In this document: positions 1 through 64,000 of the stretch, one piece after another | Layout: every line of letters begins with the position of its first letter | How positions within the stretch are numbered: the stretch's first letter is position 1 | From: Lentzea albida | GTDB taxonomy: Bacteria; Actinomycetota; Actinomycetes; Mycobacteriales; Pseudonocardiaceae | Direction: 5' to 3' | DNA: 64,000 nucleotides | NCBI RefSeq assembly: GCF_900111005.1 | Contig: NZ_FOFV01000006.1 | Coordinates: 186,001-250,000 of the forward strand | The notes under the pieces: model-generated | What the model was told of the DNA's origin: nothing | The model's database searches: none | The model's input: the letters and a program-made list of their open reading frames with translations, nothing else | Made by a program: the position numbers and the translations under genes

Positions 1-1889
1 TGGACGTACGGCGTCTGCTCCGCCGACATCGGCACCTGGAACCGCTGCGTCAGGAAGGTCGCGATGTCGTGGAACACGGGCGCGGCCGACTGGGCGCCGG
101 ACGGCGCGTCGAGCATGATGCCGACGACGTAGCGCGGGTTGTCGGCCGGGAGGATGCCGGCGAACGTCGTCCAGTACTCGGACTGGGAGTAGCACTTGCA
201 GTTCTGGTCGATCTGCTGCGCCGTGCCGGTCTTGCCCGCGATCTGGTAGCCGGGGACGGCGGCGGGCTTGCCGGTGCCGTTCTGGTTCGCGTCGCGCGGG
301 TCGGACTGGGTGACCGAGCGGAACATCTCGCGCACGGTCTTGGCCGTCTCCTTGGACACCACCTGAACGCCCTCGGGCCGCTGCTTCTCCGAGCGCGCGC
401 CCTCCTCGCCGATCTCGGCGCGGACCAGCCGCGGCGGGATGCGCAGGCCGTCGTTCGCGATGGCCTGGTACATGCCGGTCATCTGCAGCAACGTCATCGA
501 GAGGCCCTGGCCGATCGGCAGGTTGCCGAACGTCGAGCCGGACCACTGGTTGAGCGGCGGCACCAGACCCGACTCCTCGGCGGGCACACCGGAGCCGGTG
601 CGGCGGCCGAGGCCGAACTTCTGCAGCATCTCGGCGTAGCGCTCGGGACCGACCTGCTGGGCGGCCTCCAGCGTGCCGACGTTGGAGGACTTGGCGAACA
701 CGCCGGTGAACGACATCGGCACGGTGCCGTGGTTCCACGCGTCCTTGATGACCCGGTCCGCGACCTTGATCGACCCCGGCACCTGCAGCACGTCGTCCGG
801 CTTGAACAGGCCGTACTCGACGGCGGCCGCGGCCGTGACGATCTTGTTCACGGAGCCGGGCTCGAAGCTGTACGCGACCGCGGTGTTGCGCTTCTGGTCC
901 TCGGAGGCCTTGCCGAAGTCCGTCGGGTCGTACGTCTTGTCGTTGGCCATCGCGACGATCTCGCCGGTGCGGCTGTCCAGCACGACGGCGGAACCGTTCT
1001 TGGCGCCGGTCTTCTTCGTGTAGTCGCTGATGATCTTCTGGACCGCGTACTGCGTGTCGATGTCGATCGTCAGCTCGAGGCTCTTGCCCGGCTGCGGCTT
1101 CACGAGCTCGCGCTCGGTGTTCGGGATGACGAGGGTGTCGTCGCCCGACATCGTGTCGACCACCCGCCGGCCCGTGCGGCCCGCGAGCACGTTGTCCTGG
1201 GCGTTCTCCAGCCCGAGGATGCCCTGCACGGTCGGCGGCTTCTCGTCCTGGCGCCAGTTCGCCGCGCCGATGATGTTCGACGCCAGCTCGCCGTTGGGGT
1301 AGATGCGCTTGGAGCGGTACTCCGAGCCGATCTCCGTCGGGAACTTCTCGACGATCTTCGCGGCCTTGGCCGGCTCGGCCTCGTTCACGAGGACCTCGTA
1401 CGAGATGTCCTTGACCAGCTGCTGGTAGATCGTCTCCTCGTCGGTCTTCTCCCCGTTGACCTCGGGGCCGAGCGTCGACGACATGAACTTGGCGATCTCG
1501 CGCGCGTGCTCGTCGTAGGTGCCCGGGTACTTCTTCGCGTCCTTCGCGTGGGCTTCGTCCCACGTCTTACGCGCGCGCTGCGGAAGGATGTAGAGCGCGC
1601 GCACCTCGATCGAGAACGCGAGCTGGTTGCCGTTGCGGTCGAGGATCGAGCCGCGCTCGGCGGGGATGTCGATGGGCGTCGTGCGCTGCTTCTGCGCCTG
1701 CTCCGACAGCTCCTGCGCCTGGATGCCCTGCACCTGCACGAGCTTGACGCCCGCGATCACGAGCGCGCCGATCAGCAGGACGCGGCCGACGCCGATGCGC
1801 AGCCTGCTGTTGCCTCCCAGACGCGCGGCCGGTGCGGGCCCGCGCACCGACAACGGGCGGCGCGGGCCCCTTCCCTGCGGACCCGGCAT
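1..1889 (-). CDS. ftsI: Penicillin-binding protein FtsI/PBP2-type transpeptidase (3' end outside window)
   Basis: Septal peptidoglycan transpeptidase, membrane-anchored, acting in the divisome. Read on the minus strand from an ATG at 1889; 629 codons are visible and the frame is still open at base 1, so the C-terminus is missing. A single N-terminal membrane segment (about residues 32-52, rich in V/L/I/G) is followed by a PBP dimerisation region and then the three penicillin-binding motifs: SVNK (SxxK, near 845), SSN (SxN, near 700) and KTGTA (KTG, near 225). The start overlaps the stop of the upstream ftsL-like gene (TGATG), implying translational coupling. The order mraZ-rsmH-ftsL-ftsI is the standard start of the dcw cluster. 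Confidence 0.95.
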   Translation of the reverse strand, partial: MPGPQGRGPRRPLSVRGPAPAARLGGNSRLRIGVGRVLLIGALVIAGVKLVQVQGIQAQELSEQAQKQRTTPIDIPAERGSILDRNGNQLAFSIEVRALYILPQRARKTWDEAHAKDAKKYPGTYDEHAREIAKFMSSTLGPEVNGEKTDEETIYQQLVKDISYEVLVNEAEPAKAAKIVEKFPTEIGSEYRSKRIYPNGELASNIIGAANWRQDEKPPTVQGILGLENAQDNVLAGRTGRRVVDTMSGDDTLVIPNTERELVKPQPGKSLELTIDIDTQYAVQKIISDYTKKTGAKNGSAVVLDSRTGEIVAMANDKTYDPTDFGKASEDQKRNTAVAYSFEPGSVNKIVTAAAAVEYGLFKPDDVLQVPGSIKVADRVIKDAWNHGTVPMSFTGVFAKSSNVGTLEAAQQVGPERYAEMLQKFGLGRRTGSGVPAEESGLVPPLNQWSGSTFGNLPIGQGLSMTLLQMTGMYQAIANDGLRIPPRLVRAEIGEEGARSEKQRPEGVQVVSKETAKTVREMFRSVTQSDPRDANQNGTGKPAAVPGYQIAGKTGTAQQIDQNCKCYSQSEYWTTFAGILPADNPRYVVGIMLDAPSGAQSAAPVFHDIATFLTQRFQVPMSAEQTPYV

Positions 1890-2500
1890 CAGCCACCCGC
1901 CGGAGGGGTCTGACCGGCCGGGGGCTGCTGACCGGCGGGCGGCTGCTGGCCGTCCGGCGGGGTCTGGCCCGCGGGCGGCGCGGGAGTCTCGGATGACGGA
2001 GGAGGCGGAGGCGTCGACTTGGTCGGCGCGCTCGGCTTGCCGAACTCCTCGATCGTGCCGTCCGGGTTCTGCCGCAGCCGTGCCGGGTTCGACGGCTGGA
2101 CCAGGCCCATCTCCCCCGCGCGGCGCGCGAGGTCGGTCGGCGACTCGAGCAACGCCACCTCGCGGCGCAGTTGCTCCATCTGCAGCGTCAGCTTTTCGGC
2201 CTCGGCGCGCGCCTCCTGCAGCCGGTAGGTGTCGGCGGCGGCCTGGGTGGAGAAGTACATGATCCCGGCGACGCCCGCGCCCAGCACGAGCATCACGAGC
2301 ACGACGAACGGGGCCTTGGAGACGACCTTCTGCTGCGGGCTCGCGGAGCCGCCGCGCAGGTTCGACGCGCGCTGGGCCCGCCGGGCGTAGGCGCGCTCGG
2401 CCCCGGCGGTCCGCCGCCGGGCCCTGTCCTTCTCCTCGGCCTTCTTCTTCGTGGAGCCGTCGCGGGGCGACGGCCCGCCGACCCGTGCGGGTGCCGTCAT
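1889..2500 (-). CDS. ftsL: FtsL-like divisome protein
   Basis: 203-residue bitopic membrane protein between rsmH and ftsI, the position of ftsL in actinomycetes. Sequence: a charged Lys/Arg/Glu-rich cytoplasmic tail (about 1-60), one hydrophobic helix around 65-85 ([20 protein letters not shown]), then a heptad-like coiled coil (about 88-120, with [20 protein letters not shown]) and a Pro/Thr/Gln-rich extracytoplasmic tail built of repeated PPAGQ-like units. FtsL proteins are poorly conserved in sequence, so the call rests on topology and context. Its ATG overlaps the rsmH stop (ATGA) and its stop overlaps the ftsI start. The low-complexity tail (about 150-203) is longer than in model FtsL proteins. 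Confidence 0.85.
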
Positions 2501-3450
2501 CTCGGGTCTCCGATCCGCTCCGCCGCCCGCAGGCGCACCGGCGCCGCACGCGGGTTGTCCTCGATCTCCTGCTCGTTCGCGAGTTCGGCGCCCTTGGTGA
2601 GCAGCTTGATCTCGGGCCCGTGGCCCGGCAGCTCGACCGGCAGGCCCGGCGGGGTCTTCGACTTCGCGAGCTCCGCGAACGCCTGCTTCACCATCCGGTC
2701 CTCGAGGGACTGGTAGGACTCCACGACGATCCGGCCGCCCACGCCCAGCACGCCGAGCGCCGCGGGCAGTGCGAGCCGCAACGACTCCAGCTCGCCGTTG
2801 ACCTCGATCCGCAGCGCCTGGAACGTGCGCTTCGCCGGGTGCCCGCCGGTGCGCCGCGAAGCCGCGGGCACGACGGCGTAGAGCAGCTCGACGAGCCGGC
2901 CGGAGTTCGTGAACGGCTCCTTCTCGCGCTCCTTGAGCACCGCGGAGGCGATCTTGCCCGCGAACCGCTCCTCGCCGTAGGTCGAGAGGATCCGCGCGAG
3001 GTCGCCGTGCGAGTACGTGTTGAGCACGTCCGCCGCCGTCATGCCGCTGCCCTTGGACATCCGCATGTCGAGCGGGGCGTCCTTCGAGTACGCGAACCCG
3101 CGCTCCTCCTCGTCCAGCTGCAACGAGGACACGCCGAGGTCCATCAGCACACCGTCCACACGGGAGTACCCGAGGTCCTCCACGGCCTCGTCGATGTGGT
3201 CGTACGTGACGTTGACGAGGTGGACCCGGTCACCGTGGCGCGCCAGGCGCTCGCCGGCCATCTCGATGGCCTGCGGGTCGCGGTCGAGCCCGATGAGGGT
3301 GAGTTCGGGGTGCGCGCTCAGCAGCGCGTCGGAGTGGCCGCCCATGCCGAGGGTCGTGTCGACAACGATGGCAGGCTTGCCGTGCAGCGCCGGAGCGAAG
3401 AGTTCCAGGACGCGGTCCAGCAGCACCGGAACGTGCCGCGGCTGATCCAT
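2497..3450 (-). CDS. rsmH: 16S rRNA (cytosine1402-N4)-methyltransferase RsmH (MraW)
   Basis: SAM-dependent methylation of C1402 in 16S rRNA. The 317-residue product begins [14 protein letters not shown], typical of the family, and shows the SAM-binding [14 protein letters not shown] and the conserved [19 protein letters not shown] block. The start at 3450 was chosen because it matches family length and has a purine-rich stretch (AGAGGG) just upstream; a longer in-frame reading to 3567 has no family support. It follows mraZ by 168 bp and overlaps ftsL by 4 bp. Confidence 0.95.
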
Positions 3451-3618
3451 CGTCCCTCTACTCCCCTTAATGCGCGTTTCGGGTGACGTCAGGTCCCCGC
3501 CCGCCCGGCGGACCTGGCGCCGGGGAAGGTGCGCCAGGGCCGATAGTCGAGCGGACCGAGGCCTCACGGCACCCGAATCGCGTGTGGAACATCCGGCCTG
3601 TTGCTCGGCTGACCGCCA

Positions 3619-4050
3619 TCAGAAGACGCCCGGTATGACCTCCTCGCGAGCCGTGGCGTAGCCGTCCTCGTGCTCTTCGAGATAGGTCTGCCAGGCCGCC
3701 GCGTCCCAGATCTCCATCCTGGTGAACGCGCCGACGACCACGCACTCCTTGGTCAGCCCGGCATACCGGCGCAGTTCCGGTGCGATCAGAACGCGGCCCT
3801 GACCGTCCGGACGCTGCTCGTCCGTACCTGCGAACAGATACCGCTGGTAGGCGCGTACGGCGTCGTTGGTGAACGGCGCCTCGGCGACCTTCCTCGCCAT
3901 CTGCTCGAACTCGGCCCGGGGGAACACGTACAGGCAGTGGTCCTGGCCCTTGGTGACCATGAGACCTCCCGCCAGTTCGTCCCGGAACTTCGCAGGCAGT
4001 GTCAGCCGACCTTTGTCGTCCAGGCGCGGGTAGTGCGTGCCGAGGAACAT
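3619..4050 (-). CDS. mraZ: Transcriptional regulator MraZ
   Basis: 143-residue SpoVT/AbrB-like DNA-binding protein, first gene of the division cluster. It has the two MraZ repeats: [19 protein letters not shown] near the N-terminus and [16 protein letters not shown] around residue 90. The family forms a ring-shaped oligomer that binds TGGGN repeats in its own promoter. The ATG at 4050 is preceded at 9 nt by GGGAGGTG, a strong ribosome-binding site. Just upstream is a promoter overlapping four TGGNG boxes, so autoregulation is very likely. Confidence 0.95.
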
Positions 4051-4104
4051 TCGGCATACACCTCCCTTGCCGGGCGACGAGACCGGCAGTGGAGCCCCCG
4101 TCTG

Positions 4105-4139
4105 CCCCACCGGCCGCCACAGTACCCCACTTTTCACCA
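4105..4139 (-). promoter_or_regulatory. MraZ operator: four TGGNG boxes at exact 10-bp spacing
   Basis: On the minus strand the boxes read TGGTG (4135-4139), TGGGG (4125-4129), TGGCG (4115-4119) and TGGGG (4105-4109), each preceded by G and separated by 5 nt. Known MraZ sites are TGGGN repeats with 5-nt spacers, one per protomer. The array covers the -10 region and spacer of the promoter below. Confidence 0.85.
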
Positions 4140-4146
4140 CAGTCAA
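4119..4146 (-). promoter_or_regulatory. mraZ operon promoter
   Basis: Minus-strand TTGACT (4141-4146), a 16-bp spacer, then TACTGT (4119-4124). Transcription should start near 4110 and read mraZ-rsmH-ftsL-ftsI. The MraZ boxes overlap spacer and -10, consistent with repression by steric block. Confidence 0.7.
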
Positions 4147-4697
4147 CGTTGAAACGGTCTTTTGCACAGCATGTCGCAACCCATTTGTGCAGGTAGAAGG
4201 CGTGGGGCGCCGTGGGGGGACGGTGGGGGAACTCGTGCGGCACCACCTTCGCGGGTGAGGGTTCAGCCGCCGATTAGCACTCGAACGGCCTAGAAAATTC
4301 CGCGAAAACAGGGCGTGGCGGCGAGGTGGTGGGGGAAGGTGGAACTCCGTGGGGCGAACCCGGTTGGGGCCCGCGGGTGCAGGGCACTCACCAGGGGCAG
4401 GGCCGACGCGAGCGGAGGCGGATGGCATGGGTGTCCGCAGACCGCGGGCCGGGACCGTCGGTGCCGCCCGCTACCGTTATGACGAAATGGTCACGGTGGT
4501 CCATGCGCGCCTGCACGCGCCCGGCCCGGCCGCAGGACGCCACACGGTCCCGCGGTCCCGTCGCGGTGCGCGGCGTCGTGCGTCCGCCACGTCCGCGGAA
4601 CTGGTTCACACTGCAGGTAACGGCACTTAGCCGTGGTTTGACACACTGCGTGAAACGCTCACACGTCCGTGTTCCGGACACGGCTGCTGGAGGTTTA
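4147..4697. other. Gene-free region between divergent mraZ and moxR
   Basis: About 550 bp. The mraZ-proximal part is G-rich on the plus strand. Near moxR a TTGACA (4638-4643) could be a -35 element but no good -10 lies at the right distance; a short inverted repeat CCGTGT/ACACGG lies just before the moxR ribosome-binding site GGAGG (4689-4693). No convincing coding frame is seen. Confidence 0.4.
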
Positions 4698-5750
<1,053 letters not shown>

Positions 5751-5751
5751 G

Positions 5752-7017
5752 ATGCGCACCGCACTCTCCGGTCTGACCACACGCGGAAGATGCTTGCTGG
5801 CCGCGGGGTTCGCCGCCGGAGTGTGCGCCGCCGTGCTGAACGAGCGCGACTTGCTGAGGGTCGCGGCCTTCGTGATCGCGCTCCCACTGCTGGCCGCGTG
5901 GCTCGCGACGCGGGCGCGGGTGGGTCTGCGCGCCTCCCGCTACCTCGCGCCGAGCCGGGTGCCGGTCGGTGCCGCGTCCGAGGTGAAGCTCGAGCTGCGC
6001 AGCACGGGCCGGCTGCCCACGGGCGGGCTCATGCTGGAGGACACGGTCCCGTACGCGCTGGGCGCGCGGCCGCGGTTCCTGGTGGAGCGGCTGCCCCGCA
6101 ACACGCCGACGGCGCTGCGCTACCCGCTCAAGCCGGTGATGCGCGGTGTCCAGCAGGTCGGCCCGCTGATGGCGCGGATCACCGACCCGTTCGGGCTGGC
6201 CGAGTTCGACCGCGAGCTCGCGGGCCGGTCGCGTCTGGTCGTGGTGCCGCGGGTCGTGCGGCTGGGCGGTCTGCCCGGCGGGTCCGGCATGGGCGCGGGT
6301 GACGACGGCTCGGTGCGGCTGCGGGCGGGCCAGGGCGAGGACGACGCCGTGGTGCGGCCGTACCGCCAGGGCGACGACCTGCGGAAGGTCCACTGGCGGT
6401 CGACCGCCCGGCGCGACGAGCTGATGGTGCGCGTCGAGGAACGCCCGTGGCGCGGCGGCACGACGGTGCTGCTCGACCACCGGGTGCACGCGCACCGCGG
6501 CAGCGGGCCCACGGCGTCACTGGAGTGGGCCATCTCGTTCGCGGCGTCGATCTGCCTGCACCTGCACCACTTCGGCCACCAGGTCCGCCTGGTCGCCGAG
6601 GACGGGCGGGTGCTCGCCGGCGGGTCGTCCGACGGCGGGCACAGCGACCACGTGGTGCTGGACGCGCTCGCCGCGTTGCAGGGCTCGCACCGGCGTGAGC
6701 TGAGCGGCGGGACCGACCCCGGCGCGGGCCAGGAGGTCATCGCGGTGCTCGGCGGTCTCTCGCCGGCGTCGGCGGAGGAGCTCGTCCGGTACCGGCCGCG
6801 CGGAACGCGCAGCCTGGCCGTGTTGCTGGACGTGAACGCGTGGGCGGGCGGCACCGACTCCCCCGCGCCCGAGCCCGAGGACGCCCGGCGGCTGCTGACA
6901 GGCGCGGGCTGGGGCGTGGCGATCGCGAAGCCGGCGGCGTCGATGCAGCAGGTGTGGCAGGAGTTGTGCGCCTCGGCAGGGTCCCGGGGTCCGTCGTTCC
7001 GCTCGGAGGTGGGCTGA
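5752..7017 (+). CDS. DUF58 domain membrane protein
   Basis: 421-residue protein with two closely spaced N-terminal hydrophobic segments (about 12-55) and a soluble region carrying the DUF58 signature DDLRKVHWRSTARRDELMVR around residue 205. DUF58 proteins are VWA-like partners of MoxR ATPases; their exact biochemical role is not established. Starts one base after the moxR stop and ends one base before the transglutaminase start, so the three genes are one transcription unit. Confidence 0.9.
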   Translation: MRTALSGLTTRGRCLLAAGFAAGVCAAVLNERDLLRVAAFVIALPLLAAWLATRARVGLRASRYLAPSRVPVGAASEVKLELRSTGRLPTGGLMLEDTVPYALGARPRFLVERLPRNTPTALRYPLKPVMRGVQQVGPLMARITDPFGLAEFDRELAGRSRLVVVPRVVRLGGLPGGSGMGAGDDGSVRLRAGQGEDDAVVRPYRQGDDLRKVHWRSTARRDELMVRVEERPWRGGTTVLLDHRVHAHRGSGPTASLEWAISFAASICLHLHHFGHQVRLVAEDGRVLAGGSSDGGHSDHVVLDALAALQGSHRRELSGGTDPGAGQEVIAVLGGLSPASAEELVRYRPRGTRSLAVLLDVNAWAGGTDSPAPEPEDARRLLTGAGWGVAIAKPAASMQQVWQELCASAGSRGPSFRSEVG

Positions 7018-7018
7018 C

Positions 7019-9493
7019 ATGGGATCCCGTTCCGCTCCCGCGAAGGGCACCGAGCCCGAGTGGTTCACCTCGGCGACGCCGTGGATCGCCGCGCTGGCGG
7101 TGCTGTGCGCCTCCACCGCCCTGTCCGGCGTGATCGAGGGCGACCTGTGGCTGGTGCGGATCGGCGTGGTGATCGTCGCGATCACCGTGACCGGCGCGTT
7201 CCTGCGGGCGACCCGGCTGACCCCGCCGCTGGTCGCGATCGCGCAGGTGGCGGTGCTGTTGTGCCTGCTCACGGCGTTGCACACGCGGTCGGGCATCTTC
7301 CTGTTCATCCCCGGTCCCGAGGCGCTGGGCGAGCTCGGCGACGTGCTCGCGGAGTCCGTGGCGCAGGTGCAGACCGGGGTTCCGCCGGTGCACGCGTCCC
7401 CGGCGATCCAGGCGCTCGTCGTGCTGGCGATCGGCCTGGTCGCGGTGCTGGTCGACACGCTGGCGGTGGCCGCGGCGGCCCCGGCGGCGTCCGGGCTGGT
7501 GCTGCTGTGCGTCTTCGCGGTGCCCGCGTCGCTGGCCGACGAGATGCTGCCGTGGTGGACGTTCGTCCTGGGCGCGGCGGCGTTCGCGATGCTGCTCGCG
7601 GTCGACGGCCAGCACCGGCACGAGGCGTGGCGCGGCAGGCTCGGCACCGGGTCGGCGAGCGGGTCCGGCGGGTCCGCGAGCTCGGTGGCGGCGATCGCGA
7701 TGGTGATCGCCCTGGTGGTCGGCGCGGGCTTCACGCTCGTCGGCACCGTCGGCAGGCTGCCCGGCAGCGGCGTCGGCGGAGGCGGCAAGGGCGGCATCGG
7801 CCTGTCCGAGATGACGTCGTTGCGCGGCATGCTGAACCGCGGCCGCACCGCCGAGGTGTTCTACGTGCGCGGCATGACGGAGCCGAGCTACATGCGGGCG
7901 TCGACGCTGGCGCAGTACGTGCCGAACAAGGGCTGGGAGCGCGGCAGCCCTCCCGGCGGCCAGCCCGCACGAGGTGAGCTCCCGCCCCAGGCGGGCGACC
8001 GCGGCGAGGGCAAGACCACCCGGATCAACATCGAGCCGCGCGACTGGCGGAGCTTCTGGCTGCCGACCTACGGCGCCGTCCGCCGCATCGACACCCCGGA
8101 CGACGACTACCAGTTCGACCCGAAGAAGGGCGTGATCTACACCCAGCGGGAGCGCGAACCGGAGTCCTACGAGATCGACACGGTGCTGTCGACGCCGACG
8201 AAGCAGGCGTTGCGGCTGGCGCCGACCCAGGCCAACGCGGTCGACCGCGAGTACTACAAGTTCGACGGCGTCGAGCAGGAGGTCGTCGACCTCGCGAAGC
8301 AGATCGTCGAGGGCGCCACCAACGACTTCGACAAGGCGGCGAAGCTCTCCGAGTTCTTCAACAGCCCCACCAGCGACTTCAAGTACGAGCTCAAGACGCA
8401 GGGCGACGTCACCAGGGACGCGCTGACCGACTTCGTGCTCAGGAGCAAGGTCGGCTACTGCGAGCAGTTCGCCTCCGCGATGGCCGTGATGGCGCGCGTG
8501 GTGGGCCTGCCGTCGCGCGTGGCGATCGGCTTCACCGCGGGCGTCAACTCCGCGGACAACGACTACCGCGTGATCAGCACCGACGACGCCCACGCGTGGG
8601 TCGAGATCTTCTTCCCGAACTTCGGCTGGATGACCTTCGACCCGACCCCGATCTCCGACGGCCGCGGCATCCAGCCGCCGTACCTGCGCGAGACCGCGCC
8701 GGGCCAGGAGGAGGTGCCGACCGCCGAGACGACGACGGAGTCGGTGGCGCCCTCCGCGTCCGGTTCGGCCCAGGCGTCCGCCTCCCCCGACGGCGAGGAC
8801 GGCGACCAGGGCCTGCCGCAGGCGAGTGCCGAGACCACGCCGTCGTGGCACCTCTGGGCGTTGGGCGTGGTGCTGCTGCTCGCGGCGCTGCTGTCGATCT
8901 TCCTGGTGCTGGCGCTGCTCGGCGTGGTCGGTGCCGGTCTGCTGGGCGTGTCGTGGGCGCGCAAGCTGCTGATACCGGCCGCGGCCGGGCTGTGGCTGAT
9001 AGGCGTGGGCCTCGCCGCCGCGTTGCTCTCGTGGTGGATCGCGGTGCCGCTCGTGCTCGCCGGAGTGCTGTTCACGCCGATGCTCGTGAGGGCCGTGCGA
9101 CGGCGCAACCACCTGCACGCGGTGACGGCGCTCGGTCCCGGCGCGGCCTCGGCCGCGTGGAGCGAGCTCATGGCGGAGTCGATCGACCGCGGCGCCCCGG
9201 TGCCGCCCGCCGAGACGATCCGGATCGCCGCCCGCCGCCTGGCCCGTGAGCACAACCTGGACGACGCGGGCAAGGCCGGCCTGCGGACGGTCATCGGGGC
9301 GATCGAGCGGTCCTGGTACAGCCCGAACCCGGCCGCCGACCCGGCGTTGCCCGGTGCGCTGGCGGCGGTGCGGCAGTCGTTGCGGCAGAACGCCCCGCTG
9401 TCGTTGCGGGCGAGGCTGTTGCCGAAGTCGGTGCTGAAGCCGGCCCCGGCGCCGGTGGCGGACGCGCCGGACCGGGAGCCGGTCGGGGTGTGA
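7019..9493 (+). CDS. TgpA-like membrane transglutaminase-fold protein
   Basis: 824 residues. About six hydrophobic segments fill the first 250 residues, then an extracytoplasmic transglutaminase core with the Cys motif VGYCEQFASAMAVMARVVGL (Cys at about 481), His in STDDAHAWVEIFF and Asp in MTFDPTP, so the Cys-His-Asp triad is complete. After an acidic Ser/Thr/Ala linker come further hydrophobic helices (about 620-690) and a cytoplasmic DUF4129-like tail. The family is the third member of MoxR-DUF58-TgpA operons; substrates are unknown, presumably envelope proteins or peptidoglycan-linked peptides. Transcription is probably ended by the two hairpins just downstream. Confidence 0.92.
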   Translation: MGSRSAPAKGTEPEWFTSATPWIAALAVLCASTALSGVIEGDLWLVRIGVVIVAITVTGAFLRATRLTPPLVAIAQVAVLLCLLTALHTRSGIFLFIPGPEALGELGDVLAESVAQVQTGVPPVHASPAIQALVVLAIGLVAVLVDTLAVAAAAPAASGLVLLCVFAVPASLADEMLPWWTFVLGAAAFAMLLAVDGQHRHEAWRGRLGTGSASGSGGSASSVAAIAMVIALVVGAGFTLVGTVGRLPGSGVGGGGKGGIGLSEMTSLRGMLNRGRTAEVFYVRGMTEPSYMRASTLAQYVPNKGWERGSPPGGQPARGELPPQAGDRGEGKTTRINIEPRDWRSFWLPTYGAVRRIDTPDDDYQFDPKKGVIYTQREREPESYEIDTVLSTPTKQALRLAPTQANAVDREYYKFDGVEQEVVDLAKQIVEGATNDFDKAAKLSEFFNSPTSDFKYELKTQGDVTRDALTDFVLRSKVGYCEQFASAMAVMARVVGLPSRVAIGFTAGVNSADNDYRVISTDDAHAWVEIFFPNFGWMTFDPTPISDGRGIQPPYLRETAPGQEEVPTAETTTESVAPSASGSAQASASPDGEDGDQGLPQASAETTPSWHLWALGVVLLLAALLSIFLVLALLGVVGAGLLGVSWARKLLIPAAAGLWLIGVGLAAALLSWWIAVPLVLAGVLFTPMLVRAVRRRNHLHAVTALGPGAASAAWSELMAESIDRGAPVPPAETIRIAARRLAREHNLDDAGKAGLRTVIGAIERSWYSPNPAADPALPGALAAVRQSLRQNAPLSLRARLLPKSVLKPAPAPVADAPDREPVGV

Positions 9494-9498
9494 GAAGT

Positions 9499-9522
9499 GC
9501 TCGCCTCCGCCGGGAGGCGAGC
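9499..9522 (+). terminator. Hairpin terminator 1 after transglutaminase gene
   Basis: Perfect 10-bp stem GCTCGCCTCC / GGAGGCGAGC with a 4-nt loop, 6 nt after the stop codon. No U-tract follows, as is common in high-GC actinomycetes. Confidence 0.7.
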
Positions 9523-9525
9523 CAC

Positions 9526-9581
9526 CTGACACGGCGATGGGCCCGCTCCCCAACTGGGGGGCGGGCCCATCGCCGTGTCAG
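9526..9581. terminator. Long bidirectional hairpin between convergent genes
   Basis: 26-bp arms (9526-9551 and 9556-9581) with a single mismatch and a very short loop; the arms begin CTGACACGGCGATGGG and mirror it. It sits between the plus-strand transglutaminase and the minus-strand DUF3040 gene, so it can end transcription from both sides. The stem is unusually long for an intrinsic terminator. Confidence 0.8.
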
Positions 9582-9602
9582 AGCTTCTTCGATCCGAGGG
9601 GC

Positions 9603-9998
9603 TTACTGCTCTTCGTCGAAGCGACGGCGGAAGCGCTCTTCCATCCGTTCGGAGAACGAGCTGCGGCTGCGCGCTGGCTTGCCGTCCTCCTGCGCCCCCT
9701 CGGCCACCTGGTCACCGCGACGCAACGTCGTCAGGGTGATGAGCGCACCGAAGAACATGAGCAGGAAGCCGAAGACGCTCACCACGGGGATGCTGGCGAT
9801 CGAGAGCGCCGGCAGCATCACTCCGGTGATGAGCGCGGCCACGCCGACTACGAACAACACGATGCCTTGTACGCGGCGCCGCTTGGACGGCCGCCGCAAC
9901 TTGGCGCCTCGTACGGTGGATGCGAACTTCGGGTCCTCGGCGTAGAGCGCGCGCTCGATCTGGTCGAGCAGTCGCTGCTCGTGCTCGGAGAGTGGCAT
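9603..9998 (-). CDS. DUF3040 membrane protein
   Basis: 131 residues. The N-terminal PLSEHEQRLLDQIERALYAE is the DUF3040 hallmark. Two hydrophobic helices (about 46-64 and 68-92) follow, then a charged C-terminal tail rich in Arg/Glu. Actinobacteria-specific family of unknown function, often found near division genes. The ATG at 9998 has GGAGGAA 4 nt upstream; a longer in-frame reading to 10085 lacks a ribosome-binding site. Confidence 0.88.
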   Translation of the reverse strand: MPLSEHEQRLLDQIERALYAEDPKFASTVRGAKLRRPSKRRRVQGIVLFVVGVAALITGVMLPALSIASIPVVSVFGFLLMFFGALITLTTLRRGDQVAEGAQEDGKPARSRSSFSERMEERFRRRFDEEQ

Positions 9999-10280
9999 CG
10001 TTCCTCCTCCGGCACAGCGGTCGCGGGCGCCGGGTGTATTCGGTTTCCGCCGAACCCGGCGGACGACCCACCCTGGGGACGTCACCTTCCAGGATACGAT
10101 CCGCGCGCCCCGGCGACTACCCAGTCGGCGTTCTCATACGGTCTGTTCTGTCACCATCATCCTCCTGGGGCAGTGGTGAGGCCTTCGTGAGGCACCTCCG
10201 AGCCCCTTGTGGCCGTGCGTTCACATGCCGTTCGGCCGTGGTCCTCGCCCGGGAAATCCCGGCTTGCTCGGATCGGTCGC

Positions 10281-10787
10281 ATGACCGAACTCATCGTGAA
10301 CGGTGCCGCCGAGCAGGGCCTGACCGGCTGGCTCGTCGTCGCGGGCGCCCCCGTCGTGCTGCGGTACGACACCGGGCAGGGGTATCCGGGGCCCGGTGAT
10401 CCCGGGCCGGCGCAGCGCGGTTCGTCGTTCTTCGGCGGCGGCGACACACCCCTGAGCACGTTGCGACAGAGCGTGACGTTGCCTCGGCGTTCGTCTCAGT
10501 TCGTGGTCACCGCCTGGCTCGGCGGCTACGCCTCGCAACAGGACGGCGCCCGGTTGTCGGTGGAGTTCCTCGACGGCGGCGGCACGCCCCGCGGACTCGT
10601 GGTGCTCGGACCGGTAACCGCGGAGGAGCGCTCCGGCCGCACCGGCCTGGTCGAGCGGTCCGCTCGCGGCACCGTGCCGCCGGGCAGCCGCACCGCCGTG
10701 GTGACGCTGCAGATGACCCGATCCGGTGGTGGCACGTCGAACGACGGCTACGCCGACAACATCTCGTTCACGGTCGGAGGCCGCTGA
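10281..10787 (+). CDS. Putative carbohydrate-binding-like (jelly-roll) protein next to phoD
   Basis: 168 residues, not recognised as a named family. It starts LIVNGAAEQGLTGW and ends with NDGYADNISFTV, a layout resembling the opening and closing strands of galactose-binding-like/CBM jelly-roll domains that ligate calcium (NGxxE at the start and YADN at the end). No signal peptide or membrane helix is visible. Its stop overlaps the phoD start (TGATG), so the two are co-translated. Function inferred only as an accessory domain to the phosphatase; the ribosome-binding site is weak. Confidence 0.7.
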   Translation: MTELIVNGAAEQGLTGWLVVAGAPVVLRYDTGQGYPGPGDPGPAQRGSSFFGGGDTPLSTLRQSVTLPRRSSQFVVTAWLGGYASQQDGARLSVEFLDGGGTPRGLVVLGPVTAEERSGRTGLVERSARGTVPPGSRTAVVTLQMTRSGGGTSNDGYADNISFTVGGR

Positions 10788-12325
10788 TGCTGAACCGACG
10801 TGATCTCCTGCGCGCCGCGGCCGCCGCCGGCGCTCTCGGCTCCGTGTGGCCGCTGTCGGCGGGCCTGTCACCCGCCGAGGCCCACGCCGCCGCCCTGGAC
10901 CTCGGCGCGTCGTGGGACGCGGCGCCGTTCTGCCTGGGCGTCGGCTCCGGGGACCCGTTGCCGGACAGCGTGGTCCTGTGGACCCGGCTCGCTCCGGAGC
11001 CGCTGGCGTTCGAGCAGCCGCTGCCCGAGGTCGTCGAGGTCGAGTGGTCCGTCGCGACGGACCGCACCATGCGTTCACGCGTGGCGCACGGAACCGTTGC
11101 GGCGTCTGTGTTGCTGGGCCACAGCGTGCACGTGCCCGTGCAGGGACTGCGCCCCGGCCGCACCTACTACTACCAGTTCTCGGCGCTGGGCAAGCGTTCT
11201 CGCATCGGACGCACGCGCACGGCCCCCGTCGGCCCGGTGTCGAAGGTGCGCTTCGCGACGGCGAACTGCCAGGCGTTCCACGACGGCTTCTACGCGGCCC
11301 ACCGCGGGATCGCCGCCGAGGACCTGGACTTCGTGGTGCACCTCGGCGACTACATCTACGAGCACGGCCAGGTCGGCGGCGCCCACGTGCGCGACCACGA
11401 GGGCCCCGCCGTGCTGTCCCTTGCGGACTACCGGCGCCGCCACGCGCTGTACAAGGGCGACCCGTCCCTGCGCGACGCCCACGCGGCACACCCGTTCTAC
11501 CTGACCTGGGACGACCACGAGGTCGTCAACGACTACAGCGGAACCGAGGGCGCCGCACCATTCGTGAAGCGCCGTGCCGCCGCCTACCAGGCCTGGTACG
11601 AGCACCTGCCCATCCGCAGTGGGAGCGCTCTCGAACCGCAGATCCACCGCCGCCGCCAGTGGGGTTCGCTGCTCGACCTGACCGTGCTCGACCTGCGCCA
11701 GTACCGCTCCGCGCAGAACCTGCCGGACGGCACGATCCTGGGCGCGACGCAGAAGCAGTGGCTGCTGGACGGCATCTCAGGCGCCCGCGAGGCCTGGCAG
11801 GTGTGGATCAACTCGATCATGCTCTCGCAACTCGCCCGCCAGGGCGGCGGCTACTACTTCACCGACCAGTGGGACGGCTTCCGCGCCGAACGCCGCGAGG
11901 TGCTCGGCCACGTGGCCTCCACCGGCCTCGAGGACCTGGTCGTGCTGACCGGCGACTGGCACTCGGCGTTCGTCGACGACATCCGCCCGGACTTCGACGA
12001 CCTCTCGTCCCCGGTGATCGGCACGGAGTTCACCGCGCACTCGGTCACGTCCGGCGCCTACTCGCCGGAGTGGAACGCGACCAACGGGCCGGTGATGGGC
12101 GCGGCGAACCCGCACCTGAAGTACTTCGAGGGCAACAGGTACGGCTACGACGTGTACGAGGTGACGCCGGAGCGGTTCACCACGCACATGAAGGTGATCG
12201 GGGACCGGCGGGACGCGGCCTCGCCGGTGTCGACGCTGACCACGTTCCACGTCGACCGGGGGAAGGCCGGCAGCTACGAGGACCCGGCGACGGTGGGCTC
12301 GCCCGCGCAGTACCGCCGTCCGTGA
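10787..12325 (+). CDS. phoD: PhoD-family alkaline phosphatase (Tat-exported)
   Basis: 512 residues. The N-terminus LNRRDLLRAAAAAG is a twin-arginine signal with an AHA-type cleavage region near residue 33. After the N-terminal Fn3-like domain (about 45-135) comes the metallophosphatase domain with VHLGDYIYEHG, TWDDHEVVNDY and TGDWHSAF, which supply the Fe/Ca ligands in PhoD enzymes. Releases phosphate from phosphomono- and diesters outside the cell. It is translationally coupled to the preceding jelly-roll-like protein. No PHO box was identified, so phosphate control is only inferred from the family. Confidence 0.92.
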   Translation: MLNRRDLLRAAAAAGALGSVWPLSAGLSPAEAHAAALDLGASWDAAPFCLGVGSGDPLPDSVVLWTRLAPEPLAFEQPLPEVVEVEWSVATDRTMRSRVAHGTVAASVLLGHSVHVPVQGLRPGRTYYYQFSALGKRSRIGRTRTAPVGPVSKVRFATANCQAFHDGFYAAHRGIAAEDLDFVVHLGDYIYEHGQVGGAHVRDHEGPAVLSLADYRRRHALYKGDPSLRDAHAAHPFYLTWDDHEVVNDYSGTEGAAPFVKRRAAAYQAWYEHLPIRSGSALEPQIHRRRQWGSLLDLTVLDLRQYRSAQNLPDGTILGATQKQWLLDGISGAREAWQVWINSIMLSQLARQGGGYYFTDQWDGFRAERREVLGHVASTGLEDLVVLTGDWHSAFVDDIRPDFDDLSSPVIGTEFTAHSVTSGAYSPEWNATNGPVMGAANPHLKYFEGNRYGYDVYEVTPERFTTHMKVIGDRRDAASPVSTLTTFHVDRGKAGSYEDPATVGSPAQYRRP

Positions 12326-12675
12326 CGGGTGTGCGGGCGGGGTCGTGCCCTGCCCGCACAGCTCGTGGGCGTGGGTGGTGGGTGGTCGGGCTTCATCGGG
12401 GTGGGAGGCGCCTTTCGTGCGGTGGGGGTGCGCGAGGTGGTGAGGCGGCGGTCGAGGGCGGGAGGGCCGGGGCTGCGGTCTTGGTTGGGCTGCAACGGGT
12501 TGGGGCGAGTGACGGGATGAGGGACCGTGGGTTGAGGGTCGCGGACCGGGGGTCCGCAGGTCGGAAACCTCGGGTGGGGAGAGCGGTTTGAGGCCTGCGG
12601 GCCAAGCGTTTCGGGCCAAGGACTGTTGGCTGAGCGCTGCCGGTTCAGGCCTGCGGGCTGAGGGCTGCGGCTTGC

Positions 12676-12705
12676 GGGCTGTGGGTTGTGGGTAGTGGGT
12701 TCGGG
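12676..12705 (+). other. G-quadruplex-type motif
   Basis: Five GGG tracts separated by 3-4 nt (GGG-CTGT-GGG-TTGT-GGG and onward) on the plus strand, matching the simple G3+N1-7 rule. Purely a sequence pattern; no function shown. Confidence 0.5.
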
Positions 12706-12733
12706 CCTGCGGCCTGAGGCCGGCGGGGTGAGC

Positions 12734-12794
12734 GCTGCGGGCAAGGCCTGACCCCGCAGGCGTGCCGGTTCACGCCTGCGGGTTCGCGCCGGCG
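12734..12794 (+). repeat. 61-bp direct repeat, copy A
   Basis: Begins GCTGCGGGCAAGGCCTGACC and matches copy B at 12909-12969 with three mismatches. Confidence 0.8.
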
Positions 12795-12908
12795 GGCCAG
12801 GCCCGCCGGTTCAGGAGCCCGCTGGCCCCAGAGCGGATCGCGGGGTGGTGGGCGGCGCCTGAGGCCCGCAGGCCGTAGGTCTCGCCGAGGCCCGCAGGTC
12901 TCGGCCTC

Positions 12909-12969
12909 GCTGCGGGCAAGGCCTGACCCCGCAGGCGTGCCGGTCCACGCCTGCCGGTTCACGCCGGCG
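12909..12969 (+). repeat. 61-bp direct repeat, copy B
   Basis: Second copy of the 12734-12794 repeat, 175 bp further on, in the same orientation; three mismatches. Confidence 0.8.
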
Positions 12970-12995
12970 CACCACGCCTGTGGCAGCAGGTGGGG

Positions 12996-13655
12996 CTAGC
13001 CGATGGGCAGCGGGGTTCGGGCCTGCGGGATGGGCGGGGTGCTGCGCTCCATCACCGCGAGTTCGAGTTGGCGGGCCGGGGAGTCGCCCAGGAGTTTGCG
13101 GGCCAGCGCCGTGCCCTTGCGCGGGGCCATCGCCAGTTCCGCGCGCAGGGCCTGGATGCCCACGTAGTGCGTCACCTCGTCGAGGATGGCCTTGGTGTCC
13201 GGGATCGAGTGGGTGCGGCGGACGGCGTCCACCGCCGCCCGTTCCAGGGGCGCCACGTGGAAGCCTCGACGCAGTGCCGGTTTGGGGAGGCGGTCTGTTC
13301 GTTCCAGGCGCAGGGTGGCGTGGCCCCAGGCTCTGGAGTGGCGCGGGGCGAGGACGTGGATCGCGTCGGCTGTGGGCAGGACGGATCTCATGCCGTGCAG
13401 GTACAGGGCGTCGAAGGCGGTGAGCATGGCGCCCTCTCCCGCGTAGAGGAGGGCGGCCTGCACCAGCTGTTCGCGGGAGGGGCCCGCCCTGGACAGCAGG
13501 AAGATGCTCGGGAACAGGCGTTGCCAGGGGCCGCCGGGGCGGGAGCGCTGGTCGATCAGGGACGACGACAGTCCTATGTGGAGCAGGGCTGCCACCGGGG
13601 CCACCCGGTGGAGGAACAGGGTGCCCAGTGCTTCGAGGTCGATGGGGTGGCGCAT
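12996..13655 (-). CDS. AbiEi-like (type IV antitoxin-like) hypothetical protein
   Basis: 219 residues. The pattern PSREQLVQAALLYAGEGAML followed by DALYLHGMR and VHVLAPRHSR resembles the large actinobacterial family with an AbiEi-type winged-helix and nuclease-like fold often annotated as type IV antitoxin domain proteins. The usual C-terminal DUF559-like endonuclease part (with its Asp/Glu-x-Lys core) is not obvious here, and the protein is shorter than the typical 280-310 residues. No partner AbiEii toxin gene is adjacent. Function unknown; family assignment from pattern only. Confidence 0.6.
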   Translation of the reverse strand: MRHPIDLEALGTLFLHRVAPVAALLHIGLSSSLIDQRSRPGGPWQRLFPSIFLLSRAGPSREQLVQAALLYAGEGAMLTAFDALYLHGMRSVLPTADAIHVLAPRHSRAWGHATLRLERTDRLPKPALRRGFHVAPLERAAVDAVRRTHSIPDTKAILDEVTHYVGIQALRAELAMAPRKGTALARKLLGDSPARQLELAVMERSTPPIPQARTPLPIG

Positions 13656-13740
13656 GGGTCAAGGGTGCGCTCGGTGCAGGGTGGGGAATCGGGGTGAGGA
13701 CGAAGCTGTGGACAACTCGCGGGTTGTGGACAGGTCGCGA

Positions 13741-15015
13741 TCACTCGGGCTTCGGTTCGAAGTCCGCTGTCCTTTCCGGACTGTCGCGCAGCAGGGAGGC
13801 TGGACGCACGGCCAGTGAGCCGAAGCGGGAACGGGCCTGGTCAGCGGCTTGTTCGGCTTCGCGCCAGCCGCGTTCCGGGGCGTCGAAGATCAGTTGCTGG
13901 GCGGAGTCGGCGTTGTCAAGGCCCTCTATCCGGACGCCGATCAGGCGGACCGCGCCGGGCGGTACCTGGGTGTCGAGCAGTTCGGTGGCGACCCGGTAGA
14001 CCTCCTGGGTCACGTCGGTCGCGACCGGCAGGGTGCGGGAGCGGGTGATCGTGGTGAAGTCGCCGAAGCGGACCTTGATCGACACCGTCCGGCCGACCAA
14101 GCCCTTGGCGCGCAACGAGCCTGTGGAGCGTTCGGAGAGCCGGAGCAGTTCGCGGCGCAGCAGTGCGCGGTCGACGACGTCCACCTCGAAGGTCTCCTCG
14201 GCGCCCAGGGACTTCTCCCGCGACACCGGCACGACCGCGCGTTCGTCCACGCCGGCGGCCAGCGCGTGCAGGTGCTCCGCCAGTGCCACGCCGATCTTGC
14301 GGCGCAGCCGGGGCAGCGGCATCGCGGCGACGTCGGCGACCGTCTCCAGACCCAGCTCTTCCAGGCGTGCGGCGGTTTTCGCGCCCACGCCCCACAGGGC
14401 GGAGACCGGCAACGGGTGCAGGAATTCCAGCGACGAGGCAGCAGGCACGACCATCATGCCGTCGGGCTTGCACATGCCCGAGGCGAGCTTCGCGAGGAAC
14501 TTCGTCGACGCCACCCCGACCGAGCACGAAACACCGTGGGCCTCGAACACCCGAGACCTGATCAACTCCCCCACGCCGCCCGGCGTCAGGCCGAGCCGGC
14601 GCAGCGCACCGCCGACGTCGAGGAAGGCCTCGTCCAACGAGAGAGGCTCCACCAACGGGGTGATGTCGCGGAAGATCGCCATGACCCCGCGCGAGACCTC
14701 TTGGTAGAGGTCGAACTGCGGCGGCAGGTACACAGCGTGAGGCGCCAACCGGCGTGCGTGCGCGGTGGGCATCGCCGAACGCACGCCGTACTCACGCGCG
14801 AGGTAGTTGGCAGAACACACGACGCCACGCCCGCCGATGCCGCCGACCACGACGGGAACGGACTCGAGCTCAGGACGTTCGCGGATCTCCACCGACGCGT
14901 AGAAGGCGTCCATGTCGACGTGCAGCATCCGGCAGCCCGTGTCGTCTGGCCACACACCGTCACGCGCACGGAACCGGTCGACCAGGCCGCGTGGCAGGTT
15001 CGCACTGCGACCCAT
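13741..15015 (-). CDS. dinB: DNA polymerase IV (Y-family)
   Basis: 424 residues, translesion DNA synthesis. Catalytic residues are in the N-terminal HVDMDAFYASVE and in EPLSLDEAFLDV; the thumb HhH region includes LWGVGAKTAARLEELGL. Near the C-terminus QQLIFD resembles a beta-clamp-binding motif. The ATG at 15015 is preceded by AAGGGGGTG at a good distance; a GTG 6 nt upstream is possible but badly placed. The 30-bp gap to the upstream amidohydrolase suggests co-transcription. No LexA box was found. Confidence 0.93.
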   Translation of the reverse strand: MGRSANLPRGLVDRFRARDGVWPDDTGCRMLHVDMDAFYASVEIRERPELESVPVVVGGIGGRGVVCSANYLAREYGVRSAMPTAHARRLAPHAVYLPPQFDLYQEVSRGVMAIFRDITPLVEPLSLDEAFLDVGGALRRLGLTPGGVGELIRSRVFEAHGVSCSVGVASTKFLAKLASGMCKPDGMMVVPAASSLEFLHPLPVSALWGVGAKTAARLEELGLETVADVAAMPLPRLRRKIGVALAEHLHALAAGVDERAVVPVSREKSLGAEETFEVDVVDRALLRRELLRLSERSTGSLRAKGLVGRTVSIKVRFGDFTTITRSRTLPVATDVTQEVYRVATELLDTQVPPGAVRLIGVRIEGLDNADSAQQLIFDAPERGWREAEQAADQARSRFGSLAVRPASLLRDSPERTADFEPKPE

Positions 15016-15045
15016 GAACACCCCCTTCGAACGCCAGTGCGAATC

Positions 15046-16143
15046 CTACAGGCGGTACACCCGTGCGGCGTTCTCCGACGCGATGAGCCGTGCGATGCGA
15101 TGCGCGTCCTCCTCCAGGAACGCGTCCTGGCGCAGCCCGTCGGCCAGGAAGTCCGACAACGCGCGCCGGAACAGCAACGCGCCGAGGTAGTACAACTCGG
15201 GCAGGGCGAACGCATCGGTGGAGAACAGGAACTTCCCGTACGGCACGATCTCCAGCGCTTCAGCGAACACGCGCGACGCCTGGTGCCCCAGCCCGTGCGT
15301 CGCCAGCCCGAGGTCGCAGAACACGTGCGGGAACACCTGCGCGAGGTACCCGGCCTGCCGGTGGAACGGGTAGTTGTGCAGCAGCAACACCGGCACACCG
15401 AGACCGGCTGTGGCGCGCAGGAACGGCGTCAGCAACGACGGGTCGCAGCGGTGCAGGTCGAGGTCCGAGTCGCCGTACCCGACGTGGAACTGCAACGGCA
15501 GCCCTGCGTCCAACGCCTCCCACGCCAGCCAGGCGATCACCACGGGATCCGCCAGCCGTCCGGAGGTCCACCCGCCGAGAGCGCGCTCCACGGAGACGTC
15601 GTCAGGCCGCGAACCGGGCAGATCGAGCCCGACCCGGTACGCCGCGACGGACTTCGCCCCGACAGCCGGGGAAGAGGCCAACGCCGACCGGACGGCTCCC
15701 GGGAACTCCGAGGGCGACACCGAAGGCCTCAGAGACTCCGCCAACACCTCCAGCCGCACGATCTCGTGCGCGACACCCCCGCCCAGCCCGGCCAGCTCCG
15801 GGGCGGTCAGCAGCCGATCCGGCAGGAACCCGCCGTCCACCAGGAACGTGTGGATCCCGGACGCCATCAGGAACGTCCGCGACACCTCGGCGATGTGCAG
15901 CGAGTTCCGCCGTTCGAGGTACTCCCCGGCGGACGCGTGCCGGGGCAGGTCGAGCAGCGGAGCGCACCACCGCCGCACCGCGAACCCCACCGCCGAGTCG
16001 AAGAACGACCCGCCCAGCGGGGAGACCGCGTCGGCCTCCAGCAACAGCGACTCGAACTCCGAACGGGTGCTGTCCTCCCGCAGGACCCCGTGGCAGTGGT
16101 GGTCCACCAGTCCGAGTTCGGCGACGAACGGCAAGATGCCCAT
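15046..16143 (-). CDS. Amidohydrolase-2 family protein (FluG N-terminal-half type)
   Basis: 365 residues with a metal-dependent hydrolase barrel: DHHCHG supplies the HxH metal ligands, LQFHVGYGDSD and LLLHNYPFHR the further His residues, and FSTDAFALPELYYLG the catalytic Asp. The protein corresponds to the amidohydrolase half of eukaryotic FluG/NodGS proteins, where it is fused to a glutamine synthetase-like domain; here that second half is the divergent gene 12 bp away. Substrate unknown, perhaps a gamma-glutamyl conjugate. Start at 16143 with a weak AAGG upstream; upstream frame continuation has no family similarity. Confidence 0.88.
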   Translation of the reverse strand: MGILPFVAELGLVDHHCHGVLREDSTRSEFESLLLEADAVSPLGGSFFDSAVGFAVRRWCAPLLDLPRHASAGEYLERRNSLHIAEVSRTFLMASGIHTFLVDGGFLPDRLLTAPELAGLGGGVAHEIVRLEVLAESLRPSVSPSEFPGAVRSALASSPAVGAKSVAAYRVGLDLPGSRPDDVSVERALGGWTSGRLADPVVIAWLAWEALDAGLPLQFHVGYGDSDLDLHRCDPSLLTPFLRATAGLGVPVLLLHNYPFHRQAGYLAQVFPHVFCDLGLATHGLGHQASRVFAEALEIVPYGKFLFSTDAFALPELYYLGALLFRRALSDFLADGLRQDAFLEEDAHRIARLIASENAARVYRL

Positions 16144-16155
16144 AACCTTAGGATC

Positions 16156-17466
16156 GTGGACTCTGCGGAACGGGACCAGCGGTTCGAGCGGGCGGCGGAG
16201 CTCTTCGACGGGCTCAACGCGAGGGACGTGAGCGTCGTGGCGCTCACCTGGGTCGACAACAGCGGCATCACCCGCACCAAGTCCGTCCCCCTGCGCAGGC
16301 TCGCCCACGCGGCGGCGCACGGCGTGGGCTCGTCACCGGTGTTCGACGTGTTCCTGTTCGACGACTGGATCATCCAGGGCCGGTTCGCCGGCGGCCCGGT
16401 CGGCGACCTGCGCCTGCACCCCGACCTCGACCGCCTCACGGTGCTCGCGGGCCAGCCGGGCTGGGCCTGGGCGCCCGCGGACCGCCACTACCAGAGCGGC
16501 GTCCCCTACCCGATGGACCAGCGGCTGCAGGCGCGCAAGGCCGTCCGGAACCTCGCCTCCCACGGCCTCACCGCCCAGGCGGGTTTCGAGGTCGAGTGGT
16601 GCGTCGGCAGGACCGGCACCGACGACTGGGTGCCCGCGACCAGCGGGTCGGCGTACGGGCACGCCCGCCAGGTCGAGGTGTCCGACTACTGCGTCGACCT
16701 CCTCAACGCCCTCGACCGGCAGAACGTCGAGGTGCTCCAGTTCCACCCGGAGTACGCCGCCGGCCAGTTCGAGGTCTCCACGGCTCCGGAGGACCCGGTC
16801 GCGGCCGCCGACACCGCCGTGCTCGTCAAGGAGACGATCCGCGCCGTCACGGTCCGGCACGGCATGCGCCCGTCGTTCTCCCCCAAGGTGATCAACGGCG
16901 GCGTTGGCAACGGAGGCCACCTGCACCTCAGTCTCTGGCGCGACGGCACGAACCTCTTCGACGGCTTCCAGGAGGAAGCCAGGCACTTCAGTGCGGGCGT
17001 CCTCCACCACCTCCGCGCGTTGTGCGCGATCGGCGCGCCCTCTCTCGCGAGCTACCTCAGGCTCGTGCCGAACACGTGGGCGGCGCCGTTCGTGGCCTGG
17101 GGCGAGGAGAACCGCGAGACGGCGCTACGCCTGATCAAGGACAACCTCGAGATCAAGTGCTTCGACCTCACCGCGAACCCGTACCTCGTCGTCGCGGGCG
17201 TGATCGCGGCCGGCCTCGACGGCATCACCGCGCAGGCGGAACTCCCCGAAGGCCTGAACGTCGACCCGGCGCTCCTCGACGGCGTGCAGCGCCTGCCCAC
17301 CTCCCTCGGGGAGGCCGTGGAGGAGTTCGAGAAGGACGCGGTGCTCACCGAGGCGTTCGGCCAGGAGCTGGCGGGCACCATCGCCGACGTGCGGCGCGGC
17401 GAGATGGAGCGGTACAAGGACGCGAGCCCGCAGGGGATCGCGAACGTCACTCGCTGGCGGCACTGA
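16156..17466 (+). CDS. Glutamine synthetase-like ligase (FluG C-terminal-half/GlnA3-4 type)
   Basis: 436 residues. Beta-grasp N-terminal segment with DNSGITRTKSVPL, then the catalytic domain with NGGVGNGGHLHLSLW (ATP/glutamate site) and the arginine-bearing ENRETALRLI. The adenylylation loop of primary GlnA (NLYxLP type) is not seen, and the sequence fits the family that gamma-glutamylates polyamines, ethanolamine or other amines rather than ammonia. The GTG start at 16156 has only a weak AGGA nearby. It is divergent from the amidohydrolase with a 12-bp gap and its last 20 bp overlap the convergent sigma-factor gene. Exact amine substrate unknown. Confidence 0.88.
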   Translation: MDSAERDQRFERAAELFDGLNARDVSVVALTWVDNSGITRTKSVPLRRLAHAAAHGVGSSPVFDVFLFDDWIIQGRFAGGPVGDLRLHPDLDRLTVLAGQPGWAWAPADRHYQSGVPYPMDQRLQARKAVRNLASHGLTAQAGFEVEWCVGRTGTDDWVPATSGSAYGHARQVEVSDYCVDLLNALDRQNVEVLQFHPEYAAGQFEVSTAPEDPVAAADTAVLVKETIRAVTVRHGMRPSFSPKVINGGVGNGGHLHLSLWRDGTNLFDGFQEEARHFSAGVLHHLRALCAIGAPSLASYLRLVPNTWAAPFVAWGEENRETALRLIKDNLEIKCFDLTANPYLVVAGVIAAGLDGITAQAELPEGLNVDPALLDGVQRLPTSLGEAVEEFEKDAVLTEAFGQELAGTIADVRRGEMERYKDASPQGIANVTRWRH

Positions 17467-18175
17467 GCTCCTTGCGCAGCCGCGACAACGCCCGGTGCTG
17501 GGCCACCCGCACCGCACCGGGCGTGGAGCCGACCGCCTCGGCCGTCTCCTCCGCCGACAACCCCACCATCACACGCAGCACGACGATCTCGCGCTGCTTC
17601 TCCGGCAGCACCTTCAGCAGCGCGGCCATCTGCGCCGACAGTTCGCCCTGCATCGCCCGCTGCTCCGGCCCGGCCGCGGTGTCCATCGACTCCGGCAGCT
17701 CCGACACGGCCTCGGCGCGGTTGCGCGAGAAGCTGCGGAACGAGTCCGCCACCTTGTGCGCCGCGATCCCGTAGACGAACGCGAGGAACGGCCGCCCCTG
17801 GTCGCGGTACGACGGCAGCGAGGTCAGCACGGCCAGGCACACGTCCTGCGCCACGTCGTCCGCCGACGCGAACGACCCGACGCGCGCACGGCAGTACCGC
17901 ACGATCAACGGCCGGATGGTGCCCAACAGCCGTTCGACGGCGGCACGGTCACCGGCGACAGCGCGCGCCACGTGCTCGTCCGCGGCCTGCGGGCGGCTCG
18001 AGTAGTAGGAGGGTGGGGGCGGCTCGACCGGAGCCTCAGGAGCAACGGTGGTCCGTTCGACCAACGCGTCGAGAGCGCCCCTCGATGCGGAGACCGGCCC
18101 ACCGACGGAAGAGCCCTTGATGGCTTCCGCGGGCACCTTGCGGTGCAGGCCGGGTGAGAACTCCACGTGGATCAC
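17447..18175 (-). CDS. ECF-type sigma factor, paralogue 1 (SigD/ShbA-like)
   Basis: 242 residues. Region 2 carries ADDVAQDVCLAVLTSLPSY and FLAFVYGIAAHKVADSFRS; region 4 carries LPEKQREIVVLRVMVGLSAE followed by GAVRVAQHRALSRLRKEL. It shares these blocks closely with the genes at 18953 and 20318 but has an extra N-terminal extension of about 65 residues rich in Pro/Ala. The GTG start overlaps the stop of the preceding sigma-like gene (GTGA), so the two are coupled. No anti-sigma factor gene is seen nearby. Confidence 0.88.
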   Translation of the reverse strand: MIHVEFSPGLHRKVPAEAIKGSSVGGPVSASRGALDALVERTTVAPEAPVEPPPPSYYSSRPQAADEHVARAVAGDRAAVERLLGTIRPLIVRYCRARVGSFASADDVAQDVCLAVLTSLPSYRDQGRPFLAFVYGIAAHKVADSFRSFSRNRAEAVSELPESMDTAAGPEQRAMQGELSAQMAALLKVLPEKQREIVVLRVMVGLSAEETAEAVGSTPGAVRVAQHRALSRLRKELSAASE

Positions 18176-18849
18176 CGTTCCTCTTCTGGACGCCGGCGCA
18201 CCGCGAGACGCGCCCGCCGGATCCGTCCTTCGACCGCGCGCGGGGTGAGTCGCATCAACTCGCCGATCTCCGCATGCGAATAGCCCTGGTCATGGAGGAA
18301 GAGCAACCGCCTGCTGTCCTCGCTCAGCGTCGCGAACGCGGCGTTCGCGACCTGCTGCTCGATGACGGCATCCTCAGGGGTCCCCTCGACCACAACGTGT
18401 TCGAGGGACGCGAGGGTGTCCACGAGCCGTACGTCCTGCCAGCCGTGAGCCCTCGTCTGCCAGCGCCGGTACACGTTGGGGAACGCGAGCACGCAGGCGT
18501 TGACGAAGTACTCCTCCAACGGCTGGCCGTGCTCGACCGACCACTCCCGGCCGAGCAGACCCCGGTCCCGGAAGTAGACGAACCCCTCGTACACCGCGTC
18601 GCTCGCCAGTTCCTCGGCCTCCTGCCGCGGGATCTCCTGCTGGTGCAGGTAGCGGCCGTTGCGCCCGGAGCGGGAGAACATGGCGCCGGACTTCACGAGC
18701 TTGGCGACGATCGTGAGCCCCCGCCCGAGGAGCTTGCGGTGGAACTGGTCCCAGACCGGCCCAGTCAGCCCCGACTCGCGGAAGTGCTGCACCAGCACCC
18801 CGTCGACGCGCAGCCGGTCGGCGGCAGACGCTGAGTCCGAACTGTCCAT
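18172..18849 (-). CDS. Divergent sigma-70-like factor
   Basis: 225 residues. The C-terminal region LSEDSRRLLFLHDQGYSHAE followed by IGELMRLTPRAVEGRIRRAR is a sigma region 4-type helix-turn-helix, and EAEELASDAVYEGFVYFRDR is a plausible region 2. It differs from the three paralogues around it (no AFVYGIAAHKVAD block). The ATG at 18849 has AGGGGG upstream. Its stop overlaps the start of the next sigma gene (GTGA). Likely an alternative sigma factor; regulon unknown. Confidence 0.75.
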   Translation of the reverse strand: MDSSDSASAADRLRVDGVLVQHFRESGLTGPVWDQFHRKLLGRGLTIVAKLVKSGAMFSRSGRNGRYLHQQEIPRQEAEELASDAVYEGFVYFRDRGLLGREWSVEHGQPLEEYFVNACVLAFPNVYRRWQTRAHGWQDVRLVDTLASLEHVVVEGTPEDAVIEQQVANAAFATLSEDSRRLLFLHDQGYSHAEIGELMRLTPRAVEGRIRRARLAVRRRPEEER

Positions 18850-18858
18850 GCCCCCTGG

Positions 18859-18869
18859 TCCCTATGTCG
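18859..18869 (-). promoter_or_regulatory. Shared upstream element CGACRTAGGGA (copy 1)
   Basis: Minus-strand CGACATAGGGA begins exactly 20 nt before the ATG of the sigma-like gene. Near-identical elements sit 20 nt before the 20887 start and 19 nt before the 19519 start. May combine a -10-like TAGGGA with the ribosome-binding purines. Confidence 0.5.
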
Positions 18870-18952
18870 GTGTCTTCCTGCCCTCTAGGTATGTCGTTTG
18901 GGTGCGTTCACCCCACGCATCCACTACGACTCGTAACAAATGCAAACGAATG

Positions 18953-19519
18953 TCACCCGATCGGGACAGCCAATGACGCGATTTCCTTGCGGAGGCGACC
19001 GAGCGCACGGTGCTGTGCCACCCGGACGGCACCCGGCGTCGACCCCACGGCGTCCGCGGTCTCCTCCGCGGACAGACCCACCACGACCCGCAGCACGAGG
19101 ATCTCGCGCTGCTTGTCCGGCAGGAGGTGCAGCAGCTGACCGAGCGTGCCGTTCAGCTCGCCCTGGAGGACGAACTCCTCCGGACCGCCGGCCCTCACGG
19201 CTTGGTCGGGCACCTCTGCGACCGGCTCCGCACGGTTACGAGCCAGCGACCGGTGCGCGTCGGCGACCTTGTGCGCGGCGATGCCGTAGACGAACGCGAG
19301 GAACGGCCGGCCCTGCTCCCGGTAGTTCGGCAGGGCCGTCAGCACGGCCAGGCAGACCTCCTGCGCGACGTCGTCCGCGGTTGTCGCGGAACGCCCCACA
19401 CGAGCGCGACAGTACTTCACCACCAGCGGGCGCAGGTGGCGAAGTAGCTGGTCAGTGGCCCTGCGCTCGCCCAGCACGGCCCGACTGACCAGTTCTGCGG
19501 ATAACGCTGAACTCTCCAT
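18953..19519 (-). CDS. ECF-type sigma factor, paralogue 2 (SigD/ShbA-like)
   Basis: 188 residues. Region 2 ADDVAQEVCLAVLTALPNY and FLAFVYGIAAHKVADAHRS; region 4 LPDKQREILVLRVVVGLSAE and GAVRVAQHRALGRLRKEI. By eye the most similar partner is the gene at 20318. Start MESSALSAE at 19519 chosen because paralogue 3 also begins MESS. It follows the methyltransferase by 85 bp on the same strand. No anti-sigma gene is adjacent. Confidence 0.9.
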   Translation of the reverse strand: MESSALSAELVSRAVLGERRATDQLLRHLRPLVVKYCRARVGRSATTADDVAQEVCLAVLTALPNYREQGRPFLAFVYGIAAHKVADAHRSLARNRAEPVAEVPDQAVRAGGPEEFVLQGELNGTLGQLLHLLPDKQREILVLRVVVGLSAEETADAVGSTPGAVRVAQHRALGRLRKEIASLAVPIG

Positions 19520-19604
19520 CCGAAGTGTCCCCTCGTCGACTTCCCGTGGAGGAGACGTGCGACGCGTCACTCCTTATGCGGAAAGTAGGGAGAAACTTCA
19601 AACG

Positions 19605-20321
19605 TCACCCGTTTGTTGCAATGAAGAGCGGTTGGTAATAGGCATCGAGCAACCACTCCCCGTAATCGAAACCCGCTCGTTCCGCCATTTCAGTGATTTC
19701 ATGACGAGTAATCGCCCAATACCGTGCCTTGCTCACGTCCACCCGCCAGGACTCTGTTTCGTGCAGCCGGAACATCTCCAGTTCGTACCGGTCGCCGTCC
19801 CAATGCCACAGCTGGAACCACACGACCCGACCCGGTCCCACGGACGGAGGAGTCGACAACGGCCGTTCGTTCCGGATCGCGTCGTAGTCGCGCGTCGAGA
19901 GGATGAGCCGACCATCCGACCGCAGCACGCGACGCATTTCCCGCAACGCCGCCAGCACGTCCTCGGCCGTCAGCAGATGGGGCAACGCGTTGTCGGCCGC
20001 GAGCACCACGTCGAAGGAGCCGTCCGCGAACGGCAGAGAGCGCATGTCCGCGGCGAACGCGGGCAAGGTGACGCCACGCGCCGAGGCCTCCACAACGGCC
20101 CGAGAAGCCGCCTTGGGGCTCAAATCGGTGCCGATGACCTCATAGCCGCGGAGGGCGAGACCAATGGCCTGTGTACCGATGCCACACGCGCAGTCGAGAA
20201 CGCGCGCGCCCCGCAGGACGAACTCCGCGAGCTGCGACGCCTGCCGGGCCATCGACGCGTCCCAGTCCGGGAACATCAGGTCGTACGTCCCGGCCAGCCC
20301 GTCGTAGAAGGCGCCGGTCAA
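19605..20321 (-). CDS. Class I SAM-dependent methyltransferase
   Basis: 238 residues. SAM motif I is VLDCACGIGTQAIGLA, with acidic motif VIGTDLS and post-motif FAADMRSLPFADGSFDVVLA. Substrate unknown; the C-terminal half is hydrophobic/aromatic as in small-molecule methyltransferases. The start is a TTG at 20321 overlapping the stop of sigma paralogue 3 (TTGA), with GAGGAG 6-7 nt upstream, so it is translationally coupled to that sigma factor. Confidence 0.85.
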   Translation of the reverse strand: MTGAFYDGLAGTYDLMFPDWDASMARQASQLAEFVLRGARVLDCACGIGTQAIGLALRGYEVIGTDLSPKAASRAVVEASARGVTLPAFAADMRSLPFADGSFDVVLAADNALPHLLTAEDVLAALREMRRVLRSDGRLILSTRDYDAIRNERPLSTPPSVGPGRVVWFQLWHWDGDRYELEMFRLHETESWRVDVSKARYWAITRHEITEMAERAGFDYGEWLLDAYYQPLFIATNG

Positions 20322-20887
20322 ATCAGCTCCTCGACCCCCACGGTCGTCCGCAGCTTGGCCAGTGCACGGTGCTGGGCCACCCGCACGGCGCCCGGCGTCG
20401 ACCCGATCACCTCGGCCGTCTCCTCCGCCGACAGGCCGACGACGACGCGCAACAGGAGGATCTCGCGCTGCTTGTCCGGCAGCAGCCGCAGCATCTGCCC
20501 GAGGCGCGCCGAGAGCGAGCCCATCAGCGCGTTCTCCTCGGGGTCGACGGTCAGCGACGGACCGTCCGGTACCTCGGCGACGGGCTCGGAGCGGTTGCGC
20601 GCCGACACCCGGTGGGCGTCCGCGACCTTGTGCGCGGCGATGCCGTAGACGAACGCGAGGAACGGTCTTCCCTGCTCGCGGTAGGTCGGCAGAGCCGTCA
20701 GCACCGCCAGGCAGACCTCCTGCGCCACGTCGTCGGCCGACGCGTACGCCCTCTCGTTGCGACCGACGCGCGCACGGCAGTACCGCGCCACGAGCGGCCG
20801 CACGGAGGCCAGCAGTCGTTCGACGGCAGGCCGGTCACCTGCAACGGCCTCGTTGACCAGTGAGGCCAGCAGGTCGGAACTTTCCAT
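20318..20887 (-). CDS. ECF-type sigma factor, paralogue 3 (SigD/ShbA-like)
   Basis: 189 residues. Region 2 ADDVAQEVCLAVLTALPTY and FLAFVYGIAAHKVADAHRV; region 4 LPDKQREILLLRVVVGLSAE and GAVRVAQHRALAKLRT. The first gene of a two-gene unit with the methyltransferase (TTGA overlap). Upstream, CGACGTAGGGA lies 20 nt before the start, as in the other sigma genes of this cluster. Confidence 0.9.
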   Translation of the reverse strand: MESSDLLASLVNEAVAGDRPAVERLLASVRPLVARYCRARVGRNERAYASADDVAQEVCLAVLTALPTYREQGRPFLAFVYGIAAHKVADAHRVSARNRSEPVAEVPDGPSLTVDPEENALMGSLSARLGQMLRLLPDKQREILLLRVVVGLSAEETAEVIGSTPGAVRVAQHRALAKLRTTVGVEELI

Positions 20888-20896
20888 CGCGTCGGA

Positions 20897-20907
20897 TCCC
20901 TACGTCG
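20897..20907 (-). promoter_or_regulatory. Shared upstream element CGACRTAGGGA (copy 2)
   Basis: Minus-strand CGACGTAGGGA, 20 nt before the sigma paralogue 3 ATG; differs from copy 1 (18859-18869) by one base. Confidence 0.5.
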
Positions 20908-20987
20908 GCAGCGAAGCCATTATCTTTCGCCCCGGCGTTGTTTGGGACCACTCATCAGGGTCATAAAAGTCCCGAATGCAAACGCTG

Positions 20988-21707
20988 TCAGGCGGTACGG
21001 CGGGCGAGCACGTGCAGCCGGGCGGCGACGTCCCGGAGCGGGGACCTGGTCGCGGCGGCCAGTTCCAGCTCGGCGAGCGCGTCGGCGGCACCCGGATTCG
21101 CGTCCAGCACCACACCGGGCACGAGATCCGAAACGATGCCATGACCTTGCAGCAGTTCGACGGAGAGTCCGGCCTCCAGGACGAGCTTCTCAAGACCTGG
21201 GACGTCGAACCGGCGCTGCAACGGGTCGCGCGTGCCCGCGAGCTGGCCCGCGTCGTCGTCCAGCAACCGCCGCGCGTCGACGATGCGGCCGGCGATCGCG
21301 CGGTGCAGGATCGCCGCGAACCGGTTCGCGACCACCACGGAGACCGCTCCGCCCGGCGCCACCGCGGCAGCCAGCGAGGCGAGCGCGGCCGGGGCGTCGT
21401 CGACGACCTCCAGCAGCCCGTGGGCGAGCACCAGATCGGCCTCACCGGCGGGAACGCCCAATGCGTCCGTGTCGCCCTGGACGGCGTTGATCGTCACCCC
21501 GGCCTCGCGCGCACGGGTGTTCAGCGTCGCCAACGCGTTCGGAGAAGGCTCCACGACCGTGACGACGCACCCCGCTGCGGCGAGGGGCACGGCCCACACG
21601 CCGCTGCCGCCTCCCACGTCGAGCACGCGGGGCTGTTGCCCACCCCTGCGCTCGCGTGCGGCGGCCAATTCGGCGTCGAGCACCCTGTGTACGGCGTCCG
21701 GTCGCAT
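20988..21707 (-). CDS. Class I SAM-dependent methyltransferase (SmtA/UbiE-like)
   Basis: 239 residues. Motif I RVLDVGGGSGVWAVPLA, acidic motif TVVEPSPNAL, motif II ADLVLAHGLLEVVDD and motif III VAPGGAVSVVVANR are all clear. Actinobacterial relatives sit beside the same ParA-like/Nei neighbours. Start at 21707; the gene is divergent from the ParA-like gene with 33 bp between them. Substrate unknown. Confidence 0.85.
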   Translation of the reverse strand: MRPDAVHRVLDAELAAARERRGGQQPRVLDVGGGSGVWAVPLAAAGCVVTVVEPSPNALATLNTRAREAGVTINAVQGDTDALGVPAGEADLVLAHGLLEVVDDAPAALASLAAAVAPGGAVSVVVANRFAAILHRAIAGRIVDARRLLDDDAGQLAGTRDPLQRRFDVPGLEKLVLEAGLSVELLQGHGIVSDLVPGVVLDANPGAADALAELELAAATRSPLRDVAARLHVLARRTA

Positions 21708-21728
21708 GGCCAACAGAGTAGGAGACCC

Positions 21729-21734
21729 TAGAGT
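21729..21734 (+). promoter_or_regulatory. Probable leaderless promoter -10 of the ParA-like gene
   Basis: TAGAGT ends 6 nt before the GTG start at 21741, the spacing expected when transcription starts at the start codon. No clear -35 element. Confidence 0.5.
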
Positions 21735-21740
21735 AGGTCT

Positions 21741-22586
21741 GTGCATACGGTGTCCGTGCTCAGCCTCAAGGGAGGCGTCGGCAAGACGACGGTGGTGCTC
21801 GGCCTGGCCTCTGCCGCCCTCCGCCGTGGTGTCCGCACCCTGGTGATCGATCTCGATCCGCAGTGCAACGCCACGTCGACGCTGGAGCCAGAGGAGTCCA
21901 AGGCGAGCATCTACGACGTCCTGCAGGACCCGTCCGAGGAGAACCTGGAACAGGCGATCCGCCCCAGCCGCTGGGGTGACGGCATCGACGTGCTGTCCGG
22001 GTCCGAGGACGCCGAACTGCTCAACCACCCCGACCCGGGCGAGTCGCGGCTGCACCGGCTGAAAGACGCGTTGCGCACGTTGCGGGACATGTACGACGAG
22101 TTCCCGTACCACCTGGTGCTGCTCGACTGCCCGCCGTCGCTGGGCCAGCTGACCCGCTCGGCGCTGGTGGCGGCCGACCGCGCGCTGCTGGTCACCGAGC
22201 CGACGATGTTCGCCGTGGCGGGCGTGCAGCGGGCGTTCGAGGCGGTGCAGAACGAGCGCGAGAGCAACAACGCCGACCTGCAGCCGTTGGGTGTCGTGGT
22301 GAACCGCGTGCGTCCGCGCTCGCACGAGCACCAGTTCCGCATCGACGAACTGAGGGACATCTTCGGTCCGTTGGTGATGCCGGTGGCGTTGCCGGACCGT
22401 CTCGCCGTGCAGCAGGCACAAGGCGCGTGCATGCCGATCCACGAGTGGGGTACTCCGGGCGCACGAGAGGTCGCGCTGGCGTTCAACCTGCTGCTCGCCC
22501 GCATCCAGCGCATCTCGCGGAGCCGGCGCCGGGCCGTGCACCACGACTTCGACGACGACGAGATCCAGGAAGCGGTGGATGCCTGA
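21741..22586 (+). CDS. ParA/MinD-like ATPase
   Basis: 281 residues. Deviant Walker A LKGGVGKTTVVLGLA, Walker A' VIDLDPQCNATSTL and Walker B LVLLDCPPSLGQLT identify a ParA-type P-loop ATPase. No ParB gene or parS site (TGTTTCACGTGAAACA type) is adjacent, so this is not the chromosomal parAB locus; such orphan ParA proteins position other cargo. The GTG start lacks a ribosome-binding site and is preceded by TAGAGT, suggesting a leaderless transcript. The last 8 bp overlap the Nei-like gene. Confidence 0.88.
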   Translation: MHTVSVLSLKGGVGKTTVVLGLASAALRRGVRTLVIDLDPQCNATSTLEPEESKASIYDVLQDPSEENLEQAIRPSRWGDGIDVLSGSEDAELLNHPDPGESRLHRLKDALRTLRDMYDEFPYHLVLLDCPPSLGQLTRSALVAADRALLVTEPTMFAVAGVQRAFEAVQNERESNNADLQPLGVVVNRVRPRSHEHQFRIDELRDIFGPLVMPVALPDRLAVQQAQGACMPIHEWGTPGAREVALAFNLLLARIQRISRSRRRAVHHDFDDDEIQEAVDA

Positions 22587-23340
22587 AGGGGACACGGTCT
22601 TCCTGGCCGGTCATCGCATGAACGAGGCGCTGGCCGGGAAGACGCTGCGGCGCGGCGAACTGCGCCACCCCCGGCTGGCCGCGCTGGACCTGGCGGGCCT
22701 GGACGTGCTCGGCGTGCGCACGTACGGCAAGCACATGTTCACCCACTTCTCCGACGGCAACAGCCTGCGCAGCCACTTCCGCATGGACGGCTCGTGGCAC
22801 CTCTACCGGCCCGGTGAGCGCTGGCGGCGTCCCGCGCACCAGGCCCGCGCCGTGTTCGAGGTGGACGACCGGCAGGCCATCGGTTTCGCGCTGCACGACA
22901 TGGAGTTCGTGCCGACCGCCGAGGAAGATCGATTGATCGCCCACCTCGGACCTGATCTCCTGGCGCCCGACTTCGACACCGCTGAGGCCGTTCGGCGGTT
23001 GACCGCGGACCCTTCCCGGCCGATCGGTCTCGCATTGTTGGACCAGCGCGTGATGGCGGGCGTCGGCAATCTCTACCGCGCGGAAGTCTGTTTCCTGTTG
23101 CGCGTTCTGCCGACGGCCCCGGTGTCCGCGGTGGACCCCTCACGTGCGGTTGCGCTCTCGCGGAAGCTGTTGCAGGCCAACCAGTGGCGGCCCGAGCAGA
23201 GCACGACGGGCGACCTGCGCGTGCAGCACTACGTTTTCGAGCGGACCGGCAAACCCTGTTTGCGGTGTCGCACAAGGGTCCGATCGGACGAGATCGAGGG
23301 CAGATTCGTGTACTTCTGTCCAAAATGCCAATCCGGTTGA
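22579..23340 (+). CDS. Nei2-type DNA glycosylase/AP lyase (endonuclease VIII family)
   Basis: 253 residues, base-excision repair of oxidised bases. The N-terminal PEGDT supplies the catalytic Pro-Glu pair after Met removal; the H2TH region includes LDQRVMAGVGNLYRAEVCFL; the C-terminus has a four-Cys zinc finger (CLRCRTRVRSDEIEG then YFCPKC). Its ATG lies inside the 3' end of the ParA-like gene, so translation is coupled. Confidence 0.92.
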   Translation: MPEGDTVFLAGHRMNEALAGKTLRRGELRHPRLAALDLAGLDVLGVRTYGKHMFTHFSDGNSLRSHFRMDGSWHLYRPGERWRRPAHQARAVFEVDDRQAIGFALHDMEFVPTAEEDRLIAHLGPDLLAPDFDTAEAVRRLTADPSRPIGLALLDQRVMAGVGNLYRAEVCFLLRVLPTAPVSAVDPSRAVALSRKLLQANQWRPEQSTTGDLRVQHYVFERTGKPCLRCRTRVRSDEIEGRFVYFCPKCQSG

Positions 23341-23372
23341 ACCGAGACGCTCTCCCGGCCGTGTGCCCCAAT

Positions 23373-24614
23373 ATGGCGGTAAATCTGGATGCGTTGCGCC
23401 CCGGCTTCACCGACGACCCCTACGCGGTGCTCAAGAGCCTGCGCGACGCCGGTCCCGTGCACCGGGTGGAGACCCTCGGCGTGCCGATGTGGCTCGTGAC
23501 CCGCTACCCCGACGTGCGCGCCGCGTTGGACAACCCGCTGCTGTCCTCGCACGGCTCCGCGCTCGCCGAACCCCTGCGCGGCCATCCGCACTTCGCGTCG
23601 TGGTGGTTCGGCGACCTGTCCGACCACATGATGAACAGCGACGAGCCGAACCACACGCGTCTGCGCCGTGCGGTGTCGAGCCAGCTCACGCCCCGCCGCA
23701 TCGCCGCGCTGCGCCCCCGGATCGAGCAGGTGGCCGCGTCCCTGGCCGACGGCTTCGCCGACGCGGGGCGCTGCGACCTGATCGCGGACTTCGCGGCGCC
23801 GCTGCCGATCACCGTGATCATGGAACTGCTCGGCGTGCCCGCCGTCGACCAGGAGAACTTCCGCTACTGGGCGGACGTGGTCACGGGCCTCGCGGACGGC
23901 GACGCGGCCTCGGCCCGCGAGGAGACCTCGGGCTACCTGCGCGACCTGGTGACGCACAAGCGGACCTCCGGCGACGACGACCTGATCGGCGGCCTGGCCC
24001 GCGCGACCGGCGAGACCGCGCTGACCGACGACGAACTGGCGTCGCTCGCCTTCCTGCTGCTCGTGGCGGGTTACACGACCGCCGTCGACCTGGTGGGCAA
24101 CGGCGCCCTGGCGTTGCTGCGCGACCCCGAGCAACTCGAACTGCTGCAGCGCTCGTCGTCACTGCTGCCCGGCGCCATCGAGGAGTTCCTGCGGTTCGAC
24201 GGACCGACCTCGCACGTGGTGCGGTTCGCCACGAAACCGCTGACGATCGGCGGCGTGCAGATCCCGGCGGGCGACGTCGTGCTGCTGTCGCTGGCCTCGG
24301 CCGAGCACGACCCGAACCGCTACCCGCGGGCCGACCAGCTCAACATCGAGCGGGCGGACCGGCAGCACCTGGCGTTCGGCCACGGCATCCACTTCTGCCT
24401 GGGCGCGCCGCTGGCCCGGCTGGAGGGCGAGATCGCGTTCCGGACGTTGCTGGGCCGGTGCGCGGGCCTCGCCCTGGACACGTCGCAGCCGCTCGGCTGG
24501 AGGGTGTCGCTCGGCAGCCGGGGGTTGCGGGCGCTGCCGGTGACGTTCCTCGCGAAGCCCAAGATGCCGTTGGACGAGCAGGCGACGATCAAGGTGGCGA
24601 AGCCGACGATGTGA
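23373..24614 (+). CDS. Cytochrome P450
   Basis: 413 residues, soluble bacterial class I P450. Heme-binding loop FGHGIHFCLGAPLARLE with the Cys ligand; K-helix ExxR in EEFLRFDG; I-helix AGYTTAVDLVGNG. In that I-helix the acidic residue normally before the conserved Thr (AGxE/DT) is Thr, so the usual acid-alcohol pair is altered. Start chosen at 23373 (MAVNLDALRPGF matches family N-termini); ATG 23325 and GTG 23361 are in-frame alternatives, none with a strong ribosome-binding site. No ferredoxin or other pathway gene is adjacent; substrate unknown. Confidence 0.88.
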   Translation: MAVNLDALRPGFTDDPYAVLKSLRDAGPVHRVETLGVPMWLVTRYPDVRAALDNPLLSSHGSALAEPLRGHPHFASWWFGDLSDHMMNSDEPNHTRLRRAVSSQLTPRRIAALRPRIEQVAASLADGFADAGRCDLIADFAAPLPITVIMELLGVPAVDQENFRYWADVVTGLADGDAASAREETSGYLRDLVTHKRTSGDDDLIGGLARATGETALTDDELASLAFLLLVAGYTTAVDLVGNGALALLRDPEQLELLQRSSSLLPGAIEEFLRFDGPTSHVVRFATKPLTIGGVQIPAGDVVLLSLASAEHDPNRYPRADQLNIERADRQHLAFGHGIHFCLGAPLARLEGEIAFRTLLGRCAGLALDTSQPLGWRVSLGSRGLRALPVTFLAKPKMPLDEQATIKVAKPTM

Positions 24615-24639
24615 CGGCGGCTACCCTGAGCTGGCGTTA

Positions 24640-24645
24640 TAGGGT
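24640..24645 (+). promoter_or_regulatory. Probable leaderless promoter -10 of pyrD
   Basis: TAGGGT ends 6 nt before the GTG start at 24652, the same geometry as upstream of the ParA-like gene. Confidence 0.45.
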
Positions 24646-24651
24646 GGGCGC

Positions 24652-25629
24652 GTGGTGTACAAGCAGGTGGTGCGCAGAGCGTTGTTCGGAATGCACGGCG
24701 GCGACGCGGAGCGGGTCCACGAGACCACGCTCGACGTCATGGCCAGGCTGAGCCCGCTGGCGAGGTTCGCCCGCGGCCAGAACAACCCGCGCACCGTCTT
24801 CGGCGTCCGCTTCCCCAACCCGGTGGGCCTCGCCGCCGGTCTCGACAAGGACGGGCGCGCGCTGCCGGCGTGGGCCGCGCTCGGGTTCGGGTTCGTCGAG
24901 GTCGGCACCGTCACCTGGCACGCGCAGCCCGGCAACCCGAAGCCGCGCCTGTTCCGCCTGCGCGAGGACGAGGCGATCATCAACCGGATGGGCTTCAACA
25001 ACGCGGGCGCGCAAGCGCTTGCCGCGAAGCTCGACCGCACGCCGCTCAAGGCCCCGCTGGGCATCAGCCTCGGCAAGTCCAAGGTCACGCCGGTCGAGGA
25101 CGCCGTGCAGGACTACCTGAACTCGCTGAACGCGCTGAAGGACCACGGCGACTACTACGCGATCAACGTCAGCTCCCCGAACACGCCCGGCCTGCGCAGC
25201 CTGCAGGACAAGGGCGCGCTGACCGAGCTCGTCGCGGAGCTGACGAAGGCGACGACCAAGCCGATGCTGGTCAAGATCGCGCCGGACCTCACCGAGGACG
25301 CCATCGCCGAGGTCATCCAGGTGTGCGTCGACAACGGCATCAAGGGCCTCATCGCCACGAACACCACCCTCAGCCGTGAGGGCCTCACGAGCGCGCATCA
25401 GAACGAGACCGGCGGTCTCAGCGGCAGGCCGCTCACCCGGCGCGCGAACGACGTGGTCCGGTTCATCACGAAGAACAGCGACCTGCCGGTCATCGGCGTG
25501 GGCGGCATCGCGACCGCCGACGACGCCAAGCGCATGATCGACGCCGGCGCGAGCCTCGTGCAGATCTACACCGGGTTCATCTACGAGGGCCCCGGACTGG
25601 TGTCGCGGATCAATAAGGCGCTGCGGTAG
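24652..25629 (+). CDS. pyrD: Dihydroorotate dehydrogenase (quinone), class 2
   Basis: 325 residues. Fourth step of de novo pyrimidine synthesis, dihydroorotate to orotate, membrane-associated and quinone-linked. Conserved blocks: [46 protein letters not shown] (catalytic Ser of class 2 enzymes), [19 protein letters not shown] and [10 protein letters not shown]. The N-terminal amphipathic extension typical of class 2 is present ([20 protein letters not shown]). Stands alone, apart from other pyr genes. The start seems leaderless. Confidence 0.95.
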
Positions 25630-25801
25630 CGCGCCGTCCACAACGGACAGCACCGCTCGCGCGGCGCGCGGCTCCTCTTCGCACGCCGGGATCACGACCC
25701 GCGTCGTTGGCGCCCAAGGACAACGACCGCGAGCGGTGCAAGATCAACTTGAGTATCGGTCCGAAGTGGAGGGAGCAAAACCACACGAAGGTGTGGACGC
25801 T

Positions 25802-27055
25802 TCAACTGCGCCGCGCGGCCCGGAGCCAGCGCATCACGGGGTGCAGGATCACGACGAGCAGCGAGCCCCAGACCATGCCGCCCATCTCGAGGTCGCCGAT
25901 CTCGACGGTCAGGTCGCCGACACCGGCCACCAGGGCGGCACCGCCGACCATCGCGTTGACGGGGCTCGCCAGGTCGACGCCGCGGTCCATCCAGATCCGC
26001 ACGCCGATCAGCACGATCAGGCCGTAGAGCACCAGCGTGCAGCCGCCGAGCACGCCCGGCGGGATGGTGCCGAACAGCGCGATGGCCTTCGGGGAGAACG
26101 CCAGCAGCGTGGCGAACACACCCGCGAACGCGAACGCCGCCGTCGTGTAGACGCGGGTCACCGCCATCACGCCGATGTTCTCGGAGTACGTCGTCGTGCC
26201 GGCGCCACCGCCCAGGCCCGACAGCGCCGTCGACAGGCCGTTCGCGATGATCGCGTCCCCCGCGCTGCCGTCCAGGTTGCGGCCGGTCAGCGCCGCCACG
26301 GCCTTCACGTGCCCGACGACCTCGGCGACCAGCACGATCACCACGGGCAGCATCAGCAGCACCACGGACGGCCGCAGCTCGGGCTGGTAGAGCTTCGGCA
26401 GGCCCACCCAGGCCGCGTCGCGCAGCGCGGCGATCCGCTCGGACGGCACGGCGCCGAACGCCAGACCGCCCATCCAGATCGCCACGAAGCCGATCAGGAT
26501 CGAGAACCGGAACACCAGGCCCCTGCCCAGCACGCCGGCCAGCAGGATCACCACGGTCGTCAGGGCGGCCAGCAGCGGCTGCTCGCCGAAGTTCGCGGTG
26601 GCCTGGCGGGAGAGGTTGAGGCCGATGAGGATCACGACGGCGCCGGTGACGACCGGCGGCATGACCGACTCCAGCAGCCGCACGCCGAGCGCCTTGACCG
26701 CGATGCCGACGACGATCACCAGCAGGCCCGCGGCGACGACACCGCCGAGCTGCGCCGCGATGCCCTGCTCGCGCGCGGCCACCAGCGGCGCCACGAAGGC
26801 GAAGGACGAGCCCAGGTAGCTCGGGACCCGATTCTTGGTGATCACCAGGAACAGCAGCGTGCCCAGACCAGAGAACAGCAGCGTGGTGGCGACGGGGAGG
26901 CCGGTGGCGGTGGGGACGATCACCGTGGCGCCGAACATGGCGACGAGGTGCTGAACTCCGAACCCTATGGTGAGCGGCCAGCTCACCCGCTCCTGGGGTG
27001 CGACGGTTTCACTGTCGGTGATCCGACCGTCCCCGTGCACGGTCCACAACGCCAA
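25802..27055 (-). CDS. NCS2-family uracil/xanthine permease
   Basis: 417-residue nucleobase:cation symporter with about 14 hydrophobic segments. Family marks: GVQHLVAMFGATVIVPTATG at the start, the QH motif, and GGAGTTTYSENIGVMAVTRV in the substrate-binding helix region. The best start is TTG at 27055, giving MALWTVHGDG, the usual family N-terminus, with GGGAGG 7 nt upstream; a GTG at 27115 would add 20 residues but has no ribosome-binding site. A pyrimidine role is suggested by the family and by pyrD nearby. Confidence 0.88.
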   Translation of the reverse strand: MALWTVHGDGRITDSETVAPQERVSWPLTIGFGVQHLVAMFGATVIVPTATGLPVATTLLFSGLGTLLFLVITKNRVPSYLGSSFAFVAPLVAAREQGIAAQLGGVVAAGLLVIVVGIAVKALGVRLLESVMPPVVTGAVVILIGLNLSRQATANFGEQPLLAALTTVVILLAGVLGRGLVFRFSILIGFVAIWMGGLAFGAVPSERIAALRDAAWVGLPKLYQPELRPSVVLLMLPVVIVLVAEVVGHVKAVAALTGRNLDGSAGDAIIANGLSTALSGLGGGAGTTTYSENIGVMAVTRVYTTAAFAFAGVFATLLAFSPKAIALFGTIPPGVLGGCTLVLYGLIVLIGVRIWMDRGVDLASPVNAMVGGAALVAGVGDLTVEIGDLEMGGMVWGSLLVVILHPVMRWLRAARRS

Positions 27056-27222
27056 CGCACTGCCTCCCGGCAATTCAGCCGGACTTCCCGCAGACCGGCC
27101 CCGAGATCCTGCCACGCCATGTAGCGGCCACGGCTAGATAACAGTCCGATAATCACACGATTGCAGCAAAGATCTCCATAGAGACTCGCCGAATAGCGGC
27201 ACGCGATTACCGAGCGTTACAT

Positions 27223-28044
27223 TCAATGCGCTGAATAGCCTGAGACATCACGCATAGCGGACGCCAGGCCGGCCATGTGGTCCGTGGCGTCGTCCAGCAC
27301 CTCACCGGGGTTCTGGAACTGCGTGCTCGCCGCGAGGGCCTTGCCCGCCTCGGCCACCAGCGCACAGTAGCGGTCCACGCCGTCCGCCAGTTGGATCCTG
27401 AGCACGCGAACACCCTCGACCAGGGGAGCGCGCTCCAGCGGCGGCGCGTTGTCGCGAGCGCGCTCGACGGCCTGGAGCTGCGCCGACACCGCGCGGATGG
27501 CCGTGGCGGCCTCCTGGGCGGTCTGCCGGGCGTGCTGGACGGACTCCGTCGGCATCGAGGTCAGCGCGGGCGAGTCGAGCTGCACGAGCAGCTGGGCCAT
27601 CGCGTCCTCGGCGCTGTGGAGCTTCTCCATCGGAACGCGCGCGGACGAGATGTGCGCGGGCAGCGGCGGCCGAGGCCGAGGCGGCGGCGACAACGCGAGC
27701 CGCTGCCGGGCGGCGCCCAGTTCCTTCAGCTTGAACCCGCTGCGCACGGCCAGGACCGCGGGTACGGCCGCACCGATCGAGCCGGTGACGGCGGCCCAGG
27801 TGCCGAGCACACCGGTGAAGCCCAGCACGGCGAGCGTGCCGAGCATCGAGATCACGATCAGCCAGAACGTCAGCACGGCGTTGGTGCGCTTGCGCTTGCG
27901 TTCGAGCTTGGCGACCGGGTCGTTCCACTTCTGCAGGCGGTAGCGCGCCTGCTCGGCCAGCGGGTGGCCCTGGAGCGACGCACCCAACTCACCGACGACC
28001 TTGCGGACGATCTCGTTGTTGGGACGGTTTCTCCAGGGCTCCAT
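27223..28044 (-). CDS. pspM: Envelope-stress membrane protein PspM
   Basis: 273 residues, downstream of pspA on the same strand, matching the mycobacterial clgR-pspA-pspM arrangement. Two hydrophobic helices (about 58-80 and 84-104) follow a basic segment, then a Pro-rich linker and an Ala/Gln-rich helical C-terminal domain. PspM is known to interact with PspA at the membrane in mycobacteria. ATG 28044 is preferred because CAGGTG lies 5 nt upstream; GTG 28050 is the in-frame alternative. The gap to pspA is 41 bp. Confidence 0.82.
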   Translation of the reverse strand: MEPWRNRPNNEIVRKVVGELGASLQGHPLAEQARYRLQKWNDPVAKLERKRKRTNAVLTFWLIVISMLGTLAVLGFTGVLGTWAAVTGSIGAAVPAVLAVRSGFKLKELGAARQRLALSPPPRPRPPLPAHISSARVPMEKLHSAEDAMAQLLVQLDSPALTSMPTESVQHARQTAQEAATAIRAVSAQLQAVERARDNAPPLERAPLVEGVRVLRIQLADGVDRYCALVAEAGKALAASTQFQNPGEVLDDATDHMAGLASAMRDVSGYSAH

Positions 28045-28085
28045 GATCACCTGCTGACTCCTCCTGCTCCCCCGGCCTCAGAACC

Positions 28086-28937
28086 TCAGTTCTGGGCGGG
28101 AGGAACCTGCTGCTGCTGGGTCTTCTGCTCCGACTGGACGCGCTGCGCGATCTCGGCCTGGATCTGCGCGGCCGCGCTGTTGCCCGCCGTCACCTGCTGC
28201 GGGGTGCTCGACTGGCCCCCGTGCATGGACGCGCGGATCTGCTCGAGCCGCGACGAACCGGCGAGCTGGGTGGTCGAGGCCTGCACCTCGAGCATCCGGC
28301 CCTGCACCGAGTTCTGGGCCAGCTCGGCGGACCCGAGCGCGGTCGAGTAGCGCTTCTCGATCTTGTCGCGAACCTCTTCCAGCGACGGCACGTTGCCGGG
28401 CGCTGCGAGCTCGCTCATCTGGTTCAGCGACGCGGAGACCTGCTCCTGCATCTTGGCCTGCTCGAGCTGGCTCAGGAGCTTGGTGCGCTCGGCGAGCTTC
28501 TGCTGCAGCATCATCGAGTTGCGCTCGACCGCCTGCTTGGCCTGTGCGGCGGCCTGCAGCGACTGGTCGTGCAACGTCTTCAGGTCCTCGATGCCCTGCT
28601 CGGCGGTGACGAGCTGGGTGGCGAAGCCCTGCGCGGCGTTCTCGAACTGGGTGGCCTTCTGCTCGTCGCCCTTCGCGCGCGCCTCGTCGGCGAGCACCAG
28701 AGCCTGACGGGCGGAGGCCTGCAGCTTCTCGACGTCGCCGAGCTGGCGGTTGAGCTTCATCTCCAGCTGGCGCTGGTTGCCGATGACGGCCGCAGCCTGC
28801 TGGGAGAGCGCCTGGTGCTGCCGCTGCGCCTCCTCGATGGCCTGCTGGATCTGCACCTTGGGGTCGGCGTGCTCGTCGATCTTCGACGAGAACGACGCCA
28901 TCAGGTACTTCCAGAACTTCACGAACGGACTGGCCAT
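28086..28937 (-). CDS. pspA: Phage shock protein A (PspA/IM30 family)
   Basis: 283 residues, nearly all coiled-coil helix, starting with the amphipathic membrane-binding helix [20 protein letters not shown] and the conserved [20 protein letters not shown]. Peripheral membrane protein that oligomerises on damaged membranes. The C-terminal Gln/Pro-rich tail is actinobacterial. GGAG lies directly before the ATG. It lies downstream of clgR on the same strand, but separated by 359 bp, so it may have its own promoter, unlike the tight clgR-pspA operon in M. tuberculosis. Confidence 0.93.
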
Positions 28938-29296
28938 CTCCTACGCCTGCCTTCTCGGTGCCGGTGTTGGATCCATCGTCTCAATTGTGCGTCGGCGTAT
29001 CCACCGACACGGGGAGATATCCGGGAACACCCTGACCCACCCCGGGACTTAGGAGAACACGTCTGACGACGTGCCAATCCTGCCCGCACCCGCGCCCTGG
29101 GACGCGGTGACCCAGCGTGCCGATGCCAAGCCGTTGCCTGTCGTTCGGCCTGCCGGGTCTGTTGTGTGTTGAACGTACGAACGGTCCGAGTTGTTGCAGA
29201 ACGTCACGTGTCGGGGGCCACAGCGCGGTGACGTTCACCCGAATGCAGGCGACCCCGCTCGCCACGGGGCGAACGGGGTCGGTGGAGGACATGGGA
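28938..29296. other. Gene-free spacer between clgR and pspA
   Basis: 359 bp. No supported gene. An inverted repeat GTTCGC-N6-GCGAGC (near 29255-29272, minus strand) resembles a ClgR half-site pair but its spacing is one base longer than the consensus. The segment probably contains the pspA promoter, which I could not place. Confidence 0.35.
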
Positions 29297-29719
29297 TCAG
29301 GCCGCGACGACTGCCTTGGGCGTCTCGCCGATCTTGCTCGTGAGCCGGTGCGTGAGCATGGGCTGCAGGCGCAGGTCGGACAGGTCGTCCGAGAGCGTGG
29401 ACGGCAGCACGCGGCCACCCTCCAGCTTCCCGCGCTCCGAGCGACCGTCCGGGACGGTGTCGGGCACCGTGTCCGGCGTCTGCTGGACGGCGCCGATGTC
29501 GGAGGCGACGTGGTGCAGCAACTCGGACAAGGGCAGTTCCAGTGCTTCGCAGATGGCCGCGAGGAGTTCGCTGGACGCCTCTTTGCGGCCGCGCTCCACC
29601 TCGGACAGGTACCCCAGGCTCACGCGGGCGGTCCGAGAGACCTCGCGCAGCGTGCGGCGTTGGTTGGTGCGGGCATGGCGAAGCCGATCACCGATCGCCT
29701 CGCGCAGCAGCACGGTCAT
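29297..29719 (-). CDS. clgR: Transcriptional regulator ClgR
   Basis: 140-residue XRE-family activator of clp protease and envelope-stress genes. The helix-turn-helix spans about residues 10-65: [20 protein letters not shown], then [20 protein letters not shown]. The start [10 protein letters not shown] at 29719 has AAGGAGG upstream. The C-terminus ends PKAVVAA, resembling the C-terminal Ala-Ala degron that makes ClgR a ClpP substrate in other actinobacteria. A matching ClgR box lies 79 bp upstream. Confidence 0.93.
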
Positions 29720-29797
29720 CGCGCGCCTCCTTCCGGCCGGCCGTGTCCCTACGTTACCGATCGACACCGACAACGGGCACTGACTTCCGAACACGTC

Positions 29798-29811
29798 CGC
29801 CAAGGGCGAAC
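29798..29811 (-). promoter_or_regulatory. ClgR box upstream of clgR
   Basis: Minus strand GTTCGC-CCTTG-GCG, an exact match to the published GTTCGC-N5-GCG consensus of ClgR. Implies autoregulation. Confidence 0.65.
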
Positions 29812-29824
29812 GAACGCGGAGTCA

Positions 29825-30301
29825 TCATTTGTTCCCGGCGCCGACGGCCAGCAGCGTCTCCGACAGCAGGACCAGGGCTTTTTCCACGGCAGCCGAACGG
29901 ACAGCTGCGCGGCCACCACTCAGCGTGATTGTCCGCACTGTGGACACTCCAGGCCCGCTCAAGCCGATGTGGACCGTCCCCGGAGCGACACCGTCCTGCG
30001 GATCCGGTCCGGCGACCCCGGTGAGCCCGATACCCCAGTCCGCTCCGCACCTCGTCCGGGCGCCTTCGGCCAGTTGGATCGCGACGTCGGGGTGCACGGC
30101 ACCGTGCTCGTCGAGCAACTGCTGGTCCACGCCCGCGAGCTCGTGCTTGAGCTCGGTGGCGTAGACGATCAACCCACCGCGGACCACGGCACTCGCCCCC
30201 GGTGTGTCGACGATCGTCGCGCACAGCAGACCCGCGGTCAGCGACTCGGCCGTGGCGACGGTCTCGTTCCTGGCTTTGAGCAGCTCGACGACGCCTGTCA
30301 C
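29825..30301 (-). CDS. cinA: CinA C-terminal-domain protein (nicotinamide-nucleotide amidase type)
   Basis: 158 residues, only the CinA C-terminal (PncC-like) domain, which deamidates NMN in pyridine-nucleotide recycling. Family marks: ATAESLTAGLLCATIVDTPG, GGLIVYATELKHELAGV and ADWGIGLTGVAGPDPQDG. The GTG start overlaps the pgsA stop (GTGA), so it is coupled to pgsA. Short stand-alone versions are common in actinobacteria. Confidence 0.88.
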   Translation of the reverse strand: MTGVVELLKARNETVATAESLTAGLLCATIVDTPGASAVVRGGLIVYATELKHELAGVDQQLLDEHGAVHPDVAIQLAEGARTRCGADWGIGLTGVAGPDPQDGVAPGTVHIGLSGPGVSTVRTITLSGGRAAVRSAAVEKALVLLSETLLAVGAGNK

Positions 30302-30876
30302 AGCACCGCCCTGCCTGCTCTCGCCTTCATCTTGAACGCCCGGATGACGTAATCGATTCCCGTGACGACGGTCAGCACGAGCGCGACGGCCATGATCACC
30401 CACGCGATGAGCTGCAGCACGTCGTTCTGCGGGAGCACGAACAGCCCGATCGCGATGACCTGGGCGAGCGTCTTGGCCTTGCCGCCGCGGCTGGCCGGGA
30501 TGACGCCGTATCTGATCACCCAGAACCGCAGCAGCGTGATGCCGATCTCGCGCACCGCGATGGTGATCGTGATCCACCACGGCAGCACGTCGAGGATGCT
30601 GAGCCCCACCAGCGCGGACCCGGTGAGCGCCTTGTCCGCGATGGGGTCGGCGATCTTGCCGAAGTCGGTGATGAGCCCGTGCTTGCGCGCGAGCGTGCCG
30701 TCGATGTGGTCGGTGAAGCTCGCGATCGCGAAGATCGCGAACGCGATGAGGCGCCACGTGGTGTCGAAGCCACCCGCTTCGAACAGGGAGAACAGGAAGA
30801 CCGGAACGAGCGCCAGCCGCGCCATCGTGAGGATGTTCGCGACGTTGAGCAGCGGGACCTTCCGGGCCTCGGTCAT
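30298..30876 (-). CDS. pgsA: CDP-alcohol phosphatidyltransferase (PgsA type)
   Basis: 192 residues, integral membrane, about five or six hydrophobic helices. The CDP-alcohol phosphotransferase motif DxxDGxxAR(x8)GxxxDxxxD is seen as [20 protein letters not shown] followed by ADPIAD. Makes phosphatidylglycerophosphate from CDP-diacylglycerol. Position between rimO and cinA/clgR matches mycobacterial pgsA3. It overlaps rimO by 4 bp (ATGA) and cinA by 4 bp. Confidence 0.92.
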
Positions 30877-32276
30877 GTCGGGACTACCTCGACGATCAGG
30901 TCGACGCCCTCGGAGTCGACGACGCGGCAGCGCACGAAGTCACCGCGCTTGAGGCCCTCCGCCTCCAGCACGATGCACTCGCCGTCGACCTCGGGAGCCT
31001 GGTGCTCGGCGCGCCCGACGCAGTCGTTCTCGTCGTCCTCCTCGGTCTCGATCAGCACCGTGACCTCGGTGCCCACCCGGTCCTCCGCGCGCTGGCTGGT
31101 GAGCTCCTCGACGAGGTTGCCGATGCGCTGCACGCGCTCGGCGATGACGTCGGCGTCGAGCTTGCCGTCGAGCTCCTCGGCCTCGGTGCCGTCCTCGTCG
31201 GAGTACCCGAAGATGCCGACCGCGTCGAGCCGCGCCTCCGTGAGGAACCGCTCCAGCTCCCGCAGGTCCTCCTCGGTCTCACCGGGGAAGCCGACGATGA
31301 AGTTGCTGCGGATGCCGGCCTCGGGCGCGTGCTCGCGGATCTGCCACACGAGCTTGAGGAAGCTGTCCGTGTCGCCGAACCGGCGCATGCGGCGCAGCAC
31401 GTTCTCGCTCGAGTGCTGGAACGACATGTCGAAGTAGTTCGCGACCTTGTCCGTCTTCGCGATGGCGGCGACCAGGCTCGGCTTGGTCTCGGCCGGCTGC
31501 AGGTAGCTCACCCGCACGCGCTCGACGCCGGGGATGGACGCCAGGCGCGGCAGCAGCTGCTCCAGCGCGCCCTGCTCACGCGGCAGGTCCTTGCCGTAGC
31601 TCGTGGAGTTCTCGCTGACGAGGAACAGCTCCTTGACGCCGTTCTCGGCGAGCCACATGGCCTCGGACACGATCTCGTCCGGGTGCCGCGACACGAACGC
31701 GCCGCGGAAGCTCGGAATCGCGCAGAAGCTGCACCGGCGGTCACAGCCGGACGCGATCTTCAGCGGCGCGACCGGTGCGTCGTCGAGGCGCTTGCGGGGC
31801 GTCTTGGTGGGACCCCAGCCGTGGCCGGGCACCTGGACCGCGTCCTTGGCCTCCTGGCGCTTGACCGGCGTGATCGGCAGCAGCGTGCGGCGGTCCACCG
31901 GCACGTGCGACTCGACCGGCTTGCCGTGCAGCACGTCCTGAAGCCGCTCGGCCAGGTCGTTGTACTGGTCGAAGCCCAGCACCGCGGCCGCCTCGGGCAG
32001 GCTGTCCGCGAGTTCCTTGCCGTAGCGCTCCGCCATGCACCCGACGGCGACGACCTTGGCGCCGGTGTCGGACGCGGCGAGCAGCGTGTCGACCGAGTCC
32101 TTCTTGGCCTGCTCGACGAAGCCGCACGTGTTGACGACGACGACGTCAGCGCCCTCGTCCACCAGCTCCCAGCCGCCCTCGCCGAGGCGTCCGGCGAGCT
32201 CTTCGGAGTCGACCTCGTTGCGGGCGCAGCCCAGGGTCAGCAGCGACACGCGTCGCGGAGTGGTGGGAGAAGACAC
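30873..32276 (-). CDS. rimO: Ribosomal protein uS12 (Asp89) methylthiotransferase RimO
   Basis: 467 residues. N-terminal UPF0004 domain with [20 protein letters not shown] and NTCGFVEQA; radical SAM core with the CDRRCSFC cluster motif (CxxxCxxC); C-terminal TRAM-like domain. The GCxRNxVDSE variant separates RimO from MiaB. Adds a methylthio group to Asp of S12 using two Fe-S clusters. GTG start at 32276 with a weak ribosome-binding site. It heads the rimO-pgsA-cinA operon. Confidence 0.93.
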
Positions 32277-32315
32277 GGCGCTCAGAGTAACCGCCCCAGG
32301 TACGAGCGCTTGAAC

Positions 32316-32871
32316 TCAGTGCTTCCGAACGACCTCGACCAGCTTCCACATGTCGGTCGACGGGTTGCCCGGGCTCAACGCCTTGGCGCGCTCGACCGCC
32401 TTGTCGACCCGCTCTGCGAGCAACGCGAAGTCGAGCGTCCCCTTGGCATAGCCGGGTAGGTGCCTGCGCAGCTTCTCGGCAGCCGCTTTCGGGCTGGAGA
32501 TGCCGGCGGCGCAGTCCGCGAAGTGGAGGATCAGCCACACTTCGAAGCACGGGTTCGACACGGCCAGGGAGATGCCCATCGCCTCGGCCTCGGCGATGGC
32601 CTCGTGGATGTCGAACTCGTCGACGTCGACGACGCACCAGTACTCGTCGAACCCGCCGCGATCGTTCTCGCGCACCCTCGCCGCGTACCTGACGAGTTGC
32701 GCCGGCGAACCGACCTTGACCACCGGCCTCACGGTCACCGGCCTGGACAGCCGCTTCAGCCCGTCCAGGTACGCCTGTTCCGTCTGCCCGCAGCACCACC
32801 ACGAGCACTCGGCTGGCAGAGATCCTCGACGGCGTCCGGCCACGGCGTGGCGAGTTCTCACGCCTGGCCAT
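32316..32871 (-). pseudogene. rloB: RloB/AbiLii-family protein, frameshifted
   Basis: The N-terminus MARRENSPRRGRTPSRISAS (start 32871) runs in one frame up to VLVVV, and the rest, from CCGQTEQAYLDGLKRLSRP to the stop at 32316, is in the +1 frame. The 556-nt length is 185 codons plus one extra base; the shift lies in the GTGGTGGTGCTGC run near 32790-32806. The corrected product has RloB (PF13707-type) features: the VVDVDEFD acidic motif and SNPCFEVWLILHF. It overlaps the RloA-like ATPase gene by 14 bp. It could be an inactivated gene, a sequencing error, or a programmed frameshift. Confidence 0.75.
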
Positions 32872-34054
32872 CGACACCTCGCAGAACGGCCGACACGAGC
32901 GCCTCGGCCTGCACGTCGGGAACCGCGCCGTAGCTGCCCCCGAGGTAGCGGCGCTCCAGGTTCTCGCCCTCCCTGCGCGGCTTGAAGTCGGTCAACGCGT
33001 AGAGCTCCGAGGCGCCGTCGTCTCCCTTGTTCACGAACCACACGTCTTCACGGGTGAGCACCTCGTCGCCGAGCACGGGACTCAGCAAACTCGCGTCGTG
33101 CGTGGTGAAGAGCAACTGGGCTTCCCGTGAGTTGGCTTCGGGGTCGCGGAACAGACCCACGAGAGCCGCGGTCAGACGGGGATGGAGGCTGGCATCGATC
33201 TCGTCGATCACCAACGTGCCCCCGGTGCGCAGCACGGTCAGCGCTGTTGGCAGCAATTCGAGCCACGACCGGGTCCCAGCCGATTCGTCCGAGAACGGCA
33301 ACACCACTTCCGCCGATCCGTGCGCGAGGAAGAGGTCATGCCGGATCGAACCGTCGTGGCGCGCGACCTCCAGCAGATGCAGGGACGAAATCCCCAGGTC
33401 GGCGACCCGGACGAGATCAACGATCCGACGGTGGTCCGCCCGGTTCGCGATGAGGAAGTCGGTGATGGCGTCCTCGTTGACCGGAGCGTTCACCTCCACG
33501 CGGAAGCGGAGGCCCTCGGTGAACCATCCCCACACCGGCTGGACGAGCGCCGAGGACGACTGCGCGGCCAAGCTGAGGAACAACGCGTTCGGTCGGAGCA
33601 GGCTGCCCAGCACCTCGAGCCGCGGCCGGTCTTCGACAGTGCTCCCGAATCGAAGCCCGTTCCCGTCACGCTCGAAGAGGACGCGCTTGCGCGACGCCGG
33701 GTACGAGTACAGCCACTCCTCGCGGACGTTCCGGTCGTCGACCTCGAAGCCATAGGTGTACCGAACGTCATCGAGCACGAGTTCGACGACGAAGACGGAC
33801 GGCCTCTCCTCGTCGGCGAAAGCGAACGCCCTGCGTGGCACCCCCGCTTCGGGCCTCCACGCGGCGAAGGAGTCGCGGACGGCGCGGCGCATGAAGTCGA
33901 GCCCGTCCAGGAGGTTCGACTTGCCTGACGCGTTCGCTCCGTAGATGGCGGCAACAGGCAGGACTTCGCGGTCCTTCGAGTAGGCGGGCATGAGCAACAA
34001 CTCCTGCTCGTCCCGGAACGAGCGGTGGTTGCCCAGACGGAAACTGCGCAACAC
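32858..34054 (-). CDS. rloA: RloA/AbiLi-like AAA15-family ATPase
   Basis: 398 residues, SMC/ABC-like ATPase of the AAA_15/OLD-related group. Walker A IYGANASGKSNLLDGL near residue 38, signature DESAGTRSW, Walker B TLVIDEIDASLHPRLTAAL and the H-loop FTTHDASLL are intact. With the RloB partner it forms an AbiL-like pair, in which the ATPase is thought to sense infection and control the effector. Start at 34054 (VLRSFRLGNHRSFRDEQEL fits family N-termini); GTG 34063 is an alternative. The pair is inserted between rimO and argA, which are close neighbours in mycobacteria. Confidence 0.85.
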   Translation of the reverse strand: MLRSFRLGNHRSFRDEQELLLMPAYSKDREVLPVAAIYGANASGKSNLLDGLDFMRRAVRDSFAAWRPEAGVPRRAFAFADEERPSVFVVELVLDDVRYTYGFEVDDRNVREEWLYSYPASRKRVLFERDGNGLRFGSTVEDRPRLEVLGSLLRPNALFLSLAAQSSSALVQPVWGWFTEGLRFRVEVNAPVNEDAITDFLIANRADHRRIVDLVRVADLGISSLHLLEVARHDGSIRHDLFLAHGSAEVVLPFSDESAGTRSWLELLPTALTVLRTGGTLVIDEIDASLHPRLTAALVGLFRDPEANSREAQLLFTTHDASLLSPVLGDEVLTREDVWFVNKGDDGASELYALTDFKPRREGENLERRYLGGSYGAVPDVQAEALVSAVLRGVDGQA

Positions 34055-34188
34055 CTCGCCCACCCCCTACAGGCCACTTCGTGCGAGAAAATCGCACAAA
34101 TCAGCCTCTAGCTTCCCAGATGCACGTGCCGCGCGCCTACGACCACTCCCCGCAGCCGTCGTGCGGGCGCGGCCCATACTTGACGGTT

Positions 34189-34689
34189 GTGACCAGTGGG
34201 GTAGTCGTGCGGCGCGCCCGCACCAGCGACGTGCGCGCCATGAAGGCGCTGATCGACGGGTACGCGGGCAAGGTCCTGCTGGCCAAACCCCTGGTCACGC
34301 TGTACGAGGCGGTCCAGGAGTTCTGGGTCGCCGAGGAGGACGGCGAACTGCTCGGCTGCGGCGCCCTGCACGTGATGTGGGAGGACCTGGCCGAGATCCG
34401 CAGCGTGGCGGTCTCCCCCATGGCGCTGGGCAAGGGCGTGGGCCACCGGATCGTGGCGCAGCTCATCGCGACGGCCAAGGAGCTGCAGCTCGCGCGGATC
34501 TTCTGTCTCACGTTCGAGACCAAGTTCTTCAACAAGCACGGCTTCGTCGAGATCGAGGGCACGCCGGTGAGCCCCGAGGTCTACGAGGAGATCATGCGGT
34601 CGGTGGACGAGGGCGTGGCCGAGTTCCTCGACCTGAGCTACGTGAAGCCGAACACGCTCGGCAACAGCCGGATGCTCCTGGAGTTGTAA
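34189..34689 (+). CDS. argA: N-acetylglutamate synthase, short GNAT type
   Basis: 166 residues, single GNAT domain without the amino-acid-kinase half, like the mycobacterial ArgA. Key stretches: VVRRARTSDV at the start, EAVQEFWVAEEDGELLGCGA, the acetyl-CoA loop VAVSPMALGKGVGHRIV, and the C-terminal FLDLSYVKPNTLGNSRMLLE, which is very characteristic. First step of arginine synthesis. GTG 34189 gives the family N-terminus; the frame is open back to 34081 but without similarity. Confidence 0.92.
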   Translation: MTSGVVVRRARTSDVRAMKALIDGYAGKVLLAKPLVTLYEAVQEFWVAEEDGELLGCGALHVMWEDLAEIRSVAVSPMALGKGVGHRIVAQLIATAKELQLARIFCLTFETKFFNKHGFVEIEGTPVSPEVYEEIMRSVDEGVAEFLDLSYVKPNTLGNSRMLLEL

Positions 34690-34714
34690 CTCTTCGAGTA
34701 ATTACTCGAAGAGT
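34689..34714. promoter_or_regulatory. Perfect 26-bp palindrome upstream of the MerR-type gene
   Basis: Half-site ACTCTTCGAGTAA followed directly by its reverse complement. It begins at the last base of the argA stop codon and ends 1 bp before a TTGACT -35 element, so it can be the operator of the downstream MerR-type regulator and/or a terminator hairpin for argA. Confidence 0.7.
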
Positions 34715-34715
34715 C

Positions 34716-34745
34716 TTGACTCGACGAACCCGTCGGCGCCAGGAT
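34716..34745 (+). promoter_or_regulatory. Promoter of the TOMM operon
   Basis: TTGACT (34716-34721), 18-bp spacer, CAGGAT (34740-34745), then 7 nt to the GTG start at 34753, suggesting a leaderless mRNA. The palindrome abuts its upstream side. Confidence 0.55.
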
Positions 34746-34752
34746 CACTCCT

Positions 34753-35604
34753 GTGCCCGAATCGCTCACCGTCGACGAGCTCGCCGCCCGGATCGGCCTG
34801 CCCAGCAGCACCATTCGCATGTACCAGACGAAGGGTGTGCTGCACGCGCCGAGACGGCAGGGGCGCGTGGCGTACTACGACGCCTCGCACGTCGAGCGGT
34901 TGACGTTGGTGCAGCGGTTGCAGCAGCGGGGGTTCTCGCTGCCCGCGATCGCGGAACTGATCTCGGCGCGCGAAAAGGGCGAGTCGGTCGCCGCGGTGCT
35001 CGGCATGGGCGAGACCGAGGGGCCCGACGACTGGGTTCGGATCAAGGTGCGCGACATCCGGCACCTCGTTCCGATGGGTGAGGTCCAACCGCGACTCCTC
35101 CTCCGGGCCATGCGGTTGGGTTTGGTGCGGTGGAAGTACGGCTGGCCGCACGCGCGTCGCTGGGCACTCGAAGCGGGCGGCCGGTTGGCCGGCCTACGGG
35201 TGCCCAGCGATGACGTCATGGACAGCTTTACGCGCCTGCGCACGGCGACCGACGCGGTGGCGGCGGACTTCGTGCGGTTGTTCGAGCGGCAGTTCTGGCC
35301 CGAGCTCGCGCGCAAGGCGGGCGACGAGAACCAGCTGGAGAACGTGCGGGCGTTGCTGGTCGAGCTGACGTACACGGCGGAGACCGCGGTGGTGGGGACG
35401 CTGCGGGAGTCGATCCGGGACGCGGCCGAGGAGTTCGCGTCGCGGCACGGGTTGCTGCCGAGCGACGACTACCAGCCCGCGTGGGCCGAGCAGCCGTTGC
35501 CGCCGATCGCCGAGAACCTCATGGACCCGGCGGGGGACCTGCCGAGCGAGCAGGAGATCGAGAACTTCCTGAAACGGGGGGACGAGGATGAGCCTGGTCG
35601 CTGA
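34753..35604 (+). CDS. MerR-family regulator of the TOMM operon
   Basis: 283 residues. N-terminal MerR winged helix: LTVDELAARIGLPSSTIRMY, then VAYYDASHVERLTLVQRLQQ and GFSLPAIAELI. The long C-terminal region (about 85-283) is helical and not recognised; it has no Cys cluster of metal-sensing MerR proteins. It is the first gene of a five-gene overlapping operon (17-bp overlap with the next gene), so it probably controls the peptide pathway and itself, through the palindrome just upstream. Confidence 0.82.
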   Translation: MPESLTVDELAARIGLPSSTIRMYQTKGVLHAPRRQGRVAYYDASHVERLTLVQRLQQRGFSLPAIAELISAREKGESVAAVLGMGETEGPDDWVRIKVRDIRHLVPMGEVQPRLLLRAMRLGLVRWKYGWPHARRWALEAGGRLAGLRVPSDDVMDSFTRLRTATDAVAADFVRLFERQFWPELARKAGDENQLENVRALLVELTYTAETAVVGTLRESIRDAAEEFASRHGLLPSDDYQPAWAEQPLPPIAENLMDPAGDLPSEQEIENFLKRGDEDEPGR

Positions 35605-36382
35605 TCCCGCCTGGCACGCCCAGGTTCGAGACGAAGGCCTTGTCGTGTACGCGGGTGCGGATCTCGCGTACCTGATCCCGGACCTGCCCAGGGCGGTGGC
35701 CGTGGCGCTGGCGGGACTGTTCGAGCCGGTTTCGAGGGGAGCGGCTCGAACGGTCGACGAGAACCGGTTGGGGGAACCGGTTCGCCAGCACGTGGCCCAG
35801 CTGAGGACCCTGGGCGCTCTCCGCCCGGCCGGGTTGCCCGCCGACGACGCGCAGAAGCCGATGGGGGTCGGCACGCGCGTCGTCGGGGAGGCACCCGCCG
35901 GGCTGGTAGAGCGGTTGCCGCACGACGAGGACCCGGACCTCCTGCTCGTCGTGCGGACCACCGGCACGTTGGTCGACCTGGTCGAGGTGGCGCGCGAGAC
36001 GGAGGTCCCGCACCTGTTGCTGGACCTCGCGTACCACCACACCGCCGCCGTCGGGCCCTTCGTGGTGCCCGGTGCCGGCGCGTGCCTGGCGTGCCTCGCG
36101 GTGCGGGCGGGGCGGCGGTGGGGGGATCCGCCGCCTCCGCCGCACCCGGCGGCGACGTCCTACGAGTTCCCGATCTCCCTTGCACTGCAAGCGGTTCAGA
36201 ACATCCGCAACGGCTCGCTGGCGTTGCTCGACACGGTCGTCACCGTCCACCTGGACGAGTTCACGACGACGCGCGAGAGCGTGCTGCCCGCCGCCGGCTG
36301 CGAAGTCTGCCCGACGGTCGAGTTCGGGCGCGTGTCACTTCCTTGGGGGAACCATGAACGCGACGGCAGTGCGGTTACCTGA
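35588..36382 (+). CDS. TOMM leader-binding E1/ThiF-like protein (cyclodehydratase C-type)
   Basis: 264 residues. The first 80 residues look like a winged-helix RiPP recognition element; the remainder is a degenerate E1/ThiF-like fold of the kind called Ocin-ThiF-like. Two CxxC pairs (C166/C169 in ACLACLA and C238/C241 in GCEVCP) should bind one structural zinc. No ATP-binding glycine-rich loop is seen, as expected because the YcaO partner binds ATP. In such pathways this protein binds the leader peptide and presents the precursor core to YcaO. It overlaps the regulator gene by 17 bp and the precursor gene by 29 bp. Confidence 0.78.
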   Translation: MSLVADPAWHAQVRDEGLVVYAGADLAYLIPDLPRAVAVALAGLFEPVSRGAARTVDENRLGEPVRQHVAQLRTLGALRPAGLPADDAQKPMGVGTRVVGEAPAGLVERLPHDEDPDLLLVVRTTGTLVDLVEVARETEVPHLLLDLAYHHTAAVGPFVVPGAGACLACLAVRAGRRWGDPPPPPHPAATSYEFPISLALQAVQNIRNGSLALLDTVVTVHLDEFTTTRESVLPAAGCEVCPTVEFGRVSLPWGNHERDGSAVT

Positions 36383-36887
36383 CCAGTTCTCACCGGGTGC
36401 GGCCGCCGCCAACGCCGCGACGCCCACCTGTTGCTGTTGTTGTTGCTGCTGCGCGGTTTCCTCAGTCGGCGCGGCCGTGCACATCCCCGCGGCGCTGCAC
36501 CGGGAGACGCAGGACCTCCCGCAGCCGCGCAGCCTGCTCGTCCTGCCCGCCGCGATCTTCCCGCTGCTGGTCGTCGTGCTGCCGTTCGCCACGATGGGCG
36601 CGGTCTTCGACCTGCACTGGGGCTGGTGGCTCGGCGGCTTCGCGGCGGCGCTCGCGTGGGCCACCGCCTCCGGTTTCCTCGCCAGGTCACCGAACCCGGT
36701 GGGCAGCGTGGTCCGGTTGCTCGGCTGGTCCGCCCTGTGGTTCCTGGAGCCGTTCGTCGTGCTGTTCACGCTGGGACCGATCGCCTCCGTGGACGAGGGT
36801 GTCGCGGCGGTGGTCGGTGTGCTCTACCTCGGCGGGGCCTTGGCGCTCGGGTACAGGATCTTCCGGCGGTACCGGGGGAAGCGATGA
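36354..36887 (+). CDS. Putative TOMM precursor: poly-Cys core fused to a membrane domain
   Basis: 177 residues. Residues 1-25 are a leader-like stretch (NATAVRLPDQFSPGAAAANA), then eight consecutive Cys (26-33) after TPT and before AVSSVG, reminiscent of the CCCCC core of streptolysin S precursor. From residue 60 onward there are four hydrophobic helices (about 61-83, 89-109, 120-143, 148-168) and a basic tail RIFRRYRGKR. ATG 36354 follows GGGGGA by 3 nt. Its position between leader-binding protein and YcaO genes supports a precursor role: Cys would become thiazol(in)es. The membrane domain is not known to me in TOMM precursors. Alternative: a membrane protein with a metal-binding Cys run. 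Confidence 0.72.
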   Translation: MNATAVRLPDQFSPGAAAANAATPTCCCCCCCCAVSSVGAAVHIPAALHRETQDLPQPRSLLVLPAAIFPLLVVVLPFATMGAVFDLHWGWWLGGFAAALAWATASGFLARSPNPVGSVVRLLGWSALWFLEPFVVLFTLGPIASVDEGVAAVVGVLYLGGALALGYRIFRRYRGKR

Positions 36888-38038
36888 GGACCGTGGCGGA
36901 GGCGCTGGTCGAGCGCGCGGTCGGCTGGCGCCAGGGCGTGGTGTCGCAACTGCACCCCGTGCCGCACAGTCTGTCCGATGTGGACCTCCAAGGCTGGGCC
37001 GCGGTGCCCGAGCCGTTCGCGACGGGTGGCACGTCCGGTGGCACCACCAGGGTCGCCGCCATCGCCGAGGCCCTGGAACGCCACGCCGCCGCACGGGCAC
37101 GGCTGGAGGTCGTCACCGAGGGCGAGTGCTGGCCGCTCGAACACTTCAGCCTCCACACCGTGGAGCAGCGGGTGGCCCCGAACTACCGCTACCGCAAGGG
37201 ATACGTCAACACCCCGTACACGCGGGCGTGGACGCTCCCCGGCAACGACCCGATCCGCGTCCCCGCCGGCCTCGTGGCCCTGGACGCGTCCTACGGCCTG
37301 CCCGCGACCTCGTCCGGCCTGGCGGCGGGCCCGTCGACGACCAGCGCGCTGCTGCGCGCGGTCCAGGAACTGGTGGAGCGCGACGCGTTCACCACGACCT
37401 GGCTGCATTCCCTTGCACCGCAACGCTTCGACGCCGGCCTCCCGCACGGCGCCCAGGCGTTCGACCTCACCCCGGCCTACAGCCCGCACCCGGTGGTCGC
37501 CGTGGCGGGCTCGCTCCCGATCGCCGGCAGGCCCCGCCCGACGCTCGGACTGGCCTGCCGTGCGACCACCAAGGAGGCGGTCCGCAAGGCCTACGAGGAG
37601 TGGGTGCAGGGCACGGTCTTCGTCGAGGTGTGGCTGGCGCGCAACGGCGACGGTCCCGTCGAGGAAGCCACCGACTTCGACGAGCACGCCGCCTACTACG
37701 CCACGCACCCGGCGAAGTGGGACGACCTCCCGTGGTTCCAGGGCTTCGAGGCGGATCCGCCACCGGACGCCCAGACCCGGGGCACCACGGCTGAACTGAC
37801 CGAACTGGTGCACGCCCTCGACCGCGCGGGCATCCGGCTCGCCTACCGCGAGCTCACCACACCGGAACTCTCCGCCGTGGGCCTGCACTGCGTCCGGGTC
37901 CTGTCCCCGGACCTGGCCCCGCTGCACTCGGACCACCGCTGGCCCCACCTGGGCGGCCGCGCCGCGGAGCTCGACTGGCGCTACCCGCACGCCTCACCGG
38001 GCGCGTTCCCCAATCCCGCACCGCATCCCCTGGGGTGA
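36884..38038 (+). CDS. YcaO-family cyclodehydratase (SagD-like)
   Basis: 384 residues. YcaO ATPase that activates the peptide backbone so Cys/Ser/Thr cyclise to azolines. ATP/Mg-binding motifs: AAIAEALERHAA and AVQELVERDAF, and GGTSGGTTR near the N-terminus. The C-terminus ends NPAPHPLG, giving the PxPxP motif that marks azoline-forming YcaO proteins rather than other YcaO types. Its ATG overlaps the precursor stop (ATGA) with GGGGGAA upstream, and its stop overlaps the dehydrogenase start (GTGA). Confidence 0.88.
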   Translation: MRTVAEALVERAVGWRQGVVSQLHPVPHSLSDVDLQGWAAVPEPFATGGTSGGTTRVAAIAEALERHAAARARLEVVTEGECWPLEHFSLHTVEQRVAPNYRYRKGYVNTPYTRAWTLPGNDPIRVPAGLVALDASYGLPATSSGLAAGPSTTSALLRAVQELVERDAFTTTWLHSLAPQRFDAGLPHGAQAFDLTPAYSPHPVVAVAGSLPIAGRPRPTLGLACRATTKEAVRKAYEEWVQGTVFVEVWLARNGDGPVEEATDFDEHAAYYATHPAKWDDLPWFQGFEADPPPDAQTRGTTAELTELVHALDRAGIRLAYRELTTPELSAVGLHCVRVLSPDLAPLHSDHRWPHLGGRAAELDWRYPHASPGAFPNPAPHPLG

Positions 38039-38697
38039 AGCCGATGTTCGACGACTTCTGGGCCGCGAGCCGCTTCTCACCGCTGCACCAGCGCAGGCTG
38101 GGCGACCGCCTGCGGGACTTCCGCCCGCCGCCACAGCTCGTCGACCCGCTGGAACCGCCCACGCCCCCGGTCCCGCTCCCCCGCCCGAACGACCGGCTGC
38201 AGAAGCTCTTCCGGGCACGCAGGAGCACCCGGGAGTTCACCGGCGAGCCGCTGAGCGACAAGCAGCTCGGCGCGGTCCTGGGCGCCCTGTCCGACGACAG
38301 CGTCCCCTCCGCGGGCGGGCTGAACCCGTTGCGCTGCTACGCCTTCGTCCACGGCCGCGCGGTCCGCTACGACATCCGGCGCCACGCGCTGCAGGACCTC
38401 GGCCCGGCACCGGACGACCTGGCCCAGATCCTCGGCACCCCGTCCACACCACCGCTGACGATCGTGCTGGTGCTCGCGGACAAGGACTCGTTCGAGAAGT
38501 ACGGTGAACGCGCGGGCCGCTTCGGCCTGATCGAGGCAGGCGCCGCGGCGCAGACCATCTGCCTCCGCCTGGCGCAGGAGAAGCTCGGCGGCCACCTGCT
38601 GGGCGGAGTGGCCGACAACGAGATGCTCCACTCGCTGGGGCTGCCACGAGAACTTCGCGTGGCCACAGCAATCGCTTGCGGGCACATGATCACCTGA
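38035..38697 (+). CDS. SagB-type FMN-dependent azoline dehydrogenase
   Basis: 220 residues. Nitroreductase-fold oxidoreductase: FMN-binding RARRSTREFTGEPLSDKQLG at about 60, PSAGGLNPLRCYAFV, and EAGAAAQTICLRLAQEKLGG. In TOMM pathways this enzyme oxidises thiazolines/oxazolines to aromatic thiazoles/oxazoles. Last gene of the overlapping operon; GTG 38035 overlaps the YcaO stop, ATG 38044 is an alternative start. No transporter, leader peptidase or immunity gene follows: the next gene is a separate secreted phospholipase. Confidence 0.85.
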   Translation: MKPMFDDFWAASRFSPLHQRRLGDRLRDFRPPPQLVDPLEPPTPPVPLPRPNDRLQKLFRARRSTREFTGEPLSDKQLGAVLGALSDDSVPSAGGLNPLRCYAFVHGRAVRYDIRRHALQDLGPAPDDLAQILGTPSTPPLTIVLVLADKDSFEKYGERAGRFGLIEAGAAAQTICLRLAQEKLGGHLLGGVADNEMLHSLGLPRELRVATAIACGHMIT

Positions 38698-38781
38698 CGT
38701 TCATCAGATCGTGTCTACCGAGGACAGTCGATCACCGGCTACAACTGGGCGAGACCCTGCTCACACCCAGAGGAGCTCGCC

Positions 38782-39249
38782 ATGTCGAACACCCTGCGCT
38801 CGGCGTTCGTGGGAGCCACCGCCTCCCTCGCCCTCGTCCTCACCGGCACCCCGGCCCTCGCCGTGGACGTCGTCGCGGTCACCGACGACTACCTCTACTC
38901 GAAGTCCCTGAGCCAGTTCACAGCACTGCGCGCCCAGCAACCCAACGCGGACCAGCTCGACTGGTCGTCCGACGGCTGCTCGTACTCGCCGGACAACCCC
39001 TTCGGCTTCAAGTTCCTGCCGACGTGCCACCGCCACGACTTCGGCTACCGCAACTACAAGCGCCAGGCCCGCTGGAACGAGGCGAACAGGCTTCGCATCG
39101 ACAACAACTTCAAGGCCGACATGTACAACCAGTGCGGCTCGAACTGGGCGTGCAAGCGCACGGCCGACCTGTACTACGCGGCGGTGCGCGAGTTCGGCGG
39201 CAGCGCGAGTTCGACGGCCACGAGCATCCAGCAGGCCGGCCTGAAGTAG
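38782..39249 (+). CDS. Secreted prokaryotic phospholipase A2
   Basis: 155 residues. A Sec signal peptide with hydrophobic core ASLALVLTGTPALA (cleavage after ALA near residue 27) precedes a small PLA2 domain with the catalytic CHRHDFGYRNYK (His-Asp pair) and four Cys expected to form two disulphides. Hydrolyses the sn-2 acyl bond of phospholipids outside the cell. The ATG has AGAGGAG 6 nt upstream. An 84-bp gap separates it from the TOMM operon, so co-function is not implied. It ends 1 bp before the convergent ftsK end. Confidence 0.9.
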   Translation: MSNTLRSAFVGATASLALVLTGTPALAVDVVAVTDDYLYSKSLSQFTALRAQQPNADQLDWSSDGCSYSPDNPFGFKFLPTCHRHDFGYRNYKRQARWNEANRLRIDNNFKADMYNQCGSNWACKRTADLYYAAVREFGGSASSTATSIQQAGLK

Positions 39250-39250
39250 G

Positions 39251-41635
39251 TCACTCGTCGTCGGCGGGGCCGCCTCCGCGCATCAGGTAGACCACGTTCT
39301 CGAGCTCGTCCGGCTTGATCAGCACCTCGCGTGCCTTCGAACCCTCGGACGGCCCGACGACGCCACGGGTCTCCAGCAGGTCCATGAGGCGCCCCGCCTT
39401 CGCGAACCCGACGCGCAGCTTGCGCTGCAGCATCGACGTCGAGCCGAACTGCGACGTCACGATCAGCTCGGTGGCCTGCACCAGCAACTCGAGGTCGTCG
39501 CCGATGTCGGCGTCGATCTCCTTCTTCTCGCCGGCCTTCTGCGCGGTGACCCCGTCGGTGTACTCGGGCTGGGCCTGGTTCTTGGTGAACTCGACGATCG
39601 AGGAGATCTCCTCGTCGCCCACGAACGCGCCCTGGATGCGCACCGGCTTGCCGGCCCCCATCGGCAGGTACAGCGCGTCACCCATGCCGATCAGCTTCTC
39701 GGCGCCGGGCTGGTCCAGGATGACCCGCGAGTCCGTCAGCGACGACGTGGCGAACGCGAGCCGGGAAGGCACGTTCGTCTTGATCAGACCGGTGACGACG
39801 TCGACGGACGGCCGCTGCGTGGCCAGCACCAGGTGGATGCCGGCGGCACGGGCCTTCTGCGTGATCCGCACGATGGCGTCCTCGACGTCACGCGGCGCGG
39901 TCATCATCAGGTCGGCCAGCTCGTCGACGATCGCCATGATGTACGGGTAGGGCCGGTAGACGCGCTCGGACCCCGGCGGCGCGGTGATCTCGCCGGACTT
40001 CACCTTGCGGTTGAAGTCGTCGACGTGCCGCACCCGGTTGACCTGCATGTCCTGGTAGCGCTGCTCCATCTCCTCGACGAGCCACGCGAGCGCCGCCGCG
40101 GCCTTCTTCGGCTGCGTGATGATCGGCGTGATCAGGTGCGGGATGCCCTCGTACGGCGTCAGTTCGACCATCTTCGGGTCGATGAGGATCATCCGGACCT
40201 CGTCCGGCGTCGCGCGGGCCAGCAGCGACACCAGCATCGAGTTCACGAACGACGACTTGCCGGAACCCGTGGAACCCGCGACCAGCAGGTGCGGCATCTT
40301 CGTCAGGTTCGCGGTGACCATGTGGCCCTCGATGTCCTTGCCGAGGCCGATCACCATCGGGTGCGTGTCCTTGACGGTGGACGGCGCGCGCAGCACGTCG
40401 CCCAGGCGCACCATCTCGCGGTCGCTGTTCGGGACCTCGATGCCCACCGCGGACTTGCCGGGGATCGGGGCCAGCAGGCGGACGTTGTCCGTCGCCACGG
40501 CGTACGCGATGTTCTTGGTCAGCGCGGTGATCTTCTCGACCTTCACGCCGGGGCCGAGCTCGACCTCGTAGCGGGTGACCGTCGGGCCGCGGGTGAAACC
40601 GGTGACCTGGGCGTCGATCGAGAACTGGTCGAGGACGCCGGTGATGGCCTCGATCATCTGGTCGTTGGCCCTGCTGCGGGTCTTCGGCGCGTCGCCGTCC
40701 TTGAGCACGTCCGGCGGCGGCAGCTGGTACTCGCCCTCGACCGCGCGCACGACCAGGGCGGGGGCGGCCGCGGCCTTCTTCGACGGCTTCGGGGACGGCG
40801 GCGGGGGCTCGACCGGCTCCTCCAGCGGGAGCTCCGCCTGCGGTTCGTCCTCGGCGACGGGCTCGACGGCCTGGCGGCGGCGCGACGGGCGGCGCAGCCG
40901 GACCGGCTTCGGCTCCTCGACGGGCTCTTCCTCGTCGAACGGGGACGGCTCGGCGGGCTTGCCGGGGTGCAGCAGCGAGCGGATCCGTTCGGGCGCCTGG
41001 CGGATCGGCGTGTGCGTCACGACCAGCAGGCCGTACGCGAAGATCAGGAACAGCAGCGGCCCGGCGACCCACGGCGTGAGGCCCTGCGCGAGGAACCCTC
41101 CCGCGAGGTAGCCCAGGGCGCCGCCGGCGTCACGGCGTTCGAGCGGGTCCATCGGCAGGCCGCCGATGAGGTGGAACATGCCGAGCACACCGATGATCAT
41201 CAGGAACGACCCGATGATCAGCCGCGGCCGCGCGTCGGGCTTCGGGTCGGTGCGCATCAGCGTGACGCCGATGCCGAGCAGCACGACCGGCACGACCACC
41301 GCCGGGAACCCGACGGAGCTGCGCACGGCGACGTCCACCCACTGCCCGACCGGTCCCCCGGCCTGCCACCACACACCCGCGCCGGTGATGAACGCCAGCG
41401 CGATCAGCAGGAGGCCGAGGCCGTCACGGCGGTGTTCGGGATCCAGGTCCTTGGTGCGGCTGACGGTGCGCACGACGCTGCCGACGCCACGCCCCAAAGC
41501 ACCCCACACGGCGCTGATGGCACCGCCGCTCTTGCGCGCGGCGGGCTTTCTGGACGCGGTGGAACGCGCCCGCGGCTTCGCTGGTGCTTTGCCGCGTGAC
41601 GTGGTCTTTCTCGAAGTCCCTGTGCGCCCGGCCAT
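39251..41635 (-). CDS. ftsK: DNA translocase FtsK
   Basis: 794 residues. Basic N-terminal tail, four membrane helices (about 55-195), an acidic/Pro linker, then the motor: VAGSTGSGKSSFVNSMLVSL (Walker A), IMAIVDELADLMM (Walker B) and LATQRPSVDVVTG. The C-terminal gamma winged helix (about 720-790: TSMLQRKLRVGFAKAGRLMD) would read KOPS-like sites. Chromosome segregation at the septum. ATG 41635 was chosen; longer frame to 41701 lacks a ribosome-binding site. No terminator separates it from the convergent phospholipase gene. Confidence 0.95.
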   Translation of the reverse strand: MAGRTGTSRKTTSRGKAPAKPRARSTASRKPAARKSGGAISAVWGALGRGVGSVVRTVSRTKDLDPEHRRDGLGLLLIALAFITGAGVWWQAGGPVGQWVDVAVRSSVGFPAVVVPVVLLGIGVTLMRTDPKPDARPRLIIGSFLMIIGVLGMFHLIGGLPMDPLERRDAGGALGYLAGGFLAQGLTPWVAGPLLFLIFAYGLLVVTHTPIRQAPERIRSLLHPGKPAEPSPFDEEEPVEEPKPVRLRRPSRRRQAVEPVAEDEPQAELPLEEPVEPPPPSPKPSKKAAAAPALVVRAVEGEYQLPPPDVLKDGDAPKTRSRANDQMIEAITGVLDQFSIDAQVTGFTRGPTVTRYEVELGPGVKVEKITALTKNIAYAVATDNVRLLAPIPGKSAVGIEVPNSDREMVRLGDVLRAPSTVKDTHPMVIGLGKDIEGHMVTANLTKMPHLLVAGSTGSGKSSFVNSMLVSLLARATPDEVRMILIDPKMVELTPYEGIPHLITPIITQPKKAAAALAWLVEEMEQRYQDMQVNRVRHVDDFNRKVKSGEITAPPGSERVYRPYPYIMAIVDELADLMMTAPRDVEDAIVRITQKARAAGIHLVLATQRPSVDVVTGLIKTNVPSRLAFATSSLTDSRVILDQPGAEKLIGMGDALYLPMGAGKPVRIQGAFVGDEEISSIVEFTKNQAQPEYTDGVTAQKAGEKKEIDADIGDDLELLVQATELIVTSQFGSTSMLQRKLRVGFAKAGRLMDLLETRGVVGPSEGSKAREVLIKPDELENVVYLMRGGGPADDE

Positions 41636-41753
41636 GTCTACAAGGTAGTCCCTCGCGCCCCACCAGCCCCGTTTGCAACCGGGACGCGTGCGAAAGCTCA
41701 TGGTTCACCGGATCGTGCACGGTGTCCTCACGACACGCCGTACGCTGCCCCGC

Positions 41754-42527
41754 GTGTCCACACCGCTCTTCTGGCGCGTGCTCATGGTGGTCGACCGGGG
41801 CCTGATCGCGCTGACCGGCAAGCTCGAGGTCTCGGGCGACATCCCGCCGGAACTGCTCGGCAAGCCGTTGCTGCTGGCCTCCAACCACATCGGCAACCTC
41901 GACCCGATGGTCCTCATCGCGGCGTGCCGCAAGATCGGCGTCAACCCCCGGTTCATGCTCGCGGGCGGCCTGCTCGACGCGCCGGTCATGGGACCGGCCC
42001 TCAAGGCGTGCGGCCACCTGCGCGTCGACCGCCGGTCGGCGAACGTGGGCGAGGCGATGCACCGGGCCGTCGAGGCGTTGAACAAGGGCGGCGACCCGAT
42101 CGCCGTCTACCCCGAGGGCAGGATCAGCACGGACCCCGGCCTGTGGCCCGAGCGCGGCAAGACCGGCGTCGCCCGCATGGCGCTGGGCGGCGGCATCCCG
42201 GTCGTCCCGATCAGCCAGTGGGGCGCGCACGAGGCCGTCTACTGGGGCAACCTCAGCGTCACCGGCTGGAGGGACGTCCTGCCGTACCTGACGTCGTGGC
42301 TGCGCGCGGTGCGCAAGCGGCCGACGTTCAAGGTGCACTTCGGCAAGCCGGTGGAACTGTCGGACCTCAGGGCCGAGACCGCGGGGGACGCCCGGCGCGC
42401 CCACGAGCGGATCATGACCGCGATCACCGAGGGCTTGGTGCCGTTGCGCCTCGACGAGCCGGACGTGCCGAAGTTCCACGACCCGACGCGTCCGACGACC
42501 GGCGCCTCCCCCTGGCGGCCCGCCTGA
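41754..42527 (+). CDS. 1-acyl-sn-glycerol-3-phosphate acyltransferase-like (PlsC family)
   Basis: 257 residues. Acyltransferase motif I NHIGNLDP (HxxxxD) and motif III YPEGRIS are clear; a hydrophobic patch near the N-terminus could anchor it to the membrane. Transfers acyl groups to lysophosphatidate or a related glycerolipid. The GTG at 41754 is preferred because TACGCT (41741-41746) lies 7 nt upstream, the layout of a leaderless transcript; ATG 41700 would add 18 residues. The 3' end overlaps the convergent membrane-protein gene by 104 bp. Confidence 0.88.
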   Translation: MSTPLFWRVLMVVDRGLIALTGKLEVSGDIPPELLGKPLLLASNHIGNLDPMVLIAACRKIGVNPRFMLAGGLLDAPVMGPALKACGHLRVDRRSANVGEAMHRAVEALNKGGDPIAVYPEGRISTDPGLWPERGKTGVARMALGGGIPVVPISQWGAHEAVYWGNLSVTGWRDVLPYLTSWLRAVRKRPTFKVHFGKPVELSDLRAETAGDARRAHERIMTAITEGLVPLRLDEPDVPKFHDPTRPTTGASPWRPA

Positions 42528-43104
42528 TCGAGTAGGCGACCACCGTCACGAGCATCGTCAGCGGCATCGGGTTGCCCATCCACAGCCCGAGACCGAGGTC
42601 GACCAACGGGATCGTCAGCGCCAGCACGAACGCCTTGGTGCTCGCCGTGGGCAGCTTGACCTTCGGGTCCGCCCACGGCGTGCGCCCCCACGGCTTCGCG
42701 ACGCTGAGCCACGTCTGGAAGGCGAACCCGGCGACCATGAGTGCGGTCCCGACCGGTGTCCACGCGCTGACGTCACCGTTCGCCGCGGCTTCGAGCCTGC
42801 CGCTGAGCACGAAGATCCCGACGTGGAGCTGCACGACGGTGATCACGAACTTCCCCAGCACCCACCAGTGCTTGAAGTAACCCCACGGCGTCGTGGCGCT
42901 GAGCATCATGCCGCTGAACGCGCTGGTGGCGCCCATGAACGCGAGCACGTGGTGGTCCAGCACCCGCGCCATCCTGAAAGCGTTGACGTCACCCGTCTTC
43001 AGGCCGTAGAGCAGCAACGTGAACAGTGCGAGCGCCTGGCTCAGCCAGCCGACCGACGTCACGACGTGCAGCCACACCAACAGTGTTCGAGCGCGCTTCT
43101 GCAT
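42424..43104 (-). CDS. Four-helix integral membrane protein of unknown function
   Basis: 226 residues with about four or five hydrophobic helices (roughly 7-35, 48-70, 78-100, 118-135, 160-190). N-terminal RTLLVWLHVVTSVGWLSQAL resembles DUF2269-like/cytochrome-related membrane proteins, with conserved-looking His residues in HHVLAFMG and HWWVLGK; no firm family. The C-terminal 33 residues are a low-complexity Arg/Ser/Ala tail encoded entirely opposite the 3' end of the PlsC-type gene, so this end may be a passive extension. ATG start at 43104. Confidence 0.7.
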   Translation of the reverse strand: MQKRARTLLVWLHVVTSVGWLSQALALFTLLLYGLKTGDVNAFRMARVLDHHVLAFMGATSAFSGMMLSATTPWGYFKHWWVLGKFVITVVQLHVGIFVLSGRLEAAANGDVSAWTPVGTALMVAGFAFQTWLSVAKPWGRTPWADPKVKLPTASTKAFVLALTIPLVDLGLGLWMGNPMPLTMLVTVVAYSIRRAARGRRRSSDASGRGTSARPARRGATAPSPR

Positions 43105-43152
43105 GATGAGTAGTGTGCCTACACATCAGCGCGAGCACATCCGGGATCACCC

Positions 43153-45957
43153 CTAGGAGAGCTCGTGCAGCCTCGCCCGCACCTCAGGTGTGAGCGGGTG
43201 GTCGTAGTCCTCGTAGATCGTCAGCGCTTCCAGCAGGTGCGTGCGCGCCACCTCGGGCTGGCCCGCGCTCGTCGCCCCCAGCCCGTGCAACGCCTCCGCG
43301 AGGCTCTTGCGGTCGCCGAGCACGCGCAGGAACTCGATCGCCTGCCGGAACGAGTCGCGCCCCTCGGCCTGCCGGCCCAGCTTCGACTGCGCCCAGCCGA
43401 TGCTGACCAACGCCATCGCCTTGCCGTGCGGGGCGTCGTGCGAGTCCATCAGCTCGAACGCCCGCCGCGCCGACTCCAGCGACGCCTCGAACTGGCCCGC
43501 CGACCGCAGGATGTCGCTCAGGAACAACCGCGTGCCACCCTCGCCGAACCACGAGCCCACCTCGACGTGCCCGCGCAGGGCCTCCCCGAACCGGTCGACG
43601 GCGAGGTCGAACTGGCGCAGGCCTCCGTACGCCATGCCCAGGCCCGTGAGGCTCCACGCGGCACCGACCGGATCACCGATCTCGCGCCGGATCGCCAGTG
43701 CGCGGTCGAAGAGCTCCAACGCGTCCGCGAAGCGCTCGCCGCGGAACGCCGCCAGCCCCTGGCCGTGCACCGCCCACGAGCGGGCGGCCTGGTTGCCGTC
43801 CCGCGCCGCGGCCCGTTCGGCGACGCGGTATGTGCGGGTCCACTCGTCCAGCGCGTTCGACACGATGAAGTAGTTCCACAGCGCCACCGGGATCTGCCAC
43901 GCCGTGGGCGAGTCGTGCTCCTCGGCGAGCCGTGCCACCGCCAGCAGGTTCGACGACTCCGTGCGGCACCAGGTGAACGCCTCGTCGTGCGAGGAGAAGT
44001 CCTGAGTAGACAGTGGCGGTAACAGGAACGCCGGGTGGTCCGGCGGCGCGATCACGGTGCCGGCGGCGTTCGCGGTGTCGAAGTACCAGCCCAGCAGGCG
44101 CTTCACGGCCTCGTCGCGGCCGCCCGACGACTCCTCGGTGGCGCTGAGCTCGGTGGCGTACAGGCGGAGCAGGTCGTGCAGCCGGAACCGGCCGCGCGCC
44201 ACCTCCTCCAGCACGTGCCCGCCCGCCAGCACGTCGAGCAACGTCCGCGCCCGCGACACCGGCACGCCGGCGAGCGCCGCCACGGCGCCCAGGCTGATCT
44301 CGGCGCCGGGGTGCAGGCCGATCAACCGGAACACGCGCGCGGCGTCGGGCTTGAGCGCCAGGTACGACCACGAGAAGGCGGCACGCACGGCCGTGTCCTC
44401 GTCGTCGCCCGTGGCCAGCACGTTCAACCGGTCGCGTTCGTCCGCCAGGTCACCCGCGAGGTCGGCGAGGGTGAGGTGCGGCCGGGTGACGACCCGTTCG
44501 GCCGCGATCCGCACCGCCAGCGGCAGGTGCCCGCACAGCTCGACGAGCTTCGCGGCGGCAGCGGGTTCGGCGGCCACCCGGTCGGCCCCCACCGCGGACG
44601 TCAGCAGTGCCAGGCCCTCGTCACGCGTGAGGGTCGACAACGTGAGCGAATGCGCGCCGTCGCGGGCGACGAGACCACCGAGGTGGTTGCGGGACGTCAC
44701 GAGGACCATCGACGTCGACCGGCCGGGCAGCAGCGGGCGGACCTGCTCGGCCAGCCGCGCGTTGTCCAGCAGCACCAGGACCCGTTTGCCCGCGAGAACG
44801 CTGCGGTACAGCGCGGACTTCGCCGACAGGTCCTCCGGGATGCGTTCGGACGGCACGCCGAGGCTCTGCAGCAGCTGGTGCAACGCGGTGCCGGGCTGCA
44901 CGGGCGGGGCCGACGAGTCGAACCCGCGCAGGTCGACGTGCAGCTGACCGTCGGGGAAGCGAGATGCCACCTGGTGGGCGAAGCGGACGGCCAGCGCCGT
45001 CTTGCCGACGCCACCGGTGCCGGTGATCGCGACGAGCACCGGCGAGTGGTCCTGCGGCACGACCTCGGAGAGCTTCGCGAGCTCCTTCTCCCGGCCGGTG
45101 AAGTCGCGGATCTCGTGCGGCAGCTGGACGGGCACCAGCGCGGGCGCCACCGGTTCGGGCTGCGGGTCGTGCCGGCCGACGAGCACCTGCTCGTGCAACT
45201 GGCGCAGTTCCGGGCCGGGCTCGATGCCGAGCTCCTCGATGAGCAACCGGCGCAGGTCCGTGTAGACGGCGAGCGCCTCCGCCTGCCTGCCGCCGCGGTA
45301 GAGCGCGGACATGAGCAGTCCGTGCAGCCTCTCCCGCAACGGATGCGCGCTCACCAGCGTGGTGAGCTCCCCCGCCACCTCGGCCTCACGCCCGACCGTG
45401 AGCATCAACGCCGCACGCTGCTCCACGGCCGTGAGCCGCAACTCGGCCAGACGCGCGCGCTCCACCGCCGCGAACGGCCCCGGCACGCCGTCCAGCGCGA
45501 TTCCCCGCCACAGCCCCAGGGCCGCGTCGAACGCCCTGATGGCTTCCAGCGGCTCGCTCCGCAGACGTCCGGCTTCGTCCAGATGTGCGCGGAACACGGC
45601 GGCGTCCGAACCGCGCGAACTGAGCCTCAGCAAGTATCCAGCGTCCGTGGAGAGCAACACGGAACTCGGCGCCCGCGACGCCCTCCCCGGCTCGAACAGC
45701 CTGCGCAGCCCGGCGACGTACGTGTGGATGCCGTTGTCGGCGCTGGCAGGGGGATCTTCACCCCACACGGCGTCGATCAGTTCACTGCGCGACACGACGT
45801 GATTGGCACGCAAGGCGAGCACGGCGAGCACAGCCCTCTGCCGCGGCGGACCGAGCGCGAGCTCCTCGCCGTCCACCGAGGCCGCGAGCGCGCCCAGCAA
45901 GCTGACGCGCAACTCGTTCTGCACCCTGGTTCTCACTTCGTCGCTGTCCGCAGTCAC
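43153..45957 (-). CDS. AfsR/SARP-family transcriptional regulator
   Basis: 934 residues. In order: OmpR-type winged helix (about 15-100, LALGPPRQRAVLAVLALRAN and ELIDAVWGEDPP), bacterial transcriptional activation domain (about 105-260, YRGGRQAEALAVYTDLRRLL), NB-ARC ATPase (P-loop AITGTGGVGKTALAVRFAHQ near 320, VLVLLDNARLAEQVRPLLPG), winged-helix LHDLLRLYA near 600, and TPR-like repeats to the end. Such regulators activate secondary-metabolite clusters and other genes. GTG start at 45957. Divergent from a methyltransferase gene; no biosynthetic cluster is adjacent, so its target is unclear. Confidence 0.92.
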   Translation of the reverse strand: MTADSDEVRTRVQNELRVSLLGALAASVDGEELALGPPRQRAVLAVLALRANHVVSRSELIDAVWGEDPPASADNGIHTYVAGLRRLFEPGRASRAPSSVLLSTDAGYLLRLSSRGSDAAVFRAHLDEAGRLRSEPLEAIRAFDAALGLWRGIALDGVPGPFAAVERARLAELRLTAVEQRAALMLTVGREAEVAGELTTLVSAHPLRERLHGLLMSALYRGGRQAEALAVYTDLRRLLIEELGIEPGPELRQLHEQVLVGRHDPQPEPVAPALVPVQLPHEIRDFTGREKELAKLSEVVPQDHSPVLVAITGTGGVGKTALAVRFAHQVASRFPDGQLHVDLRGFDSSAPPVQPGTALHQLLQSLGVPSERIPEDLSAKSALYRSVLAGKRVLVLLDNARLAEQVRPLLPGRSTSMVLVTSRNHLGGLVARDGAHSLTLSTLTRDEGLALLTSAVGADRVAAEPAAAAKLVELCGHLPLAVRIAAERVVTRPHLTLADLAGDLADERDRLNVLATGDDEDTAVRAAFSWSYLALKPDAARVFRLIGLHPGAEISLGAVAALAGVPVSRARTLLDVLAGGHVLEEVARGRFRLHDLLRLYATELSATEESSGGRDEAVKRLLGWYFDTANAAGTVIAPPDHPAFLLPPLSTQDFSSHDEAFTWCRTESSNLLAVARLAEEHDSPTAWQIPVALWNYFIVSNALDEWTRTYRVAERAAARDGNQAARSWAVHGQGLAAFRGERFADALELFDRALAIRREIGDPVGAAWSLTGLGMAYGGLRQFDLAVDRFGEALRGHVEVGSWFGEGGTRLFLSDILRSAGQFEASLESARRAFELMDSHDAPHGKAMALVSIGWAQSKLGRQAEGRDSFRQAIEFLRVLGDRKSLAEALHGLGATSAGQPEVARTHLLEALTIYEDYDHPLTPEVRARLHELS

Positions 45958-46061
45958 CTAGCAACCTACCGTCAGTTTTCGTCCAGAAGCCATCCAGAAG
46001 GCGTGCAGAGACGTACTCAACACTTCACTCAGGTGGATTGGGCCGAAATGAGGGGCGGCGG

Positions 46062-46676
46062 ATGAACGCGGCGGAGGTCTTCGACACGCTCGGACTGGAA
46101 TACCAGCGCGCCTGGTCGCACCAGCCCGCACTGCACGGCACCCTCGCCTGGTTCGCCGCGACCCAGCCGTCGGGCTCGCGCGTGCTCGACATCGGTTGCG
46201 GCACAGGCGTTCCCGTGGCCCGCAACCTCGCCAAGGCCGGCATGAAGGTCACCGGCCTCGACGTGTCCCCGGTGATGGTCGACATCGCGGCGGAGCAGGT
46301 CCCCGACGCGACGTTCCACAAGATCGACATCCGCGACTTCGAGTCACCTCCCGGTTCGTGGGACGTCATCTGCGCCGTCTTCTCGCTGCTGCAGATGACC
46401 CAGGCCGAGATCGTGCAGACCCTCGGCCGCATCTCGACGTGGCTGCGGCCCGGCGGCCACTTCTTCCTCGCCACCGTCGCCATCGACGTCGAACAGGTCA
46501 CCCTGCCCTGGATGGGTCAGGAGATCGAGGTGTCGTCGTTCTCCGAGGAGAACTTCGAGGCGCACCTGAACGAGGCCGGGCTGCGGGTCGTGCGCCGGAG
46601 CCGGCCGGTGTTCACACCGTCGTACCCCGGCGCCACGCCCGAGGAGTCGCTGCACCTGGTGTGCCAGCGCCCCTGA
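46062..46676 (+). CDS. Class I SAM-dependent methyltransferase
   Basis: 204 residues. Motif I RVLDIGCGTGVPVARNLA, acidic motif VTGLDVSPVMVDIA, and WDVICAVFSLLQMTQAE. Substrate unknown. ATG 46062 has AGGGG upstream. It is divergent from the SARP regulator (104 bp between starts), which might control it. Two hairpins follow. Confidence 0.85.
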   Translation: MNAAEVFDTLGLEYQRAWSHQPALHGTLAWFAATQPSGSRVLDIGCGTGVPVARNLAKAGMKVTGLDVSPVMVDIAAEQVPDATFHKIDIRDFESPPGSWDVICAVFSLLQMTQAEIVQTLGRISTWLRPGGHFFLATVAIDVEQVTLPWMGQEIEVSSFSEENFEAHLNEAGLRVVRRSRPVFTPSYPGATPEESLHLVCQRP

Positions 46677-46736
46677 CACCTGCCGCCGTTCACTGATGCA
46701 CGACGCTTCGCGCGTAAGCGCGCGCTGACCCAAACC

Positions 46737-46761
46737 GCGGACCGGCACCACGCCGGTCCGC
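46737..46761. terminator. Hairpin terminator between convergent genes
   Basis: Perfect 10-bp stem GCGGACCGGC/GCCGGTCCGC with loop ACCAC, between the methyltransferase (plus) and atpB (minus). Confidence 0.75.
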
Positions 46762-46769
46762 CGACCGCG

Positions 46770-46786
46770 AGGCCGTCCGGCGGCCT
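46770..46786. terminator. Second short hairpin
   Basis: AGGCCG-TCCGG-CGGCCT, perfect 6-bp stem, 10 bp before the atpB stop codon on the minus strand. Confidence 0.45.
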
Positions 46787-46795
46787 TCGTGCGCC

Positions 46796-47593
46796 CTAGT
46801 GCTGCTCCGCCAGCGCGCGTCCGATGAAGTGCGCCGACAGCAACGCGAAGATGTACGCCTGCAACACCTGCACCAGCGCCTCCAGGAAGAACAGCGCGAT
46901 CGCCAGCGCGAACCCGAGCACCGACACCGGCTTGAGGTAGATCGGCGCGTTGAACAGCAGGAACTCGGCGCCGAGCGTGAACACCAGGATCAGCAGGTGC
47001 CCCGCGAACATCGCCGCGAACACCCGGATCGCGAGGTTCACCGGGTCGAAGAAGAACTTGAGGATGACCTCGGTCGGGATGAGCAGCCCCCACAGCACGG
47101 GCTTCGGCACGTCCGGGATGACGAACTGGTTGCGCAGGTAGCCCTTCAGCCCGAACTTACGGATGCCCACGAAGTGGTAGAGCGGAAAGATGATCAGCAA
47201 CGCGATCGCGAACGGGAACCCGCTGTGCGTGAACGTCGGGAACTGCACGAGCGGGATCAGCCCGTAGACGTTGTTGACGAGCACGAAGCAGAAGATGCTG
47301 ACGATCAAAGGCACGTACGGCGCGAATTCCTTGGCGCCGATCTGCTCACGCGCGATGGTGTTGCGGCCGAAGTCGTAGACCGATTCGGCGGCGAACTGCC
47401 AGCGCGACGGGACCAGCCGGAGGTTCCTGGTGGTGACCAGGAAGAACGTCAGGATGATCACCACCGACAGCACCAGCAGGGCCTGCGGTTTGGTGACGGA
47501 GAAGTCGAACGGCAGGCCTAGCGGCTCGTGCCAGGTGAACATCGGCGGGAGAAGAATGTCGTCTTTACCCGGCGGTTGGAAAACATCGGCCAT
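46796..47593 (-). CDS. atpB: Stand-alone ATP synthase F0 subunit a (AtpB) homologue
   Basis: 265 residues with five or six membrane helices. The helix carrying the essential Arg reads LAIRVFAAMFAGH: Arg is kept, but the Asn usually found four residues later (RLFxNMxAGH) is Ala. The Gln-bearing last helix VLQAYIFALLSAHFIG is intact. No other atp gene lies within the window, whereas atpB normally starts the atp operon, so this is a detached copy. ATG 47593 follows GAGGGGG by about 8 nt, and that site is buried in a hairpin; ATG 47614 would add 7 residues. Confidence 0.85.
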   Translation of the reverse strand: MADVFQPPGKDDILLPPMFTWHEPLGLPFDFSVTKPQALLVLSVVIILTFFLVTTRNLRLVPSRWQFAAESVYDFGRNTIAREQIGAKEFAPYVPLIVSIFCFVLVNNVYGLIPLVQFPTFTHSGFPFAIALLIIFPLYHFVGIRKFGLKGYLRNQFVIPDVPKPVLWGLLIPTEVILKFFFDPVNLAIRVFAAMFAGHLLILVFTLGAEFLLFNAPIYLKPVSVLGFALAIALFFLEALVQVLQAYIFALLSAHFIGRALAEQH

Positions 47594-47601
47594 TGGGCGA
47601 A

Positions 47602-47646
47602 CCCCCTCGTCCATGGTCTGGGATCAGACCTTATCGGACGAGGGGG
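47602..47646. promoter_or_regulatory. Two-step hairpin covering the atpB ribosome-binding site
   Basis: Outer perfect 11-bp arms CCCCCTCGTCC (47602-47612) and GGACGAGGGGG (47636-47646); inside them a 6-bp stem GGTCTG/CAGACC with a 4-nt loop. On the minus strand one arm contains the GAGGGGG site of atpB. It may be the rnj terminator, or a structure that hides the atpB ribosome-binding site. Confidence 0.65.
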
Positions 47647-47685
47647 ACGCAGATCACAGCGGGGTCACGGAAACCCCCGAAAGGG

Positions 47686-50267
<2,582 letters not shown>

Positions 50268-50277
50268 CTACCCGAGT

Positions 50278-50889
50278 TCAGACGCTTCGGTTCAACGACC
50301 GCACCCGTTGCACCGCGTCGGCGTCACCGCTGTATTCCACACGGGCCTCGTCGCGCCCGAAAGCCAGCATCACGAGCTCGGGCACCTCGCCGGTGATCAC
50401 GACGCCGTTCGCGCCCTGCTTGGCGACGACGTGCTCGCCGTCGGGCCGCACCAGCGTCACACCGACGGGCGACGACTTGTACGTCATGCGCGCGGTGAAC
50501 GGCAGCAGCTTCCACAGCGTCGCCTCGCGCCGGGCGTCGTACGGCCGTGGCTCCCAACCGGTCTGTGCGCGCCGCACGTCCTCGTGGTGCACGAAGTACT
50601 CGGCGGTGTTGATCACGTTGTCGAACGGCTGGATCCAGAACGGCGGCGTGCGGACCAGGTCCAGGAGCTCGCTCCACGCCTTGTGCGTGTAGTCCTCCTG
50701 GACCTTCTCCGTCCACTTCGCGAAGACGGGCAGCACGATGCCGGGCGCGGTGTCCGGGCGGCGCTCGCGGATCGCGAGGTGGGCGGCCAGGTCCCTGGCC
50801 GACCAGGTGCCGCACAGCGTGGGCGCGTCGGGGCCGAGCTCGGTCATCAGGTCGACGAGCGCCTTGCGCTCGTCACGGGCGAGACTCAC
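50278..50889 (-). CDS. TIGR03085-type (DinB/maleylpyruvate-isomerase-like) protein
   Basis: 203 residues. DinB-like four-helix bundle with LCGTWSARDLAAHLAIRERR and YFVHHEDVRRAQ, whose His residues likely bind a metal. This actinobacterial family probably uses mycothiol-dependent or other small-molecule chemistry, but no function is established. GTG start at 50889; 19 bp before dapA on the same strand. Confidence 0.8.
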   Translation of the reverse strand: MSLARDERKALVDLMTELGPDAPTLCGTWSARDLAAHLAIRERRPDTAPGIVLPVFAKWTEKVQEDYTHKAWSELLDLVRTPPFWIQPFDNVINTAEYFVHHEDVRRAQTGWEPRPYDARREATLWKLLPFTARMTYKSSPVGVTLVRPDGEHVVAKQGANGVVITGEVPELVMLAFGRDEARVEYSGDADAVQRVRSLNRSV

Positions 50890-50912
50890 CCGCCCATTGC
50901 ACCACAGCCGGC

Positions 50913-51326
50913 TCAGGCCTCGTTCGGCTTGTAGCAGGCGGTGAACCCGGTCGGCTTGGACGAGTTGTCGGCCAGCAGCTTGACCACCTGGTCGCGCTTG
51001 AGGTTCTCCGGGTAGCCGGGCCAGTCCGGTTCCTGCCCGTTGACGTGCAGCTCGTCGAGCCAGTAGCCCGACTGGCCGGAGACCTTGGCCATCTCGAGGT
51101 CGCAGCCCTTGACCCGGACCACGACCTCGATGATCTTCTCCGAGGACTTGACCGTGCGCTTGCCGATCTTCTTGGACTTCTTCTCCTTCTCCGTGCTGGG
51201 CGCGCCGGGGTTGCTGAACCCGGCCGCCTTGAGCTCGGCGACGAACTTGTCCTCGTTGCCGGAGCAGGCCGTCAGAGCGGCCGCACAGGAGAGGGCGAGC
51301 AGGGCAGGAGCGATCTTCCGCTTCAC
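50913..51326 (-). CDS. Small lipoprotein paired with Ser/Thr kinase
   Basis: 137 residues. Lipoprotein signal KRKIAPALLALSCAAALTAC with lipobox LTAC; the mature part is Lys-rich, then a region with two further Cys. Function unknown. The GTG start lies 2 bp after the kinase stop, and AAGGACA is upstream, so it is co-expressed with the membrane kinase and may be a sensor partner outside the membrane. Confidence 0.75.
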   Translation of the reverse strand: MKRKIAPALLALSCAAALTACSGNEDKFVAELKAAGFSNPGAPSTEKEKKSKKIGKRTVKSSEKIIEVVVRVKGCDLEMAKVSGQSGYWLDELHVNGQEPDWPGYPENLKRDQVVKLLADNSSKPTGFTACYKPNEA

Positions 51327-51328
51327 CG

Positions 51329-52771
51329 TCAGTTGTCCTTCTTCGCGCTGATGCTGCCGTCGAGTTTGCTGCCGTCCTTGGCGCCCGCCAGGCACCAGAT
51401 CTTGCGTTCCGCGTTGCCGCTCTTGTCCTTGGCCCACGCGCTCTCGCTCGGGACCAGGGTGGTGAGTTTGAGGTTCGACCCGTCCTTGATCCACGCCGAG
51501 TTCAGCGTCATCTCGCACCGGGCCACGCCGAGGCTCTTCAGCGCGTCGACCCCGGGATAGGCGGCGTCGGGGAAGTTCGACTGCACGGGCAGGCTGTCGA
51601 TCACGTCGAACACCTCGAAGTCGTGCGGCTTGTCGCACTCCTCGCGGGTGTCCGAGTTGAGCAGCTTGGTCGGGGCGACCTCACCGATGCCGCACGTGTT
51701 CTCGTAGAGCTGGAACACCGGGACCTCGGCGCCCTCGCCGTAGGTGAGCGCCGCGCTGCCGCTGCTGCCGCCGGGCGCGGTGAGCGCGCGGTGCGTGAAG
51801 ACGCCGCCGGTGAAGGCGGCCGCGGCGATGACCACGGCACCGACCAGCGCGATGACGCGGTTGCGCTTCTTCTTCGCCGGGTCGGCGGCCGCGGGCTGCT
51901 GGTACTGCTGGGTCTGCACCGGCGCGATGCCGGTCGGCGGCGTCGGCTGGTTGCCGATGCTGGAGAGCATCGCGCGCGCCTGCGGACCGGACAGCCGGGC
52001 GTTCGGGTCGGCGATCAGCAGACCGGTGATGACCGCGCCGAGCACGCCCGTCGCGCGGGTCAGCCGCGGCGTCTCGCTCATGATCGCGTGCAGCGTCGAG
52101 GCCGTGGAGGAGCGCTCGAACGGGCTCCAGCCCTCGACGGCGTAGCAGAGGGTCGCGCCCAGGGCCCACAGGTCGGACGCGGGGCCGGCCTCGTGGCCAT
52201 GGATGCGCTCCGGCGCCATGTACGCGGGCGAGCCGATGAGGCTGCCGCTCGTGGTCAGGCGCGGGTCGTCGACGGCCTGGGCGATGCCGAAGTCGGTGAG
52301 CTTGAGCTTGCCGTCCGGGCGCACCATCAGGTTGCCGGGCTTCACGTCGCGGTGCACGATCCCGGCCTGGTGCGCGGTCTCCAGCGCGGACAACGCCTGC
52401 AGCGCCATCGAGACGACCTGGTTCTGCGGCATCGGGCCGTGCGTGCTGATCAACGTCGACAGCGTCGCCGCCTCGACCAGCTCCATGATGATGTACGTCG
52501 TGCCGTTCTCGTTGATGGCGTCGTACACCGTCACGACGGCGGGATCGTTGAGCTTGCCGGCCGTGCGCGCCTCACGCAGGGCGCGCTCTTCGAGCACACG
52601 GCGTTCCTCGTGCGCGATGCCGTCGGGCAGGTGCAGTTCCTTGACCGCGACGAAACGCCCGATGTGGCGGTCCTGGGCGCGCCACACGATGCCCATGCCA
52701 CCGCGGCCGAGCTCGGCCACCAGGGCGTACCTGCCCGCGATGAGGCGCGGTTCGACTGCCTGTCCGTGCAA
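51329..52771 (-). CDS. Membrane Ser/Thr protein kinase (Pkn type)
   Basis: 480 residues. Kinase domain about 12-275: glycine loop LGRGGMG, VAVKEL Lys, catalytic HRDVKPGNL, DFG, and MAPERI. A Gln/Pro-rich linker, one membrane helix (about 310-330) and an extracytoplasmic domain with four Cys (about 355-470), resembling septum-formation-type sensor domains. TTG start at 52771 with AGGAG 6 nt upstream. Forms an operon with the downstream lipoprotein gene. Confidence 0.92.
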   Translation of the reverse strand: MHGQAVEPRLIAGRYALVAELGRGGMGIVWRAQDRHIGRFVAVKELHLPDGIAHEERRVLEERALREARTAGKLNDPAVVTVYDAINENGTTYIIMELVEAATLSTLISTHGPMPQNQVVSMALQALSALETAHQAGIVHRDVKPGNLMVRPDGKLKLTDFGIAQAVDDPRLTTSGSLIGSPAYMAPERIHGHEAGPASDLWALGATLCYAVEGWSPFERSSTASTLHAIMSETPRLTRATGVLGAVITGLLIADPNARLSGPQARAMLSSIGNQPTPPTGIAPVQTQQYQQPAAADPAKKKRNRVIALVGAVVIAAAAFTGGVFTHRALTAPGGSSGSAALTYGEGAEVPVFQLYENTCGIGEVAPTKLLNSDTREECDKPHDFEVFDVIDSLPVQSNFPDAAYPGVDALKSLGVARCEMTLNSAWIKDGSNLKLTTLVPSESAWAKDKSGNAERKIWCLAGAKDGSKLDGSISAKKDN

Positions 52772-52842
52772 CGTGCGCTCCTGAAGCCTGGGAACCGGGG
52801 GCGTTGACGGTACTTGAGACCCGCCAACCGGAGGATCGGTTC

Positions 52843-53244
52843 CTAGGCTTCCGGCGCTACAACCAGTTCGTGACCTGCGGCACGCAACGCCACCACGGCA
52901 CGGCCCAGATCGGCGTGCTTCACGAGCAGGTGGTCCGTGTCGTATGTGGACAGCGCGAACAACGAGACGCCCGCCGCCGCCAGCTCGCCCGCGAGCGCGG
53001 CCATGATGCCGGTGAGCGTGAACTCCAGCGGCCCGCGCACGGTGAGCAGCCGCCAGCCCCTCTCGGCCGCGTCACCGTCCACCGCGAACGAGGCCGGGGC
53101 GATGATCGACAGCTCGGCCGGGGTCCTGGTGACGGACACCAGCACGCCGGTGAGGTCGAGCAGTCCGGCGGGGACAGGGGCGTCCGGTGCCAGGCGCGTG
53201 ACCGCGTATTCGCCGGGCGGGACGTCCACGATGAGCCGCTTCAT
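52843..53244 (-). CDS. ACT-domain protein
   Basis: 133 residues of two ACT-like repeats, with TPAELSIIAPASFAVDGDAA in the first and GIMAALAGELAAAGVSLFAL followed by STYDTDHLLV in the second, the pattern of ACT_7/CASTOR-type small-molecule sensors. Likely binds an amino acid; target unknown. Its start lies 5 bp downstream of the thyX stop, so the two are co-transcribed. Confidence 0.82.
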   Translation of the reverse strand: MKRLIVDVPPGEYAVTRLAPDAPVPAGLLDLTGVLVSVTRTPAELSIIAPASFAVDGDAAERGWRLLTVRGPLEFTLTGIMAALAGELAAAGVSLFALSTYDTDHLLVKHADLGRAVVALRAAGHELVVAPEA

Positions 53245-53249
53245 GGCGC

Positions 53250-53954
53250 TCAGCCTTCAACCACCAGCGGGCTGGAGGCAACTTCCGTGCCGTCCGGGAG
53301 TGTCGAGATGACGAAGTCCGCGAACGCGTTGGGCGCCGCCCTCGTCAGTTCGCGCAGGCAGGCCACGGCGAGCTCGCGCAGTTCGACGTTGATGTGCTCG
53401 GTGGCGCGCATCGCGATGAAGTGCCGCCACGAGCGGTAGTTGCCCGTCACGACGATTTCGGTGCCCGTGGCGTTGGGCAGCACGGACCGTGCGATCTGCC
53501 GCGCGCGCCGCCCGTTGACGGTCTTCTCCAGGCTCTGCACGAGGTCCTCGTACGCCTTCAGGCTCGCCTCGGTCGCGGCGACGAACCGCGCGTGCAGCTC
53601 CGGGTCCTCGGCGATCAGCGACGGCTCGACGACGTCGGTCGGATCGGTGCGCTGGGAGAGCTGCGAGTACGAGAAGTGCCGGTGCCGGATCAGCTCGTGG
53701 GTGAGCGAGCGCGGCAGTTCGGTCAGGTAGAGCGAGGCGCTGCCGTGCTCGAACGCGGCGAGGTGCCCGACGTCGAGCAGGTGGTGCAGGAACGTCGCGT
53801 TGGTGTTGGTCATGGGGTTCGAGCGGTCCCACGACTGGTAGCAGGCCCGGCCGGCGAACTCGACGAGCGCCGCGCCACCGTCCGCGTCGGTCGTCCACGG
53901 CACGTCGTCCGGCGGGATGAACTCGGTCTTGGCCACCAAACGCACTCTCGGCAT
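53250..53954 (-). CDS. thyX: Flavin-dependent thymidylate synthase ThyX
   Basis: 234 residues. Converts dUMP to dTMP using FAD and methylenetetrahydrofolate. The ThyX signature [13 protein letters not shown] is intact, as are [11 protein letters not shown] and [23 protein letters not shown] 53954 gives the family N-terminus ([12 protein letters not shown]); GAGG is close upstream. Near dapA as in mycobacteria, with a few genes inserted. Confidence 0.95.
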
Positions 53955-53987
53955 GGCCTCGACATTAACCCTGACGCCAGGTGGTGG

Positions 53988-54016
53988 TTGCACGATGTCG
54001 GAAGTGACGTCATAGT
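53988..54016 (+). promoter_or_regulatory. Leaderless promoter of the HicB-like gene
   Basis: TTGCAC (53988-53993), 17-bp spacer, CATAGT (54011-54016), then 6 nt to the ATG at 54023, so transcription should start at the start codon. Confidence 0.65.
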
Positions 54017-54022
54017 GGTGTC

Positions 54023-54529
54023 ATGGATCTGTCGCCGTACATCGCGTCACTGCGCGAGGACCTGGCGACGGCCGCGTCAGCGGGAGATGAGAACACCCGT
54101 CGAACGGCCGCCGCGTTGTCCGCAGCGCTCGAGCCAGCCGCGCGACTGGCGATCATGAACGCACTGTCCGACCTGGCCGCCGAGGTCACCGCCTCGCTGG
54201 ACGGCCAGGTCGTGGACGTACGACTCGCCGGCCGTGACGTCCAGGTGGTCGTCACGGGCTCCGCCGAACCGGAACCGGAGCCCGCTCCGCGCCAGGAGGT
54301 GCCGAACTTCGGTGACGCCACGGGTGACATCAGCCGCGTCACGCTGCGTCTGATCAACGAGCTCAAGTCGAAGGCCGAGGCCGCCGCGGCGGCTCAGGGC
54401 GTGTCGCTGAACTCGTTCATCCAGCAGGCCGTCGGCGGCGCGGTGCACGGCAAGCACAAGCACCAGCACAAGGGGTGGAGCGGGAACACGGGCTCGGGCT
54501 CGCGGGTCCGCGGATGGGTGCAGGGGTGA
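54023..54529 (+). CDS. HicB-like/ribbon-helix-helix protein
   Basis: 168 residues. The C-terminal part ISRVTLRLINELKSKAEAAA and GVSLNSFIQQAVGGAV is a ribbon-helix-helix-like DNA-binding unit as in HicB-family antitoxins; the N-terminal half is Ala-rich helix followed by a short beta region. A His/Lys-rich tail follows. No HicA toxin is adjacent. Its stop overlaps or abuts the start of the DUF4097 gene, so it probably regulates or is co-made with it. Confidence 0.75.
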   Translation: MDLSPYIASLREDLATAASAGDENTRRTAAALSAALEPAARLAIMNALSDLAAEVTASLDGQVVDVRLAGRDVQVVVTGSAEPEPEPAPRQEVPNFGDATGDISRVTLRLINELKSKAEAAAAAQGVSLNSFIQQAVGGAVHGKHKHQHKGWSGNTGSGSRVRGWVQG

Positions 54530-54534
54530 GCGGG

Positions 54535-55446
54535 ATGACCGAACCGACAGCGGAACCGACCGAGCCGTCCGGCGTCGTGCGCCAGCAGAGCTTCGAGTTC
54601 GCGGGCATCGCCGAGATCGACATCTCGCTGCTCAGCGGCCGGGTGCAGGTGCAGCTCGTCGACGCGCCGGGTGTGCACGTCGAGGTGCGGCACGACCCGA
54701 ACGCGGGCAACTCGTGGACCGAGGGACTGACCAGCGTGCTGAGCTGGGTCAGCGGCCAGTTCGGCCCCGACAAGACGGCTCCCCCGACGGGTCCGGAGGA
54801 GGCCGTGCGCGACGCACGCGTCGAACTGCTGGGCAACCGCCTGCGCATCGAGTCGTCCAAGGCGCTGCCGTTGCGCGCCGTGCCGCTCTCGGTGGTGGTG
54901 ACGGCACCCGTCGGGTCGCACGTCGCCTCACGGACCGGTGCGGCCGACGTCGTCGTGACGGGCGGCGCGGGTCGTCTCGACCTCAACACCGGCACGGGCA
55001 GCGTGTCCGCGGACCGAGCGACCGGCGAGGCCAAGGTGAACTCGGGCGCCGGCACCGTCCGCCTGGGCACGATGCTCTCGACGCTGAAGGCGAAGACGGG
55101 CAGCGGGGACGTCGAGGTGTCGTCGGTCGGCGGCGCCACCACGCTCGTCACCGGCACGGGTGACGTGTGGCTGGGCGCCGTGCAGGGCGACGTCCAGGTG
55201 CGCACCGGCAGCGGCGACCTGACGGTGGCCGACGCCGCGTCCGGCGAGATCCACCTGGGCACCGGCTCGGGCCACATCCGCGTCGGCGTCCGGCAGGGCA
55301 CGCTCGCGCGCATCGACCTGGTGTCGACGTCCGGCACGGCCCGCAGCGACTTCGACGTCTCGTCCGAGCCGCTGGGTGACGCCACCCTGTCGGTCACGGG
55401 CCGCACGGGCAGCGGCAACGCGCTGGTGACCGCCGCAACGAGCTGA
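54535..55446 (+). CDS. DUF4097 beta-helix protein
   Basis: 303 residues. A repetitive beta-solenoid typical of DUF4097/adhesin-like proteins, with units such as LDLNTGTGSVSADRATG and LKAKTGSGDVEVSSVGG, in which Gly-Ser/Thr-Gly turns recur about every 18-20 residues. No signal peptide or membrane helix is seen, so it is probably cytoplasmic. ATG 54535 (ribosome-binding AGGGGTG) is preferred; GTG 54526 overlapping the previous stop is an alternative. Function unknown. Confidence 0.8.
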   Translation: MTEPTAEPTEPSGVVRQQSFEFAGIAEIDISLLSGRVQVQLVDAPGVHVEVRHDPNAGNSWTEGLTSVLSWVSGQFGPDKTAPPTGPEEAVRDARVELLGNRLRIESSKALPLRAVPLSVVVTAPVGSHVASRTGAADVVVTGGAGRLDLNTGTGSVSADRATGEAKVNSGAGTVRLGTMLSTLKAKTGSGDVEVSSVGGATTLVTGTGDVWLGAVQGDVQVRTGSGDLTVADAASGEIHLGTGSGHIRVGVRQGTLARIDLVSTSGTARSDFDVSSEPLGDATLSVTGRTGSGNALVTAATS

Positions 55447-55477
55447 CCGGGGGGTCGGAAAGGCCCGGACGGCGTCC

Positions 55478-55972
55478 TCACGGCTCCTGGAACGGTTTGG
55501 AGCCGCCGGGGACGTCGTCCGGGAAGATCGGGCAGCGCAGCTCCCCGGTCAGGAACTTCCTGATGAAGCTCGAGAAGCTGCCGTCGTAGGACCACTTCTG
55601 CCGCATGTCCGTGATCAGCACGGTCCACTCGTCCGGCTCACCCTTCGTGAACCACAGGCAGTGGTCGCCGTTCGCGGTCATGCCCCACGGCAGCAGCCCC
55701 GGCGACTCCGGGTGCGCACGCAGGCCGGGCTGGCGGCGCAGCGCCCGCAGCATCTTGGGCGCCGTCGACATCCAGTTCATGAAACCGGCACGTGCCGTCG
55801 GGTGCAGGATGCGGACGTAACCACCGACGATCAGCGGCGGATAGGCCTCGGCGAGGTGCACGTAGTCGCTGGGCAGGGCCGTGCCGGCACGCGCTTCGAC
55901 CGCGTTCCAGTCGACCGGGTCCGGACGCCTCTCCGGCGCTCCCAGCAGATCGATCCACTCGTCAGGCGGCAC
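55478..55972 (-). CDS. SMI1/KNR4 (SUKH)-like protein
   Basis: 164 residues. The layout DWNAVEARAGTALPSDYVHL, then YPPLIVGGYVRIL, LLPWGMTANGDHCLWFT and FSSFIRKFL fits the SUKH superfamily. Members are often immunity proteins of contact-dependent toxins, but no toxin gene is adjacent. GTG start at 55972, 18 bp after the TetR gene on the same strand. Confidence 0.78.
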   Translation of the reverse strand: MPPDEWIDLLGAPERRPDPVDWNAVEARAGTALPSDYVHLAEAYPPLIVGGYVRILHPTARAGFMNWMSTAPKMLRALRRQPGLRAHPESPGLLPWGMTANGDHCLWFTKGEPDEWTVLITDMRQKWSYDGSFSSFIRKFLTGELRCPIFPDDVPGGSKPFQEP

Positions 55973-55990
55973 CGTTCACCTCCGTGACCC

Positions 55991-56608
55991 TCAAGCATCG
56001 CCTGTGGCACTTGGGATTCGGTTGTACCGCAGTCCAGCGGCGACCAGTGAGACGACGGCGTCGAACGCGTCCTGAATGTGAGGATTCCCCCACTCCTGGG
56101 CGTGCGCCGGGTGGTGGAACGCCTGCGTCGCGTCCCACACCGCCTGTGCCGTCCTCGGCACGTCGTCCGTCACGAACTCGTGGGTATCCACTCCCGCCTG
56201 GATGATGCGCGCGATCAGGCCCACCAGGTGCTCGACGTGGTCCTCGACGACGCCGCTGCTCTCGCCGACCAGGGTCTTGTACGTCGTGAACAGCTCCAGG
56301 TCCTCGGTGTGCGAGCGCCGCTTCTTGTCGAAGAGCCTCTGCAGCCACTCCCGCAGCACCTCGGAGGCGGGCAGGCCCTGGCCGAACGCCGGTTCCATCT
56401 CCCGGTGGATCGCGTCGAGCCAGCGCCTGGTCACCGCCTCGCGCAGCGCGGCCTTGGTCGCGAAGTGGCGGTAGACGCTGCCGTGGCTGACCCCGAGCGC
56501 CTTGGCGACGTCGACCACCGTCGCCTTGGCAGGGCCGTACCTGCGCAGCACCTCTTCGGTCGCCACGAGGATCGCCTCCGCGGTCAGCGCCTCCGCCACT
56601 CCACTCAC
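55991..56608 (-). CDS. TetR-family repressor
   Basis: 205 residues. N-terminal helix-turn-helix: EAILVATEEVLRRYGPAKAT, then VVDVAKALGVSHGSVYRHFA. The C-terminal ligand domain is variable. GTG start overlaps the oxidoreductase stop (GTGA), so it is co-expressed with that gene and probably represses the shared promoter; a 10+10-bp inverted repeat at 57634-57659 is a good operator candidate. Confidence 0.9.
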   Translation of the reverse strand: MSGVAEALTAEAILVATEEVLRRYGPAKATVVDVAKALGVSHGSVYRHFATKAALREAVTRRWLDAIHREMEPAFGQGLPASEVLREWLQRLFDKKRRSHTEDLELFTTYKTLVGESSGVVEDHVEHLVGLIARIIQAGVDTHEFVTDDVPRTAQAVWDATQAFHHPAHAQEWGNPHIQDAFDAVVSLVAAGLRYNRIPSATGDA

Positions 56609-57588
56609 CTCTCGCTGTCCAGCATCGCCATCTGCTCGGCCGCGTAGCGCGTGCCCGCAGCGGCTCCGAGAGGAACAACGGCCTCGATCTCGGCCAGTTC
56701 CCGCTCGGTGAACGTCACGTCGGCGGAACCCACCGCCTCCTCAAGCCTCGCACGCTTCGTCGTGCCGACCAGAGGCACCACGTCCTCACCGCGCGACGCG
56801 ACCCACGCGATCGCGAGCTGCGCGACCGTGACGCCCTTGGCCTCCGCGATCTCGTTGAGCTTGGTGACGAGGTCCTGGTTGCGGGTCAGGTTGTCGCCCT
56901 GGAACCGCGGCGCGTGGCCGCGCCAGTCGCTCGCGTCGAGGGTGAGCGGCTTCGAGGAGATCAGTCCGCGCGAGAGCACGCCGTACGCCGTGATGCTGAT
57001 GCCCAGCTCACGGGTGGTCTGCAGGATCTCCCGCTCGACACCGCGTTCCAGCAGGCCGTACTCGATCTGCAGGTCCGCGATGGGGTGCACGGCGTGCGCC
57101 CGGCGGATGGTCTCGGCACCGACCTCGCTCAGGCCGATGTGCCGGACGCGGCCCTTGTCGACCTGCTCGGCGATGGCACCGATGGTGTCCTCGATCGGCA
57201 CGCTCGGGTCGAGCCGGGCCGGCCGGTAGATGTCCACGTGGTCGGTGTCCAGGCGCTGCAACGAGTACGCGAGGAAGTTGGCCACCGCGACCGGTCGCGT
57301 GTCGAACCCGATGAACGCGCCGTCGGCGTCCCTCATGCCGCCGAACTTGACGCTGAGCTGCACCTCGTCTCGACGGCCCCTGATCGCCTCCGCGACCAGC
57401 AGCTCGTTGTGGCCCTGGCCGTAGAAGTCACCGGTGTCGAGCAGCGTGACCCCGGCGTCCAGTGCGGCCCGGACCGTCGCGATGCTCTCGTCCCGGTCGG
57501 CCGGGCCGTAGGCGTTGGACATGCCCATGCAGCCCAGGCCGAGGGCGGACACGACCGGACCGGTGGCTCCCAGCTGGCGCTTCTGCAT
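56605..57588 (-). CDS. Aldo/keto reductase
   Basis: 327 residues, NAD(P)H-dependent reductase barrel. Catalytic Asp and Tyr in LLDTGDFYGQGHNELLVAEA and Lys in LSVKFGG are seen, but where most AKRs have the catalytic His (YYQHRVDP) this one has YRPARLDP, so His is replaced by Ala. NADP-binding end: VPLVGTTKRARLEEA. ATG 57588 has AAGGGG upstream. Operon with the TetR gene. Substrate unknown; the missing His suggests unusual chemistry or specificity. Confidence 0.9.
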   Translation of the reverse strand: MQKRQLGATGPVVSALGLGCMGMSNAYGPADRDESIATVRAALDAGVTLLDTGDFYGQGHNELLVAEAIRGRRDEVQLSVKFGGMRDADGAFIGFDTRPVAVANFLAYSLQRLDTDHVDIYRPARLDPSVPIEDTIGAIAEQVDKGRVRHIGLSEVGAETIRRAHAVHPIADLQIEYGLLERGVEREILQTTRELGISITAYGVLSRGLISSKPLTLDASDWRGHAPRFQGDNLTRNQDLVTKLNEIAEAKGVTVAQLAIAWVASRGEDVVPLVGTTKRARLEEAVGSADVTFTERELAEIEAVVPLGAAAGTRYAAEQMAMLDSER

Positions 57589-57633
57589 TTCGAACCCCTT
57601 CGTCGTCTTCGGTGTCTCCACCATGCCCGATGG

Positions 57634-57659
57634 GCTGACAGATTTCAATATCTGTCAGC
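57634..57659. promoter_or_regulatory. Inverted-repeat operator upstream of the aldo/keto reductase gene
   Basis: GCTGACAGAT, 6-bp centre, ATCTGTCAGC: perfect 10-bp arms, 46 bp upstream of the reductase start. Size and symmetry suit a TetR-family dimer. Confidence 0.65.
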
Positions 57660-57677
57660 TCATAGTTGTCGGACCTA

Positions 57678-57706
57678 TTGACAAAAGAGTTTTGAACGTT
57701 CAAAGT
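57678..57706 (+). promoter_or_regulatory. Promoter of the ArsR-type gene
   Basis: TTGACA (57678-57683), 17-bp spacer, CAAAGT (57701-57706), 10 nt before the ATG at 57717. The palindrome 57691-57704 overlaps it. Confidence 0.6.
57691..57704. promoter_or_regulatory. 14-bp palindrome over the ArsR-type gene promoter
   Basis: TTTGAACGTTCAAA, perfect, covering the end of the spacer and most of the -10. Likely autoregulatory operator. Confidence 0.6.
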
Positions 57707-57716
57707 CTTTTTTGCG

Positions 57717-58259
57717 ATGAGAGACGTCATCTACCTGGAACGGATGGAGCAGGCCGAGACCCTGCTCAAGCCGCAGCGCGTGGAGGTGCTGCGGCAGCTC
57801 GCCGCGCCGCGTTCGTGCACCGAGGTCGCCGAAGTGCTCGAACAGACGCCGCAACGCGTGCACTACCACGTGAAACAGCTGGTCAAGGCCGGTCTGGCCA
57901 CCCAGGTCTCCGAGCGCAGGGTGCGCGGCGTCCAGGAGGGCCTCTACCAGGCGGTGGCGCGGTCGTACTGGCTGTCGCCGCGCCTGGTCGGCCGGATCGG
58001 GACGCGCGACGAACTGGCATTGGGGCACCTCGTGGACCTCGCCGAGCAGATCCAGGACGACGTGGCGGCGCTCGACAGGTCGAGCGAACTGCCGTCCGTG
58101 GGCGTGTCCGGCGAGATCCGGGTGCCACCCGAGGACCGCGCGCGCTTCCTGGCCGACCTGCAGACGACGTTGCAGGACCTCTTCACCCGATACGGCGGCG
58201 CGGAAGGGGATGCGTTCCGCATCGCGCTCGCCTGCTATCCCAAGGGAGACGATCGATGA
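57717..58259 (+). CDS. ArsR-type helix-turn-helix regulator
   Basis: 180 residues. Winged helix at about 15-80: LLKPQRVEVLRQLAAPRSCT, then EVAEVLEQTPQRVHYHVKQL. No Cys-based metal site, so it is not a classical metal sensor. The stop overlaps the SRPBCC gene (ATGA). ArsR-SRPBCC pairs are common; the ligand is usually unknown. Confidence 0.88.
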   Translation: MRDVIYLERMEQAETLLKPQRVEVLRQLAAPRSCTEVAEVLEQTPQRVHYHVKQLVKAGLATQVSERRVRGVQEGLYQAVARSYWLSPRLVGRIGTRDELALGHLVDLAEQIQDDVAALDRSSELPSVGVSGEIRVPPEDRARFLADLQTTLQDLFTRYGGAEGDAFRIALACYPKGDDR

Positions 58260-59134
58260 GCACCGGAGTTGTCCGCGTCCGCACCACCGCTTCCCCCGCC
58301 AGGGCCTTCCAGGCGCTGACCGAGGCCGACGACCTGCGCGTCTGGCTCGCCGAGCACGCCGACGTGGACCTCGAGCACGGCGTGTACGAGTTCTGGGGGC
58401 GCTACACGCCCGAGGGCGAGCGCGGCCGGCAGAAGCTGCTGGAGACCACTTCTTCTTCGGTGCGCTTCTCGTGGTTGTTGCACGGCACCGACTACACGAT
58501 CGAACTCGGCGTAGAGGAGCGCGATGGCCAGACGTTGATCGTGGCGTCGCAGTCGCCGTACCCGGACTGGGGCGCCGGCGTCGAGGACGAGGGCAAGGCG
58601 GGCGTCGTCCAGACGTTCTGGTCGCTGTCGCTCGCGAACCTCGTCGAGCACGTCGAAGGCCGTCCGGTCTTCGCGCTCTGCGACTTCTCGACGCCCGAGC
58701 AGCGGATCGAGGTCGACATCGCGGCACCGCCCGAGGCGATCATCCACGCACTGACCGACGAGGACGTGTTCGCGCGGTACTTCGGGGCCCGCTGCTCGAT
58801 CGAACCGCGCGTCGGCGGCCGGTGGGCCATGGGCAGCAGCTTCGACGACGAGCCGAACCCGGCGAAGATCGTGGCGCTGGACTCCGAGCACTTCACGCTG
58901 GAGTTCCCCGACGGCATGGTCTCGGACTGGCAGCTCAAGGGGTCCGAGGGCAGGACGCGGCTGACGTTCGTGCAGAGCGGGTTCGACCCGGCCGACCCGC
59001 CGTACGGCTCGTGGATGGGCTGGTTGTCCGGGTTCGCGGACATGCGCCGCATGCTCGAACTGCCGGACTGGCGCCCGATGTGGCACTCCTACGAGGCCCC
59101 CGGACTGCCCGACGGCGTGCTCGTCTACGAATAA
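58256..59134 (+). CDS. Double SRPBCC (AHSA1-like) protein
   Basis: 292 residues made of two SRPBCC/START-like domains: the first about 1-140 (RTTASPARAFQALTEADDLR), the second about 150-290 (DIAAPPEAIIHALTDEDVFA, RVGGRWAMGS). Such domains bind hydrophobic ligands. Ribosome-binding AAGGGAG lies upstream of ATG 58256. Co-expressed with the ArsR-type regulator. Confidence 0.87.
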   Translation: MSTGVVRVRTTASPARAFQALTEADDLRVWLAEHADVDLEHGVYEFWGRYTPEGERGRQKLLETTSSSVRFSWLLHGTDYTIELGVEERDGQTLIVASQSPYPDWGAGVEDEGKAGVVQTFWSLSLANLVEHVEGRPVFALCDFSTPEQRIEVDIAAPPEAIIHALTDEDVFARYFGARCSIEPRVGGRWAMGSSFDDEPNPAKIVALDSEHFTLEFPDGMVSDWQLKGSEGRTRLTFVQSGFDPADPPYGSWMGWLSGFADMRRMLELPDWRPMWHSYEAPGLPDGVLVYE

Positions 59135-59150
59135 ACGGGCGTGAAACGGG

Positions 59151-59183
59151 CGAGTGAGAGCCAGATCATTCGGCTCTCACTCG
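59151..59183 (+). terminator. Hairpin terminator after SRPBCC gene
   Basis: Perfect 12-bp stem CGAGTGAGAGCC/GGCTCTCACTCG with a 9-nt loop, 16 nt after the stop codon. Confidence 0.8.
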
Positions 59184-59228
59184 TTCGCGCCTGGCTTTCG
59201 TCGGCGACGGGCCGATATCTTCGGGGTC

Positions 59229-59309
59229 GTGCTCGAGTCAGCGCGAATCACCGTGGCCGCCGTGTTGATCGCTTTCTCCGTGACGGCGGCGGTCTTCTTC
59301 AACTACTAG
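59229..59309 (+). CDS. Possible 26-residue membrane peptide (small ORF)
   Basis: GTG-initiated frame of 26 codons: a short polar start (LESAR) then an unbroken hydrophobic segment ITVAAVLIAFSVTAAVFF ending NY. TATCTT (59216-59221) lies 7 nt upstream of the GTG, as in leaderless actinobacterial genes. The stop overlaps the stop of the convergent membrane-protein gene. Too short for reliable homology; it may be real or a chance frame. Confidence 0.4.
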   Translation: MLESARITVAAVLIAFSVTAAVFFNY

Positions 59310-59812
59310 AACCACGCCATGACCACGGCCGGGGACGCCGCGAGGACGCTGAACCTCGCGAAGCGGCCCACCATGCCGGTGGCCACGAACATCAGCGTGG
59401 ACATGCCCGCGAGCCCGGCGAGCACGCTCGTCGCCATGAACGGCGGCACCCCGATCAGCGCGCTCACGCCGTGCGTGCCCGCCATCCAGTTCGGGTGCGC
59501 GCGGCACTTCACGTGGATCCAGTCGCCCCAGCGGTGCAACCGCGTGCCGGGGCCGAACCAGCGCTTCAGCCTCGACGGCTTGCCGCTCGGCTTGCGGTGC
59601 AGGAACTTCGGCAGGTGGATGTCGCCGCGCGCCGCGTAGAAGTACAGCAGCTTGCCCAGCACCTGGCCGACCGCCACCGACAGGCCGACGATCCAGAACG
59701 ATGTGTCCGGCCAGCGCGCGCAGAGTCCCAGGACGAACATCTCGATGCTGATCAAGGGGACTAGCGCTGAGCCGAACGCGACCCCGAAGGTGAGGCCAAC
59801 CAGGGCGAGCAC
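59306..59812 (-). CDS. VTT/DedA-like small membrane protein
   Basis: 168 residues, about four hydrophobic helices (roughly 5-30, 38-60, 110-135, 140-165). GLSVAVGQVLGKLLYFYAAR is the VTT/SNARE-associated-type motif (G-x-x-x-G-K-x-x-x-Y), and GVPPFMATSVLAG a second family block. Related proteins act in lipid scrambling or membrane homeostasis. GTG start with TAACCT 7 nt upstream, a probable leaderless start. Confidence 0.78.
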   Translation of the reverse strand: MLALVGLTFGVAFGSALVPLISIEMFVLGLCARWPDTSFWIVGLSVAVGQVLGKLLYFYAARGDIHLPKFLHRKPSGKPSRLKRWFGPGTRLHRWGDWIHVKCRAHPNWMAGTHGVSALIGVPPFMATSVLAGLAGMSTLMFVATGMVGRFARFSVLAASPAVVMAWF

Positions 59813-59833
59813 CCGGCCGAGGTTACACAGATC

Positions 59834-60376
59834 TCAGTCGTCGAGTCGGACCGCGAGCTCACCGGACACCCGGACCTCGCGCAACGGACGCCCGCCTGCG
59901 TCCAACGTGCGTACGGTGCCGTCCCCCGTCCAGCCCAGTCGTTCGTAGAAGTTCTTGGACGCCTTGTCCGCCTCCGGCACCCACGCGATGCCGCGCGTGG
60001 CCCCGGACTCCCGCAGGCGTTGGGCGGCTTCCGCGACGAGCCGCGTGCCGTGCCCCCTGCGGCCCCAGCGCGGCTCCACGAGGACGCTGACGAGCGCCGT
60101 GGTCTCCGCGTCCGCGGGCAGGCTCCCGTCCGCCCTGGCCACTTCTTCCTCGGGCGCCTTGCTGGCGACGACGAACCCGACCGTCCACTCCCCCTCCGTC
60201 GCCTTGAGCACGGCGCCCTGCTGCACGGCGAGTGCCCACGCCTCGTCGGTGTCGAGCGTGTCGAGGACTTCGGGAGGGAGCAGCTCCGCATAAGCGAGCC
60301 GCCACGTCTCCCGGTGGATGCGGACGATCTCCTGGAGATCAGCAGCGGTGGCGATGTCCACGCCGGCGTCGGCCAT
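59834..60376 (-). CDS. GNAT-family N-acetyltransferase
   Basis: 180 residues. Acetyl-CoA loop VSVLVEPRWGRRGHGTRLVA and the C-terminal SKNFYERLGWTGDG typical of GNAT enzymes. Substrate unknown. ATG 60376; 21 bp separate it from the next minus-strand gene. Confidence 0.88.
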   Translation of the reverse strand: MADAGVDIATAADLQEIVRIHRETWRLAYAELLPPEVLDTLDTDEAWALAVQQGAVLKATEGEWTVGFVVASKAPEEEVARADGSLPADAETTALVSVLVEPRWGRRGHGTRLVAEAAQRLRESGATRGIAWVPEADKASKNFYERLGWTGDGTVRTLDAGGRPLREVRVSGELAVRLDD

Positions 60377-60429
60377 GGACGCACCCTATCGACGTCGAAT
60401 TGTCAGGGGTGCGTGGCACCATCGCCCCC

Positions 60430-61644
60430 GTGCAGAGCATTAGCGCCGACGTCGCCCGCCGAATCGCCCTGGCGGCCCAGGGCTTCACCGACCCGAGACC
60501 GTCCGCCGCCACCCGCAGGCACCTGCAGCGGGTCCTGTCCCGCGTGCAGCTGCTGCAGATCGACTCGGTGAACGTGGCCGTGCGAGCGCACTACATGCCG
60601 CTGTTCTCCCGCCTGGGCTCCTACGCGCCGTCCCTGCTGGACGAAGCCGCCTGGACCCACTCGGCGCGCAAGCCCCGCATGCTTGTCGAGACGTGGGCGC
60701 ACGAGGCGTCCCTGGTGCCCGTGGCCGACTGGCCGCTGTTCCACTCGGGAGCGAAGAAGCGCGGCTGGTGGCAGAACTACCAGACGATCGTCGAACGCTC
60801 CCCGCAACTGGTCGACGCCGTCCTCGCCGCCGTGAAGGAACTGGGCCCGATAGGCGCCGGCGCCCTCGAGAAGGCCCTCATGGGCGACCGGGGCCGCGCG
60901 AAGGGCCCGTGGTGGGACTGGTCCGAGGTCAAGCGCATCTGCGAGGTCCTGTTCGGCGTGGGCGTCCTGACCACTGGCACCCGCCGCAGCTTCGAGCGCC
61001 TGTACGACCTGACCGAACGCGTCATCCCGCCCGACGTGCTGGCCCAGAAGTGGGACGCGGACTCCGGCGCCCGCGAACTCGTCCAGCGCTCCGCGGTCGC
61101 GCTGGGAGTGGCGACCGAACCGGACCTGCGCGACTACTACCGCCTGGACCCCCGCCGCTCCCAGGCCGCCGTGGCGGCGCTGGTGTCGGACGGCGTGCTG
61201 GAGCCGGTCGCGGTCGAGGGCTGGAAGGGCGTCGGCTACCGGCACGTCGACGCCCGCGCGCCACGTCGTGTCACGGGACGCGCGTTGCTGTGCCCGTTCG
61301 ACCCGCTGATCTGGGAGCGCGCGCGGACCGAGCGGATCTTCGGGTTCCGGTACCGCATCGAGATTTACGTGCCGGAGCCCAAGCGGGTGCACGGGTACTA
61401 CGTGTTCCCGTTCCTGCTGGACGGTGCGCTCGTGGGGCGGGTGGACATCAAGGCGGACCGGGCGGCCGGGGTGCTGCGGGTGCAGTCGGCGTGGGCGGAG
61501 CCCGGGGTGGACCGGGGGCGGGTCGCGGTGGAGCTCGCGGCGGAGTTGCGGCACATGGCCGACTGGCTGGGGCTGGAGGACGTCCTGGTGGTGCAGAAGG
61601 GGGATCTGGCTGCGGAGCTGATCGCGGCCGTGGTGAACGGCTGA
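60430..61644 (+). CDS. YcaQ/AlkZ-family winged-helix protein
   Basis: 404 residues. HTH_42 family with LLQIDSVNVAVRAHYMPLFS near the N-terminus (the QxD/QxQ site characteristic of crosslink-repair glycosylases), EASLVPVADWPLF and, at the C-terminus, LLCPFDPLIWERARTERIFG. Members such as E. coli YcaQ and Streptomyces AlkZ unhook DNA crosslinks; this one has QID rather than QxQ, as in the broader subfamily. GTG start at 60430. No biosynthetic cluster is adjacent. Confidence 0.85.
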   Translation: MQSISADVARRIALAAQGFTDPRPSAATRRHLQRVLSRVQLLQIDSVNVAVRAHYMPLFSRLGSYAPSLLDEAAWTHSARKPRMLVETWAHEASLVPVADWPLFHSGAKKRGWWQNYQTIVERSPQLVDAVLAAVKELGPIGAGALEKALMGDRGRAKGPWWDWSEVKRICEVLFGVGVLTTGTRRSFERLYDLTERVIPPDVLAQKWDADSGARELVQRSAVALGVATEPDLRDYYRLDPRRSQAAVAALVSDGVLEPVAVEGWKGVGYRHVDARAPRRVTGRALLCPFDPLIWERARTERIFGFRYRIEIYVPEPKRVHGYYVFPFLLDGALVGRVDIKADRAAGVLRVQSAWAEPGVDRGRVAVELAAELRHMADWLGLEDVLVVQKGDLAAELIAAVVNG

Positions 61645-61668
61645 CGCCCGACCCCGACCACCGACGCA

Positions 61669-61697
61669 GAAGCCCCGGGCCGCAGGCCCGGGGCTTC
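61669..61697. terminator. Bidirectional hairpin terminator
   Basis: Perfect 13-bp stem GAAGCCCCGGGCC/GGCCCGGGGCTTC with loop GCA between convergent genes, 4 bp before the stop of the minus-strand gene. Confidence 0.85.
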
Positions 61698-61700
61698 GTC

Positions 61701-64000
<2,300 letters not shown>

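Follow-up and report, generated by a model that had tools for sequence, protein, structure and literature searches.

A candidate azole-forming cassette of Lentzea with a predicted multi-helix membrane protein as its substrate

The substrates of the cyanobactin heterocyclases and of the microcin B17 synthetase are soluble peptides, and TOMM genome mining has assumed short precursors. In the available text of the 2015 TOMM survey, precursors were kept if they were shorter than 150 aa (450 bp) and if their C-terminal half held at least 45% Cys/Ser/Thr (PMC4603692). The same text describes the streptolysin S and cytolysin TOMMs (SagA-SagBCD), in which separate genes encode the cyclodehydratase and the dehydrogenase and the leader is followed by an unbroken heterocyclisable core (PMC4603692). 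Membrane-bound RiPP precursors are already in print for other chemistries. According to the accessible part of a preprint of June 2026, the TMcin precursor TmcA is embedded in the producer membrane, has one helix and contains a disulfide, not azoles; its operon encodes an S2P-like intramembrane protease, the escort protein TmcE and the ABC transporter TmcBC (PMC13252029). The words 'YcaO' and 'thiazole' are absent from the text of this preprint, and its introduction states that no RiPP-processing enzyme had been characterised as acting on transmembrane proteins (PMC13252029). TIGR04222 proteins, found mostly in Actinomycetota, and MerC-bufferin fusions are multi-helix membrane proteins with Cys-rich segments thought to be RiPP-modified; as far as the available excerpt goes, MNIO enzymes are involved and the Cys segment is C-terminal and predicted to be periplasmic (PMC12452194).

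We describe here a four-gene cassette of the soil bacterium Lentzea albida, located in a 64,000-nucleotide stretch of DNA that was analysed as a whole (the window; all coordinates refer to it). Like the streptolysin S system, it has separate enzyme genes and a contiguous core, but its precursor is a 177-aa protein with a membrane domain and a pure Cys core. The cytolysin trait of a Gly followed by 10 or more heterocyclisable residues is absent, the order here being ATPT, eight Cys and then Ala, and the ABC transporters and CaaX-like protease of cytolysin loci have no counterpart in the four-gene block. The precursor resembles TmcA in its predicted embedding in the producer membrane, but with about four helices, and none of the protease, escort and transporter genes of the TMcin operon is among the four cassette genes. 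In contrast to the TIGR04222 and MerC-bufferin systems, the enzyme is a YcaO and the Cys segment is N-terminal and predicted to be cytosolic. No YcaO system with a membrane-protein precursor was found among the titles, abstract openings and papers examined in the open-licence PMC literature. Within that scope a remark in a preliminary description of this DNA still stands, to the effect that its author knew of no TOMM precursor carrying its own membrane domain. The features of the cassette are as follows.

35588..36382, + strand: leader-binding protein (C-type, ocin-ThiF-like), 264 aa; TIGR03882 and structure model matches
36354..36887, + strand: predicted azole substrate, a 177-aa precursor fused to a four-helix membrane domain; ORF, hydropathy, AlphaFold2, alignment and charges
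36354..36428, + strand: leader-like segment, residues 1-25, motif RLPDQFSPG...ATPT; R7, P9, F12 and A22-T25 invariant in 18/18 aligned members
36429..36452, + strand: octa-Cys core, residues 26-33; 100% identity in 21 Lentzea sequences, 6-9 Cys and sometimes one Ser in distant members
36453..36488, + strand: post-core segment, residues 34-45 (AVSSVGAAVHIP); Lentzea sequences share a mean pairwise identity of 0.933
36531..36878, + strand: predicted four-helix membrane domain, helices 60-79, 89-109, 115-144 and 148-175; AlphaFold2 model and charges
36747-36749, + strand: invariant Glu132 of the membrane domain; 18/18 aligned members
36884..38038, + strand: YcaO cyclodehydratase (D protein), 384 aa, C-terminus PNPAPHPLG; PF02624
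38035..38697, + strand: SagB-like/nitroreductase-family dehydrogenase, 220 aa; PF00881, 70.7 bits

The four genes form an overlapping operon in the order leader-binding protein, precursor, YcaO, SagB-like dehydrogenase; the precursor gene, an open frame from ATG to TGA, shares 29 nt with the leader-binding gene and 4 nt with ycaO, which in turn overlaps the dehydrogenase gene by 4 nt. We regard the precursor frame as coding because G+C at its third codon position is 0.90 and because none of its five regions reaches a pN/pS of 1 among 21 Lentzea sequences. The encoded protein begins with the leader-like segment and continues with ATPT, C26-C33, the post-core segment AVSSVGAAVHIP, a short variable linker, the membrane helices and a basic tail; AVSSVGAAV follows the Cys run, and there is no Gly directly ahead of it. 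The architecture given in the preliminary description, in which a leader-like N-terminus, an octa-Cys run at residues 26-33, a membrane domain and a basic end lie between the leader-binding and YcaO genes, was thus borne out by the ORF, the structure model and the charges. With 177 aa against the limit of 150, and 7.9% Cys/Ser/Thr in its C-terminal half against the required minimum of 45%, the precursor falls outside the mining filter as worded in the available text of the 2015 survey, and a family of this kind would therefore have been passed over (PMC4603692).

Searches of Pfam, NCBIfam and PDB sequences gave no significant family for the precursor, and in particular no known metal-binding membrane family covering both of its parts, an outcome that the preliminary description had named as one that would speak against its proposal. 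When 18 precursor members were scanned against NCBIfam, seven families were matched by any member at E <= 0.1; TIGR04222 was not among them, and the cytolysin precursor model TIGR03602 matched one of the 18, at E 0.027 only.

The TOMM/LAP components YcaO (D), leader-binding or C partner and the optional FMN dehydrogenase (B) are all encoded. The YcaO scored 98.5 bits against PF02624 (cut-off 25.7), and its P-x-P-x-P tail, a feature typical of azoline-forming YcaOs, was invariant in 12/12. In the leader-binding protein, the CxxC pairs C166/C169 and C238/C241 were likewise invariant in 12/12, and TIGR03882 was matched by all 12 aligned homologues at E <= 0.01. Its AlphaFold2 model (pLDDT 80.2) found its best PDB matches in the heterocyclases TruD and 4v1t-v, the latter presumably LynD, followed by MccB and the McbBCD complex, of which one chain aligned. 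In contrast to LynD/TruD and McbBCD, C and D are separate genes here and the substrate would be a membrane protein. The dehydrogenase retains Lys155-Tyr156-Gly157 (KYG) in 10/10 sequences. Against an azole reading, all three enzymes of the window score below the curated NCBIfam cut-offs for TOMM models: the leader-binding protein by 0.7 bits (TIGR03882, 36.2 versus 36.9), the YcaO with 115.7 bits versus 219.25 (TIGR03604) and the dehydrogenase with 35.9 bits versus 78.4 (TIGR03605).

The precursor was modelled with AlphaFold2, with modest to moderate confidence (mean pLDDT 70.5, pTM 0.52), and the model gave no significant fold match; some of its very weak matches are copper-storage proteins. 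A simple hydropathy scan of 13 members indicated three or four membrane segments downstream of the Cys run; in the window protein three follow the run, and the stretch beginning with the run is also hydrophobic. Charges were counted in 18 members, with helix borders chosen by hand from the AlphaFold2 model. Ahead of helix 1 the net charge is positive in 12 members and negative in three; loop 1-2 is negative in 15, loop 2-3 is positive in 17, loop 3-4 is never positive, and the C-tail is positive in 18/18. In most members these charges fit a predicted orientation with both termini inside and the head in the cytosol, the side of the enzymes. AlphaFold2 also places a helix over residues 30-52, which would probably be lost on thiazole formation.

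Conservation is unevenly distributed along the protein. Among the 21 Lentzea sequences, mean pairwise identity and pN/pS were 1.000 and 0 for the Cys run, 0.907 and 0.23 for the leader, 0.933 and 0.18 for the post-core segment, 0.645 and 0.46 for the linker, and 0.640 and 0.66 for the membrane domain. Across 18 diverse members, identity to the window protein ranged from 49-100% in the N-terminal module and from 13-78% in the membrane part. In most members the post-core segment lies at about the same distance from the Cys run, and its hydrophobic/Ser-Thr pattern is alike in most distant ones. Fast evolution of the membrane domain would fit a mere anchor, and would also fit a dispensable part. 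Within that domain, Pro115 and Arg121 are nearly invariant alongside the invariant Glu132; that an acidic residue should be conserved within a transmembrane helix suggests that the domain is more than an anchor.

The Cys run of the window gene is encoded by TGT TGC TGT TGT TGT TGC TGC TGC. The preliminary description had these codons alternating between TGT and TGC; the two are indeed mixed, but not in strict alternation. TGT makes up 96/168 codons of the run in the 21 Lentzea sequences, compared with 2/39 Cys codons in 17 other, hand-picked window genes (Fisher p 4.6e-10, which overstates the evidence because the 21 sequences are related). In ten precursors of other lineages the count was 23/81, against 9/70 in neighbouring genes (p 0.027). 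At 36429-36452, TGT is fixed at run positions 1, 4 and 5 in 21/21 Lentzea, though rare elsewhere in the window. We propose that the mixture may be kept because it would interrupt a CTG-type triplet repeat. Four other places in the genome of this strain contain (TGY)6. A second precursor was rejected at three of them, including a weak match on contig C31, as each run lies either on the opposite strand of a long coding-like frame or in a different reading phase from it. At the fourth (locus L110, G000 C22:303572-303595, minus strand), a C8 run belongs to an open frame of 47 codons, opposite which runs a Gln-rich frame of 222 codons with weaker coding bias; the C8 run is probably a chance occurrence rather than a short ORF. 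Apart from itself, the window YcaO had no match in this genome at E <= 1e-10.

The distribution of the precursor was examined across increasingly distant genomes. All 17 named loci listed as matches are Lentzea, with up to 90% identity. Matches at E <= 0.01 were listed for 54 of 297 genomes of the same family; 28 were accepted as having an intact leader and Cys run, and one (G088) is degenerate. Of the 24 listed genomes of the same genus, 22 are intact carriers; the remaining six carriers belong to other genera. The other 25 matches, with E-values of 4.2e-4 or worse, short coverage or stops, were treated as chance; the loci examined among weak matches were L047, the empty MerR loci of G021, G057 and G059, and the second G083 match (C22). 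Profile searches of 397 order and 296 class genomes revealed no new member, although members can be missed because, out of many candidates in a genome, such searches score only a few top ones. Among 396 phylum genomes they revealed two new carriers, both outside the class (G881 and G860), with no further member in the order of G881 (118 genomes) or the class of G860 (24 genomes). Most Cys runs are C8, with C6 in G019, C-S-C8 in G058 and G020, C7 and CC-S-C7 in the two tandem precursors of G881, and C9 in G860. Tandem precursor genes occur at L065 (9371-10374) and L062 (9549-10735), each with its own leader, Cys run and membrane domain; a two-component product is possible. No relatives were found on plasmids or viral contigs.

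Further weak matches were also examined. The loci of G594 and G834 were not accepted as members, and none of four other weak profile matches had a Cys run of six. One of these four, L073 (G1182, profile E 6.2e-4), has ATPTCCC in a short, stop-containing frame, and the other window proteins had no match within 3.1 kb of it. Leader-only and membrane-only profiles, run against 200 genomes each, gave no free precursor among their matches outside G081; besides known loci they picked up remnants in G172 and G159, which are described below. Part-profile matches in G008, in G159 (C3) and on C31 of the strain itself were dismissed, that in G008 for its letter likeness to the antisense C31 frame.

The precursor is closely tied to the enzyme genes. 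Leader-binding and YcaO genes adjoin it in 30/30 intact genomes (28 of the family, two outside the class), and 25/25 longer loci whose precursor is intact share one gene order: leader-binding protein, precursor(s), YcaO, dehydrogenase. In a hand-chosen set of 55 genomes that included eight known carriers, a window-type YcaO (E <= 1e-10) occurred in eight, exactly the precursor carriers, one of these YcaOs being broken. The other 47 lack this YcaO; four of them (G021, G029, G057 and G059) have weak precursor matches, treated as chance. The carrier G201 has an additional, distant YcaO (32% identity) elsewhere. In the carrier G088 a central portion of YcaO is missing, the leader-binding gene has broken up and the Cys run is no longer continuous; G159 and G172 retain only fragments of the leader-binding gene, membrane part and dehydrogenase at the corresponding chromosomal position, and neither gave a YcaO match. 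Among the genomes examined, no leader and Cys run was found intact where the enzymes were missing. Nor was there a homologue of the whole protein away from YcaO genes, which the preliminary description had singled out as evidence against it. Its proposal that a TOMM precursor here carries its own membrane domain is supported, as the enzyme genes flank the precursor in 30/30 genomes and the leader-binding model matches azoline-forming enzymes. The decayed cassettes of one genus (L070 9426-9851 in G088, L137 and L138), in which leader-binding, YcaO or dehydrogenase genes are fragmentary, keep a membrane-domain fragment with the conserved helix as an open frame.

The cassette lies between GNAT-MerR and PLA2-FtsK genes in 17 Lentzea loci and six other family loci; at L068 about 2.4 kb separate the dehydrogenase from PLA2. 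In four genomes without the cassette (two Lentzea, two of genus g21), MerR adjoins PLA2 and the whole four-gene block is absent, FtsK lying some 9 kb further on at the empty site L097. A fifth cassette-free genome, G057 (L100), has MerR and GNAT and gave no PLA2 match. MerR, GNAT and PLA2 were accordingly rejected as cassette parts, being retained in four of the five genomes. In the window, the MerR-type regulator (283 aa, 34753-35601) lies directly upstream and the phospholipase A2 gene (PF09056) at 38782-39246; the former is retained in genomes without the cassette and the latter in the four. The unit gained or lost is thus four genes, none of which is a transporter, protease or immunity gene in these genomes. 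The two carriers outside the class have the cassette in other surroundings. At L063, the contig starts 323 bases ahead of the leader-binding gene, and a putative ABC-2 permease, identified by eye, follows on the other strand. Loss in relatives and scatter outside the family make the cassette look more like an accessory than a housekeeping trait.

On gene order, co-occurrence, conservation, joint decay and predicted topology and folds, all drawn from sequence, we consider it probable that this cassette is of the TOMM/LAP type, that it acts on a polytopic membrane protein and that its product is kept as a membrane-anchored polythiazole. From this we infer leader recognition, cyclodehydration, oxidation, the absence of cleavage and the role. 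The leader-binding protein would recognise the N-terminal RLPDQF leader and present the Cys run to YcaO, which would cyclodehydrate up to eight Cys to thiazolines, to be oxidised to thiazoles by the SagB-like dehydrogenase. As the C-terminal domain is predicted to have four helices and both termini in the cytosol, the modified head would lie at, or be folded into, the cytoplasmic face of the producer membrane. The product would then stay there and act in the producer's own membrane; we envisage an octathiazole rod, rigid, flat and hydrophobic, that would lie next to the helix bundle, either on the bilayer or within it. The membrane part may be an anchor, an exporter or an immunity element. More tentatively, at slightly less than even confidence, such membrane proteins would permanently carry a rigid chain of about eight consecutive thiazoles made by RiPP enzymes, so that azole formation would serve cell physiology rather than a secreted product.

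Retention is the most likely fate of the head, since the block has no protease or transporter, the core is invariant, tandem copies have their own membrane parts and the topology is predicted as above. Rather unlikely, in our estimate, is a released peptide resembling streptolysin S or a bacteriocin, whose head would be modified, cut by a distant protease and exported, with the membrane domain as an export aid or for self-immunity. The available text of the 2015 survey lends this some support: streptolysin S-type precursors likewise have contiguous heterocyclisable cores, and Cox et al. noted precursor genes far from their enzymes, so that proteases could be distant too (PMC4603692). A protease or exporter could indeed be encoded outside the four-gene block, the linker between post-core segment and first helix is variable, and the cassette is lost in some genomes. 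Release nevertheless sits poorly with a block bounded by empty sites that has no transporter, protease or immunity gene, with the invariance of the core in Lentzea, with a membrane domain retained in each tandem copy, and with an N-in topology that would leave the head cytosolic.

Poly-Cys in general binds metals, and an unmodified run could bind soft metals or act in redox while YcaO and its partners work on another target; the very weak matches to copper-storage folds point the same way, but we judge this reading improbable. Most improbable of all is a different YcaO-made backbone change, a thioamide or amidine, in place of azoles. In favour of it, the large proteins McrA and ribosomal protein uL16 are reported YcaO targets in the available parts of two papers (PMC5589413, PMC13063428), whereas the C-type leader-binding partner with its heterocyclase-like fold, the dehydrogenase, the P-x-P-x-P tail and the pure Cys core all argue for azole formation.

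If the head of the precursor is modified, a membrane protein with several spans is a substrate of the azole machinery. A leader and Cys run anywhere in a larger protein would then suggest itself as a criterion for mining further cases. If our reading is true, the azole chemistry of peptide antibiotics would extend to a protein retained in the membrane of its producer, which would suggest a lasting, cell-internal role for polyazoles.
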